Assembly (NCBI GenBank): GCA_020832135.1
Contig: JAFIFG010000071.1
Span: 1-44,564, forward strand
Direction of reading: 5' to 3'
DNA: 44,564 nucleotides
Origin: Clostridiaceae bacterium
GTDB taxonomy: Bacteria > Bacillota > Clostridia > Peptostreptococcales > Natronincolaceae
Shown: piece after piece, positions 1 to 44,564 of the stretch
Position numbering within the stretch: position 1 is the first letter of the stretch
Layout of the letters: each line of letters starts with the position of its first letter
Notes under the pieces: generated by a model
Told to the model about the DNA's origin: nothing
Seen by the model: the letters and a program-made list of their open reading frames with translations, nothing else
Database searches by the model: none
Made by a program: the position numbers and the translations under genes

Positions 1-200
1 TTTTCCTCATCATAGCTTAGGTTATATAGTTCTTTGATTCCTTTAATATCTATAACTGCCTCAGGTGCTAGATGATTTTCCCTCATTCTTACAACTAAAT
101 CTGTTCCACCATTTAGAATATGTGCACCTTCACCATATTTCACTAATAACTCACTGGCTTCCTTTAATGTTTCAGGCTTAAAATACTCAAATTTTTTCAT
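1..200 (-). CDS. FAD-binding subunit of a xanthine dehydrogenase/CO dehydrogenase-type enzyme (5' part only)
   Basis: Only the first 66 or so codons are present; the gene runs off the left edge. The reading starts MKKFEYFKPETLKEASELL and continues with the motif ILNGGTDLVVRMR, which is the FAD-contacting loop (GGTDL) of the CoxM/XdhB family. These subunits pass electrons from a molybdenum hydroxylase and its 2Fe-2S subunit to an acceptor. The ATG at 198-200 follows GGAGGTG at good spacing, so the start is firm. Partner subunits should lie to the left of the window. The substrate (purine, nicotinate, aldehyde or other) cannot be told from this fragment. Confidence 0.85.
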   Translation of the reverse strand, partial: MKKFEYFKPETLKEASELLVKYGEGAHILNGGTDLVVRMRENHLAPEAVIDIKGIKELYNLSYDEE

Positions 201-466
201 CCCACTTCACCTCCATATTGTAATAAAAAGCATTATTATGTTTTTTTAAATATTAATAACACATACAAATTAAACTAATGTTTTGTAAGTTTATAAATAT
301 AGTTATTTAAACAAATTTTTAAATATTTGAGTGAAAACGTTGTCAAATTTTATATAATTCGACATCTTTCATAGTTATGTTACTATTATACTTTATTTAC
401 CCTGCTAATTTCCTTGTTATAACACTATAAAAATTCTGTCTTTTCCTTTGTTTGTTTAGTAACATT

Positions 467-2131
467 TTATAATTTTTCACTAAGGCCTAATATTTTTGCC
501 ATCGCGTATTGCCCTCTGAAGCTTAAAATATCCTGGATGTGTAGTCCTACTTGGACAATTCCTTTTCCGTCTAATCTAGATACAGCCGCAAATTTAAAGT
601 ATTTCCCATCAATATCTCTTATTTGCATAGGCTGACATACTTTTAATTTAGGATTTTGTAGAATTTTATAAAATTCATAGGCTTGTGTAGCCTCATCATT
701 AGTAAAGGTAAAACCTATTCCATTTGGATTGTTACAATAAACAGTAGTAGCACTGGCATCGGTTATATAAAATTCTGATATACCAGTTTCCCTTGACATC
801 TTTTCAAGGAAATCATTGTTTACTATACCATCTTTAACTAAAGTAGCCACTTTTTCACATAGAGAAATTAATTCTTTATCCAATTGTTCTTCAAAATTCT
901 TTGTAAATTCATTGAAATTATTAGAGATATCTATGATGCTATTGGAAACTGTAAGATTATTTTCTTCATTTTTTACCTGTTGACTTATTTCGCCTTTCAT
1001 ATCTTCTATAGTCCCATTCAGTTCATTTGTAAAACCAGCGGATCTTTCAACATTTTGTGCTAACGTTTCAACCGCCATATTTTGTTCTTTTATGCTATTG
1101 GAGATATGGTTTATAAAGTCCATCATGGCTTTTATTTTTTCGTTTATTTCTTTTAAGTCATTACTAGCCCTATTGCTTTTTTCTCTTATATCCGTAGTTC
1201 TAGTAGTGCATAATCTCGAGCCTTCCATTACCTTCTTTATCTTTGCCTGTATAGATACTATACTATTATTTATCTCTTTAGAGGTATCTGCACTTTGATT
1301 GGCAAGCTTTTTAATTTCTTCTGCCACTACCGCAAATCCTCTACCGGCACTACCAGCTTTAGCAGCTTCTATAGATGCATTTAATGACAATAAATTTGTT
1401 TTATCAGCTATTTCTGTAATTACATTACTCATAAGAGTTATAGACTCTACCAACCCACCCAATTCCTGTATGTCTTTGGAATTATCACTGGTAAGTTTTT
1501 GTATTTCGTAAATTCCTTCTAGAGTATCATCAATTTCCTTACTATTATTTTCTATTTTTTCTACAGAACTCATAGTAAAATCTCTAAATTCATAGGTGCT
1601 GCTGGCAACCTCAGAATTTGATCCTAATAATTGTTCTGCTATAGCAGCATTTTCCTCTGAATCGTTGGTGATGGTGAAGGAATTTTCATTTATTTCTAAT
1701 ACACCATTTGATATTTTATGAATATTTTGCAGTGTGTTGTTAGTGTTATCTTGTAGTTTTTTAGCAAAATCCTTCATATGTACTTTTGCATGCATAATGT
1801 TATATAGCCAGTTTTGCATGTTGCCTTTTAATTTCTTTATGTTGTCGTCTATTTCCTGAAAGTCTTCTACCACTATGCCTCCCCTCATTTCTGCTAGGAA
1901 ATTACCCCTTACATATTGCTGTAAAAGTTCTTGGATACTGCTGATGGTATCTGTTAGCTTTTTATGAATATGAAAAAAAGCTGCCAACATTACAATCAAA
2001 AGCACACTTGAGGAAACTAATAGATGTAGTATCATAGATTCAATTCTACCATAGGTAAATACATAAGTTCCTGCATTTACAATTAAAACTACTGCTGTAA
2101 TCACTGCATAGTGCTGCTTTAGCTTTAGCAT
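467..2131 (-). CDS. Methyl-accepting chemotaxis protein with a C-terminal sensor-like domain
   Basis: A 554-residue chemoreceptor. Two hydrophobic helices (about residues 8-28 and 33-53) sit close together with almost no loop, so there is no extracellular sensor. A coiled-coil signalling region follows; its hairpin tip near residues 243-270 reads [17 protein letters not shown] then [15 protein letters not shown], the CheA/CheW contact region. The last 130 residues (from about 420) form a separate globular domain containing [18 protein letters not shown] and [20 protein letters not shown], which resembles a PAS/Cache-like ligand domain. That order (signalling module first, sensor last) is unusual and implies sensing of a cytoplasmic signal. 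The start has GAGGGG upstream. It is transcribed alone; no che genes are nearby. Confidence 0.9.
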
Positions 2132-2260
2132 TTTATTACCCCTCTTCTTGATAGTATATTGATACCCATTTTCACATGATATAAACTTTTAAATAATATG
2201 AATATTCAATTAATATTTATTTTTATTTTTATGTGAAGTCATGATATCTAAAAAGCAATG

Positions 2261-2296
2261 AAAATAGGATGCAATAGTGAAATTCTATAGCATCCC
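2261..2296 (-). terminator. Possible terminator downstream of rph
   Basis: GGATGC-ATAG arms at 2267-2277 and 2285-2295 pair with one mismatch around a 7-nt loop. On the minus strand the hairpin is followed by TATTTTCATTGCTTTTT. It is about 100 bp after the rph stop, so its link to rph is inferred. The rest of the 269-bp gap between the chemoreceptor and rph shows nothing else I can support. Confidence 0.45.
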
Positions 2297-2400
2297 ATTT
2301 CAAACCTTTGTAGTCTCTAATAAATATAATATTTTTTTATGTACCGTTTTTGTTAACTGTTAACAAATTAAAACTGTTCTGTATGTTAGGAGTCTCTAAT

Positions 2401-3147
2401 TTATTGTGTAATCGTTCTATTAACTATCTCTTCTCCTAATACTTCTTTTTGCATTGCTATAAGATCTTTATTGCCTTTTTCTGCTAATCTTAACAACTCC
2501 TTCAAATCATCTTTTGAAAAAGGTGCTTCTTCACCAGTACCTTGTACTTCTATAAATTCTTCTTTATCCGTCATAACAATATTCATATCCACTTTTGCCT
2601 TTGAATCCTCTTCATAACAAAGATCTAGTATATGTTTATTATCTACGATTCCTACACTAACTGCTGATACAAAGTTTTTTATACAGGATTTATTTAAGGT
2701 TTTCTTCTCTAAGAGACTATGAACAGCATCCACTAAGGCCACAAAAGCTCCTGTAATAGCAGCTGTTCTAGTGCCGCCATCCGCCTGTATTACATCACAA
2801 TCAATCCATATAGTTCTCTCACCTATTGCATTCAAATCAACTACAGATCTTAATGCACGTCCTATAAGTCGTTGAATCTCTTGAGTTCTACCATCAATTT
2901 TCCCTCTGGAGGATTCTCTTATTTTTCTGGAATGAGTTGAACTTGGCAGCATAGAGTATTCTGCAGTAATCCATCCTTTTCCTGCACCTTTTAGAAAAGG
3001 TGGTACCTTGTCCTCTATCATAGCAGTACATATCACTTTTGTTTCACCCATTTCAACTAATACAGCACCTTGAGGATGCTTAGTAAAATTTCTAGTAAAT
3101 TTTACAGGTCTTAGATCTTCATATCCTCTTCCATCTATTCTACTCAA
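2401..3147 (-). CDS. rph: Ribonuclease PH
   Basis: A 248-residue phosphorolytic 3'-to-5' exoribonuclease that trims tRNA 3' extensions using phosphate. The sequence is full length for the family and shows the RNase PH signatures RPVKFTRNF near the N terminus, [35 protein letters not shown] (the phosphate-binding and oligomer region) and [18 protein letters not shown]. The start is TTG with GGGAG seven bases upstream. It lies downstream of gerM on the same strand, the same order known from Bacillus subtilis, but a strong terminator separates the two here, so rph probably has its own promoter. In B. subtilis an rdgB-type gene follows rph; here the next gene is a chemoreceptor. Confidence 0.97.
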
Positions 3148-3290
3148 AAATAATCTCCCTCTCTAAAATTAAAGTATTTTGTATCTTGTATTGTACCATA
3201 TTTTCTTTCCCATATAAAAGTTTATCCAAATTTTATACTTTTTATTGTTTTAAAATATAATAGAGCTTTATGTAATTACATGTAATTTCT

Positions 3291-3328
3291 CAAAAACATA
3301 GGGATAGAGACTTTCTCTATCCCTATGT
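3291..3328 (-). terminator. Intrinsic terminator after gerM
   Basis: A perfect 15-bp stem (3296-3310 with 3314-3328, arm ACATAGGGATAGAGA) with a 3-nt loop. On the minus strand it is followed by TTTTTGAG. It sits 15 bp after the gerM stop codon. Confidence 0.88.
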
Positions 3329-3342
3329 AACTATGAGTGTTT

Positions 3343-4347
3343 TTAAAACTTATTTGAGTAATTCGGTAAATTTAAAGTTACATTTGAATGAAGTTCAATC
3401 TCTGTCCCTCCAGAGAGAATTCTTACTTGTGAGATAGTTGGTTCTATTTCCTTTAATGTTAAACCTAATTCATGTACCAGCGATTGCTGATGATTAGGAT
3501 TTTCTGGTACTCTTTTAATTTCTTCTGTAAGATCTATATAAGCAACACCGTCTCTTACATAAACATCGTTGACTGATGTACCTACAGGAATTTCGCTATA
3601 TAATCCACTACCCTCTGGTGCCCCTTCTAATAATGCCACTAAGGCTGATTTAATATCCACCTTTAAAGCATTTACTGATTTTGTTACAGGCACAAAGAAG
3701 GTATCCTCTCCATTTACAGTACCTTTATAATATACTGTTACTGGTAAGCTTTCTTGGCACAAGCTATCAGCAATATTAATATGCTGTCTTTCAAATGGTT
3801 CACTTACTTTAGTACCATATGTAAGCTTTTTAACTATGTCTCCCTCTACTAGGATTTGTACCTTATCAATAGTTTCAAATTCTGTTAAGGTATAAACTAT
3901 AGACTGTACAATAGCTTTTTCTTCTACTTCATTGCTATAGCTTAAAAGATTCTTATTAAAGTCTACTCGACAAAGTCCTTCATTAATTGACATTCCTATT
4001 ATTTCTGTGCCCGCAGGTAGAACAGGTAATAGGCCTACTGTTGATAAATCCTCCCTTACTACCGGTCTATCTACAAGTTGACTAATAGCAGATTTAGCAA
4101 TCCCTTCCTCCCATGGTATGCTTCTCATGACAGGAATCACTAATCCTTGTTCATCTCTATAATAAAGTACTGTTTCTCTGTGTCCTTCCTCTTCCCCTTG
4201 TAGCAAATCTTCGTTATCTAATACATAATTTACTTCTGATGTGTCTGTTCCACTTCCCAGTAGTCGATCAATTGGATTTTGACACCCCGTCAAGATCATT
4301 ATAAGACATAGTATCATGACGATAGCCATCGGTCTATAAATCTTCAT
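3343..4347 (-). CDS. gerM: GerM-type lipoprotein with two GerMN domains
   Basis: A 334-residue secreted lipoprotein. The signal peptide ends in the lipobox LTGC (cysteine near residue 22), so the mature protein should be anchored to the outer face of the membrane. Two copies of the GerMN (sporulation and spore germination) domain follow, roughly residues 60-185 and 200-325; each carries a motif of the type GTEIIGMSINEGLCRVDFNKN or GTSVNDVYVRDGVAYIDLTEE. GerM in B. subtilis is needed for sporulation and germination, where it helps join forespore and mother-cell membrane proteins. The start follows a G-rich ribosome site. Placement directly upstream of rph supports the assignment; it also marks the host as a spore former. 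Confidence 0.9.
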   Translation of the reverse strand: MKIYRPMAIVMILCLIMILTGCQNPIDRLLGSGTDTSEVNYVLDNEDLLQGEEEGHRETVLYYRDEQGLVIPVMRSIPWEEGIAKSAISQLVDRPVVREDLSTVGLLPVLPAGTEIIGMSINEGLCRVDFNKNLLSYSNEVEEKAIVQSIVYTLTEFETIDKVQILVEGDIVKKLTYGTKVSEPFERQHINIADSLCQESLPVTVYYKGTVNGEDTFFVPVTKSVNALKVDIKSALVALLEGAPEGSGLYSEIPVGTSVNDVYVRDGVAYIDLTEEIKRVPENPNHQQSLVHELGLTLKEIEPTISQVRILSGGTEIELHSNVTLNLPNYSNKF

Positions 4348-4422
4348 TTTTATTGGTCCCCCCCAGCAATATAATACCTATTCTTTATTATCATTATATT
4401 ATTAGGGTTTCTATACTATTCG

Positions 4423-4944
4423 TTATTTTCTTTTATTTCTGGTAAAATAACCGCCACGTATAGATCTAGCATCAGTTATAGTCACAAAAGTCTTTTTATT
4501 GTACTGATCTAGTATAGTATATATTTTATTTAAGTTTTTTCTAAGTATCGTCACATTTAACATGTGATGCATTCCATCCCTACCATAGCCTTCAAAAACA
4601 GTAACTCCAAAACCTTCTTCCCTAAGCCTTTCAACAAGTTTTGTATCATCTGATGGTATGGTAACCTGCACAATAATAGTCCCAAGGGCCATCTTTTCTT
4701 CCACAAAAATTCCAAAGTAATTTCCTGTTGCAAAGCCTAGAGCATAAACAATTATATTTACAGGGTTATCTAACTCAGAAATTACCTTTCCTAATGCTAA
4801 TATATAGATAGTTACTTCTATGAATCCAATCGCCGCAGCTTCTAATCGTTTTCCTCTGACCACCATGATCATACGAATTGTGGCTAAAGTCATATCAGCA
4901 ACTTTGGCAGTAAAAATAAATATATAACCTAAAAGTAAATACAT
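4423..4944 (-). CDS. DUF2179 (UPF0316) membrane protein
   Basis: A 173-residue protein with three predicted membrane helices in the first 90 residues (MYLLLGYIFIFTAKVADMTL; IGFIEVTIYILALG; NIIVYALGFATGNYFG) and a C-terminal cytosolic DUF2179 domain of about 80 residues (VERLREEGFGVTVFEGYGRDGM ... VTITDARSIRGGYF). The family is widespread in Firmicutes and structurally related to small regulatory, ACT-like folds, but its function is unknown. AAGGAGG precedes the ATG. It lies between the amidase terminator and gerM, on the same strand as both, so it may be co-transcribed with gerM. Confidence 0.88.
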   Translation of the reverse strand: MYLLLGYIFIFTAKVADMTLATIRMIMVVRGKRLEAAAIGFIEVTIYILALGKVISELDNPVNIIVYALGFATGNYFGIFVEEKMALGTIIVQVTIPSDDTKLVERLREEGFGVTVFEGYGRDGMHHMLNVTILRKNLNKIYTILDQYNKKTFVTITDARSIRGGYFTRNKRK

Positions 4945-5020
4945 CTTTTACCTCCTTAAAATACATTCTTATTCCACCATATTATATTATTGATATTATT
5001 TCAATACCCATCTATTTTAA

Positions 5021-5060
5021 AAATAATAAAAGACAGAGAATTTATCTCTGTCTTTTATTA
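5021..5060 (-). terminator. Intrinsic terminator overlapping the amidase stop codon
   Basis: AAAGACAGAG and CTCTGTCTTT arms form a stem of at least 10 bp, extended by A-T pairs. On the minus strand it is followed by TATTATTTTTA. The hairpin begins at the stop codon of the amidase gene. Confidence 0.8.
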
Positions 5061-7148
5061 TTTGTTATTTATTTCTTCAAAATACGTTGTGATTGCTTGG
5101 AACATGGCTTCCGCCGCCAATTGTTTATAGGCCTCTGTAGCTAATAAAGCCTCTTCCTCAGGATTTGTTAAGAATCCAATTTCAGTTAGAACAGCAGGCA
5201 TCTCTGTCTCTCTTAGAACATATACTCTATCTCTCGGTATAATACCTCTATCACGACGACCTAAGGTTTTTACCATCTGATTTTGAAAAATTTGTGCTAC
5301 TCTCTTGTTGTTCCGATGATCCTTTGGATCATTTTCACTAGGATAATATAGGGTTTCTACACCATTGGCACTGGTACTAAGGAAAGCATTGGCATGTACA
5401 CTTACAAACAGGTCTGCCTCCAATTGATTTGCCACCGCCGCTCTGTCTACAAGGGATACAGTAGTATCTTTATCCCTTGTCATATAGGTTCTAAATCCTG
5501 CATCTACTAATAATTTATTAAGTCGGTGGGACACATCTAAGGCTAAGTCACTTTCTCTAATCTTCTTCACAGGAGATATAGCACCTGGATCAGAACCACC
5601 ATGCCCTGGATCTATTACTATTAACATTTCTCTATATTTCAAATCTTTATTGCTTAATTCTAATAAGAATTCCTTTCCGCGTCCAGGAGAGATAACTTTA
5701 TATTCTACACCTTCCTTTAACTGTATTTCAACAATGTACTCATTTCTTCTATTGTCTTCATTAATGGTAATCTTATCTATGATATGATCATCTATTCTTA
5801 TTGTCTCCAAAGGTAATTGTATATCACTCTTTGGAATAGAGATCTCTAGTCTTCTACCACTATTAACAATCCTGAAATCATAGTTTGTAACTACATTGCT
5901 TGTTAACCTAAAGGTTGAGGTTGTCCAGTCAGTTTCCTCATATTGTAATGTCTCTAACGGTTTACCCTCTAAGAAAATAATCATTAGGTCTTCCTCTACT
6001 ATATACTCCATCTTATTTATGTCATAGGTTTCATATAGATCTAGAACTACCCTTGAGATTTTATCCTCTGGCTTGTAATGATGATCTGGTTGAAACTCAG
6101 AAATTCTAATTCCTTTAATATTATTGCTATCTACAATAAAGTTCTGTATATTGCCTGAATAATCTAGGAAGGAATCTTTAATGTCCACCACTAGCCTATT
6201 AGGATTTTGTAGTTTCATCATATTGTAGTTCTTTACATAATCTCCTTTTATTACTATGGCTTCTCTCATATTCATTGTCTCGGTTGTTACACTGGTTACA
6301 TAATTGATAAAGCTTATAACCATCTCACCAGTAGCTTCATCATAATAGGTTTTATGGTTCTTATCTTCTTCTAACTCCACAACAATTCTTGTAGTTAAGG
6401 GGTTGGTTTTAAATTGAGATGCCCTGAGGCTTACGATTCCTCTTTCTCCTATATGTTTATTTAAGGTAGAGTTAGATGCTATACCAGGATTTTCTTTTAA
6501 ATCAAACTTGGTATTTTCAAGATCAAATACAAGTCTACTTGGATTTGATAGTCTAAATGTTGAAAATTCAACCTCTTTACCAGTTTGTATGCGAATTTCA
6601 GGAAATACACCACCCTTAGTAAATCTAATATTCTCTACCACTCCTTCGTTCTCACTTATTTCTCTGTAATTTATAATGGCTGTTCTAGTATCATTGTCCC
6701 AATCCACTTCTAACCCCAGTACCTCTGCTACAAATCTGACAGGTACCATCGTTCTACCACTACCCTTATAGGTAAGAATTTTAGGTGCCACTTCATCTGG
6801 AAGTGGCTTTATTTCTCCATTTACCACTGCCAAAGGACTATCTATCATTAATAATATTTCTTTATCCTCTGTGGTTATGGTGGCAGCATATTGCTCCTGA
6901 TCCCATTCGACTTCTGCCCCCATACTCTCAGCTACAAACCTTACAGGAAGTAATGTTCTACTGTTATGTAAAACTGGCGGCACATCAGTTTCTATTTTCT
7001 CACCAAACATCTTTAATCCTGCAACATGAAAATCTGTATTCCTTCCATCCATCAGCATAGTCACCATATTTCTGCTATTAGGGCTTGCATATATGAAGGA
7101 AGTAAGCAGCATAACCAGCATTAGTACCATTGCAATTGTTTTTTTCAT
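5058..7148 (-). CDS. N-acetylmuramoyl-L-alanine amidase with copper-amine-oxidase-like and AMIN domains
   Basis: A 696-residue secreted cell-wall hydrolase that cuts the bond between muramic acid and the stem peptide. In order: a signal peptide (residues 1-22), a copper amine oxidase-like N-terminal domain made of two repeats (VPPVLHNSRTLLPVRFVAES and GSGRTMVPVRFVAEVLGLEV), two or more AMIN-type wall-targeting segments (about 170-480), and a C-terminal Amidase_3 domain. The zinc ligands are visible: H in IVIDPGHGG, E in KIRESDLALD, H in FVSVHANA, and the catalytic E in AVLTEIGFLTN. A TTG lies one codon upstream, but the ATG has the better spacing to GGGGG. It is probably involved in daughter-cell separation or spore development. 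Confidence 0.93.
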   Translation of the reverse strand: MKKTIAMVLMLVMLLTSFIYASPNSRNMVTMLMDGRNTDFHVAGLKMFGEKIETDVPPVLHNSRTLLPVRFVAESMGAEVEWDQEQYAATITTEDKEILLMIDSPLAVVNGEIKPLPDEVAPKILTYKGSGRTMVPVRFVAEVLGLEVDWDNDTRTAIINYREISENEGVVENIRFTKGGVFPEIRIQTGKEVEFSTFRLSNPSRLVFDLENTKFDLKENPGIASNSTLNKHIGERGIVSLRASQFKTNPLTTRIVVELEEDKNHKTYYDEATGEMVISFINYVTSVTTETMNMREAIVIKGDYVKNYNMMKLQNPNRLVVDIKDSFLDYSGNIQNFIVDSNNIKGIRISEFQPDHHYKPEDKISRVVLDLYETYDINKMEYIVEEDLMIIFLEGKPLETLQYEETDWTTSTFRLTSNVVTNYDFRIVNSGRRLEISIPKSDIQLPLETIRIDDHIIDKITINEDNRRNEYIVEIQLKEGVEYKVISPGRGKEFLLELSNKDLKYREMLIVIDPGHGGSDPGAISPVKKIRESDLALDVSHRLNKLLVDAGFRTYMTRDKDTTVSLVDRAAVANQLEADLFVSVHANAFLSTSANGVETLYYPSENDPKDHRNNKRVAQIFQNQMVKTLGRRDRGIIPRDRVYVLRETEMPAVLTEIGFLTNPEEEALLATEAYKQLAAEAMFQAITTYFEEINNK

Positions 7149-7282
7149 CAACTTGTCCCCCAGTCTTTTTCTCCCGTTATCGGTATCCTACCATTAGTTA
7201 TATCATTACTTGAAAGATGCCGTCAATAAATACAGAAATTTGTAACCAATATGTAAAGTAGACATGATTCTGTAATAAAGGA

Positions 7283-7311
7283 AAGAAAAAAATAGGCTGA
7301 ATTGCCTATTT
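7283..7311 (-). terminator. Intrinsic terminator after the HypE-like gene
   Basis: AAATAGGC (7290-7297) pairs with GCCTATTT (7304-7311). The minus-strand hairpin is followed by a run of seven T residues. Confidence 0.82.
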
Positions 7312-8293
7312 AAATAACTCTATATAGTTCATCAACTTCCGGTGGTTGTAATATAGTTGTTGAACTATTTTGTAATATTACCCTATTTCTCTCCGTTATT
7401 CTTCCAATCTCTGCAATGTCAATATTTTGTTGCTTCAAGGTTTGTAACAATGCTTCCTTTTTCTCCTCACTCACTGTCATTACCATGACTCCACTAGATA
7501 TCAATCTTAATGGATTTATGGACAAAGTATCACATATTTCGATAGTTTCTTTTCGTAGAGGTATTTTATCTTCATATACTTCTATACCTAAATTCGATGC
7601 CTCTGCCAACTCCCAAAGAGCTCCTAAAATACCACCCTCTGTTACGTCATGCATACTATTTACACCTAGTCTTCCAAGTAAAATTCCTTCTTTTACTACA
7701 CTGATGTCTTCAGCAAATGCTTTAGCGGTCTCAATTGTTGTTATAGATACTTTTTCTTTTAATTTTTCCTCTAAATCTGCCGCTAAAATACTTACTCCCT
7801 CCAGCCCTGCATGCTTTGTCATCAAAACTGTATCCCCTACTTGAGCGCCCTGGGAGGTTATCATTTGAGTCTTAGGCTGCATGCCTACAGCTGTAGTAGT
7901 GATTACCATGCGATTCACAGCATTGGTTATTTCTGAATGTCCCCCTATGATTTCTACATTAATGGAAGCAGCTGCCTTATTAGCTTCCTTCATGACATAA
8001 TCTAAATCTTCTTTTGTAGTACCTACGGGAGCCAATATTGTCATCATAACTCCTATAGGTTCCACTCCATTGGAGGCCACATCATTACAAGAAATATGTA
8101 TACTTAAACTTCCTATATCTTTAACTGCACCAGTGATAGGATCAGTACTCATCACACATACATTATCCCCAAAATCCACCACAGCACAATCTTCTCCTAT
8201 ACCAGGTCTAACTAAGACTTCCTTCCTTTTATGGGTGATATTGTTAAAAACAATTTCCTTTAATATTTCTGTAGGTATTTTACCAATTTCCAT
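7310..8293 (-). CDS. AIR synthase-related (PurM/HypE superfamily) ATP-binding protein
   Basis: A 327-residue member of the PurM/HypE/SelD/ThiL ATP-grasp-like superfamily. The N-terminal AIRS half shows RPGIGEDCAVVDFG, STDPITGA and SCNDVASNGVEPIGVM; the C-terminal half shows SMHDVTEGGILGALWELAEAS and LISSGVMVMTV. Overall it is closest to HypE, the hydrogenase cyanide-ligand synthase, but it ends in DELYRVI and lacks the C-terminal PRxC cysteine that HypE needs to carry the carbamoyl group. It also lacks the N-terminal Cys/Sec motif of SelD. No hyp or hydrogenase genes are nearby. These standalone HypE-like proteins are common in Clostridia; the reaction is unknown. GGAGGG precedes the ATG. Confidence 0.85.
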   Translation of the reverse strand: MEIGKIPTEILKEIVFNNITHKRKEVLVRPGIGEDCAVVDFGDNVCVMSTDPITGAVKDIGSLSIHISCNDVASNGVEPIGVMMTILAPVGTTKEDLDYVMKEANKAAASINVEIIGGHSEITNAVNRMVITTTAVGMQPKTQMITSQGAQVGDTVLMTKHAGLEGVSILAADLEEKLKEKVSITTIETAKAFAEDISVVKEGILLGRLGVNSMHDVTEGGILGALWELAEASNLGIEVYEDKIPLRKETIEICDTLSINPLRLISSGVMVMTVSEEKKEALLQTLKQQNIDIAEIGRITERNRVILQNSSTTILQPPEVDELYRVI

Positions 8294-8389
8294 TGAAACA
8301 TCCCTCCTTTATCACTAGCATTTATTATAACATATAATGACATTTTTTTGCTAAATCTTAACTTTAGCTTTTATGCTAGTCAACTCAAG

Positions 8390-8971
8390 TTAACAAAATA
8401 TATTTTTCCATTGTTCTACTGATAAAACCTTGTGATCCGACACCAAATAAAGCACCTTGATATCCTCAGGAGGAATAACATGAAAAATCATGACTTCTGC
8501 ATCATATCCTTCTTGTAAATCCCTTCTCACTTTTAAGTTATCTTCAAAACTTAAGGAAGTTTCCCAGTACTCTTGTACCATATTCCTCCCCTCCACTGCT
8601 AAATAATCCGTAGCTTTAGAAAAAGCATCTATTTCTTGTAATATAAAGGGTTCATACAATTGATTGGCTCTATTTTCGTTGGCAACCCAACACTTAGAAA
8701 TATCCACCTTCAGTGCCAATACTGCTGTATGAGAATGGAAGCTAGGAGGATTTTTATAATTCATTGTAGCAAAGATAGCTTTCTCACGAACTACCCACGA
8801 AGGAAAATCAGCAGGTCTATATTGATCTATAAAGCCATGGAAGGAGTGATAGTGCTTTTTATAACTAATCTTATCATGATATTGAATTCCCTTTAGTAAT
8901 ATATTTTTTAAATCTGTTATATGAGCTACATGGTAAATATAGCTTGTTTTACTATAGTCTTGAAAAAACAT
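8390..8971 (-). CDS. ADP-ribosyltransferase-fold protein, DarT/DUF4433-like (tentative)
   Basis: A 193-residue protein. It opens with YIYHVAHITDLKNILLKGI, the pattern with which DarT/DUF4433 ssDNA ADP-ribosyltransferases and related ART enzymes begin (an H-[IT]xxLxxIL NAD-binding segment). Near the end it carries YDAEVMIFHVIPPEDIKVLYL, matching the (Q/D)-A-E-V segment that holds the catalytic glutamate in this fold. The middle part (FATMNYKNPPSFHSHTAVLALKVDIS) is hydrophobic strand-like sequence. It is isolated: no DarG macrodomain antitoxin lies beside it. GGAGGG precedes the ATG. The fold assignment comes from motif similarity and should be treated as a hypothesis; a housekeeping role is as likely as a toxin role. 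Confidence 0.6.
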   Translation of the reverse strand: MFFQDYSKTSYIYHVAHITDLKNILLKGIQYHDKISYKKHYHSFHGFIDQYRPADFPSWVVREKAIFATMNYKNPPSFHSHTAVLALKVDISKCWVANENRANQLYEPFILQEIDAFSKATDYLAVEGRNMVQEYWETSLSFEDNLKVRRDLQEGYDAEVMIFHVIPPEDIKVLYLVSDHKVLSVEQWKNIFC

Positions 8972-9053
8972 TTAATTCCCTCCGTATCTAACAATAATTT
9001 CAATGTATTAGAAACTTTTTAATTAACAACAATATACTTAAGGAGGTGGCTTT

Positions 9054-9206
9054 TTGATAATTATTTCTTGTAATCATGCATGTGTTTATGAAGATGAAGG
9101 TATATGTACTTTAACTCATGTCACTTCAGTATCGGAATTAACCAACAAAAGCTGCGCCTATTATAGAGAAAGGAGTGTAAACAAACAGAAGCCTAACAAA
9201 ACTTAG
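9054..9206 (+). CDS. Small cysteine-containing protein (50 aa), TTG start
   Basis: A short reading frame with a textbook ribosome site (AAGGAGG at 9040-9046, seven bases before TTG). The product begins MIIISCNHACVYEDEG and continues ICTLTHVTSVSELTNKSCAYY, then a basic tail RERSVNKQKPNKT. Four cysteines are arranged C-x3-C-x7-C-x15-C, which suggests a metal site or disulfides. I recall similar 50-60 residue proteins in Clostridia, sometimes wrongly labelled as a dehydratase; their function is unknown. It stands alone between two minus-strand genes and ends before a bidirectional terminator, which supports it being a real gene. Confidence 0.72.
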   Translation: MIIISCNHACVYEDEGICTLTHVTSVSELTNKSCAYYRERSVNKQKPNKT

Positions 9207-9237
9207 TATTGTCTCTTTATTACTTAATTATTAAAAG

Positions 9238-9279
9238 AAAAGTAGCTTAGGTCTCACTATAGAGATCTAAGCTACTTTT
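9238..9279. terminator. Bidirectional intrinsic terminator
   Basis: An 18-bp stem with one G-T wobble (9238-9255 with 9262-9279, core AAAGTAGCTTAG / CTAAGCTACTTT) and a 6-nt loop, with a T run on both strands. It lies between the convergent 50-aa gene and the flippase gene. Confidence 0.88.
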
Positions 9280-10271
9280 TATAAGATATGACTTGATTCA
9301 GTTGGGGTTTTTATTCCTACTAGATAGCTACACCCTAAGTATATACCACTAAAAATAAAAACAAACCAAAAGGTTACAAATCTTAAAGTTAGTGCTAATG
9401 CCATACCATTAGATGCCTCTACCCCCATTGGTATTAAAAGAAGAATCATACTTCCTTCGAAAGTCCCTATCCCTCCAGGCAAAAGAGGCAGCATGCCAAC
9501 CATATAGGTTAAATAAGTGACGACTGCCATAGCTACAAAACTAATATTGATATCCAAGCTTCTTGCTATAAAGTAAGCCTTGAGGGCAAAAAAGCTCCAT
9601 ATAAAAATAGACAATCCTACTTGCTTATAAATGCCTTTTTTATTTAATGCAAACTGTTTTATAGTCTCTGTAAACATCTCAATTCCACCATTGAGTTTCT
9701 CTTTGGTTGTGCTTTTCAAAGGAATAATTTTGAGAAGCTTCCCAAGTCTTCCTGGTGATAGGGTGAAAAATATTAACCCTATGATTATAGCAATTAATAT
9801 GAAACAACTAAATAATATGCTATTTATGTTAGCACCAACATCTTTAACAGAGAAGGAGAACCATATCATAGATACTATATTTAATACTAAGAATATTGTG
9901 ATACTAATGATTTTCTGAAGCATAACTAAAGCTGCTGACTTTCCTGTAGAAAAGCCTATTTCACGCTTTAATAACATAACCTTCGTAGCCTCTCCACCAG
10001 CCTTAACAGAGGGGGTAATGCTTTCAACAAAGGTTCCCATCATATTTATATAAAATAGTTTTCTGAAGGCTATTTTTTCTCCTAATTGTCGACTTAGACT
10101 ATACCACTGAAAATTAATTAATACTATTGTCACTATTTGTAATAAACATGCTACTATTAGTAGCATAGGATTTATATTAGCTACACTCTCCCATACTTTA
10201 TAAAAGTCAGCCTGCCAAAATATTACTATTGCCAGTAGTATTCCGATTAAAGGCAGTAGCAGTTTTTTCAT
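9279..10271 (-). CDS. YbhN/UPF0104 family flippase-like membrane protein
   Basis: A 330-residue integral membrane protein with about eight predicted helices, of the lysylphosphatidylglycerol synthase N-terminal/UPF0104 family. Family landmarks are SLSRQLGEKIAFRKLFYINMMGTFVESITPS (the polar VESITPSVKAGGEA segment) and GMLPLLPGGIGTFEGSM near the C terminus. Members are proposed to move lipids or lipid-linked sugars across the membrane. The start has GAGGAG 13 bases upstream and overlaps the preceding methyltransferase gene by 65 bp, which suggests translational coupling. The two are probably co-transcribed, so the methyltransferase may act on a lipid or a transported metabolite; that is inference. 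Confidence 0.87.
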   Translation of the reverse strand: MKKLLLPLIGILLAIVIFWQADFYKVWESVANINPMLLIVACLLQIVTIVLINFQWYSLSRQLGEKIAFRKLFYINMMGTFVESITPSVKAGGEATKVMLLKREIGFSTGKSAALVMLQKIISITIFLVLNIVSMIWFSFSVKDVGANINSILFSCFILIAIIIGLIFFTLSPGRLGKLLKIIPLKSTTKEKLNGGIEMFTETIKQFALNKKGIYKQVGLSIFIWSFFALKAYFIARSLDINISFVAMAVVTYLTYMVGMLPLLPGGIGTFEGSMILLLIPMGVEASNGMALALTLRFVTFWFVFIFSGIYLGCSYLVGIKTPTESSHIL

Positions 10272-10842
10272 TGTTCAATCGCTCCTCATCTTTAATAAAA
10301 AGCAGTGTTGCTTTTGTATTAGAGTACTTTTGTTGAACAGCTTCGCACTTACTACAGTACCCTTTTCCTTGTATAGATTTGTAAAAGCTTTTTATTAAGG
10401 TTTTAGGACTACGAACTAATATTCTAATATTGTTTTCACTGTTTTTGAGAAGATTTTTTACAATTTTATCTTGAGGGTAAGCCTGTAGTGCCACATGAAC
10501 AACAGAAAATCCCGATGGGTCTACTTCCTCTCCAGATGCCTTTATAACCTTAACCTTTTCACTTAAATCTAATTTTTTTATTAGTCTTTTAGAATTTTCT
10601 ACAGCACACGGGTCCATGTCTATAACTTGTACATATGCCCCTGTTCTGCTGGCTATTTCCATGGCGGTACAGGGAAAAGATCCCCCCCCTATACATAATA
10701 CCTTATCTTTACTAGAAATTTCCCCCAGTGAAATTTCTCTTTCTACAATATTTTTATAATAAAGTCTTAAAAAACTATTACTCATTGGAAAAAAAGACAA
10801 TACTTTTTCCAACTCTTTTGTAAGTAATGCTACAGCCCCCAT
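10207..10842 (-). CDS. Nicotianamine synthase-like SAM-dependent enzyme
   Basis: A 211-residue Rossmann-fold SAM-binding protein. The SAM motif reads KVLCIGGGSFPCTAMEIASRTG, followed by the acidic ribose-binding strand VQVIDMDPCAVENSKRLIKKL and KVKVIKASGEEVD. The FPCTAMEIA pattern and the spacing to DxDP are those of nicotianamine synthase and the staphylopine/pseudopaline aminobutyryl transferases (CntL type), rather than ordinary methyltransferases. The last 20 residues overlap the flippase gene in another frame and look unlike family sequence, so the conserved domain ends near residue 190. AGGTGG precedes the ATG. A metallophore-type product is possible; no opine dehydrogenase gene is nearby. 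Confidence 0.72.
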   Translation of the reverse strand: MGAVALLTKELEKVLSFFPMSNSFLRLYYKNIVEREISLGEISSKDKVLCIGGGSFPCTAMEIASRTGAYVQVIDMDPCAVENSKRLIKKLDLSEKVKVIKASGEEVDPSGFSVVHVALQAYPQDKIVKNLLKNSENNIRILVRSPKTLIKSFYKSIQGKGYCSKCEAVQQKYSNTKATLLFIKDEERLNNEKTATAFNRNTTGNSNILAG

Positions 10843-10958
10843 ATTTTAGCCCACCTTTTAATTTAATCTAAACATCTATAGTTGTATTAGATTTAATATG
10901 CTGTTGATATTTTATATCAAATAAGATTTTTTTCTGATTGAGATGATTATTCTAAAGT

Positions 10959-11001
10959 AACAGGGGTATTAGATTATTGTAAATAAGTCCATACCCCTGT
11001 T
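10959..11001 (-). terminator. Probable terminator after feoB
   Basis: AACAGGGGTAT (10959-10969) pairs perfectly with ATACCCCTGTT (10991-11001) across a 21-nt loop, starting five bases after the feoB stop codon. The minus-strand tail (ACTTTAGAAT) is only weakly T-rich, so confidence is moderate. Confidence 0.5.
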
Positions 11002-11005
11002 ATCA

Positions 11006-12772
11006 TTAAAATAATAGTGAAATATAAGTTACCGTATGATTAATCAATCCCCCAATAAAGAAGGCCAATACTATCGTAGATACACCTATGGCTAAAGAAA
11101 GCTTCAGACCAAATTCCTTAATTAAAACCCCTGCTACTGAAAGACAAGGAATGTAGAATAATGCCACTACAGACCCCACTAACAACTGTAGGGTTGACAG
11201 GTTTAAATCCAGTAGAGGAAGTACAGCTAATTCCCTTCTAATAACCCCTAACATCAATCCTAGAGTAGCCTCTGGTGGTAAGCCTAACCAACCAGTGGTT
11301 AAAGGCGCTACGTAACCACTAATAGAATTTAACATGCCAGTTTCTGCCACTAAAGCAGCAAACCCGACTCCCATCATCATAGGGACTTCTGCCTCCAGCA
11401 TAAATTCTTTTGTGCGAAGCCAGATTTTTTTAAAAAGTGAAGAGCCATCCGGCATTAATAAGTTAGGTATCTCCAAAAGCATAGGATCAGATTGTCCTGG
11501 TATAAATTTGTCCATTAAAATACCTGCAATCACAATGGCAATAAAGGAGATTAAGTATACTAATCCTAATAGTAGCAAGGAATGGTCTCCTAAAAGTGCT
11601 ATAAATGCTCCTGTTTGAGCTGCACAAGGTACAGCCAGTGATACTAGTGATGCAACAATGATTCTTTCTTTTTTAGTGGTGGCGGCTCTTGTTCCTAAAA
11701 TGGCTGGGACTGCACAGCCATATCCCATAATAATAGGAACTATATTACCACCTTGAATGCCGATACGTCTAAAGCTAGCATCCACCAACACCGCTAGTCG
11801 CGGTAGATATCCACTATCCTCTAAGAAGGATAGTACAATATAAAATAAAAATACATAAGGTAATATTAGTGCAAAAGGCCATTCTATACCTTTGACAAAA
11901 ACTCCATATTCTCCAACTAGAACATTATAAATAACACCCTCTGTTACGAAATTAGACACTAGCATCCTGAAAAAAGGTACAATCCAATTATGAACAAGGG
12001 GTAAAAATATCGCTGCCCTCAATCCTTTTCCTCCACCTACCACTACACCTAATGCCGTCATCAGTACAACGAATGCAATTGGTAACCCTGGAAATGGTTT
12101 TAAACATTGATCTCCTAGTTTCTCTAAAAAGGTAGGATGTCTGTGGTCCACTGTTTGTACCTCTTTAATGATTCTTCCTACCTCTTGCCATCTTTCATCT
12201 TCTGTTAAATCCACCTTTTCTGCAACATCTATCTCATTTCCTGCTACTTCCCAAGCTTTTTCCAATAAATCCCCTAAACCTATGTTTCGAATAGCTACAG
12301 TTGATATAACTGGATTGCCCAGTTCTCTTTCTAGTTTTTGTACATCTATATCTACCCCTTGTCTTCTAGCTACATCTATCAAGTTAAGAGCAAAAACAAC
12401 AGGTATATTATATTCTTTAATCTGGAAAGCAAAGTTTAAATTTCTCTCTAGATTGGTGGCATCCAACACACATATAACCACATCTGCTGACTCTTCCTTT
12501 AAAAAATCAACTGCTACTTCCTCTGCTACAGATGTTGCTTCTAAGGAGTAGGTACCTGGCACATCTATCAAAACACCCTTTTTATCCTTGTAGCGTATAC
12601 CACCCTTTGTATAGCTTACTGTAGTTCCTGTGTAGTTGGCAGACATTACATCCATACCGGTTAATTTTGAAAAAACTACACTTTTTCCTACATTGGGATT
12701 CCCCATTAATAGGATTTTCAAATCATCTTTTTCAATATGTATATCTGCTTCCTTTGAAGTATGACAACCCAA
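11006..12772 (-). CDS. feoB: Ferrous iron transporter B
   Basis: A 588-residue Fe(II) transporter with an N-terminal GTPase domain (G1 GNPNVGKS near residue 24, G3 DVPGTYS, G4 NLID) followed by the membrane domain with two Gate regions (EDSGYLPRLAVLVD ... NIVPIIMGYGCAVPAILGTRA, and VIRRELAVLPLLD). It is shorter than E. coli FeoB (about 770 residues) and begins with MGCHTSKEADIH, so it carries one extra N-terminal cysteine. The start is TTG directly after the feoA stop, with GGGAGG eight bases upstream. It forms an operon with feoA under the Fur-type operator and imports ferrous iron, the available form for an anaerobe. Confidence 0.96.
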   Translation of the reverse strand: MGCHTSKEADIHIEKDDLKILLMGNPNVGKSVVFSKLTGMDVMSANYTGTTVSYTKGGIRYKDKKGVLIDVPGTYSLEATSVAEEVAVDFLKEESADVVICVLDATNLERNLNFAFQIKEYNIPVVFALNLIDVARRQGVDIDVQKLERELGNPVISTVAIRNIGLGDLLEKAWEVAGNEIDVAEKVDLTEDERWQEVGRIIKEVQTVDHRHPTFLEKLGDQCLKPFPGLPIAFVVLMTALGVVVGGGKGLRAAIFLPLVHNWIVPFFRMLVSNFVTEGVIYNVLVGEYGVFVKGIEWPFALILPYVFLFYIVLSFLEDSGYLPRLAVLVDASFRRIGIQGGNIVPIIMGYGCAVPAILGTRAATTKKERIIVASLVSLAVPCAAQTGAFIALLGDHSLLLLGLVYLISFIAIVIAGILMDKFIPGQSDPMLLEIPNLLMPDGSSLFKKIWLRTKEFMLEAEVPMMMGVGFAALVAETGMLNSISGYVAPLTTGWLGLPPEATLGLMLGVIRRELAVLPLLDLNLSTLQLLVGSVVALFYIPCLSVAGVLIKEFGLKLSLAIGVSTIVLAFFIGGLINHTVTYISLLF

Positions 12773-12988
12773 TTATTGTACCTCCCTAACTAAAATCTGT
12801 TGCGCTACATCCCTTGCTATAGCTACACTTCTTTTCCCCATTTCAATCACCACAGGCCCACCAAAAGGTTGCTTTGACTTAATACAAACCGTCATTCCTT
12901 CACGAACTCCAATAGATTTTAACAAATTAATCTGTGGTAACTTTTCTATGATACATTTAAAGTTTATTTTAGAATTATACAAAGACAT
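12773..12988 (-). CDS. feoA: Ferrous iron transport protein A
   Basis: A 71-residue SH3-like FeoA protein (INLLKSIGVREGMTVCIK ... FGGPVVIEMGKRSVAIARDVAQQILV), which binds FeoB and modulates transport. I place the start at 12988 (MSLYNSKINF): GGAGG lies eight bases upstream, and the length fits FeoA. An in-frame ATG at 13033 would give 86 residues, but it lies inside the Fur-type operator and has no properly spaced ribosome site, so it is very unlikely to be used. Confidence 0.92.
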   Translation of the reverse strand: MSLYNSKINFKCIIEKLPQINLLKSIGVREGMTVCIKSKQPFGGPVVIEMGKRSVAIARDVAQQILVREVQ

Positions 12989-13018
12989 TGCCATCCCCTC
13001 CATTAATTGAGATTGATT

Positions 13019-13037
13019 GATAATGATTTTCATTCCT
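13019..13037 (-). promoter_or_regulatory. Fur-type operator of feoAB
   Basis: Read on the minus strand, AGGAATGAAAATCATTATC matches the 19-bp Fur consensus GATAATGATAATCATTATC at 15 positions. It lies immediately downstream of the predicted -10 and covers the transcription start, an ideal place for iron-dependent repression. The regulator itself is not in the window. Confidence 0.8.
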
Positions 13038-13046
13038 TTGGTTAAA

Positions 13047-13075
13047 ATCTTATCACATTTCTACTAGGATAGCAA
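13047..13075 (-). promoter_or_regulatory. feoAB promoter
   Basis: -35 TTGCTA (13070-13075) and -10 TAAGAT (13047-13052) with a 17-bp spacer and a TG extension just before the -10. The start point is expected near 13040, next to the Fur-type operator. Confidence 0.72.
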
Positions 13076-13127
13076 TAATTTTTCAGGATTTTTATAGGGT
13101 TTAAGAAAAATTTCTTTTAGGATACTT

Positions 13128-13164
13128 TTTAAATCAAATCTGTGTTAAAATATAATCATTATTG
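13128..13164 (+). promoter_or_regulatory. rubrerythrin promoter with embedded PerR-like box
   Basis: A perfect -10 TATAAT (13151-13156) lies 17 bp after a weak -35 TTTAAA (13128-13133). The -10 is part of ATATAATCATTATTG, which matches the PerR box TTATAATnATTATAA at 11 of 14 specified positions. A PerR-type repressor bound here would block the -10 directly. Confidence 0.62.
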
Positions 13165-13190
13165 TGTTACCAATATTGGAGGGGATATGA

Positions 13191-13598
13191 ATGGCATCGT
13201 TAAAAGGAACAAAAACAGAAGCAAATCTATGGACAGCCTTTGCTGGAGAAAGTCAAACTAGAAATAAATACACCTATTTTTCCGAAATGGCTAAAACAGA
13301 AGGGTATGAAAATATAGCAACAGTTTTCGAAACCATTGCCAACCAAGAAAGGGAACATGCAAAGCATGTTTTAAATTATTTAAATGGCATAAGGGATACG
13401 GAAACAAATCTAAAGGTCGCATCTCAAAGTGAAAATTATGAGGGAGACACTATGTATGCAGAGTTTTCCAAAGTAGCTCGAAGCGAAGGCTTAGATGAAA
13501 TTGCAGATTTTTTTGAAAAAGTAGCAGCAGTAGAGCTAGAGCATGAAAAAGTGTTTCAATCTTTATTAAAGCGACTTCAAGAAAATAATAGACTTTAA
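13191..13598 (+). CDS. Rubrerythrin-type diiron protein lacking the rubredoxin domain
   Basis: A 135-residue ferritin-like four-helix protein. Diiron ligands are recognisable in AFAGESQTRNKYTYF (E20), ANQEREHAKHVL (ExxH) and AAVELEHEKVFQ (ExxH), with a further glutamate in the second half. Classical rubrerythrin has about 190 residues with a C-terminal rubredoxin-like FeCys4 domain; here the protein stops after the four-helix bundle and has no cysteine, as in the erythrin/sulerythrin group. Its likely role is peroxide reduction with electrons from a separate rubredoxin. GGAGGGG precedes the ATG. It is divergent from feoAB and has a PerR-like box in its promoter. Confidence 0.93.
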   Translation: MASLKGTKTEANLWTAFAGESQTRNKYTYFSEMAKTEGYENIATVFETIANQEREHAKHVLNYLNGIRDTETNLKVASQSENYEGDTMYAEFSKVARSEGLDEIADFFEKVAAVELEHEKVFQSLLKRLQENNRL

Positions 13599-13602
13599 TC
13601 TT

Positions 13603-13635
13603 AAAAAGGAGAGACTTATTCTCTCCTTTTTTTAT
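13603..13635. terminator. Bidirectional terminator between rubrerythrin and the DUF1461 gene
   Basis: AAAAAGGAGAG (13603-13613) pairs with CTCTCCTTTTT (13621-13631) around a 7-nt loop, with T runs on both strands. The stop codon of the minus-strand gene lies in the loop. Confidence 0.85.
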
Positions 13636-14296
13636 GATATAAATACCCAACTATACCTACCACTACAATACTTCCTATATAAATTATTGCAATGTTTAGG
13701 GCAGTATTATAGAAAAATTCCTGTGGTAGCATTTGAATTAATATTTCTTTATCTGGATCTAATAACCAAAGGTCATTATCAAAAAAGATGTAGTGAAAAT
13801 AATCAAAATATCTTTGGAAGTTTATATGCATTAGTAAAAACAATAGAATGATTAAGTCAACATTGGCCATGGCGGTATACATAGCGGCCTTTGATAAATT
13901 TCTTCGCCAATATCTATCGGTCCTTATAAAAAGTAGTAGTACTAGTACGAGAGCCATAATTCCACTATTTCTTACCCATCGACCTGCGATAAAAAGATGC
14001 TTTACATCTACCATATGAAGCTTTTCTCTTTCTCCAAAGACTTCTCTTTCTTCGCCTTTAACAACAGCCTTTATGTCAAGATCATCTATATCCTCCTTTA
14101 GATAAGCTAATAGTTCTTCTGTTACATGTTGGAGATTCTCTTTATCCATTCCTGTAACCGTGGTAATATTATGTTTTTCATACTCCTTCATGTAATGATC
14201 TACATTAAAGGAAACCATCTCTACAGCTGTTAGCAACAGCACAATAGATAGCATTATTCCTAATAACACATAGCCAAAGACTTTTATTGTCTTCAT
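13616..14296 (-). CDS. DUF1461/TIGR01906 family integral membrane protein
   Basis: A 226-residue membrane protein with a helix at residues 7-27, a large extracytoplasmic loop (about 28-110) and three further helices (about 112-130, 145-163 and 198-220). The loop contains MVSFNVDHYMKEYEKHNI and VKHLFIAGRWVRNSG, and the segment LLDPDKEILIQMLPQEFFYNTA precedes the last helix; both are typical of the TIGR01906 family found in Clostridia and lactobacilli. No function is known. It lies 27 bp downstream of the selenocysteine glutaredoxin gene on the same strand and is probably co-transcribed with it. Confidence 0.85.
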   Translation of the reverse strand: MKTIKVFGYVLLGIMLSIVLLLTAVEMVSFNVDHYMKEYEKHNITTVTGMDKENLQHVTEELLAYLKEDIDDLDIKAVVKGEEREVFGEREKLHMVDVKHLFIAGRWVRNSGIMALVLVLLLFIRTDRYWRRNLSKAAMYTAMANVDLIILLFLLMHINFQRYFDYFHYIFFDNDLWLLDPDKEILIQMLPQEFFYNTALNIAIIYIGSIVVVGIVGYLYHKKRRE

Positions 14297-14323
14297 CTTT
14301 TTACTCCTTTTATTACCGACTTT

Positions 14324-14590
14324 TTATAGCAGCTGTTCCAATTCTTCTTCTTCGATCTCCACCATTACCTTATCATCAATAATTACAGTTGGTACCCCTA
14401 CTTTGCCTTGTTGCCTTATAACATCATAGGCAGGGTCATTATCTCTTATTTTCAAGAATCTTTTCAATGCACCAAAATCTGCGCTAATATCAAAGTAAGC
14501 AAATTTTATATCTTCTTTTTTTGAAAGAAACTCCTTCAATTTTGGACAAGCTGGTCACATGTGACTTCCATATACAATTACTTTTTTCAT
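14324..14590 (-). CDS. Glutaredoxin-like selenoprotein (Sec encoded by UGA)
   Basis: An 88-residue thioredoxin-fold redox protein once the in-frame TGA at 14555-14557 is read as selenocysteine. The start ATG at 14588-14590 has AAAGGA ten bases upstream and gives MKKVIVYGSHM-U-PACPKLKEF, so Sec replaces the first Cys of the CxxC active site (U-P-A-C). The rest matches small glutaredoxins, including the cis-Pro motif VGVPTVIIDD. Without recoding, only a fragment starting at TTG 14539 remains, which lacks the first strand and the catalytic residue. A hairpin with a G-initiated loop 21 nt after the UGA fits a bacterial SECIS. The selA/B/C/D genes should be elsewhere in the genome. Confidence 0.88.
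14521..14539 (-). promoter_or_regulatory. Candidate bacterial SECIS hairpin
   Basis: On the minus strand TTGAAG pairs with CTTTCAA (one bulged T) around the loop GAGTTT. The loop starts with G and begins 21 nt after the UGA, within the range known for bacterial SECIS elements. The stem is short and was paired by eye. Confidence 0.55.
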
Positions 14591-14871
14591 AGGTGTATCA
14601 TCCTTTCGTTCTTTTATCTCTTTATACTTCTATCTATACATTTTATACCAAAATCTCCTTCACCAAAACTCTTCCTCTAATTTTTATTGCTTAATCTATA
14701 TAATTTCTCCTATTATCTTTAAGTAAAATTCAAATATATTAAGGAAGTGTATTTGAAAACATTACAGTAACTTAAATTACCAAACTCTATTTTATCACCT
14801 TATTTGCTTTAGTTACATATTATAAAGCAAAAGAAAAAGTATCTTAGCATTTCTTAAAGGAGGTGAAAATA

Positions 14872-15051
14872 ATGACAGTTGAAGGTAAAAGAGGTTGGTT
14901 CCATAAAGATACCACACTATTATTTTTCTTCCTGCTATTGGTGATTATCTTCTGTAACTGCGGTATTTTCGGTGTAGCAAATGCTGATAGCTTACTGTTC
15001 TTCTTCCTTCTACTAGTTCTACTATTCGGAGGTAGATCCTTCTGGTGTTAG
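14872..15051 (+). CDS. Small hydrophobic membrane protein with an internal repeat
   Basis: A 59-residue protein with a strong ribosome site (AAAGGAGGTG) before the ATG at 14872; the upstream in-frame GTG at 14863 is part of that site. Two nearly identical hydrophobic stretches, LLFFFLLLVIIF and LLFFFLLLVLLF, flank a short linker CNCGIFGVANADS, and the end reads GGRSFWC. The product is probably a helical hairpin in the membrane. Similar short FFFLLLV / CNCG proteins occur in spore-forming Clostridia and may relate to sporulation; I cannot assign a function. It is monocistronic and followed by a strong terminator. Confidence 0.75.
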   Translation: MTVEGKRGWFHKDTTLLFFFLLLVIIFCNCGIFGVANADSLLFFFLLLVLLFGGRSFWC

Positions 15052-15063
15052 AACATTACAAAA

Positions 15064-15100
15064 GGTGGTTCTTTATAAAGAACCACCGCTTTTTTTATTT
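15064..15100. terminator. Bidirectional intrinsic terminator
   Basis: GGTGGTTCTTT (15064-15074) pairs with AAAGAACCACC (15077-15087). It is followed by GCTTTTTTTATTT on the plus strand and by TTTTGT on the minus strand. It ends the small hydrophobic gene and the riboswitch-controlled thiamine operon. Confidence 0.9.
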
Positions 15101-15371
15101 ACTGCTGACAACCACATATATTAGATAGCATCATATTGATGGTAAAGTTACAATTTGCCCCTGTCATAGTATCATAGACATCCTTTACAAGTTTAAAGAT
15201 AGCTTCTGAATTACCCCTGATAGTAGTGGACAATATGCCTACTTCCACCTCTACGGGATAAGACTTGATAATCTTCAACACCATATTAATGTCTCCTATA
15301 TAATTGTCGGAGTTAATAGGAAAATAAGTGATCTCACAGGAGGCTAAAGTTCCTTTTTGTATAGAGTGCAT
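15099..15371 (-). CDS. YkoF-like thiamine/hydroxymethylpyrimidine-binding protein (single domain)
   Basis: A 90-residue protein resembling one half of YkoF, the B. subtilis thiamine/HMP-binding protein: SCEITYFPINSDNYIGDINMVLKIIKSYPVEVEVGILSTTIRGNSEAIFKLVKDVY. The GILSTTIRG segment is equivalent to the GPMSTTI region that lines the ligand site. It is the last gene of the TPP-riboswitch operon and overlaps the methyltransferase by 28 bp. GGGGAGG six bases before its ATG supports this start. Together with the first gene of the operon it gives two YkoF-fold proteins flanking one ABC transporter. A role in holding pyrimidine precursors in the cytoplasm is inferred. Confidence 0.72.
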   Translation of the reverse strand: MHSIQKGTLASCEITYFPINSDNYIGDINMVLKIIKSYPVEVEVGILSTTIRGNSEAIFKLVKDVYDTMTGANCNFTINMMLSNICGCQQ

Positions 15372-16021
15372 ATAAATCCTCCCCTTTCACTATTGGATAG
15401 ATGTTGTTCCTTCTCCATAGTAACTTCTTCATCGGGGGTATCCGGTGGAATAAACAAACACTCTCCACTATTGATTAGATTTTTTCTATCTAGGGCTTCC
15501 ATTTCTTCTAGTGTTTTAAAATCAGCATATTTAAATACTGTCTCCTCTTGAAAACTTTTTGACATATACAATCTACCCCAACTACTGTTCTTGTGAATGG
15601 TGCCTATTAATAGCTGTCCCTCTGACTTTAACACTCTATACATTTCTTTATAGGCCTTAGCCGGCTCCTTTATAAATTCAAAGGCCGCCATAGAAAACAC
15701 CGCATCAAACTGATTTGCTTCAAAATTTAGATCATATACATCCATATTATGAAAAACAATGTCTAGGCCCTCTTGCTTTACCTTTTCCCTGGCTATATCA
15801 AGCATTTCATCAGAAAGGTCAACCCCCACTACGGTGCAACCCATTTTAGCCAATTTAATACTAAAATTTCCTGTTCCACACCCGATATCTAATACCTTCA
15901 TATCCTTTTCAGGTCTAAACATACTGAAGGCAAGGTCCGTTTCTACCTGATCTACGAATCTACCCAATTTACTTTCATACCATTGGTCATAATCCATTGC
16001 TCTACTATCAAAAATCGCCAT
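15344..16021 (-). CDS. Class I SAM-dependent methyltransferase in the thiamine operon
   Basis: A 225-residue methyltransferase. The SAM-binding motif is VLDIGCGTGNFSIKLAKMG, with the acidic strand TVVGVDLSDEMLDIAREK, DVYDLNFEANQFDAVFSMAAFEF (motif II region) and YRVLKSEGQLLIGTIHK. It belongs to the broad Methyltransf_11/UbiE-like group; the substrate is unknown. AGGAGG precedes the ATG. It is embedded in the TPP-riboswitch operon between the ABC ATPase (11-bp gap) and the YkoF-like gene (28-bp overlap), so its substrate is plausibly a thiamine precursor or breakdown product; that is inference. Confidence 0.87.
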   Translation of the reverse strand: MAIFDSRAMDYDQWYESKLGRFVDQVETDLAFSMFRPEKDMKVLDIGCGTGNFSIKLAKMGCTVVGVDLSDEMLDIAREKVKQEGLDIVFHNMDVYDLNFEANQFDAVFSMAAFEFIKEPAKAYKEMYRVLKSEGQLLIGTIHKNSSWGRLYMSKSFQEETVFKYADFKTLEEMEALDRKNLINSGECLFIPPDTPDEEVTMEKEQHLSNSERGGFICTLYKKEL

Positions 16022-16032
16022 TGAAATTCCTC

Positions 16033-16767
16033 CTAAAGTAGATTTAAAATAGCTTCTTTTATTTTTATAAACGCTTCACATGTAAAAACTTTATCATCTC
16101 TAGGTCTTTCTATAGGTACATCAAAAACTTCCTTCACCTTTGCTGGTCGATCTGAAAGTACATAGATCTTATCGGATAAAAATATTGCTTCATCAATATC
16201 ATGGGTAATAAATAAGATAGATGCTTTTAGATTATCTAACACCTCCAGCAGCCATCGCTGCATTTTTCTTTTTGTAATGGCGTCCAACCCTCCAAAGGGC
16301 TCATCCAATAGCATAATATCTTGGGCAAAGAGATAAGTCCTCAATAATGCTGCCCTCTGTCGCATCCCCCCAGAAAGTTGATGAGGATAACGATCTTCAA
16401 AACCCTTCAAACCAAATAATTCAAAGTAAGGCGTGGCCTCTTTTTCTGCTGCTCTTTTTCCCGTACCCTTTAAAATAAGGGGTATGCTCACGTTTTCTAA
16501 TATAGTTCTCCATGGCATTAACAAGTCTTTTTGATACATATAACTTATCCTACCGGTTTTACCTGTATAATCTTCACCTTTAATCAGGATTGTTCCAGCA
16601 TCCGCCTGTTGTACCCCTGCTATAATATTAAAAAGTGTACTTTTGCCACTGCCACTGGGGCCTAATATACTAACAAACTGGTTTTCCTCAAGACTAAGGG
16701 AGACATGATCTAATGTATACAATGTATCAAAGGATTTCTTTATATTACAAACTTCAAGTTTTTTCAT
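16033..16767 (-). CDS. thiZ: ABC transporter ATPase for thiamine precursor uptake
   Basis: About 244 residues with Walker A GPSGSGKST, the Q-loop region YMYQKDLLMPWRTILENV, signature LSGGMRQRA, Walker B IMLLDEPFGGLD and the switch histidine in FITHDIDEAI. It belongs to the nitrate/sulfonate/taurine-type ATPases, which also power ThiXYZ. An ATG at 16794 lies nine codons upstream inside the substrate-binding protein gene, but MKKLEVCNIKKSFDTLYTLD is the natural N terminus of the family. Neither start has a strong ribosome site, so translation is probably coupled to the upstream gene. The name follows the operon context (TPP riboswitch, THI5-like binding protein). Confidence 0.87.
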   Translation of the reverse strand: MKKLEVCNIKKSFDTLYTLDHVSLSLEENQFVSILGPSGSGKSTLFNIIAGVQQADAGTILIKGEDYTGKTGRISYMYQKDLLMPWRTILENVSIPLILKGTGKRAAEKEATPYFELFGLKGFEDRYPHQLSGGMRQRAALLRTYLFAQDIMLLDEPFGGLDAITKRKMQRWLLEVLDNLKASILFITHDIDEAIFLSDKIYVLSDRPAKVKEVFDVPIERPRDDKVFTCEAFIKIKEAILNLL

Positions 16768-16771
16768 TTTG

Positions 16772-17788
16772 TTAGTTTTGTGGCAAGAATTCATTTGTAA
16801 AGGCTTCCTCTACATCAAGTTTCTCCCTTAGTAACTCCTGTTCATACATCCAATTACTGTAGTTCTCCCAAACCTCTGTTTTCATTTCTCCCCATCTTGG
16901 AGCCTCAGCTTGATATTGTTCTGCAAGATATTCTTGACTAGCTATTACGATGTCCTCGTCTAATTCAGGAACCCATTTTAATAAAGCCTCCCCTGCCTCT
17001 ACTGGGTTTTCTATGGCAAATTCATAGCCTTTGGTGGTTGCCCGCAAAAATCTTTCAGCTAATTCAGGATTATTCTCTAAAAGTTCTTCATTGGCTATAA
17101 TTACTGGAGTATAAAAGTTCAATGCTTCTTCTACCTCCTGTAATAGAATAAAGTTTAAGTCATAATCCCTTAACTCCGCTGCAACACCATCCCACCCATA
17201 ATAGATCCAGGTGAAATCCACATGATTTTCTACACTAGTAAAGAAATCTGATGCTCCGATATCCAACATTTCTAGTTTAGAGAAATCTCCTCCATCCTTC
17301 TTCATTAGTGCCTTTAACATAGCTTCCTCCATAGGAGAACCCCAACCACCGTATTTCTTTCCTTCAAAATCCTTAGGGGTTTCTATTCCTTTATGGGCAG
17401 GCGATGCAAATCCGGAAGTGTTGTTCTGAATAATGGCAGCTATTGCCTTTACAGGCAATGGTGTTTCTGCTGTTCTTGCATAGGCCACCTGCTCTTGATA
17501 GCTAATTCCAAACTCCCCTTGTCTTGCGGCAATTAAATCAGCACTTCCACCCTCTGTCGGTTGAATAATTTTTACTTCTAAACCTTCCTCTTCATAGTAA
17601 CCCTGCTCTAATGCTACATACATGCCTGTATGATTGGTATTAGGAATCCAATCTAATATAACAGTAACACTTTCCATCTGGCTACTACCTTCTCCTTCTG
17701 TACCACCCATACCTGTATTGTTACTACAACCTACTATAAGTATGGTCATCAAAGCTATAGTTATAAAAATAGCTATTGTTTTTTTCAT
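16772..17788 (-). CDS. thiY: THI5/NMT1-like substrate-binding lipoprotein (ThiY-type)
   Basis: A 338-residue ABC substrate-binding lipoprotein. The signal peptide ends in the lipobox VGCS (Cys near residue 21). The mature part opens with VTVILDWIPNTNHTGMYVALEQGYY, the characteristic THI5/NMT1 motif of ThiY, which in Bacillus binds N-formyl-4-amino-5-aminomethyl-2-methylpyrimidine, a thiamine breakdown product. Further family segments are GEFGISYQEQVAYAR and DFTWIYYGWDGVAAEL. AGGAGG precedes the ATG. It lies between the permease and the ATPase in the riboswitch operon. The exact ligand (HMP, formylaminopyrimidine or thiamine) is not readable from the sequence. Confidence 0.9.
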   Translation of the reverse strand: MKKTIAIFITIALMTILIVGCSNNTGMGGTEGEGSSQMESVTVILDWIPNTNHTGMYVALEQGYYEEEGLEVKIIQPTEGGSADLIAARQGEFGISYQEQVAYARTAETPLPVKAIAAIIQNNTSGFASPAHKGIETPKDFEGKKYGGWGSPMEEAMLKALMKKDGGDFSKLEMLDIGASDFFTSVENHVDFTWIYYGWDGVAAELRDYDLNFILLQEVEEALNFYTPVIIANEELLENNPELAERFLRATTKGYEFAIENPVEAGEALLKWVPELDEDIVIASQEYLAEQYQAEAPRWGEMKTEVWENYSNWMYEQELLREKLDVEEAFTNEFLPQN

Positions 17789-17812
17789 TAATAATTCCCT
17801 CCTAAATGTAAT

Positions 17813-18589
17813 TTAAATTTTTTCTTCCTGCCAAGGCATTGCCTTCTTTTCTATAAATTGAATGATTTTTAAAACACCTATACTTAGTAATACAATAACT
17901 ACAATGGTGGCAAACACTCTATCATTCGCATAGGATTGTCTAACCCTTAGCATATACCTACCTAAGCCCATATTGCCACCAACCCATTCCCCTATAACAG
18001 AACCCATAATACTGTAGGTTCCTGAAATCTTTAAACCTGAAAAGAAATTAGGTAAAGTGGCAGGAAATTTTACTAGCTTATAAATATCCCATCTACCTGC
18101 CCCCATAGACTTTAAAAGGTTTAGAAGTTCCTTATCCACCGATGCCAACCCCTCTAGCAGGCTAATGGTTATAGGAAAAAAGCAAACCAATACCACAATG
18201 ATGATCTTGGGTAAGTAACCAAATCCAAACCATATGGCAAACAATGGTGCTATAGTAACGATGGGCACCGCTTGAGAGGTTATGATAATTGGATATAGGG
18301 TTCTTTTTACTATTGCTATACTATCCATTGTTACTGCTATTATAATCGATAGTATGATGGCAACTATAAAACCTACTATTGCTTGAAAAACAGTAACAGT
18401 AATATGGGGCCACATAAGATCAAAGGTATTGATCAATGCAGATACCACTGATGAGGGTGCCGGTAGGATAAAGGCATCAATTATATGTAGCTTCACCACT
18501 ATTTCCCATAGTATGATTAAAATAGCGACAAAAAAGATAGGAAGCATATCTATTTCTATGAATTTATTTGTACTTCTTGGTCTTCTCAT
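17813..18589 (-). CDS. thiX: ABC transporter permease (ThiX-type)
   Basis: A 258-residue inner-membrane permease of the BPD_transp_1 family with about six helices. The EAA loop that contacts the ATPase reads LLNLLKSMGAGRWDIYKLVKFPATLPNFFSGLKI, followed by the conserved GSVIGEWVGGNMGLGRYM. Its start lies within the 3' end of the preceding DUF77 gene (26-bp overlap), and GGAGG is 12 bases upstream. It acts with the ThiY-type binding protein and ThiZ-type ATPase encoded downstream, under the TPP riboswitch. Confidence 0.9.
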   Translation of the reverse strand: MRRPRSTNKFIEIDMLPIFFVAILIILWEIVVKLHIIDAFILPAPSSVVSALINTFDLMWPHITVTVFQAIVGFIVAIILSIIIAVTMDSIAIVKRTLYPIIITSQAVPIVTIAPLFAIWFGFGYLPKIIIVVLVCFFPITISLLEGLASVDKELLNLLKSMGAGRWDIYKLVKFPATLPNFFSGLKISGTYSIMGSVIGEWVGGNMGLGRYMLRVRQSYANDRVFATIVVIVLLSIGVLKIIQFIEKKAMPWQEEKI

Positions 18590-18854
18590 CCATTGTCACG
18601 CCCTCCGGCTTATAGTCTATCTTTACAATAGAAACTACCCTTGAGGCACCTTCCTCCACACAAATTTGCTGTGCTTTTTTTACGATTTGTAGTAAATCAT
18701 CCAGTTCTCCTTCAATGGTCGTCTCCATTGGACCTACTTCATATTTAAAACCCGTCTGCTGTATGAATGCTATTACCTTATCTACAACAGGATAGATTTC
18801 CTCCTCTGGTACAGAGGGCAACACCTGCAAACTTAAGTTTACATGAGCCAACAA
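18564..18854 (-). CDS. MTH1187/YqgV (DUF77) thiamine-binding protein
   Basis: A 96-residue protein of the thiamine-binding MTH1187/YqgV family: NLSLQVLPSVPEEEIYPVVDKVIAFIQQTG then YEVGPMETTIEGELDDLLQIVKKA. The family adopts the YkoF fold and forms tetramers that bind thiamine. It is the first gene after the TPP riboswitch. The start is one of two adjacent TTG codons (18854 or 18851), both suitably spaced from GGGAGG at 18861-18866. It overlaps the permease gene by 26 bp. Confidence 0.87.
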   Translation of the reverse strand: MLAHVNLSLQVLPSVPEEEIYPVVDKVIAFIQQTGFKYEVGPMETTIEGELDDLLQIVKKAQQICVEEGASRVVSIVKIDYKPEGVTMDEKTKKYK

Positions 18855-18890
18855 AAAAACCTCCCTTCATCATAATAAACTACAATAATA

Positions 18891-18923
18891 AACCCTTTGA
18901 CTAAGTATTAAAGCCAAAGGGTT
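18891..18923 (-). terminator. Riboswitch-controlled terminator of the thiamine operon
   Basis: AACCCTTTG and CAAAGGGTT arms (18891-18899 with 18915-18923) form a stable hairpin followed on the minus strand by TATTATTGTAGTTTATT. It lies between the TPP aptamer and the first gene and is the natural expression platform: TPP binding should favour this hairpin and stop transcription. Confidence 0.72.
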
Positions 18924-18973
18924 GGATTACATCCTAAAACATGCAAAACATTTACTACTATTGCTCTGCAGTA

Positions 18974-19065
18974 ATATTTCCCTACGCCAGCATTACCTAG
19001 GTCAGGTTATATGGGTCGGAACAAATACTAGTTCCCTCTCAGCCAAATTCATTTAGCTCCCCTTT
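18974..19065 (-). promoter_or_regulatory. TPP riboswitch (THI element)
   Basis: On the minus strand the conserved order is GGGGAGC (19056-19062), GGCTGAGAGG, a P3 hairpin GGGAAC/GTTCC, GACCC, AACCTGA, GGTAATGCTGGCGTAGGGA (ending near 18979). AGCTAAAT pairs with ATTTGGCT to form P2. These are the pyrimidine- and pyrophosphate-binding segments of the thiamine pyrophosphate aptamer. It controls the six-gene operon 18854 to 15099. Confidence 0.96.
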
Positions 19066-19079
19066 TTCTTTTCATCCTC

Positions 19080-19107
19080 ATTATATAACATTGTATATAA
19101 AAGTCAA
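19080..19107 (-). promoter_or_regulatory. Promoter of the TPP-riboswitch operon
   Basis: -35 TTGACT (19102-19107) and -10 TATAAT (19080-19085) with a 16-bp spacer, just upstream of the aptamer. Confidence 0.8.
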
Positions 19108-19128
19108 TAAACATATCCTATAGCATCT

Positions 19129-19407
19129 TTACTTTATAAACTTGTCTATTGCATCATTTAATTTTTCTAATACTTCTTGATCTTCATTTTCTACAGCTTC
19201 TATAATACAATGGTTGATATGATCTTGTAAAATTAATTTTCCTACATTATTAAGTGCAGATCTAACAGCTGCGATTTGTATTAATATCTCGCTACACTCT
19301 TTTCCTTCTTCATACATTCTTTTTATAGCTTCTGCATGACCGGTAATTCTTGCCATTCTATTTATAATTTGTTTTTGTTGTGGATGATTATGTTCTTTCA
19401 TGTACAT
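19129..19407 (-). CDS. CsoR/FrmR-family (DUF156) transcriptional repressor
   Basis: A 92-residue all-helical repressor of the CsoR/RcnR/FrmR/CstR family. The metal or thiol site is formed by Cys in EEGKECSEIL and by His and Cys in QDHINHCIIEA, giving the Cys-His-Cys pattern of copper-sensing CsoR; FrmR and CstR share the two cysteines. The N terminus KEHNHPQQKQIINRMARITGHAEAIKRM contains the conserved R/K residues that contact DNA. Start codons at 19407 and 19401 are both possible (AAGGGGG upstream). It lies 21 bp downstream of a MATE pump gene on the same strand, and a CsoR-type operator precedes that pump, so it most likely represses its own operon. Confidence 0.88.
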   Translation of the reverse strand: MYMKEHNHPQQKQIINRMARITGHAEAIKRMYEEGKECSEILIQIAAVRSALNNVGKLILQDHINHCIIEAVENEDQEVLEKLNDAIDKFIK

Positions 19408-19428
19408 TTAACCCCCTTCATAAATAAA

Positions 19429-20796
19429 TTATTCTATTTTAATTTTCTTCCACTTACCCTTCAAAAATCGTATCATCAAAATAACTCCTCTGATGGTTAC
19501 GTCTATAGCATAAGCAAACCAAACACCTACTAATCCCATACCTAACCTTATACCTAAAATGTATACTCCTAAAACCCTTATTCCCCATATGCCAATAAGT
19601 GTTGAATACATGGGGAATTTCGTATCTCCGGCTCCCTGTAGGGATGCGGTTATGACAAGAGTTATACATAGAAAGGGCTGGAACAAGGCAATGATTCTTA
19701 ACACTTTAACTACTAAATGAATGACTGTATCATCCTTCGTAAATAGCCCTGCAAGAAAAGGTGCAAATATGTAAAAAACAGCACCTACCATAACCATAAA
19801 TCCCATAGCTAAAAAATAAGATATTAACCCAAATTTTTCAGCTTCGTCACCCTTTTTTGCACCTAAATTCTGTCCCACTAGAGTAGCTGCAGCTACACCA
19901 AAGCCCATCCCTGGTAAATAAGAAAATGTTTCTATCGTTCCAGCTATATTGTGAGCTACATAGGCTTCCGTGCCGATTTTAATAATCAACCCTCCATATA
20001 TAAGCTGGCCTGACCTCATTATTAATCTTTCCACTGCCGCTGGCAAACTAATTGTTAAAATTGATTTTATCGTATTTTTGTTGATTGCCCATGGTTCAAA
20101 TAAGGAAATAGATATTTTGGTCTCCTTACTATTCATTTTTTTAAATAGTAAAATAACACCTACTATTCTGGCAAAGGTAGTAGCTAATCCTGCTCCTAAA
20201 ATACCAAATCCATTAAAATTTAGAATTCCAAAGATTAATATATAATCAAGCATCCCATTAATTACATTTACTACGATGGCAATTTTCATGGGGGTTTTAG
20301 TATCTCCAGCCCCTCTTAAGGCACTGGATAGAATCATCATAACACATAAAAATACAGCAGGTACAGCTACTGATAAAAAATATGGTAAAGCATATTGTAT
20401 TACTCTCTCTTCAGCACCTAAGAGCATCAATATATTCTTTGAAAATATGAGATTAATCAGACCAAAACCCAAACCAATAAATACTCCGATAATCAATGAT
20501 TGCTTTACAGCATTATTTGAGCCTTCAATGTTATCAGCCCCTATATTCCTTGATACAATGGCGGTGGTGCCTACCCCCAGTGCCAAAAAAAAGGAAATAT
20601 ACACATTCATCATTAGATTTGTCATTCCAATGGCAGCAATAGCTTCTGTACCAACTCTCCCAACAAAATATATATCTACTATGCCAATAAAAACCTGTAA
20701 AATATTTTCAATCATCGCCGGTATAGCCAATACTATTACAGTATTTATACGGTTTTCTTTGGCAAATGACTTTAAGTAAACTGCTTTTTCTCTCAT
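19429..20796 (-). CDS. MATE family efflux transporter (CsoR-linked)
   Basis: A 455-residue, 12-helix multidrug and toxin extrusion transporter. It shows the duplicated MATE halves with VPAMIENILQVFIGIVDIYFVGRVG in the first, the internal motif SSALRGAGDTKTPM and its second-half counterpart TASLQGAGDTKFPMY. AGGAGG precedes the ATG. It is co-transcribed with the CsoR-family repressor and has a 15-bp perfect inverted repeat overlapping its promoter. MATE pumps expel cationic organic compounds using Na+ or H+; control by a CsoR-type sensor is unusual and hints at a metal- or electrophile-related substrate, by inference. Confidence 0.92.
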   Translation of the reverse strand: MREKAVYLKSFAKENRINTVIVLAIPAMIENILQVFIGIVDIYFVGRVGTEAIAAIGMTNLMMNVYISFFLALGVGTTAIVSRNIGADNIEGSNNAVKQSLIIGVFIGLGFGLINLIFSKNILMLLGAEERVIQYALPYFLSVAVPAVFLCVMMILSSALRGAGDTKTPMKIAIVVNVINGMLDYILIFGILNFNGFGILGAGLATTFARIVGVILLFKKMNSKETKISISLFEPWAINKNTIKSILTISLPAAVERLIMRSGQLIYGGLIIKIGTEAYVAHNIAGTIETFSYLPGMGFGVAAATLVGQNLGAKKGDEAEKFGLISYFLAMGFMVMVGAVFYIFAPFLAGLFTKDDTVIHLVVKVLRIIALFQPFLCITLVITASLQGAGDTKFPMYSTLIGIWGIRVLGVYILGIRLGMGLVGVWFAYAIDVTIRGVILMIRFLKGKWKKIKIE

Positions 20797-20814
20797 ATTT
20801 ACAGATCCTCCTCA

Positions 20815-20847
20815 CTATAAATATCCCCCCTAGGGGGATATTTATAG
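20815..20847 (-). promoter_or_regulatory. CsoR/FrmR-type operator upstream of the MATE-csoR operon
   Basis: A perfect 15-bp inverted repeat (arm CTATAAATATCCCCC, 20815-20829 with 20833-20847) around CTA. The core, AT-CCCCC-n-GGGGG-AT, has the A/T-flanked C-tract/G-tract form of CsoR/RcnR/FrmR operators. It overlaps the -10 and the expected transcription start. Confidence 0.78.
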
Positions 20848-20874
20848 TATATTCTTCCAACATAGAAACTACAA
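20846..20874 (-). promoter_or_regulatory. Promoter of the MATE-csoR operon
   Basis: -35 TTGTAG (20869-20874) and -10 TATACT (20846-20851), 17-bp spacer. The -10 overlaps the end of the inverted-repeat operator. Confidence 0.7.
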
Positions 20875-20900
20875 GTATAATGTTTATTATTTTTTCACAC

Positions 20901-20938
20901 AAAAAAAAGAAGGGATTTTTTCATTAAATCCTCTTCTT
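20901..20938 (-). terminator. Intrinsic terminator after ligA
   Basis: AGAAGGGATTT pairs with AAATCC-CTTCT (one bulge), and the minus-strand hairpin is followed by eight T residues. Confidence 0.82.
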
Positions 20939-20951
20939 CTCTATAATGCAG

Positions 20952-22976
<2,025 letters not shown>

Positions 22977-25160
22977 TTATTCCACGATTTCTAAATTCAT
23001 AAAGGTAGAAGAAATCTTCTTTATACCTGCACTTGGGAATGCAATACTTAGTATATCTCCTGAAACAGATACTACTGTTCCCACTCCGAATTTAGGATGT
23101 TTTATTTTATTTCCCGCCTTAATTTTCTTTGTTTGCAAACTGTTTTTATCTAACTTAGGCTCACTGCTAAAGCTAGGAGTAGTTTGTCCCATGAATAAAG
23201 GAGAAGTTTGCATCTTCTTCACTTCTGTTTTTCTATTATAAGGGGCTTCACGATCAATCAATTCGTCAGGAATTTCCTCTATGAATCTAGAGCATGGGTT
23301 ACAATTGGTTCTTCCATATAGTGTTCTCATCATAGCATGACTCATATACAGTTTTTCCATTGCACGGGTAATTCCTACATAACAAAGTCTTCTTTCTTCT
23401 TCTTCATTATTTTCCTGTAGTGACATAAAGGATGGGAAAATCCCCTCTTCCATCCCCGGTAAAAATACAACAGGGAATTCTAATCCCTTAGCACTGTGAA
23501 GGGTCATAAGTAGAACTGCATTCTCTTCCTCCACATTGTCTAAGTTAGACTCTAGGGAGGTTCTAGCTAAAAATTCCTCTAGGGTTTTTGTTTCCGCATT
23601 TTCATCGAAGTCTACTGTTACAGATAGGAATTCCTGTAGGTTTTCCACTCTACTTTGGGCTTCAACAGTATTTTCTGCCTTTAGCTCATCTAAATAACCT
23701 GTTTGCTCATAGATAGCCTCCACCATTTTTGTCACCGTGAAGCTATCCCTTTTCTCTCTAAGTCTCCATATTAAGCTTGTAAATTCTAGTATTTTTTTTG
23801 CAGCTCTAGTACTAACTCCTGGAATCTCATCAACATCCAATAATGCCTCAAAAAACGTACTATCCATCCTTTCAGCATAATCATCTATCTTTTCTAATGT
23901 CTTAAGACCCAAACCCCTTTTAGGGACATTGATGATACGTCTCACACTAACATCATCTACGGGATTCTCTATCGTAACTAAGTATGCCAAGATATCCTTA
24001 ATCTCTTTTCTATCATAGAATCTCTGTCCCGCCACAATCTTATAAGGAATTCCTGCCTTCATCATTCCATCCTCTAGCACACGGGACTGGGCATTAGTTC
24101 GGTAGAGAATAGCAAAATCCGTATAATTTCTATTTTCTTTTTTTCTTAGGGTCTCTATTTGATTAGCTATATGGGAAGCTTCATCATATTCATTATTTGC
24201 TTTGTAATACTGAATAATTTCTCCTTCATTGTTGCTTGTCCACAATTTCTTATGCTTTCTACCAGCATTATTGGCAACTACCTTATTGGCTGCTTCTAGT
24301 ATTTTTTTTGTACAACGATAATTTTCCTCTAATTTAATGGCTACAGCCTTAGGAAAATCCTTCTCAAACCCTAAGATGTTTTCAATATTAGCACCACGCC
24401 AACTGTAAATCCCCTGGTCATCATCCCCCACAACGCAGAGATTTTCATGCTGCGCCGCCAGCATACTGACAAGAGTATATTGTGCCATATTAGTATCTTG
24501 AAACTCATCTACTAATATGTACTGAAATTTATGTTGATAGTAATTCAAGACTGTTGGGTTATCATTAAAAAGCTGTACCGTCTTCATAATAAGATCATCA
24601 AAATCTAGTGCATTGTTACCCTTTAATCGTTTTTGGTACATCCTATATAATTCTTCTATTTTTGCATTTCTAAAGTCATTACCAAATACCTTTGTATATT
24701 CATCAGGAGTAACCAATTGATCCTTAGCTTTACCTATGGAGCCCAATACTGCTCTAGGTGCAAATTGTTTATCATCTAAATTTAATTTCTTTAAGCATTC
24801 TTTTATTACCGTCTGCTGGTCCGTAGGATCATAGATTACAAAGTTTTTCTCATAGCCTATCTTGTCTATTTCTGATCTCAGCAACCTTACACATGCGGAG
24901 TGAAAGGTGCTAACCCACATGCTGTTATAGTTACCACCCAATAAACTCTCTATTCTTTCCTTCATTTCCTTTGCTGCTTTATTGGTAAAGGTGATGGCTA
25001 AAATACCGTAGGGAGATACTCCCTTTTCTTGTACTAAGTAGGAAATACGATGGGTAAGTACCCTTGTTTTGCCTGAACCTGCCCCGGCTAAAACCAACAG
25101 TGGCCCTTCTGTATGTTCTACAGCCCTACGCTGCATATCGTTTAAGTGACTTAAATTCAT
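22977..25160 (-). CDS. pcrA: ATP-dependent DNA helicase PcrA (UvrD family)
   Basis: A 727-residue superfamily 1A 3'-to-5' helicase for repair and for clearing RecA and transcription conflicts. Motifs in order: Q motif LNDMQRRAV, Walker A LAGAGSGKTRVL, Ia ITFTNKAAKEM, II VDEFQDTN, III GDDDQGIYSWRGA, IV LEENYR, V LMTLHSAKGLEFPVVFLPG, VI YVGITRAMEKL. The C-terminal Tudor-like domain KHPKFGVGTVVSV, which binds RNA polymerase, is present. An in-frame TTG at 25178 exists, but AAGGGAG lies between it and the ATG at 25160, so the latter is the start. It is the first gene of a pcrA-ligA operon. Confidence 0.98.
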   Translation of the reverse strand: MNLSHLNDMQRRAVEHTEGPLLVLAGAGSGKTRVLTHRISYLVQEKGVSPYGILAITFTNKAAKEMKERIESLLGGNYNSMWVSTFHSACVRLLRSEIDKIGYEKNFVIYDPTDQQTVIKECLKKLNLDDKQFAPRAVLGSIGKAKDQLVTPDEYTKVFGNDFRNAKIEELYRMYQKRLKGNNALDFDDLIMKTVQLFNDNPTVLNYYQHKFQYILVDEFQDTNMAQYTLVSMLAAQHENLCVVGDDDQGIYSWRGANIENILGFEKDFPKAVAIKLEENYRCTKKILEAANKVVANNAGRKHKKLWTSNNEGEIIQYYKANNEYDEASHIANQIETLRKKENRNYTDFAILYRTNAQSRVLEDGMMKAGIPYKIVAGQRFYDRKEIKDILAYLVTIENPVDDVSVRRIINVPKRGLGLKTLEKIDDYAERMDSTFFEALLDVDEIPGVSTRAAKKILEFTSLIWRLREKRDSFTVTKMVEAIYEQTGYLDELKAENTVEAQSRVENLQEFLSVTVDFDENAETKTLEEFLARTSLESNLDNVEEENAVLLMTLHSAKGLEFPVVFLPGMEEGIFPSFMSLQENNEEEERRLCYVGITRAMEKLYMSHAMMRTLYGRTNCNPCSRFIEEIPDELIDREAPYNRKTEVKKMQTSPLFMGQTTPSFSSEPKLDKNSLQTKKIKAGNKIKHPKFGVGTVVSVSGDILSIAFPSAGIKKISSTFMNLEIVE

Positions 25161-25261
25161 TTTATAAACTCCCTTCAAACTTTCTATAGCTATATACTAT
25201 ATTAACATTATTTAAAGGGGGTATTCAATAAAAGCTGCTTCTTTGCAATAATTTCTAATTG

Positions 25262-25305
25262 AAAAAGCAAAGTCAGTCACATGAATTGCAACTGACTTTG
25301 CTTTT
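25262..25305 (-). terminator. Intrinsic terminator after the dehydrogenase remnant
   Basis: GCAAAGTCAGT and ACTGACTTTGC (extended by A-T pairs, 25262-25276 with 25291-25305) form a long stem, followed by TTTTT on the minus strand. Its survival indicates that the remnant was once a normal gene end. Confidence 0.85.
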
Positions 25306-25879
25306 AAAGAGAAGCTCTAACTAAAGATCTTTCGTATAAATTTTTACTCTCTAAACTTAGTTCATTAATTTCCTTTTCCATAAGAACAATCAAAAAATCA
25401 TAAATTTGCTCTCCATAGATCTCCATACATTCTATTGGATCAACCCCAGGCCAAGCATTACAACTAACCACTAAACGTCTATTTTCCGTACTTACTATTT
25501 CTGGTATAGTATCATATAACTTATCCTCAGGATGAATAACATAATTGTCTAGTGTTCCAGTTGGAATACCTTCGATCCCCTTTTGTTGAATAGGTTGTAT
25601 CTTATCATTATATGGATCTGCTGATAGATCTAAAATTACACTATGTTCTGGGAGCTTACCAATGGATTTGTTGGGAATAACTATTTGTGATGGGTTAGAG
25701 CGTCTACTGGCATCAATCAATATATCTGTTTTTTCTAAAACTTGTTCCAATACATCTATATCTCTAGTAATACTTCTAGGTAGAACTCTTGATATAATTC
25801 CCGGTAGCTCTTGCTTGTCATTTGAAAACTCTTTATTACTACATTCCCCTAGTTTTAATAATATTTTTTATATATTTTA
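25304..25879 (-). pseudogene. C-terminal remnant of an alanine/lysine-type dehydrogenase
   Basis: The open frame from about 25879 to 25304 encodes about 190 residues without any plausible start for the first 43; the only start, TTG at 25750, has no ribosome site. The sequence contains IISRVLPRSITRDIDVLE, TDILIDASRRSNPSQ, SVILDLSADPYN, IEGIPTGTLDNYVI and NRRLVVSCNAWPGVDPIECMEIYG. These resemble the C-terminal half (NAD-domain end) of alanine dehydrogenase/saccharopine dehydrogenase-like proteins, which normally have 350-400 residues. The N-terminal half is absent, and the DNA upstream is AT-rich with no coding signs. I read it as a 5'-deleted gene; a short functional protein is less likely. 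Confidence 0.7.
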
Positions 25880-26035
25880 TTATCTGAATATTTAGCCTTT
25901 GATAGTGTTATCTATATTCCTTCTTTATGTCAAATAGTTACATATCATCTAAGGAGGTTAATTCAGGTTATATTATAATAATACCAAAAATACGTTATTT
26001 TGATACATATATTACAAATGGTCAAGATGTATTAA

Positions 26036-26070
26036 AAGCAAGAGGGCTCTATCGAGAACCCTCTTGCTTA
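26036..26070 (-). terminator. Intrinsic terminator after the second chemoreceptor
   Basis: AAGCAAGAGGG pairs with CCCTCTTGCTT, with an inner CTC/GAG pair and an AA bulge around TATC. The minus-strand tail is TTTTAAT. Confidence 0.8.
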
Positions 26071-27813
26071 AACTTTAAACCTTTTAATGCCCTCTCTCAA
26101 CTCCTCCGCCAATTGTGTCAGGTTTTCAGTAGAGGATGCCACTTCCTCCATGGCGGCTGTTTGTTGCTCGGTAGCGGCGGAGATGTTTTGAATTTCATCC
26201 GCTACTTCTTTAGTGCTACTTTCTATTTTTTCTGCAGCACCTACTACATTTTCAGCATTTTTAGATGCTTTTTCAGTAAAATCAACGATATATCGAATTT
26301 CGCCACTTGTTTCTTTGATTAGTTTGGCTATTTCCTCAAAACTCTTTTCTACGAAATCAACTACAACTAAACCTTCTGTAACATTTTCTGAGTTTTTTTC
26401 CATCAAACTATTTGCACTTTTTATACTAGTTTGACTCTCGGTAATTAATCCTCCAATTTCTTCTGTAGCCTTTTGAGATTGCTCTGCTAGCTTTCTAACT
26501 TCTTCTGCTACTACTGCAAATCCCCTTCCTTGTTCTCCAGCACGGGCTGCTTCTATAGCTGCATTCAATGCCAATAGATTCGTCTGTTCTGCTATGTTTT
26601 TAATTAAGTCTACAATTTCATTCATTTTTTTAGAGCTATCGGTTATCTCCTCTAGGGCACTCTTTACTTCCCCTGTGCTACTATTTATATTTTTCATTTG
26701 ATTACTGGCATTCCTAATGTTTTCTTTACCATCATCAGATTTTATATATGCCTCATTGCTTAAGTCATTTATTTTCTGTGTGTTGCTTACTATATTTTGT
26801 ATGCTTTCTGCTATCTCCATAATAGAGACATTGGCATTTATAACCTGTTGTATTTGCCTATCGGCACTTTGTGCCACTTCTCCAGCAGAGGAAGCTATAT
26901 GCTCTGATGTAGTAGCAGTCTGTTGTGAAGTAGCAGTTAATTCTTCAGATGCTAATTCTACTTGTTGTGAAGAATTTTCTACTTGTTTTATAAAGTCCCT
27001 TAAACTAGTAATAATTTGTTGGAAAGCATTAGATAAACTCCCTATTTCATCTTTGCGTTGAATGAATTGTTGCGGTATATCCCTTGTTACATCTAAAGTT
27101 GAAATAGTATTGGCTATATCTACTATATTTTCTATAGGTTTAAATAGCTTTTTACTGTATAGCACTGTTATTCCTGCCATCACAAGAGCTAATATTATAG
27201 AAGCCAATAATACAACCATTCTAAAAGCCATTAGTGCCCTATACTCCAGTTCCACATCAAAATCCGCCCCTACAAACCCTATAGTATTTCCCGTAGCATC
27301 TATTATAGGGTGATAGGCATAAATCAATGTCCCCCATTCATCTACAGCAATTTCATTAGATATATAGACGTTCCCTTTAGATACTTCTTCAAAACCAGGA
27401 TATGCTATTTCTTCTGCTTCTCCAATAGCCACTCCATCCTCTATGCCATAACTAGCATCCACCACATAGACATATTCTCCTGATTGATTTTTCCTCATAG
27501 CATATAAATACATGGTGCCACTAATGTCTCTTATATATCTAAGCTCCTCCACCATAGTTTTGAAAATTTCGGTGTCTTCATCTGCCCTAGTCTGAAGCTG
27601 TTTAAATTCCTCGGGATTAATGGTCTCCGACGTCAGTTGAGCAATCTCCAAAGCACGGTTCCCTAAATTACTAACTATCATTTTGTAAGTTTGAGTATAA
27701 ATTACTGTAGATAACAGTCCTATACTAATTAAGACACTTGCTAAAACTAATATAGTAATTTTAGTGCCTATTTTTGTAGGTCTAGTAAACTCTCCCATAT
27801 TGTTACTTTTCAT
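26068..27813 (-). CDS. Methyl-accepting chemotaxis protein
   Basis: A 581-residue membrane chemoreceptor of standard layout: membrane helix about 19-41, an extracellular single-Cache-like sensor about 42-195 ([33 protein letters not shown] ... [27 protein letters not shown]), second helix about 197-219, HAMP domain to about 275, then the signalling coiled coil. The tip near residues 405-430 is canonical ([38 protein letters not shown]). Glutamine/glutamate pairs suitable for methylation flank it. AAGG lies close before the ATG. It is monocistronic with its own terminator. The ligand is unknown. Confidence 0.94.
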
Positions 27814-28018
27814 TTTTCCTTCACCTCTTTATTCAATTTTATTCATTCCCACTGCCGCTATATTTCCTTAAGCTCCTATTTATAATTTTTTTCCTCCTCT
27901 TCCTGTATCCTGTATACATTCTATAGGTCTAAAGTCTCAAATGGAAATTTCCTGCTATATTTATTCTACTTTATATGTTAATTTCCTTCTTTTACTACAA
28001 TTTTCTAATAATATAAAC

Positions 28019-28046
28019 AAAAAACCGCAAAAACTAGTTGCAATTT
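28019..28046 (-). terminator. Likely terminator of the former merR-type gene
   Basis: AAATTGCAA (minus strand) pairs with TTGCGGTTT (two G-T pairs) around a 7-nt loop and is followed by a T run. The gap 27814-28096 otherwise holds only AT-rich sequence in which I see no gene. Confidence 0.5.
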
Positions 28047-28096
28047 TTATGATTGCATACTAAGCCTTCGCGTTCTTATTTTAAACGAAAGAATCT

Positions 28097-28376
28097 TTAA
28101 TAAAACACTTCTTCCACATTGGGAGTAATTGGACTCTGTATCTCTATTATAAATTCCTCTTCTTTAGATGTACCATGAATATCTAGTCGGTAAATTTCCA
28201 TAGGACTTCCATTTGTAGAATACCCCTCTTTTTTTTATAAACTCTATCATTTTTTTAAATAATTCCTGACTTTTCTTATAAGTTCCTCTATAGACTAAGA
28301 TTGCAAAATAACCTTCAGGTAAAGTCATGTTATAATTTTTTTCATTGTCATCAACAAAAAAGAAAGCATTTTTATA
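28097..28376 (-). pseudogene. Frameshifted, N-terminally deleted effector-binding domain of a MerR/BmrR-type regulator
   Basis: Two frames join into one recognisable domain. Frame one (from about 28376) reads KNAFFFVDDNEKNYNM, TLPEGYFAILVYRGTY, KKSQELFKKMIEFIKK. After a run of eight A residues (28229-28236) the homology continues one base out of frame as EGYSTNGSPMEIYRLDIHGT, SKEEEFIIEIQSPIT and then VEEVFY-stop. Removing one A restores the frame. This is the GyrI-like/BmrR C-terminal drug-binding domain. The DNA-binding helix-turn-helix and linker (over 100 codons) are gone: only 26 bp separate the frame from a MerR-type promoter. It is adjacent to and divergent from a MATE pump, the usual place for such an activator. 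Confidence 0.82.
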
Positions 28377-28402
28377 TTAAAGTATAATTTCCCTTTTTTC
28401 TC

Positions 28403-28433
28403 TTGACCTTAGTATTGTACCAAGGTTTATAGT
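28403..28433 (+). promoter_or_regulatory. MerR-type promoter/operator of the MATE pump gene
   Basis: -35 TTGACC (28403-28408) and -10 TATAGT (28428-28433) are separated by 19 bp, the over-long spacer typical of MerR-family activation. The spacer carries the dyad ACCTT-n-GTA-TTG-TAC-n-AAGGT (28406-28426), which fits BmrR/TipA-type operators. Such promoters are weak without the twisting activator. Confidence 0.83.
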
Positions 28434-28483
28434 ATTAAGTAAAGGTATTAATAATTATGTCTACAAACAGGGAGCCGATATTT

Positions 28484-29833
28484 ATGCAACAACAAGTTTC
28501 AAGTTCCACAGAATTAACAAAGAGGTTTTTTAAGTATTTAGTACCTTCAGTAAGTGCTCTGTGGTTTTTTGCTATATACACAATGGTGGACGGTATATTT
28601 GTAGGAAAAGGAGTCGGACCACTTGCCCTTGCAGCTGTTAATATATCCATGCCTTTTATTAATTCTGTATTTGCTGTGGCTCTTTTAGTGGCAATTGGTT
28701 GTTCAACTTTAATTACTTTTTATTTTGGGCAACATCAAGAGGAAAAAAGTAACGAGATATTTACTTTAAATGTAATTATTATTTCTGTTTTAGGCATTAC
28801 AGGGAGCATTTTTTCGTTACTTTTTTTAGAAAATATAGCTATTTTTTTAGGGGCCACTCAAGAAACTTTGCTTTATGTAAAAGACTATCTAAGGATAATC
28901 ATTATTTTTAGTACTTTTTTTATGATTGCCTATTCTTTAGAAGTACTCGTTAAAGCTGATGGTCATCCAATGTATTCAATTATATTCGTAACACTTGCTG
29001 CCATAATAAACATAGTACTAGATTATATTTTTGTTATTCGGTTAAATTATGGTATACAAGGGGCAGCATGGGCAACAGGATTTTCACAGCTCATATCTTG
29101 TATTGCTTTCTTACTACATTTTATCGTAGGAAAATCCAACCTCAAATTTACAAAGCCAAAACTAGATTTTGACTTGATCAAAAGTATATTTACCATAGGT
29201 GTTCCAGCATCTCTAACTGAGTTATCTGGAGGATTTAGTACTTTTATTTTTAATTTTGTAATTATAAAATTTATTGGACCTTACGGTCTAGCAGCTTTTG
29301 GGATAATTATGTATCTTAATAACATTGCTTTGATGACAATGATAGGAATAAACCAGGGAATGCAACCTTTAATCAGTTTTTATCATGGTAAAAAAGACTA
29401 CGAAAATATAAAAAGATTACTAAATCTAGGTTTGAAAACAGCCTTAATATTTGGGTTGTTATTCTTTATTTCTTCACAAATTTTTACGGAACAGTTGGCT
29501 TCTCTTTTTATAAGCCCTATGGAAAAAGAAGTTTTCAAAATCGCATTAACAGCATTGAGGACATTTAGTTTTGGATTTTTAATTTCTGGAGTAAACATTG
29601 TTTTTTCTGGATATTTTACCGCAATAAAAGAAACAAAAAAAGCTACCATTATTTCATCCTTAAGGGGCTATATATTTATATCTATAGTACTCTTTACATT
29701 GCCAACCATATGGCAAGATTTTGGTATTTGGATTGCCCCGTTATTTTATGAAATCTTAACTTTAAGTGTTTCTCTGACAATATATTTTAAAACAAAAGTG
29801 ACCTTTAACCAAACAGTGAAAACAAATGTCTAA
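28484..29833 (+). CDS. MATE family multidrug efflux transporter
   Basis: A 449-residue, 12-helix transporter. It shows the MATE N-half (FFKYLVPSVSALWFFAIYTMVDGIFVGKGVG, AAVNISMPFINSVFAVALLVAIGCSTLI) and C-half (GVPASLTELSGGFSTFIFNFVI, NQGMQPLISFYHG), closest to the MepA-like subgroup. I prefer the ATG at 28484, which has AGGGAG nine bases upstream; an ATG at 28457 would add nine residues with a poorer site. It is transcribed from the MerR-type promoter at 28403-28433. The matching regulator gene next door is broken, so expression may be silent or under another MerR protein. Confidence 0.92.
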   Translation: MQQQVSSSTELTKRFFKYLVPSVSALWFFAIYTMVDGIFVGKGVGPLALAAVNISMPFINSVFAVALLVAIGCSTLITFYFGQHQEEKSNEIFTLNVIIISVLGITGSIFSLLFLENIAIFLGATQETLLYVKDYLRIIIIFSTFFMIAYSLEVLVKADGHPMYSIIFVTLAAIINIVLDYIFVIRLNYGIQGAAWATGFSQLISCIAFLLHFIVGKSNLKFTKPKLDFDLIKSIFTIGVPASLTELSGGFSTFIFNFVIIKFIGPYGLAAFGIIMYLNNIALMTMIGINQGMQPLISFYHGKKDYENIKRLLNLGLKTALIFGLLFFISSQIFTEQLASLFISPMEKEVFKIALTALRTFSFGFLISGVNIVFSGYFTAIKETKKATIISSLRGYIFISIVLFTLPTIWQDFGIWIAPLFYEILTLSVSLTIYFKTKVTFNQTVKTNV

Positions 29834-29870
29834 CCACCTCATACCTTTGCTTCTACGAACTGTTAAATTA

Positions 29871-31913
29871 TTATTTTGCTGTATATATATCTGAAAACTC
29901 TATCTGAATCCGTTCCACTTGTTTAGCCTTTTCATCCGTAGTATTAACATGATTCTTATCAGTTTTAACTTCTTCATTCAATACCTTCACAGGTAACTGT
30001 ATAATAAATTCTGTTCCTTCACCATAGGTACTCTGTACATCCATTTTCCCACCGTGCATCCGCACTAAGGAATTTACTAGGGATAAGCCTATACCAGTAC
30101 CTTGATGCTCTTTGCTAAAGGACTTGTCCACCTGTTTAAATCGTCGAAATATTGTATCGATCTGTTGTTTTGGAATTCCTATTCCTGTATCCTTTACCCT
30201 TATAACAATATGTTCTCCCTCATCATGTATATTAACGAAAACACTATCTCCTTCTTCTGTGAACTTAATGGCATTAGACAGTAAATTCAGCACAATCCTT
30301 TCCAAAGCATCAGGATCAATTGCCATAATTTTTTCTTCTATCTCCGTATCAAATATGAGGGATACATGATTTTCCTCGGCATAATCTACAACGGATGTAG
30401 TGATGTCCTCTACAATACTTATAATATTGTAATTCCCTAAATCCAACTGGAAGTAACCGGCATCTATTTTTGTAGTATCTAATAAATTATTTACTAGACG
30501 TAGCATTCTATAGCAATTTTGTTTTATTACCATTAAGTGTTTGTTATGAGCAACTCCTTCCCCCACTTGAAGCTTTACCTCTAATAGCTGTATCGTTCCA
30601 AATATTACATTAAGAGGGGTTCTCATTTCATGAGATAAATTACTGAAAAATTCTGTTTTGAGCTTAACATGTTTCTTTACTTGTTGTAATAGCCTTTGAT
30701 TTATCTCAACTGTTTTTTCTAACTCCTCTACCTTCTTTCTTTCCGTCATATCTCTAATAATTACTAATATTGCTTCTTGTCCTTCAAATGTTATTGTAGA
30801 TGCTGTTACTTCACCATGTAGGTGACTGCCATCTTTCTTTAAAAATAGCCTCTCACCTATTCTTCCGCTATTCCCTAATCTGATTTTTTTAATTACTTCT
30901 CTTACCTCTATATGATATTCCTTACTTACAATGCTGTATATTGAATTTCCTATCAGTTCCTCTTCTTCCATACCTAATGACTTACTAAGAGTAGAATTTA
31001 CAAATACAATTTTTTCTCCTATATGTACCAAAACTCCATCCGGCAGTACACTTATAAGATGGCTATATCTTTCTTCACTATTCTTTAATTTCTTATAAGG
31101 CGTTTTCAAAGCTGTTTCTACAACCGCCTTATAAATAAAATAAAAGGATATTATCTTCACTATATGACCCCACATCACAAATAAATCATCAGGATGTTTA
31201 AAATATATAAACATAATTTCAGATATGATAGTAGCAACACAAGAAAGTATAAGAAAATAAAATATCTTATGTGATAAAACATTCCTATTTTTTATAATTA
31301 GTAGGATAGCTATAGCTAACATGCCTGAAATAATATATTCACTAATCTGTTTAAAGCTAGTAACTCCAACTCCCTCAACAAAAGAAACGGGGAATAGATT
31401 CCATTTAAAAACTATCAATAACAAGGCTATAGAAACAATAGAATATATTGTTACTACATAAGTGGACTTCAGTTTTACAGTTGCTTTTTTATTCATTAAC
31501 ATACAGAAAAAAAGGATGGAAATCCCCTCTATATACCTTGCTATAATCCATAGCTGTGTTGTTAGATTTGTACTACTTTCTTTAAACACATTCATCCCAT
31601 CATAGGCTAGTGTATGCAAAAAATCAAAACCTGCAACGAATCCATAGGCAATCCCTAAAAATAATAGGTAGTGATCTTTATTCAAATGATAGGTGTTGAT
31701 AGCTATCACTAAAATAATCAATGCTATAACAATACCGTACATCTCTATTACTGTATGAAATAATGTAAAGTTTTGAAAGCTTAAGTAAATTATTACTATA
31801 AGTGATATTGGAAAAAGGCTAATTTCTTTTAAGGTAGTACACTCCCTAAAATAATTAAATATTCTCATATGATCTGATGTTGTATGTTGTTTATAATTTG
31901 TCTTTCCCTGCAT
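29871..31913 (-). CDS. MASE3-PAS sensor histidine kinase
   Basis: A 680-residue membrane histidine kinase. The N-terminal MASE3 sensor has about seven to eight helices (residues 35-270) with the family motif YGFVAGFDFLHTLAYDGM. A PAS domain follows (about 285-400, ending VIIRDMTERKK), then HisKA with phospho-acceptor His in FFSNLSHEMRTPLN (near 435), and an HATPase domain with N box NLLSNAIKFT, G1 VKDTGIGIP and G2 GTGIGLSLV. No response regulator is adjacent and no receiver domain is fused, so it is an orphan kinase. The ATG at 31913 has GGGGAG eight bases upstream; an in-frame ATG at 31928 has no such site. Confidence 0.92.
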   Translation of the reverse strand: MQGKTNYKQHTTSDHMRIFNYFRECTTLKEISLFPISLIVIIYLSFQNFTLFHTVIEMYGIVIALIILVIAINTYHLNKDHYLLFLGIAYGFVAGFDFLHTLAYDGMNVFKESSTNLTTQLWIIARYIEGISILFFCMLMNKKATVKLKSTYVVTIYSIVSIALLLIVFKWNLFPVSFVEGVGVTSFKQISEYIISGMLAIAILLIIKNRNVLSHKIFYFLILSCVATIISEIMFIYFKHPDDLFVMWGHIVKIISFYFIYKAVVETALKTPYKKLKNSEERYSHLISVLPDGVLVHIGEKIVFVNSTLSKSLGMEEEELIGNSIYSIVSKEYHIEVREVIKKIRLGNSGRIGERLFLKKDGSHLHGEVTASTITFEGQEAILVIIRDMTERKKVEELEKTVEINQRLLQQVKKHVKLKTEFFSNLSHEMRTPLNVIFGTIQLLEVKLQVGEGVAHNKHLMVIKQNCYRMLRLVNNLLDTTKIDAGYFQLDLGNYNIISIVEDITTSVVDYAEENHVSLIFDTEIEEKIMAIDPDALERIVLNLLSNAIKFTEEGDSVFVNIHDEGEHIVIRVKDTGIGIPKQQIDTIFRRFKQVDKSFSKEHQGTGIGLSLVNSLVRMHGGKMDVQSTYGEGTEFIIQLPVKVLNEEVKTDKNHVNTTDEKAKQVERIQIEFSDIYTAK

Positions 31914-32312
31914 ATTTTCACTCCCCATAGTTTAGATTTATCTTTGGCGTATTACTATGATCCCCTCTTATGATATACAAACTAAGTTTCACTTTTGTTT
32001 TATTGTGTTTATAGTTTAATTAGGACTTTTAAATTATATTCTATTTTTTTACTTTGTTTCCTTTTTTTATATTAAAATCTCTACAAAAGTCCACAGTATG
32101 CTTATAGACATACTGTGGACTTTTGTAGAGAATATCTTTGTTTTATTACAATGCTCCCTCTTTTTGAAATTATAATTTTGTGTTACTTTACTTATATTCT
32201 TTCTATATTTTAAAAAACCTTCATACTTTTTTCAATATTAATTATTTTCTATTATTTGTTCTCCATAAAAAAACACACCCCGTGTCAAGACAGCAAGGCA
32301 TGCTTTATAGAG
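31914..32312. other. Intergenic region with a long perfect inverted repeat
   Basis: A 400-bp AT-rich gap between the histidine kinase gene and the end of the aromatic operon. Its one clear structure is the 23-bp perfect inverted repeat at 32078-32131, listed separately. I see no reading frame with a ribosome site on either strand. Confidence 0.6.
32078..32131. repeat. 23-bp perfect inverted repeat (possible terminator)
   Basis: Positions 32078-32100 pair without mismatch with 32109-32131 around an 8-nt loop; the inner part reads AGTCCACAGTATG. On the minus strand the tail is TTTTAATAT, so it may end the aromatic operon, although it lies 180 bp beyond the last gene. The stem is about twice the length of the other terminators in the window. 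Confidence 0.7.
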
Positions 32313-33107
32313 CTATTTTTCCTTATTAAATTCATACAGCTTCTTTACAATCTCATTGCTAATGTCATCGATACTTTTATAATCTGTCTCAATAACTAAA
32401 TCCGACGATATATTATAGGCACTCTCTCTTTCCTCTAGCATTTTTCTAATATGTTCAAGGTTTATTTTATCTTTTAAAAGTGGTCTTGTATCATCCTTCT
32501 CCAACCTCTTCAATATTGTTTCAGCATGTGCTTTCAATAACACTACTCTACCATGCTTTTTCATATGCTCTACATTTTCTTTATTAAGTATAGCTCCCCC
32601 TCCACAGGAAAGGATCATATGTTTTTCTTCACTTAGTTCCATAATTGCCTTCTTTTCCAATGCTCTAAAGTAACCTTCTCCATTTTCTTCAAAAATATGA
32701 GCTATCGTCATGCCAGTTTTTTCTTCGATAAAGGCATCCACATCTACAAATTTCATTTCTAATTTTTTTGCCAAGTCTTTGGCTGTAGTGGTTTTTCCAG
32801 TGCCCATAAACCCTACTAAAACAATATTATGGGGTACTAATTCTCTTGATTGTAGTCTTCTACTAATCTTCATAATAGCCTTGTACAATGCTTTTATTTC
32901 CTGAGGCCTATTGATATGAGAGAAATTAGACAGTACCTTTTCCATCACCTGCTGCTCTCTCTCAGGGTGGAATACAGGCAGTCCTTTTTCACGCTTATAT
33001 TCTAGTACTTCTATTACCAATTCCATTCTCTTTTCAAAGGTCTTAACCAATATTTCATCACATTGATCTATAGACTTTCTAAGTTCTTCTAACCTATCCA
33101 ATTCCAT
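32313..33107 (-). CDS. aroK: Fused chorismate mutase (AroQ) - shikimate kinase
   Basis: A 264-residue bifunctional protein. Residues 1-85 form an AroQ-class chorismate mutase (LRKSIDQCDEILVKTFEKRMELVIEVLEYKREKGLPVFHPEREQQV), converting chorismate to prephenate. From about residue 98 follows shikimate kinase: Walker A GFMGTGKTT, shikimate-binding VDVDAFIEEKTG and FRALEKKAI, CGGGAIL, and the lid arginines in LEKDDTRPLL. The two activities act before and after chorismate. I place the start at ATG 33107 (MELDRLEELR), five bases after GAGG; a GTG at 33125 overlaps the aroB stop and is less likely. It is the last gene of the tyrA-aroA-pheA-aroC-aroB operon. Confidence 0.93.
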   Translation of the reverse strand: MELDRLEELRKSIDQCDEILVKTFEKRMELVIEVLEYKREKGLPVFHPEREQQVMEKVLSNFSHINRPQEIKALYKAIMKISRRLQSRELVPHNIVLVGFMGTGKTTTAKDLAKKLEMKFVDVDAFIEEKTGMTIAHIFEENGEGYFRALEKKAIMELSEEKHMILSCGGGAILNKENVEHMKKHGRVVLLKAHAETILKRLEKDDTRPLLKDKINLEHIRKMLEERESAYNISSDLVIETDYKSIDDISNEIVKKLYEFNKEK

Positions 33108-33118
33108 CATCACCTCAC

Positions 33119-34165
33119 TTACCACATAACTTCGTTAGGAAAAAGTAACACTTCCTTCACTTTACCTTTGTCGATTGGCAATATAAAGGATATTTTTTCT
33201 CCTCTATTTTTCTTATCCTTTATCATAGCATGAGTTAGATCCTCTAAAGAAAGCATCGTTATATCTAAAGAAACTTCTGTTTTATGAATAATATCTGTTA
33301 TTTCTTTAAAGTAGGTTTCTTTTATATAGCCTAAGGATTTTGCTAATTTAGCTTCATAATACATGCCAATAATGACGGCTTCTCCATGGGTATATTTCTT
33401 ATAATTGGTTATAGCTTCTAACCCATGGCCTATGGTGTGACCAAAATTCAATATCTTTCTTATCCCCTTTTCCTTCTCATCTTGAGATACGATAGCCGCC
33501 TTTATTTCGCAGCATCTTCTTATGACCTTCTTCATAACTTTATAATCCAACTTTAAAATGGCTTCAAATTCATTCTTTATATCATTTAAAAACATGTCAT
33601 CATAGATAATGCCATATTTTATTACTTCACCTATACCACTTATTAATTCCCTTTTAGGAAGGGTTTTAAGTACTTTTGTATCTATAAGGACAGCTTTTGG
33701 TTGATAGAAGCTTCCTACAGTGTTTTTTCCTGCAGGCATATTAATCCCTGTTTTTCCGCCCACACTACTATCTACTTGTGCTAATAATGTAGTGGGTACC
33801 TGTACAAAATCAATTCCTCTCATATAAATAGATGCAGAGAACCCTGCTATATCCCCTACAACCCCTCCTCCTAAGGCAATAACTTTAGAATTTCTGGTTA
33901 GTCCACAATCTAGCATTTGACTTAAAATATATTCTACCGTAGCCATAGTCTTGCTTTTTTCACCTGGTGGAATAGTAATCTTGTATGGTTTTTTATCCTT
34001 TAGGAATTTTTCTATTGCTTTTCCATATAAATTATCCACATTTTTATCGGTAATAAGAACTATTTTATCCCCACTATCTATAGCCTTATCCATAATTTCC
34101 AATAGATCTTCATCAATATCAATATAATAACTATCTTCTCCTAAATCTATAAGTAATCTTTCCAT
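33119..34165 (-). CDS. aroB: 3-dehydroquinate synthase
   Basis: A 348-residue NAD- and metal-dependent enzyme making 3-dehydroquinate from DAHP. Signatures: [20 protein letters not shown], the nucleotide-binding [46 protein letters not shown], and the metal-binding E/H residues in [22 protein letters not shown] and [16 protein letters not shown] precedes the ATG. It overlaps aroC by 19 bp, so the two are translationally coupled. Confidence 0.97.
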
Positions 34166-35280
34166 CGCTTCATTATCTCCTCTAAGGAATCCGAACCAAA
34201 TTTTTTTAAAAATTCTTGTGCTATTACAGTAATAGCTACCATTTCTCCCACCACTGATGCAGCAGGAACAGCACAGGCATCACTTCTTTCTACTGTTGCT
34301 AATACAGCTTCTTTTGTTTCTATATCTACAGTTCTAAGGGGTTTGTACAGAGTAGGTATAGGCTTCATTGCACATCTTATTACAATGGTTTCTCCATTGG
34401 ACATTCCACCCTCTATACCTCCTGCATAATTGGTATTACGATAATAACCTTTCTCTTCACTATAGAATATTTCATCATGTACCTTTGATCCGAGATTTAT
34501 GGCATTTTCAAAACCATATCCTATTTCTACCCCTTTTATAGCTTGAATACCCATTAGTCCATAGGACAATTTCCCATCTAATTTGTGATCCCATTGAACA
34601 TAGCTACCTAGACCCCTTGGTACCCCTGTAATATGTATTTCAAATATACCTCCTAAGGAATCGCCTTCCTCTTTGGCCCTTTTTATTTCTTCTATCATGT
34701 TTTTTTCTGTAGTGGAGTCTACACAGCGCACCTCAGAGTTTTCTGCTTTCCTTATTATTTCTGTATCCTCAACAGGTTTATTTAATGAAGCTCCTCCAAT
34801 AGCTATAACATGACTAAAGACCTCTATACCAAAAATCTTCATCAACTGACTAGCTAAACTCCCAACTGCAACTCTAGTGGCAGTTTCTCTTGCACTACTT
34901 CTTTCCAATACATTTCTAATATCATGAAAGTTATATTTCAATGCCCCCGTCAAGTCAGCATGACCAGGTCTCGGCTGTATTACCTCTTTTCCCTCTTCTA
35001 CCTTCACAGGGTTCATATAGGGTTGCCAATTTTCATAGTCCTTATTTTTAATAAGAAAGGATATGGGGCTTCCTAAGGTTTTGCTTCCCCTCACCCCTGA
35101 TAGAATTTCTATTTTATCCTTTTCAATCTGCATTCGCCCCCCACGACCGTATCCTCCCTGTCTTCTCTTAAGATCCTTATTCACTGCTTCTATATCAATG
35201 GGTACATTAGATGGGAAGCCTTCTATAATTCCAACTAGACTTTGTCCATGGGACTCTCCTGCCGTTAATAATCTAAACAT
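34147..35280 (-). CDS. aroC: Chorismate synthase
   Basis: A 377-residue FMN-dependent enzyme that turns EPSP into chorismate. It shows all three family signatures: [22 protein letters not shown] at the N terminus, [30 protein letters not shown], and [17 protein letters not shown]; the C-terminal part has [15 protein letters not shown]. The chosen ATG (35280) follows AAGGGTG; a GTG three codons upstream is part of that site. It overlaps aroB by 19 bp and follows pheA by 39 bp. Confidence 0.97.
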
Positions 35281-35319
35281 GTATATCACACCCTTCTTAT
35301 TAAACCTTAACCTCGACCT

Positions 35320-36141
35320 TTATACAATTTCTCCTACAGGATAGGAGCCAAAAATCTTTAATTTATTGGTAATCTTCTCTATATTATTCAACACCTTTAT
35401 AGATTTTATATCTCTCTGATGCCCATGAAAATCAATATAAAAAATATATTTTCCCAACTCTGTTTTAGCGGGACGAGATTCAATTCTGGTTAAATTAACT
35501 CGCTCCTCTGCAAATTCCTTCAATACCCGATAGAGATTACCCGGATAATCCTCATGAAAGGAAAAAGCTATAGAGGTTTTGTCTTTTCCAGTGACCATAG
35601 TCTCTTTTCTTCCAATAATAATAAATCTAGTTTGGTTATGGAGGTTATCCTGAATATTGCTGTGTATTACCCTAAGTCCTTTTTTTTCAGCACACCAACT
35701 ATTGGCTATAGCACCATATTCCTTCCCCTTCTCCCTTGCTATTTCACATGCTTGCGATGTACTCTCACAGGGTAGGAGGGTTATATTTGGATAATTCTTT
35801 GCAAAATACTCTCTACACTGATGTAAGGCTTGAGGGTGAGATAAGACGTAAAGTAATTCCTCCACCTCTTTCCCCACACTTAAAAGATGATGGTGTATTT
35901 TTAATATAAGTTCTCCTTGTATTTTTATTGTGTCAGTATCCATAAGCCCATCCACCACTTGGGTTACTACTCCTTCAGTAGAATTTTCTATAGGTAATAT
36001 TCCCTTCTCTAAATTTCCTTCCTCTACAGCCTTAATAATTTCCCTAAAGGTGTTTTTTGCCACCAATACATCTTCAGGTGCATAATAGCTGGCCCCCATA
36101 TAACTAAAGGAGCCTATCGGACCTAAATACCCTAGCTCCAT
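35320..36141 (-). CDS. pheA: Prephenate dehydratase
   Basis: A 273-residue monofunctional prephenate dehydratase, making phenylpyruvate. The catalytic domain shows LGPIGSFSYMGA, LPIENSTEGVV, VLSHPQALHQCREY and the substrate-binding NQTRFIIIGR (the T-R-F triplet). A C-terminal ACT domain (from about 190, FSFHEDYPGNLYRVLKEFAEERVNLTRIESRP, then YIFYIDFHGH) provides feedback control by phenylalanine. No chorismate mutase is fused to it; that activity is on the shikimate kinase fusion at the end of the operon. Confidence 0.96.
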   Translation of the reverse strand: MELGYLGPIGSFSYMGASYYAPEDVLVAKNTFREIIKAVEEGNLEKGILPIENSTEGVVTQVVDGLMDTDTIKIQGELILKIHHHLLSVGKEVEELLYVLSHPQALHQCREYFAKNYPNITLLPCESTSQACEIAREKGKEYGAIANSWCAEKKGLRVIHSNIQDNLHNQTRFIIIGRKETMVTGKDKTSIAFSFHEDYPGNLYRVLKEFAEERVNLTRIESRPAKTELGKYIFYIDFHGHQRDIKSIKVLNNIEKITNKLKIFGSYPVGEIV

Positions 36142-36156
36142 CCTATCTCTTCCCTT

Positions 36157-37434
36157 CTATTTTACTACTTCCTTTAATTTTTCTTCAAAATCTGGAAAGG
36201 AAATAGCTATACATTCACTGCCTTGAATTTTTACATCCCCTTCTGAAAATAACCCACCAATGGCCATAGCCATAGCAATTCTATGATCCCCATAGCTTTC
36301 TACAGTAGCACCTTTTATGGTATTTAATCCTTCTATTTCCATTCCATCAGATAGTTCAGTTACCCGTATTCCTAGTTTCTTCATCTCCATCACCATAGCG
36401 GTAATTCGATTGGTTTCCTTCACCTTTAACTCTTCTGCACCGGTAATAGTGGTTTTACCTTCTGCTGTAGCGGCAATCATGGCGATAACAGGGATTTCAT
36501 CTATTAGTCGTGGGATGATTTGCTTAGTTATTTTTATACCCTTTAATTTTTTACCTTTTATGTGAATATCTCCTATTTCTTCTCCACCACTGGTATAAAT
36601 ATTATCTATTTCAATTTCTGCTCCCATTTCCTTCAATACATCAATAATACCTGTACGGGTAGGATTTAATCCAACACCTTCTATTACTAAGTCGGAACCC
36701 TCTATAGCAGCAGCTGCCGCCATAAAGAAAGCAGCGGAGGAAATATCCCCCGGAACCTGAATGGCTTCACCATATAATTCAGAGGACTTTACTTTCACAG
36801 CCCCATCTTCTACAAAAACTTTCCCTCCAAGGGATTTTAGCATTCTTTCCGTATGATCTCGCGAAGTAACTTCTTCCCTTACAATGGTTTCTCCCTCGGC
36901 ATATAGCCCTGCCAATAATATAGCAGACTTTACTTGAGCACTTGAAACGGGAGATTGATAATCTATGGCCTTCAAATTCCCCCCCCTTATTACTAAAGGA
37001 GCTAGATTCCCATGATTCCGGCCTTCTATAAAAGAACCCATTTCTCTAAGGGGCTTTGCAATCCTAGCCATTGGTCGCTTTCTTAAGGAACCGTCTCCTG
37101 TGACAACTGTTAAGAATTCTTGCCCCGACAATATTCCTGAAATCAATCGCATAGTGGTTCCAGAATTTCCTGCATCTAGTATATCTTCAGGTTCCCTTAA
37201 TCCATATAATCCCTTACCTTCAACAATAATTTCTTTTCCTTTATCCTCAATCTCTATACCTAATCCACGAAAACAGGCTATGGTGCTGAGGCAATCCTCA
37301 CCCCTCAAAAATCCCGTAACAATGGACTTCCCCTTACTAATACTAGAGAGCATCACTGCTCTATGGGAGATGGATTTATCTCCTGGTACAGTAATTTCAC
37401 CCTCTAGTTTCTGTGCTTTGTTTGTTATTAACAT
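36157..37434 (-). CDS. aroA: 3-phosphoshikimate 1-carboxyvinyltransferase (EPSP synthase)
   Basis: A 425-residue enzyme that adds enolpyruvate from PEP to shikimate 3-phosphate. Motifs: GDKSISHRAVMLSSI, LDAGNSGTTMRLISG, GDGSLRKRPM, SSAQVKSAILLAGLYA, RDHTERML, and VKETNRITAM with SYGDHRIAMAMAIG. The LDAGNSGT(T/M)MR form with Ala in the glyphosate region resembles class II enzymes. An in-frame start at 37455 exists, but AAGGAGG lies between it and the ATG at 37434, so the shorter form is correct. The gene overlaps the 3' end of tyrA by 38 bp. Confidence 0.96.
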   Translation of the reverse strand: MLITNKAQKLEGEITVPGDKSISHRAVMLSSISKGKSIVTGFLRGEDCLSTIACFRGLGIEIEDKGKEIIVEGKGLYGLREPEDILDAGNSGTTMRLISGILSGQEFLTVVTGDGSLRKRPMARIAKPLREMGSFIEGRNHGNLAPLVIRGGNLKAIDYQSPVSSAQVKSAILLAGLYAEGETIVREEVTSRDHTERMLKSLGGKVFVEDGAVKVKSSELYGEAIQVPGDISSAAFFMAAAAAIEGSDLVIEGVGLNPTRTGIIDVLKEMGAEIEIDNIYTSGGEEIGDIHIKGKKLKGIKITKQIIPRLIDEIPVIAMIAATAEGKTTITGAEELKVKETNRITAMVMEMKKLGIRVTELSDGMEIEGLNTIKGATVESYGDHRIAMAMAIGGLFSEGDVKIQGSECIAISFPDFEEKLKEVVK

Positions 37435-38548
37435 GATCACTATTACCTCCTTCACGATAGGCTACAGCAAAACCATAGACCTGTAATAAATGAAGTGCCT
37501 TCTTCTGCTGCACCTCTGAATCTAATCCAATTCTTATGGCACCCTTTTCTCCTTCCCTTGCATGAAGAATTTCTATTTCTTTTATGTTGATAGTATTACT
37601 ACCCATCAACTGTGTAAGTTCCCCCAATACTCCCGGGCGGTCTTCAACATCTATGCTTAATTCGTATAAGGGAGGTATGTAGTCCCTTACAGTATGAGGT
37701 ATGCTATTTCTAATCATTTTTGCTTTCTGTAGATTCTCTAATATTTCCTCTTGGTTTTCCTTTTGCAATATTTCTTTAAATTCCCCCAACATTGTTTCGA
37801 GAGTACCTATACCATCTAATACTTCTTCTTTATTTAAAAGAAATATCTCCCTCCACATTTGAGGATTTCCAGCAGCAATACGGGTAGTATCTCTGAATCC
37901 ACCACCTACAAAGGGAATATAGGAAATGCCATTTTTCCGATCCACCATATTGGCTAGTAGCACAGCTGTTAAGTGGGGTATATGGCTAATTTGTGCCACG
38001 ATTTGATCATGTTCTTCTACACTCACCACCACAGGATATGCACCTAAAGCTTCAACAAATCTCTGCAGTTTTTTTAGTATATCTTCAGCAATTTGTTTTC
38101 TAGGTGTTAGGAAATAATAGGCATTTTCATATAGAAAGGGGGTGGCGGCTTCTATCCCACCCTTTTCTGATCCAGCCATAGGGTGTCCTCCTATAAATTG
38201 CACTCCCTCTGGCAAATACTTTTCTGCCACCTTAGCCACATAACCCTTTACACTACCGACATCCGTAACAATAACATCGTTGGATAATAGATGTCCTACC
38301 TGTTGAAGCATTTCCTCATAGTATCCCACAGGAGTAGCCAAAATAATTAATTCTGCCTTCTCAACAGACTCCTGTAAGTTTTTAGCTATAACATCTATAG
38401 CACCTATTCCTTTGGCATGCTGTACTGTCTTTTCCGATACATCGTAACCAATTACTTCACAATTATAGTCAGACTTCTTTAGAGCTAATGCCATAGATCC
38501 CCCTATTAACCCTAATCCTATAATAGTTATTCTTTTAAAGTTCTTCAA
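37397..38548 (-). CDS. tyrA: Prephenate dehydrogenase
   Basis: A 383-residue NAD(P)-dependent enzyme leading to tyrosine. The Rossmann motif IIGLGLIGGSMALALKKS is followed by ATPVGYYEEML, VTDVGSVKG, FIGGHPMAGSEKGGIEAA, and the catalytic region EHDQIVAQISHIPHLTAVLLA. A C-terminal ACT domain (about 295-365, YELSIDVEDRPGVLGELTQLMG) probably senses tyrosine. The start is TTG with AAGGGA upstream. The last residues (GGNSDHVNNKQSTETRG) are encoded across the aroA start and are likely dispensable. It is the first gene of the aromatic operon. Confidence 0.95.
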   Translation of the reverse strand: MKNFKRITIIGLGLIGGSMALALKKSDYNCEVIGYDVSEKTVQHAKGIGAIDVIAKNLQESVEKAELIILATPVGYYEEMLQQVGHLLSNDVIVTDVGSVKGYVAKVAEKYLPEGVQFIGGHPMAGSEKGGIEAATPFLYENAYYFLTPRKQIAEDILKKLQRFVEALGAYPVVVSVEEHDQIVAQISHIPHLTAVLLANMVDRKNGISYIPFVGGGFRDTTRIAAGNPQMWREIFLLNKEEVLDGIGTLETMLGEFKEILQKENQEEILENLQKAKMIRNSIPHTVRDYIPPLYELSIDVEDRPGVLGELTQLMGSNTINIKEIEILHAREGEKGAIRIGLDSEVQQKKALHLLQVYGFAVAYREGGNSDHVNNKQSTETRG

Positions 38549-38592
38549 GGTATATCATCCCTTTTATTAAGGCTTTTTATTTTTAATTAAAT

Positions 38593-38621
38593 ACTTTAAT
38601 GTATAATTACAGAATTGTCAA
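38593..38621 (-). promoter_or_regulatory. Promoter of the tyrA-aroA-pheA-aroC-aroB-aroK operon
   Basis: -35 TTGACA (38616-38621), 17-bp spacer, -10 TAAAGT (38593-38598), about 45 bp before tyrA. I found no T-box or leader peptide in this short 5' region. Confidence 0.65.
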
Positions 38622-38647
38622 GTAATTGTTTTTGCTTCATATAATTT

Positions 38648-39058
38648 TTAAACACAGCTAAAGACCCGTTCTTCTGAAGTACTATCTTGAAGACCAAGCT
38701 CTATCTCTTCAATGATAGCACTGCCCACAATAATACCCTCACATAGCCCTTTTAGCTTTGACACCATAGCAGCATTACCTATACCAAAGTCTATAGCTAA
38801 AGGTATATCGGTATATTTTCTTATCTGCTGTATAAACTCCTCTAGATTCCTTTGAAAGTCCTCCCTTTTTCCAGTCACCCTCATGGAGGAAATACAATAA
38901 ACAAAACCTTCTGCATTGCTTACAATTTCTTGAATTCTGTCGTCGGAGGTGGGAGCCACCAGAGGTATCAGGTCTATAGTAGCAGTAATATAGGTTATTA
39001 AAGCTTTTTTACCAGTTTGTCTTAATAGCTGTAATTTATTTCTTATTCTACTATTCAT
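38648..39058 (-). pseudogene. trpA: Tryptophan synthase alpha subunit with a large internal deletion
   Basis: The frame encodes only 136 residues, against about 260 in TrpA. It begins normally (LLRQTGKKALITYITA, the first beta strand) and then jumps straight to IDLIPLVAPTSDDRIQEI, which in TrpA lies some 110 residues later. It continues to the normal C-terminal part (GFVYCISSMRVTGKREDF, IPLAIDFGIGNAAMV, GIIVGSAIIEEI). The missing block holds both catalytic residues (the Glu after strand 2 and the Asp of the IPFSDP loop) and half of the barrel. The conserved GVTG motif has also become RVTG. GGGAGGAG and the 8-bp overlap with trpB are intact. The product cannot cleave indole-glycerol phosphate. 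Confidence 0.9.
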
Positions 39059-40247
39059 CCTTATCTCCTCCCAATATTTTTGAAATAGTGTGTATATCCT
39101 TATCTCCTCGACCCGACAAATTTAAAACAATAATATCTTCTTTTTTAGTTTGTGGTGCTAGCTTTATTAAATAGGCAATTGCATGGGAGCTCTCTAGTGC
39201 TGGGATAATCCCCTCCGTTTTGGTTAAAAATTCAAAAGCTTCCACTGCTTCTTCATCAGTTATAGCAATATAGTTAACTCTGCCAATACTATGAAAATAT
39301 GCATGCTCTGGTCCGATCCCTGGGTAATCTAAACCAGCGGATATAGAATGTGCCGGCATAATCTGTCCCTGATCATCCTGTAGCATATAGGTCATCATCC
39401 CATGAATCACACCTCTACTTCCCTTCGTTATGGTGGCGGCATGCTGATCTGTATCTAATCCTAAGCCTCCTGCTTCTACTCCATATATCTCTACCTCCTC
39501 TTCTTGGTGGAAGGGATAAAAGAGTCCCATGGCATTACTGCCTCCTCCTACACAGGCCACTAGATAATTAGGTAATCTACCTTCTTTCTTAAGTATTTGC
39601 TGTTTTACCTCATCCCCAATGATTCTTTGAAAATCCCTAACCATAGTGGGGTAGGGATGAGGTCCCACCACTGAACCAATAACATAGAAAGTATCCTCTA
39701 CATTTGCCACCCAATCTCTCAAAGCTTCATTGGTGGCATCCTTTAATGTTGCTGTTCCCGAGGTAACAGGTACCACCTTTGCCCCCAGCATTTTCATTTT
39801 AAAAACATTCAAAGCCTGCCTTTGGACATCCTCTGCCCCCATATATACTTCACACTTCAAGTCAAAAATAGCACATATGGTGGCGGTGGCTACCCCATGC
39901 TGTCCCGCCCCCGTCTCAGCTATGATTCGTTTCTTTCCCATTCTCCTAGCCAATAGCACCTGACCTATGACATTATTGATCTTATGGGCTCCCGTATGAT
40001 TTAAATCCTCTCTTTTAAGGTATATTCTCCCTCCCCCCAGTTTCTGGGTTAAGTTTTCAGCATAGTACAGGGGTGTAGGCCTTCCTGAATATTCCTTTAC
40101 ATAATATTGATAGTCCTCTTGAAATTCTTCACTCTCCTTGGCTTTAACAAATTCCTCTTCTAGTTCTATTAAAGCATTCATTAAGGTTTCTGGTACAAAT
40201 TGTCCCCCAAATTCTCCAAATCTCTTAGGTAATGTCTTTGCTATCAT
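39051..40247 (-). CDS. trpB: Tryptophan synthase beta subunit
   Basis: A 398-residue PLP enzyme that joins indole and serine to give tryptophan. It is complete: [17 protein letters not shown], the PLP lysine in [34 protein letters not shown] (catalytic Glu), the phosphate loop [14 protein letters not shown] and the C-terminal [13 protein letters not shown]. It is of the TrpB1 type, which normally works with TrpA. Here it is the only intact gene of the trp operon: trpA is gutted and trpD and trpF are fragments. It may act alone on external indole. GAGGGG precedes the ATG. Confidence 0.96.
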
Positions 40248-40357
40248 GCTTTTCCCCTCACCTTTCCTATAAATTTTTTTATTTTATAAAAATCCTTATA
40301 TCCGTTGGTTTCTACACCACTACTGACTTCCCCTTGCTTTGCCAATGCTTCTTTGAG
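40244..40357 (-). pseudogene. trpF: 3' remnant of phosphoribosylanthranilate isomerase gene
   Basis: The last 36 codons of TrpF remain in frame up to the TGA that overlaps the trpB start. They contain [20 protein letters not shown], the conserved C-terminal segment (D-x-SSGVE-x-x-G-x-KD) that binds phosphate. There is no start codon; the frame begins directly after the stop codon of the trpD remnant. trpC, which normally lies between trpD and trpF, is absent, so one deletion probably removed most of trpF, all of trpC and the end of the trpD spacer. Confidence 0.85.
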
Positions 40358-40495
40358 TTAACCTCTACTGATGGTAATGAACTGATTTAATTTTTCCAAT
40401 GCTAGCCCCATATCCAATGCCTCCTTAACCTTATCTATCCCTTCCTCCAAGCTACCTGCAGCCTTTCTCACATAGATGGCGGCTCCAGAATTCAT
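40358..40495 (-). pseudogene. trpD: 3' remnant of anthranilate phosphoribosyltransferase gene
   Basis: The 45-codon frame encodes MNSGAAIYVRKAAGSLEEGI, DKVKEALDMGLALEKLNQFI and TISRG, which is the C-terminal end of TrpD (the conserved N-x-GAAxYV segment and the helix ending ALEKL). The remaining 290 or so residues, with the PRPP- and anthranilate-binding sites, are absent, and so are trpE and trpG. GAGAGGTGG lies 10 bases before its ATG, so the fragment may still be translated. Confidence 0.87.
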
Positions 40496-40561
40496 CGTGG
40501 AGTTTCCACCTCTCTATTCTATTTGATTTTGTATTTTGGTCTTATCTTAGCTTTAGCCAAA

Positions 40562-40600
40562 CAAAAAAGCACTCCATCCCTATTACTAAGGACGAAATGC
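40562..40600 (-). terminator. Second T-box terminator
   Basis: Minus strand: CATTTCGTCCTTAGTAATAG then GGATGGAGTG and a T run. This is the downstream copy of the T-box terminator/antiterminator module, containing the conserved TTCGTCC segment. Confidence 0.78.
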
Positions 40601-40605
40601 TTAAA

Positions 40606-40660
40606 TTCCGTGTTGCCACCTCTATTGGATAGATCTATCTACTAAAATGGTCTGCAACAA
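40606..40660 (-). promoter_or_regulatory. Duplicated T-box module (Stem III plus antiterminator)
   Basis: AGGTGGCAACACGGAA (40606-40621) repeats the T-box sequence of the full element upstream. It is preceded by the short palindrome GATAGATCTATC, a likely Stem III. There is no Stem I or specifier loop in front of it: only about 65 nt separate it from the first terminator. It is therefore a partial tandem duplication. Confidence 0.75.
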
Positions 40661-40687
40661 ATAAGTACTGCCAGAGATATTGAAGCA

Positions 40688-40994
40688 ATAAAAAAACACT
40701 TCTATCCCTGCTATAGGACGAAATGTTCTATTCCGTGTTGCCACCCATTTTAGATAGTATATATACTATCCCACTCTTTTCAGATACGGAAATAGTTCCA
40801 CTATTTCGATACCCTGCCTCTATAACGTGAGACCTACGTCAAACGATACTCTCCAAGGATTTCCCGCTGCTTCTCATGGAACCATTCGATAAGTTCATCG
40901 GCATTGGGCTTTCACCATCCCCAATTCGCTTTGGCTTAAAAACTTATTTACTCTTTCCAATCATAGAATTTAATAATCATTTCAACATCAATTT
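40688..40994 (-). promoter_or_regulatory. Tryptophan-specific T-box riboswitch of the trp operon
   Basis: Minus-strand order: GCGAATTGGGGATGGTGAAAG with CCCAA (distal Stem I), then the specifier loop in ATCGAATGGTTCCATGAG with the codon TGG (Trp), the linker ACGTTATAGAGG, the Stem III palindrome GATAGTATATATACTATC, the T-box GGGTGGCAACACGGAA (40731-40746), and the terminator CATTTCGTCC...GAAGTG with seven T residues (40690-40724). Uncharged tRNA-Trp should pair with TGG and with the T-box, giving antitermination when tryptophan is scarce. It now drives mainly trpB. Confidence 0.92.
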
Positions 40995-41000
40995 TTTTCA

Positions 41001-41029
41001 ATTTTAATATGAACTTTCATTTTTGTCAA
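41001..41029 (-). promoter_or_regulatory. trp operon promoter
   Basis: -35 TTGACA (41024-41029), 17-bp spacer, -10 TAAAAT (41001-41006). It is near-consensus and about 10 bp before the T-box leader. Confidence 0.82.
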
Positions 41030-41114
41030 CATATCTTTAGAATTATTTTAAGAATTATTGGATATTTAGAATTATTTGTTAAACTTTTTTATTAAATATT
41101 AAAAAAACTTTTTA

Positions 41115-41143
41115 TTGACACTTCTAAAAAACTAAACTATAAT
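41115..41143 (+). promoter_or_regulatory. Consensus promoter of the leader peptide-aroF unit
   Basis: Perfect -35 TTGACA (41115-41120) and perfect -10 TATAAT (41138-41143) with a 17-bp spacer, diverging from the trp promoter about 90 bp away. A promoter this strong makes sense if control is exerted after initiation, by the terminator at 41395. Confidence 0.9.
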
Positions 41144-41201
41144 TCTATTTAAACTTTCAATAAATTTTCTGAAAATAATTTTAGAATAAAGGATGGTTGT
41201 C

Positions 41202-41369
41202 ATGTTAAAGCTTAAAGGATTAAATACACAATTTTATATCTACTTTTTTAACTTTTACTGGGGCTTTTATTTTTGGAGCGCTGGCTATTTTGCATACAAA
41301 AAAATTAGATATACATCTTTTTTCCTAAGAACAAACATGCATAGTGAATTTATAGGGTGTAGTGTTTAA
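41202..41369 (+). CDS. Aromatic-rich leader peptide, candidate attenuator of aroF
   Basis: A 55-codon frame with AAAGGA eight bases before ATG. After MLKLKGLNTQ comes a run of aromatic codons: FYIYFFNFYWGFYFW (11-25), SAGYFAY (26-32). In residues 11-32, 15 of 22 are Phe, Tyr or Trp (7 F, 6 Y, 2 W). The stop codon is 26 bp before an intrinsic terminator that precedes DAHP synthase. This is the layout of translation-coupled attenuation: ribosomes stalling at Phe/Tyr/Trp codons would prevent the terminator from forming. CTAAGA (41325-41330) can pair with TCTTAG (41405-41410) in the terminator loop, a possible start of an antiterminator. Part of the F/Y bias could come from T-rich DNA; a decayed membrane-protein gene is the main alternative. 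Confidence 0.68.
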   Translation: MLKLKGLNTQFYIYFFNFYWGFYFWSAGYFAYKKIRYTSFFLRTNMHSEFIGCSV

Positions 41370-41394
41370 AAACTCTATACTTATTATCTACTAT

Positions 41395-41426
41395 AAAAGG
41401 AGACTCTTAGAGGGTCTCCTTTTTTA
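41395..41426 (+). terminator. Attenuator terminator before aroF
   Basis: AAAAGGAGAC (41395-41404) pairs with GTCTCCTTTT (41414-41423) around a 9-nt loop, followed by a T run. It stands between the leader peptide and aroF, with no other promoter evident in the 50 bp before aroF. Confidence 0.87.
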
Positions 41427-41475
41427 TTTCTATATGATTTAAATAATAATTCAATTAATAAAGGAGGAGTTTAAA

Positions 41476-42474
41476 ATGGTAATTGTTATGAAACCTAATG
41501 CACCACAGGAGGTAATTGAAAAGATCAAGAAAAAAATGGAGAGTTTAGGATGTCAAGTTCACATGTCCCAAGGAGAAAACTACTTTTTATTAGGCTTAGT
41601 AGGAGACACCAGTAGAATCGATCCTAGTCAAATTGAAGCAAATCAGCATGTGGATAAGCTTTTAAGGGTTCAACATCCCTTCAAATTAGCCAGCAGACAT
41701 TTTCACCCTGAGGATAGTATTATTGAGGTGGATGGTCTTAAAATAGGAGGTGGCAATGTCACCGTCATAGCTGGCCCCTGTTCTGTAGAAAGCGAAGAAC
41801 AGCTTATGACCATTGCTAATGCTGTGAAGATTGAAGGAGCTCAAATGCTAAGAGGTGGGGCCTTTAAGCCTAGAACATCTCCCTACAGTTTCCAAGGTAT
41901 GGGGGAAGAAGGATTAAAGTTATTGAAAAAGGCTAAAGAGGTTACTGGTATGCCTATTGTAACAGAGGTAATGTGTCAGGATACCTTTGATATTGTAGAG
42001 GAATACGCTGATATCCTTCAAATCGGTGCTAGGAATATGCAGAATTTCCCTCTTTTAAAAAGGGCTGGAAAATCTAATAAACCTATTTTATTGAAAAGAG
42101 GTCTTTCTGCAACCATAGAAGAACTTTTGATGTCTGCTGAATACATTATGGCAGAAGGAAATAGTAAGGTTATTCTTTGCGAGAGGGGCATTAGAACCTT
42201 CGAGACCTACACTAGAAACACCTTAGACCTTAGTGCCGTACCTATGATTAAAGAATTAAGTCATCTCCCTATTATTATTGACCCTAGTCATGCCACTGGG
42301 AAATGGTCTATGGTAGAGCCTTTATCTAAGGGGGCTATTGCAGTAGGTGCTGATGGACTGATTATCGAAGTACACCATCAGCCAGAGATGGCTATGTCGG
42401 ATGGTGCTCAATCCCTTAAACCTGCTAAATTTGCTAAATTGATGAGGGCAATCGAAAGAATTGCAGCTATATAA
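41476..42474 (+). CDS. aroF: 3-deoxy-7-phosphoheptulonate (DAHP) synthase
   Basis: A 332-residue type I-beta DAHP synthase, the entry enzyme of the shikimate pathway (PEP plus erythrose 4-phosphate). Residues 1-70 form the ferredoxin-like regulatory domain found in Thermotoga-type enzymes (MKPNAPQEVIEKIKKKMESLG), which binds Phe/Tyr for feedback. The TIM-barrel part shows VIAGPCSVES, LRGGAFKPRTSPYSFQGMG, MPIVTEVM, LQIGARNMQNF, LKRGLSAT, LCERGIRTFE and IIDPSHATGK. AAAGGAGGAG precedes the ATG. It is the only copy in the window and lies divergent from the trp/aro genes, behind the putative attenuator. Confidence 0.97.
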   Translation: MVIVMKPNAPQEVIEKIKKKMESLGCQVHMSQGENYFLLGLVGDTSRIDPSQIEANQHVDKLLRVQHPFKLASRHFHPEDSIIEVDGLKIGGGNVTVIAGPCSVESEEQLMTIANAVKIEGAQMLRGGAFKPRTSPYSFQGMGEEGLKLLKKAKEVTGMPIVTEVMCQDTFDIVEEYADILQIGARNMQNFPLLKRAGKSNKPILLKRGLSATIEELLMSAEYIMAEGNSKVILCERGIRTFETYTRNTLDLSAVPMIKELSHLPIIIDPSHATGKWSMVEPLSKGAIAVGADGLIIEVHHQPEMAMSDGAQSLKPAKFAKLMRAIERIAAI

Positions 42475-42679
42475 GGTGCTACTTAATTTATTTAAATTTT
42501 CATTATGCTTTTATGTCCCCTATTACAAAATTTAATTCTACATTATATCTATAAGTTTTTTATAACACTTTAGTAGTTTTTAAAAAAGGTTTTTTCTGAA
42601 TATTGTAGAATTACTACCATTGTGGAGATATCATACAACTATTAAATGTAGTATTATTATAATAAAAAGGGGACTCATG

Positions 42680-43906
42680 ATGAAAAAAATTTTCTTTAGC
42701 TTACTATTAAATATCACATTTTTATATATCGTGATATTTATATTGCATGTTATTTTCTTGCCAACAACATTTAACATATTATCCGGGCTCCCATTGTTTA
42801 TACTTATTAGTCTAATAACAATAGGTATTTGTTTGTCCGCTTATAAATCTATAACAAATAGAGTGGCTATTTGGAAATATAATTCACAGAAAAGTAACGA
42901 TGTTTTGCGAAGTATTTTAGAAATTAGTGACTCTATTTTAACTATTACAAATACCCAAGAGTTATTCCAGGTAATTTTGCAAAAATCTGTTGAATCCATC
43001 GATGCTGCAAAAATGGGGAGTCTATTAATTCTAAATGAAAACAACGAGTTGGAATATAAAGCTTTAGTTGGATATGATTCTGAAAAATTTAAAGACGTTA
43101 CCCTAAAATTAGAAGATTGCTTTTTATATAAATCTAATCATGGTGATATGTCGCAGGCCTGTATTGTAAAAGATGTAGAAAAATTCGATAAACTAAATTT
43201 AAACAAAAATATGTATGAAAAATTGCAGCTTGCCAATGCCTTTATCACCAAATCCGCTATATCTGCCCCCATTAAAGTGAATAACAAATTATATGGTATG
43301 ATTAATGTTGATAGTACAGAGATAGATGGCTTTACTCATTTAGATAAATCTTTTATGGAATACTTTGCTAATCAAATAAGTACTGTAATTAAAACCCATG
43401 AATTACTGGATAAAACCATTTACCTCTCAAGGCATGATAATTTAACAGGTATTTATAATCGTTATTATTTTGAGGAATTACTAAATGATCTATTGGATAG
43501 AGCAAAACGATATGAGGAATCCTTTTCTATTGTAATGTTTGATTTAGATAATCTCAAAATCATTAATGATACCTTTGGCCATCAACTAGGCGATGAACTT
43601 ATCCAACACTTTGCCCAGGGAATGAAGGGCATCATAAGACAAACAGACATTATTGCCCGCTATGGTGGAGATGAATTTGTAGGTATCTTTCTATATGCTA
43701 GTGTTCAAGAAGTGAATTATATAATTAACAAACTCCGTGATTATTTTTCACTTAATCCATTACATGTTAAAGATCATGATATCCATAACCTATTTAGTTA
43801 TGGTATGGCCCATTATCCAACTGATGCAAAAAGAAGTAAAGACCTTTTAAAAATTGCTGATGATAGAATGTATCTTCATAAACAAAAATATAAATACTCA
43901 AAGTAA
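42680..43906 (+). CDS. GAF-GGDEF diguanylate cyclase
   Basis: A 408-residue protein making cyclic di-GMP. Two N-terminal membrane helices (about 5-30 and 38-55) are followed by a GAF domain (about 75-245: ILEISDSILTITNTQELFQVI ... SAISAPIKVNNKLYGMINVD) and a GGDEF domain (about 255-405). The active-site loop is intact (RYGGDEFVGI), and RQTD five residues before it is an allosteric inhibition site (RxxD). AAAAGGGG precedes adjacent ATG codons at 42677 and 42680; a longer frame from 42620 has no ribosome site. It is monocistronic and ends at a bidirectional terminator. Confidence 0.92.
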   Translation: MKKIFFSLLLNITFLYIVIFILHVIFLPTTFNILSGLPLFILISLITIGICLSAYKSITNRVAIWKYNSQKSNDVLRSILEISDSILTITNTQELFQVILQKSVESIDAAKMGSLLILNENNELEYKALVGYDSEKFKDVTLKLEDCFLYKSNHGDMSQACIVKDVEKFDKLNLNKNMYEKLQLANAFITKSAISAPIKVNNKLYGMINVDSTEIDGFTHLDKSFMEYFANQISTVIKTHELLDKTIYLSRHDNLTGIYNRYYFEELLNDLLDRAKRYEESFSIVMFDLDNLKIINDTFGHQLGDELIQHFAQGMKGIIRQTDIIARYGGDEFVGIFLYASVQEVNYIINKLRDYFSLNPLHVKDHDIHNLFSYGMAHYPTDAKRSKDLLKIADDRMYLHKQKYKYSK

Positions 43907-43956
43907 ATATATCTTCACTCTCTATTAAATAAAAATATATTTCATCATTCAAAAAA

Positions 43957-44553
43957 TTAGTGTAGCAGGCAATTTCCTGCTACACTTTTATAATTACTAT
44001 TGTATTGTTCTATTAACTCTACCTTCTCTAGAAGTAGGTAAGAGGATGCAATAAATTCTTTTTCTATATCATCCGTAAGGTAATATACGTTAATTTGACT
44101 ATATCTATCCTCCACATAAAACAGTCTATCCTTATATTTTGCTAATTTATAGGGCTGATTTTTAGTTTTTATTGTTTCAACAATTTCTTTATCATCAGGG
44201 TTAATTACAGCAATTGTATTACTGCCTGATAATGCTATATAGAGCTTATCATCCGCCAGTAATACATACGATGGCCCAGACTCCAACACCATCTCCTTTT
44301 CTATACTTAAGTCCTCCATATTCATAAAAAGTAATTTATTTTCCTGCTTAGATACTACATATATGTATCCTCTGCTTTCATCCATAACCCATGTCGGAAA
44401 GCTATTCATAAGCTGACTGATATATTCTATAGTTTCCTTTGTATTCACTTCATTAATTCCTTCACTAGTAATAGAACCCTGGCCTAAAAAGCCTAAAGAT
44501 AAAATATTAACTAAAAGGATACTAGTAATTATAATTGCTACATACTTTTTCAA
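43957..44553 (-). CDS. Secreted beta-propeller-like protein, probably truncated at the C terminus
   Basis: A 198-residue protein with an N-terminal signal/anchor (KKYVAIIITSILLVNILSLGF) and about three YncE/YVTN-like repeats: RGYIYVVSKQENKLLFMNMED, DDKLYIALSGSNTIAVINPDD, and KDRLFYVEDRYSQINVYYLTDD. A full propeller needs six or seven blades. The last codons (SVAGNCLLH-stop) are encoded by the terminator hairpin itself, which suggests that the natural 3' part was lost or the frame shifted. The start is TTG with GGGGAG upstream. The function is unknown. Confidence 0.68.
   Translation of the reverse strand: MKKYVAIIITSILLVNILSLGFLGQGSITSEGINEVNTKETIEYISQLMNSFPTWVMDESRGYIYVVSKQENKLLFMNMEDLSIEKEMVLESGPSYVLLADDKLYIALSGSNTIAVINPDDKEIVETIKTKNQPYKLAKYKDRLFYVEDRYSQINVYYLTDDIEKEFIASSYLLLEKVELIEQYNSNYKSVAGNCLLH
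43960..43989. terminator. Bidirectional terminator between the GGDEF and propeller genes
   Basis: GTGTAGCAGG (43960-43969) pairs perfectly with CCTGCTACAC (43976-43985). TTTT follows on the plus strand and TAATTTTTT on the minus strand. Confidence 0.87.
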
Positions 44554-44564
44554 TAAAACTCCCC

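Follow-up and report, generated by a model that had tools for sequence, protein, structure and literature searches.

A T-box-controlled trp operon eroded to a single whole gene, trpB, in a clostridial genome

The trp locus of a Clostridiaceae genome retains a tryptophan-specific T-box leader and an intact trpB, while its other trp genes are shortened or absent. An earlier note on the 44,564-nucleotide stretch that we analysed (the window) had described such an eroded operon with only trpB whole, and Rfam, Pfam and alignments with relatives showed the observation to be real. We consider it probable that de novo synthesis was recently lost, leaving a T-box-controlled TrpB for indole salvage. The sequence comparisons indeed support a recent loss of tryptophan synthesis, because trpA, trpC, trpF and trpE were not found elsewhere in the genome, relatives carry the intact operon, and TrpB retains residues of the TrpA-linked type.

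Results

On the minus strand, the locus runs in the order promoter-like site, Trp (UGG) T-box, trpD end, trpF end, intact trpB and shortened trpA, with the following features.

41476–42474, plus strand: aroF (DAHP synthase), flank on the opposite side; Pfam PF00793, E 2.7e-83
41001–41029, minus strand: promoter-like site TTGACA-17-TAAAAT for the T-box leader, 11/12 matches; consensus scan
40711–40973, minus strand: T-box leader, Stem I with UGG specifier and first antiterminator; Rfam RF00230
40684–40735, minus strand: first terminator hairpin followed by a T run; fold −15.6 kcal/mol, absent from the terminator scan list
40562–40645, minus strand: second antiterminator/terminator platform, lacking a Stem I of its own; terminator at 40602–40567 from the terminator scan, fold −21.4
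40358–40495, minus strand: trpD 3' remnant, 45 codons; Pfam PF00591, E 0.0016, 18.5 bits (cut-off 27)
40244–40345, minus strand: trpF 3' remnant, about 33 codons; Pfam PF00697, E 7e-5, 23 bits against a cut-off of 22.7, and alignment
39051–40247, minus strand: intact trpB, 398 amino acids; TIGR00263, 670 bits against a cut-off of 392
38648–39058, minus strand: trpA remnant, residues 1–26 followed in frame by residue 147 and beyond, GVTG changed to RVTG, premature stop
38593–38621, minus strand: promoter-like site TTGACA-17-TAAAGT, 10/12 matches, ahead of tyrA-aroA-pheA at the former trpA end; consensus scan
37397–38548, minus strand: tyrA, syntenic flank, followed by aroA (37455–36157) and pheA (36141–35320); Pfam

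The T-box and promoter had been called well preserved. The leader scored 112 bits against the RF00230 gathering threshold of 93, with a specifier reading GAA-UGG (Trp) and a GGTGGC element, and is thus a genuine T-box. The promoter-like site was credited mainly because it lies 28 bases before the T-box, since the 12 such sites found on both strands were close to the 10.8 expected in shuffles. The second platform (about 40645–40562), which had not been mentioned before, carries another GGTGGCAACACGG element and was aligned in the leaders of eight relatives.

As the earlier note had stated, trpE, trpG and trpC were not found at the locus, and trpD survives as a 45-codon 3' end (40495–40358). This remnant is weak alone (E 1.6e-3, below the cut-off) and is 57–73% identical to the intact TrpD end in seven relatives. 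The surviving 3' end of trpF was likewise recovered, with about 33 codons in place of the 36 proposed; its stop overlaps the trpB start (ATGA), and it carries the likely trpB ribosome site. Although the genome-wide PF00697 and TIGR01245 searches did not list these short trpF and trpD pieces, the remnants are beyond chance, given the Pfam E-values for trpA and trpF, the relatives' TrpD alignment and the agreeing gene order.

In trpA, the reported internal loss, catalytic residues included, was confirmed, but its size was 120 codons (residues 27–146 of a relative, with the ELGIPYSDPLADGP stretch) instead of about 110. The remnant matched PF00290 with E 4e-29 over profile positions 140–242 only, gave 88.5 bits with TIGR00262 (cut-off 102.35), and lacks the catalytic Glu and Asp region and the GVTG loop of a functional TrpA. 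Two further lesions, RVTG and a stop nine codons early with homologous reading continuing past it (KLYEAKTIT), come in addition to those of the earlier note.

By comparison, trpB was complete with its catalytic motifs, as had been claimed. The protein is 82–85% identical to the operon TrpB of seven relatives, and its alignments to LBCA-TrpB and eight relatives showed the PLP lysine and the active-site motifs. It belongs to TrpB1 by the TIGR00263 cut-off and not to TrpB2 (trpB_rel; TIGR01415, 198 bits against 518.85). The best PDB match was LBCA-TrpB (5ey5, 644 bits, ungapped alignment). PMC11917138 describes this enzyme and Pelodictyon luteolum TrpB as stand-alone-active TrpB1 enzymes and reports that E36, E42, T53, S187, A279 and M280 (LBCA numbering; Res6 type) favour activity without TrpA. 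At these positions the window TrpB has E, Q, T, S, M and M; four of the six are common to LBCA-TrpB, its closest solved sequence, and Q47 and M284 differ. Any stand-alone activity of the window TrpB is putative. This set of four is no adaptation here, since the intact-operon relatives G001 and G003 share it.

We compared the window's genome (G000) with 59 relatives, none of them a genus mate. The comparison proposed in the earlier note succeeded: trpEGDCFBA is intact in the same-family genomes G001, G003, G005, G012 and G015, at the same site (aroF on one side, tyrA-aroA-pheA on the other) in all of these except G003, which has no aro neighbours. The tyrA-aroA-pheA order and the side on which aroF lies are identical in G001, G005, G010, G012 and G015. 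Strong TrpBs were detected in 32 of the 59 relatives, and 15 of these 32 lack a full operon-type trpA, although assembly gaps may account for some of the solo calls: the counts keep G030, whose trpC and trpD are at the edge of a contig, as well as four weaker entries, G041 and G049 being truncated by contig ends and G013 and G059 lying close to one. Weak PALP-family matches and distant matches near E 1e-30 to 1e-35 were left out, and the stops flagged in G017 (C38) and G026 (C78) are natural ends of 391- and 390-codon open frames.

An Rfam scan of eight stand-alone trpB loci placed a T-box directly in front in seven (L029, L030, L032–L035 and L041; not L040). G010 and G034 are among the genomes with the T-box-trpB end state. 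The losses in G000 and G010 are likely independent in origin, because their remnants and residue 177 differ, although the AU test allowed a G000+G010 clade (p up to 0.58 for tyrA-aroA-pheA and up to 0.37 for TrpB). G034 is separate, being sister to the operon-bearing G023 with support 100.

Residue 177 distinguished the TrpBs according to their partners. Arg177 (Salmonella βArg175), reported to contact TrpA, was present in the window TrpB, in 17/17 trpA-linked TrpBs of relatives and in 0/21 other solo TrpBs, which are non-independent, as 19 of them form one clade. In a second set, R177 occurred in 73 of 74 TrpBs with trpA adjacent; it also occurred in five unlinked TrpBs, four of them from genomes that carry a trpA at another place in their assembly. 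The window TrpB keeps the helix-6 residues K169, N173 and R177 typical of TrpA-linked enzymes, whereas 20 of the 21 other solos have D173. The established solo clade of the order (the second TrpB of G001, G004, G005 and G015, and those of G014, G027 and G040) resembles the window in having TrpB without adjacent trpA, in several cases with a Trp T-box. However, its D173, absent R177 and F284 contrast with the operon-type N173/R177/M284 of the window TrpB, which thus falls outside it, and the five clade leaders checked have a single-platform T-box, unlike the two-platform leader here.

The remainder of the genome (4.0 Mb, a draft assembly of 155 contigs scored 100% complete) was searched by family for the other genes that the earlier note had suggested looking for. 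No further trpA, trpC, trpF, trpE or true trpB was found, and the searches thus gave no complete trp operon elsewhere in the assembly. Neither a second TrpB nor a TrpB2-like match was detected, the other matches having E 1.8e-8 or weaker. The sole PF04715 match is pabB rather than a second trpE, since it sits in a folate operon between an adjoining pabA-like and a pabC-like gene (pab/fol neighbours named from ORF translations). A TrpD-family protein on C54 (283 bits, above the trpD cut-off) does not restore the pathway, because its neighbours are cobT and a zinc alcohol dehydrogenase, without any further trp gene. Three of the 22 T-boxes read as Trp, preceding trpB, trpS and trpP; the suggested search for a tryptophan transporter thus yielded TrpP, with its own Trp T-box. 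A tryptophanase-family gene is also present; its best PDB match is a tryptophanase, while the equivalog models, including those distinguishing it from tyrosine phenol-lyase, were all below cut-off. The gene is not enriched in solo-TrpB genomes, which speaks against it as their special indole source: it occurs in 12/16 genomes with solo TrpB only, 14/17 with the operon and 13/27 without strong trpB.

The rate tests did not inform on selection after the deletions, given nearly saturated synonymous sites and a remnant with no clear acceleration. The trpA remnant has a branch length of 0.347, against 0.318 for the intact TrpA of G003; being so little longer, it would have had too little time since the deletions for a rate contrast. 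dN/dS on the remnant was in weak excess (0.13–0.23 in G000 pairs, 0.07–0.16 in intact pairs), and the trpB/aro branch ratio of G000 (0.45) lies inside the intact-operon range of 0.27–1.1, that of G010 being 1.36.

Retention of the T-box for the downstream tyrA genes is less likely, since tyrA has its own promoter-like site, with TTGACA and TAAAGT in 5/5 aligned relatives. In the terminator scan, the interval from trpB to tyrA had no listed terminator on the minus strand, and read-through from trpB into these genes may occur.

Discussion

We propose that a classical T-box trpEGDCFBA operon was cut to T-box-trpB by at least three deletions, between the leader and trpD, between trpD and trpF, and inside trpA, so that the cell would no longer make tryptophan from chorismate. 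Uncharged tRNA-Trp would then cause antitermination at the T-box, and the TrpB thus made would join indole and serine into tryptophan, the indole coming from outside or from the cell's own tryptophanase-family lyase, while the Trp T-boxes would simultaneously raise TrpP and TrpS. The loss is judged recent because the TrpA remnant can still be read and K169, N173 and R177 are retained in TrpB; the kept R177, together with a remnant without clear rate acceleration, suggests a state soon after partner loss. Recent loss had been one of two readings in the earlier note. The other, that a stand-alone TrpB using external indole was selected for, is a plausible one, since the T-box with a lone trpB recurs, and it is from this recurrence that we infer selection on trpB after the deletions.

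Alternatively, the whole locus may be dying after a switch to tryptophan imported by TrpP, with trpB merely not yet struck. The Trp T-box-controlled transporter, the little excess divergence of the remnants, which makes the events look recent, and the absence of strong trpB from 8 of 20 family genomes would fit such decay. However, the three separate deletions lie around trpB without touching it, its start region or the T-box. The T-box-trpB state has lasted in G010 and G034, and an old clade is made up of 19 other solo TrpBs. Furthermore, strong trpB accompanies PF00697 over cut-off in 17 of 17 relatives, PF00218 over cut-off in 18 of 18 and PF00290 above 200 bits in 17 of 17, the exception being G006, which has a weaker TrpA-like protein (139 bits) and no strong trpB. 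We thus regard plain decay as unlikely. It is far less probable still that the trpA remnant is made and aids TrpB as a truncated alpha subunit: its in-frame deletion, 136 open codons and not clearly raised branch length would permit this, but about residues 27–146 are gone, including loop 2 and Asn104, Phe107 and Asp130 (Salmonella numbering, approximate equivalence), the last three named as interface residues in PMC8187860, and the remnant has a disrupted GVTG motif and a prematurely ended C-terminus. Least probable of all is a false short version collapsed from intact-operon reads, as might arise in a draft of 155 contigs: the three junctions differ, the trpA remnant carries point lesions as well, and stray trpA, trpC or trpF sequence was not found in the rest of an assembly with a completeness score of 100%.

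The locus shares with the Bacillota T-box trpEGDCFBA operon the leader, the UGG specifier, the remnant gene order, the trpF-trpB ATGA overlap and the flanking aro genes, but only trpB is complete here. Retention of the terminal enzyme after upstream loss is also described for the indole-salvaging auxotroph Chlamydia trachomatis (trpRBA) and for variant A1 of gut genomes, where TrpAB is kept (PMC9026213); both keep TrpA with TrpB, whereas at this locus TrpA is defective and TrpB is left without a partner. Leftover terminal trp enzymes are a known concept, of which this locus is a well-caught intermediate.

More broadly, and doubtfully, trp operons of the order may erode repeatedly to T-box-trpB, which would serve as a switch for indole recapture and counteract the tryptophanase of the same cell. 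Plentiful tryptophan would be burned to indole, and uncharged tRNA-Trp would prompt its resynthesis from indole and serine; the locus in the window would be the first stage, before loss of the TrpA-docking arginine.

The recent loss favoured here suggests a series from a two-subunit to a one-subunit salvage enzyme, consisting of linked TrpB, the freshly widowed TrpB of the window, perhaps those of G010 and G034, and the old solo clade. Residue 177 tells TrpBs with a partner from those without one, with few exceptions in both sample sets, so that natural enzymes would allow a test of how allosteric dependence is lost. Neither a TrpB gene nor a Trp T-box implies tryptophan prototrophy.

Anatomy of the eroded trp locus

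An earlier note had described this trp operon as eroded, with a complete trpB behind an intact Trp T-box, and the sequence analysis bears this out. The window makes up the entire contig C88 of an assembly (4.0 Mb, 155 contigs) that was scored 100% complete and 2.29% contaminated. The locus and its flanks read as follows.

Elements of the trp locus in the window
41029-41001, minus strand: promoter-like site, first element of the trp locus
40973-40711, minus strand: T-box leader with UGG specifier (RF00230, 112 bits)
about 40645-40562, minus strand: second antiterminator/terminator platform
between the second platform and the trpF end, minus strand: trpD end, 45 codons
after the trpD end, minus strand: trpF end, ~33 codons, its stop overlapping the trpB start as ATGA
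between the trpF end and the trpA remnant, minus strand: trpB, intact, 398 codons
39731-39729 and 39719-39717, by codon count: trpB codons for residues 173 and 177
3' of trpB, minus strand: trpA remnant
after the trpA remnant in minus-strand order: tyrA-aroA-pheA
upstream of the trp locus, opposite strand: aroF

We compared the trpA remnant with complete TrpA proteins from seven relatives; those of the five from the same family are 266 residues long. The claim that trpA lacks internal codons with its catalytic region proved correct: by alignment, residues 1-26 are fused in frame to residue 147 onward, with 120 codons absent. These include the ELGIPYSDPLADGP stretch, which we take to be the site of the TrpA catalytic acids. 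In addition, the loop-6 GVTG has become RVTG, and a premature stop lies 9 codons ahead of the homologous end. The catalytic residues are given as Glu49 and Asp60 in PMC8187860, and GVTG, the loop-6 motif, is described as highly conserved in PMC6608616. Against TIGR00262 the remnant scores 88.5 bits, below the cut-off of 102.35. Branch lengths computed on a fixed tree are 0.347 for the remnant, 0.318 and 0.280 for the intact TrpA of the relatives G003 and G012, and 0.111, 0.118 and 0.093 for the corresponding trpB genes. These values give no clear sign of faster evolution in the remnant, as would be expected if the event is recent.

The intact operon and its leader

Comparison with relatives recovered the intact operon. 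trpEGDCFBA is present in five genomes of the same family that represent four other genera (G001, G003, G005, G012 and G015), all but G003 having the aroF and tyrA-aroA-pheA flanks of the window, and also in other families (G023 and G029); in three more family members (G004, G009 and G017), trpA adjoins trpB. Two tandem copies of aroF stand beside the operon in G001 and G012 (L022, L025), and one in the window.

The leaders of all seven operons carry a two-platform T-box, which is thus probably ancestral. The Trp T-box of the window (40973-40562, minus strand; leaders L022-L030 compared) has a single Stem I and two serial platforms. This arrangement is shared by the operon-type leaders, the window, and the relatives G010 and G034, the two platforms being recognized by pattern in the window, G001, G003, G010, G012, G015, G029 and G034, and by alignment in G023 and in G005, whose first platform is one base off the pattern. 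In contrast, the five leaders examined from the old stand-alone clade, which comprises TrpBs without adjacent trpA, have a single platform (G001b, G004b, G005b, G015b and G027). This difference indicates that the solo trpB of the window derives from the biosynthetic operon and not from the old solo clade. The leader matches neither of the T-box classes defined in PMC12452182: one consists of complete units in tandem, the other of multiple sensors that share a single platform.

Other trp genes in the genome

A genome-wide search for further trpA, trpC, trpD, trpE and trpF genes or a second trpB gave no trpA, trpC, trpF or trpE, and the further TrpB matches were weak (E 1.8e-8 and 4.4e-8). Over the whole genome, PF00290 (trpA) matched the remnant only, PF00218 (trpC) and PF00697 (trpF) had no match at E 0.001, and PF04715 found one protein. 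Considered as a second trpE, this protein is pabB by its neighbours (pabA, pabC and fol genes, read from ORF translations). TIGR01245 found a TrpD-family protein on contig C54 plus another, weak match that also lies beyond the window. The former (L144:8311-9435, 283 bits, above the trpD cut-off) has cobT and a gene for a zinc alcohol dehydrogenase as neighbours, and its role may be another phosphoribosyl transfer. Its genome lacks a tryptophan pathway, and a second TrpD above the cut-off is absent from all 59 relatives. On contig C62, an ORF resembling a second DAHP synthase (L145:1739-2515) adjoins folate genes, as read from the ORF list.

Stand-alone trpB in relatives and partner-type residues

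With a threshold of E 1e-60 for a strong TrpB, 32 of the 59 relatives have one, 17 with and 15 without an adjacent full trpA. One of the 15, G030, may lack trpA through an assembly gap, since its trpC and trpD lie at a contig edge; another, G037, has a TrpA-like protein on a different contig. The TrpA-like proteins apart from strong trpB (G006:C2:89469-90161, 139 bits; G037:C32:36601-37308, 118 bits) are possibly another indole-releasing enzyme or an unrelated barrel enzyme. A further, stand-alone TrpB, about 65% identical, is encoded in six operon genomes (G001, G004, G005, G015, G017 and G026). The same-family G010 has T-box-trpB between aroF and tyrA, the same site as in the window, and its genome gave no trpA, trpC or trpF match; G034, from another family, has T-box-trpB alone. 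An Rfam scan of 20-kb stretches at 8 of the 21 other stand-alone loci (L029, L030, L032-L035, L040 and L041) found a T-box directly before trpB at all but L040.

We aligned 39 TrpBs, 17 linked to trpA and 22 unlinked, the window among the latter. All 17 linked proteins and the window have Arg at residue 177, whereas the other 21 all lack it. At residue 173, every linked protein has Asn or Ser, 20 of the 21 have Asp, and the window has Asn. Asn/Ser173 with Arg177 marks TrpA-linked TrpBs, and Asp173 with non-Arg177 long-term solo ones. Since 19 of these 21 fall into a single clade with support 100, the independent events are this clade, G034 and perhaps G010. In a second set, the best 80 loci matching the window TrpB among one GTDB genome per species, Arg177 occurs at 73 of 74 loci with trpA within 4 kb, the exception being Lys in Clostridium psychrophilum (L057), and at 5 of 6 loci where trpA is not within 4 kb, some flanks being limited by contig ends. 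Four of these five (L069, L070, L075 and L083) have trpA elsewhere in the assembly; no trpA was found in the genomes of the fifth (L062, a 5-kb MAG contig) and of the remaining locus, L077 (Ala177). The residue contrast in both sets indicates that the window TrpB, though left without its partner, still retains the residues typical of a partnered enzyme.

By spacing with K169, residues K169, N173 and R177 equal Salmonella beta K167, N171 and R175. Their role is likely TrpA contact, yet a variable one, since the reported contacts differ between structures. As described in PMC6608616, the Mycobacterium equivalent Arg189 binds the catalytic Asp carbonyl in some subunits, a contact also present in Salmonella; the equivalent Lys181 binds an alpha Asp. 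In the Streptococcus structure of the same paper, however, the Arg equivalent is too distant, and for Francisella both contacts are reported as not seen. In the simulations of PMC8187860, the A198W variant shows R175-Thr183 and N171-Gln65 contacts, the former not being maintained in runs of the wild type.

Regulation, tryptophan supply and indole salvage

Among the 22 T-boxes found in the genome, three have UGG read by eye after the specifier-loop GAA. One precedes trpB; the second precedes the gene of a Trp/Tyr-type tRNA synthetase, taken to be trpS (L133), and the third that of a TrpP transporter (L132; PF17099, 151 bits). Because a conserved promoter-like site precedes tyrA itself, trpB is the most plausible target of the trp T-box, though read-through may occur. 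The genome also encodes a tryptophanase-family lyase, which scores 734 bits with NF009709 and has tryptophanase 8sij as its best PDB match (719 bits); such genes occur in 39 of 60 genomes, with no tie to solo TrpB.

The nearest solved sequence to the window TrpB is the ancestral LBCA-TrpB (644 bits vs 577 for the next). PMC11917138 ties six TrpB residues to stand-alone activity. The window carries four of them, a number matched by G001 and G003; this common state points to inheritance and not to a response to trpA loss. At these positions the old solo clade has different residues, with F284 in 19/19 and N58 in 15/19.

Indole salvage by residual tryptophan synthase in auxotrophs is an established phenomenon, with examples in Chlamydia and in gut genomes that have TrpAB only (PMC9026213). 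The conversion of external indole to tryptophan in bifidobacteria is credited to TrpB in PMC11085991, and a T-box ahead of a trpB-like gene is described in Dehalococcoides (PMC2494555). In short listings of open-licence papers, no title or abstract opening dealt with this eroded operon or the residue-177 contrast. The erosion of the trp operon in the window is real and recent, leaving T-box-trpB, which most likely remains for indole salvage. The window is a well-placed intermediate in an already known kind of change.
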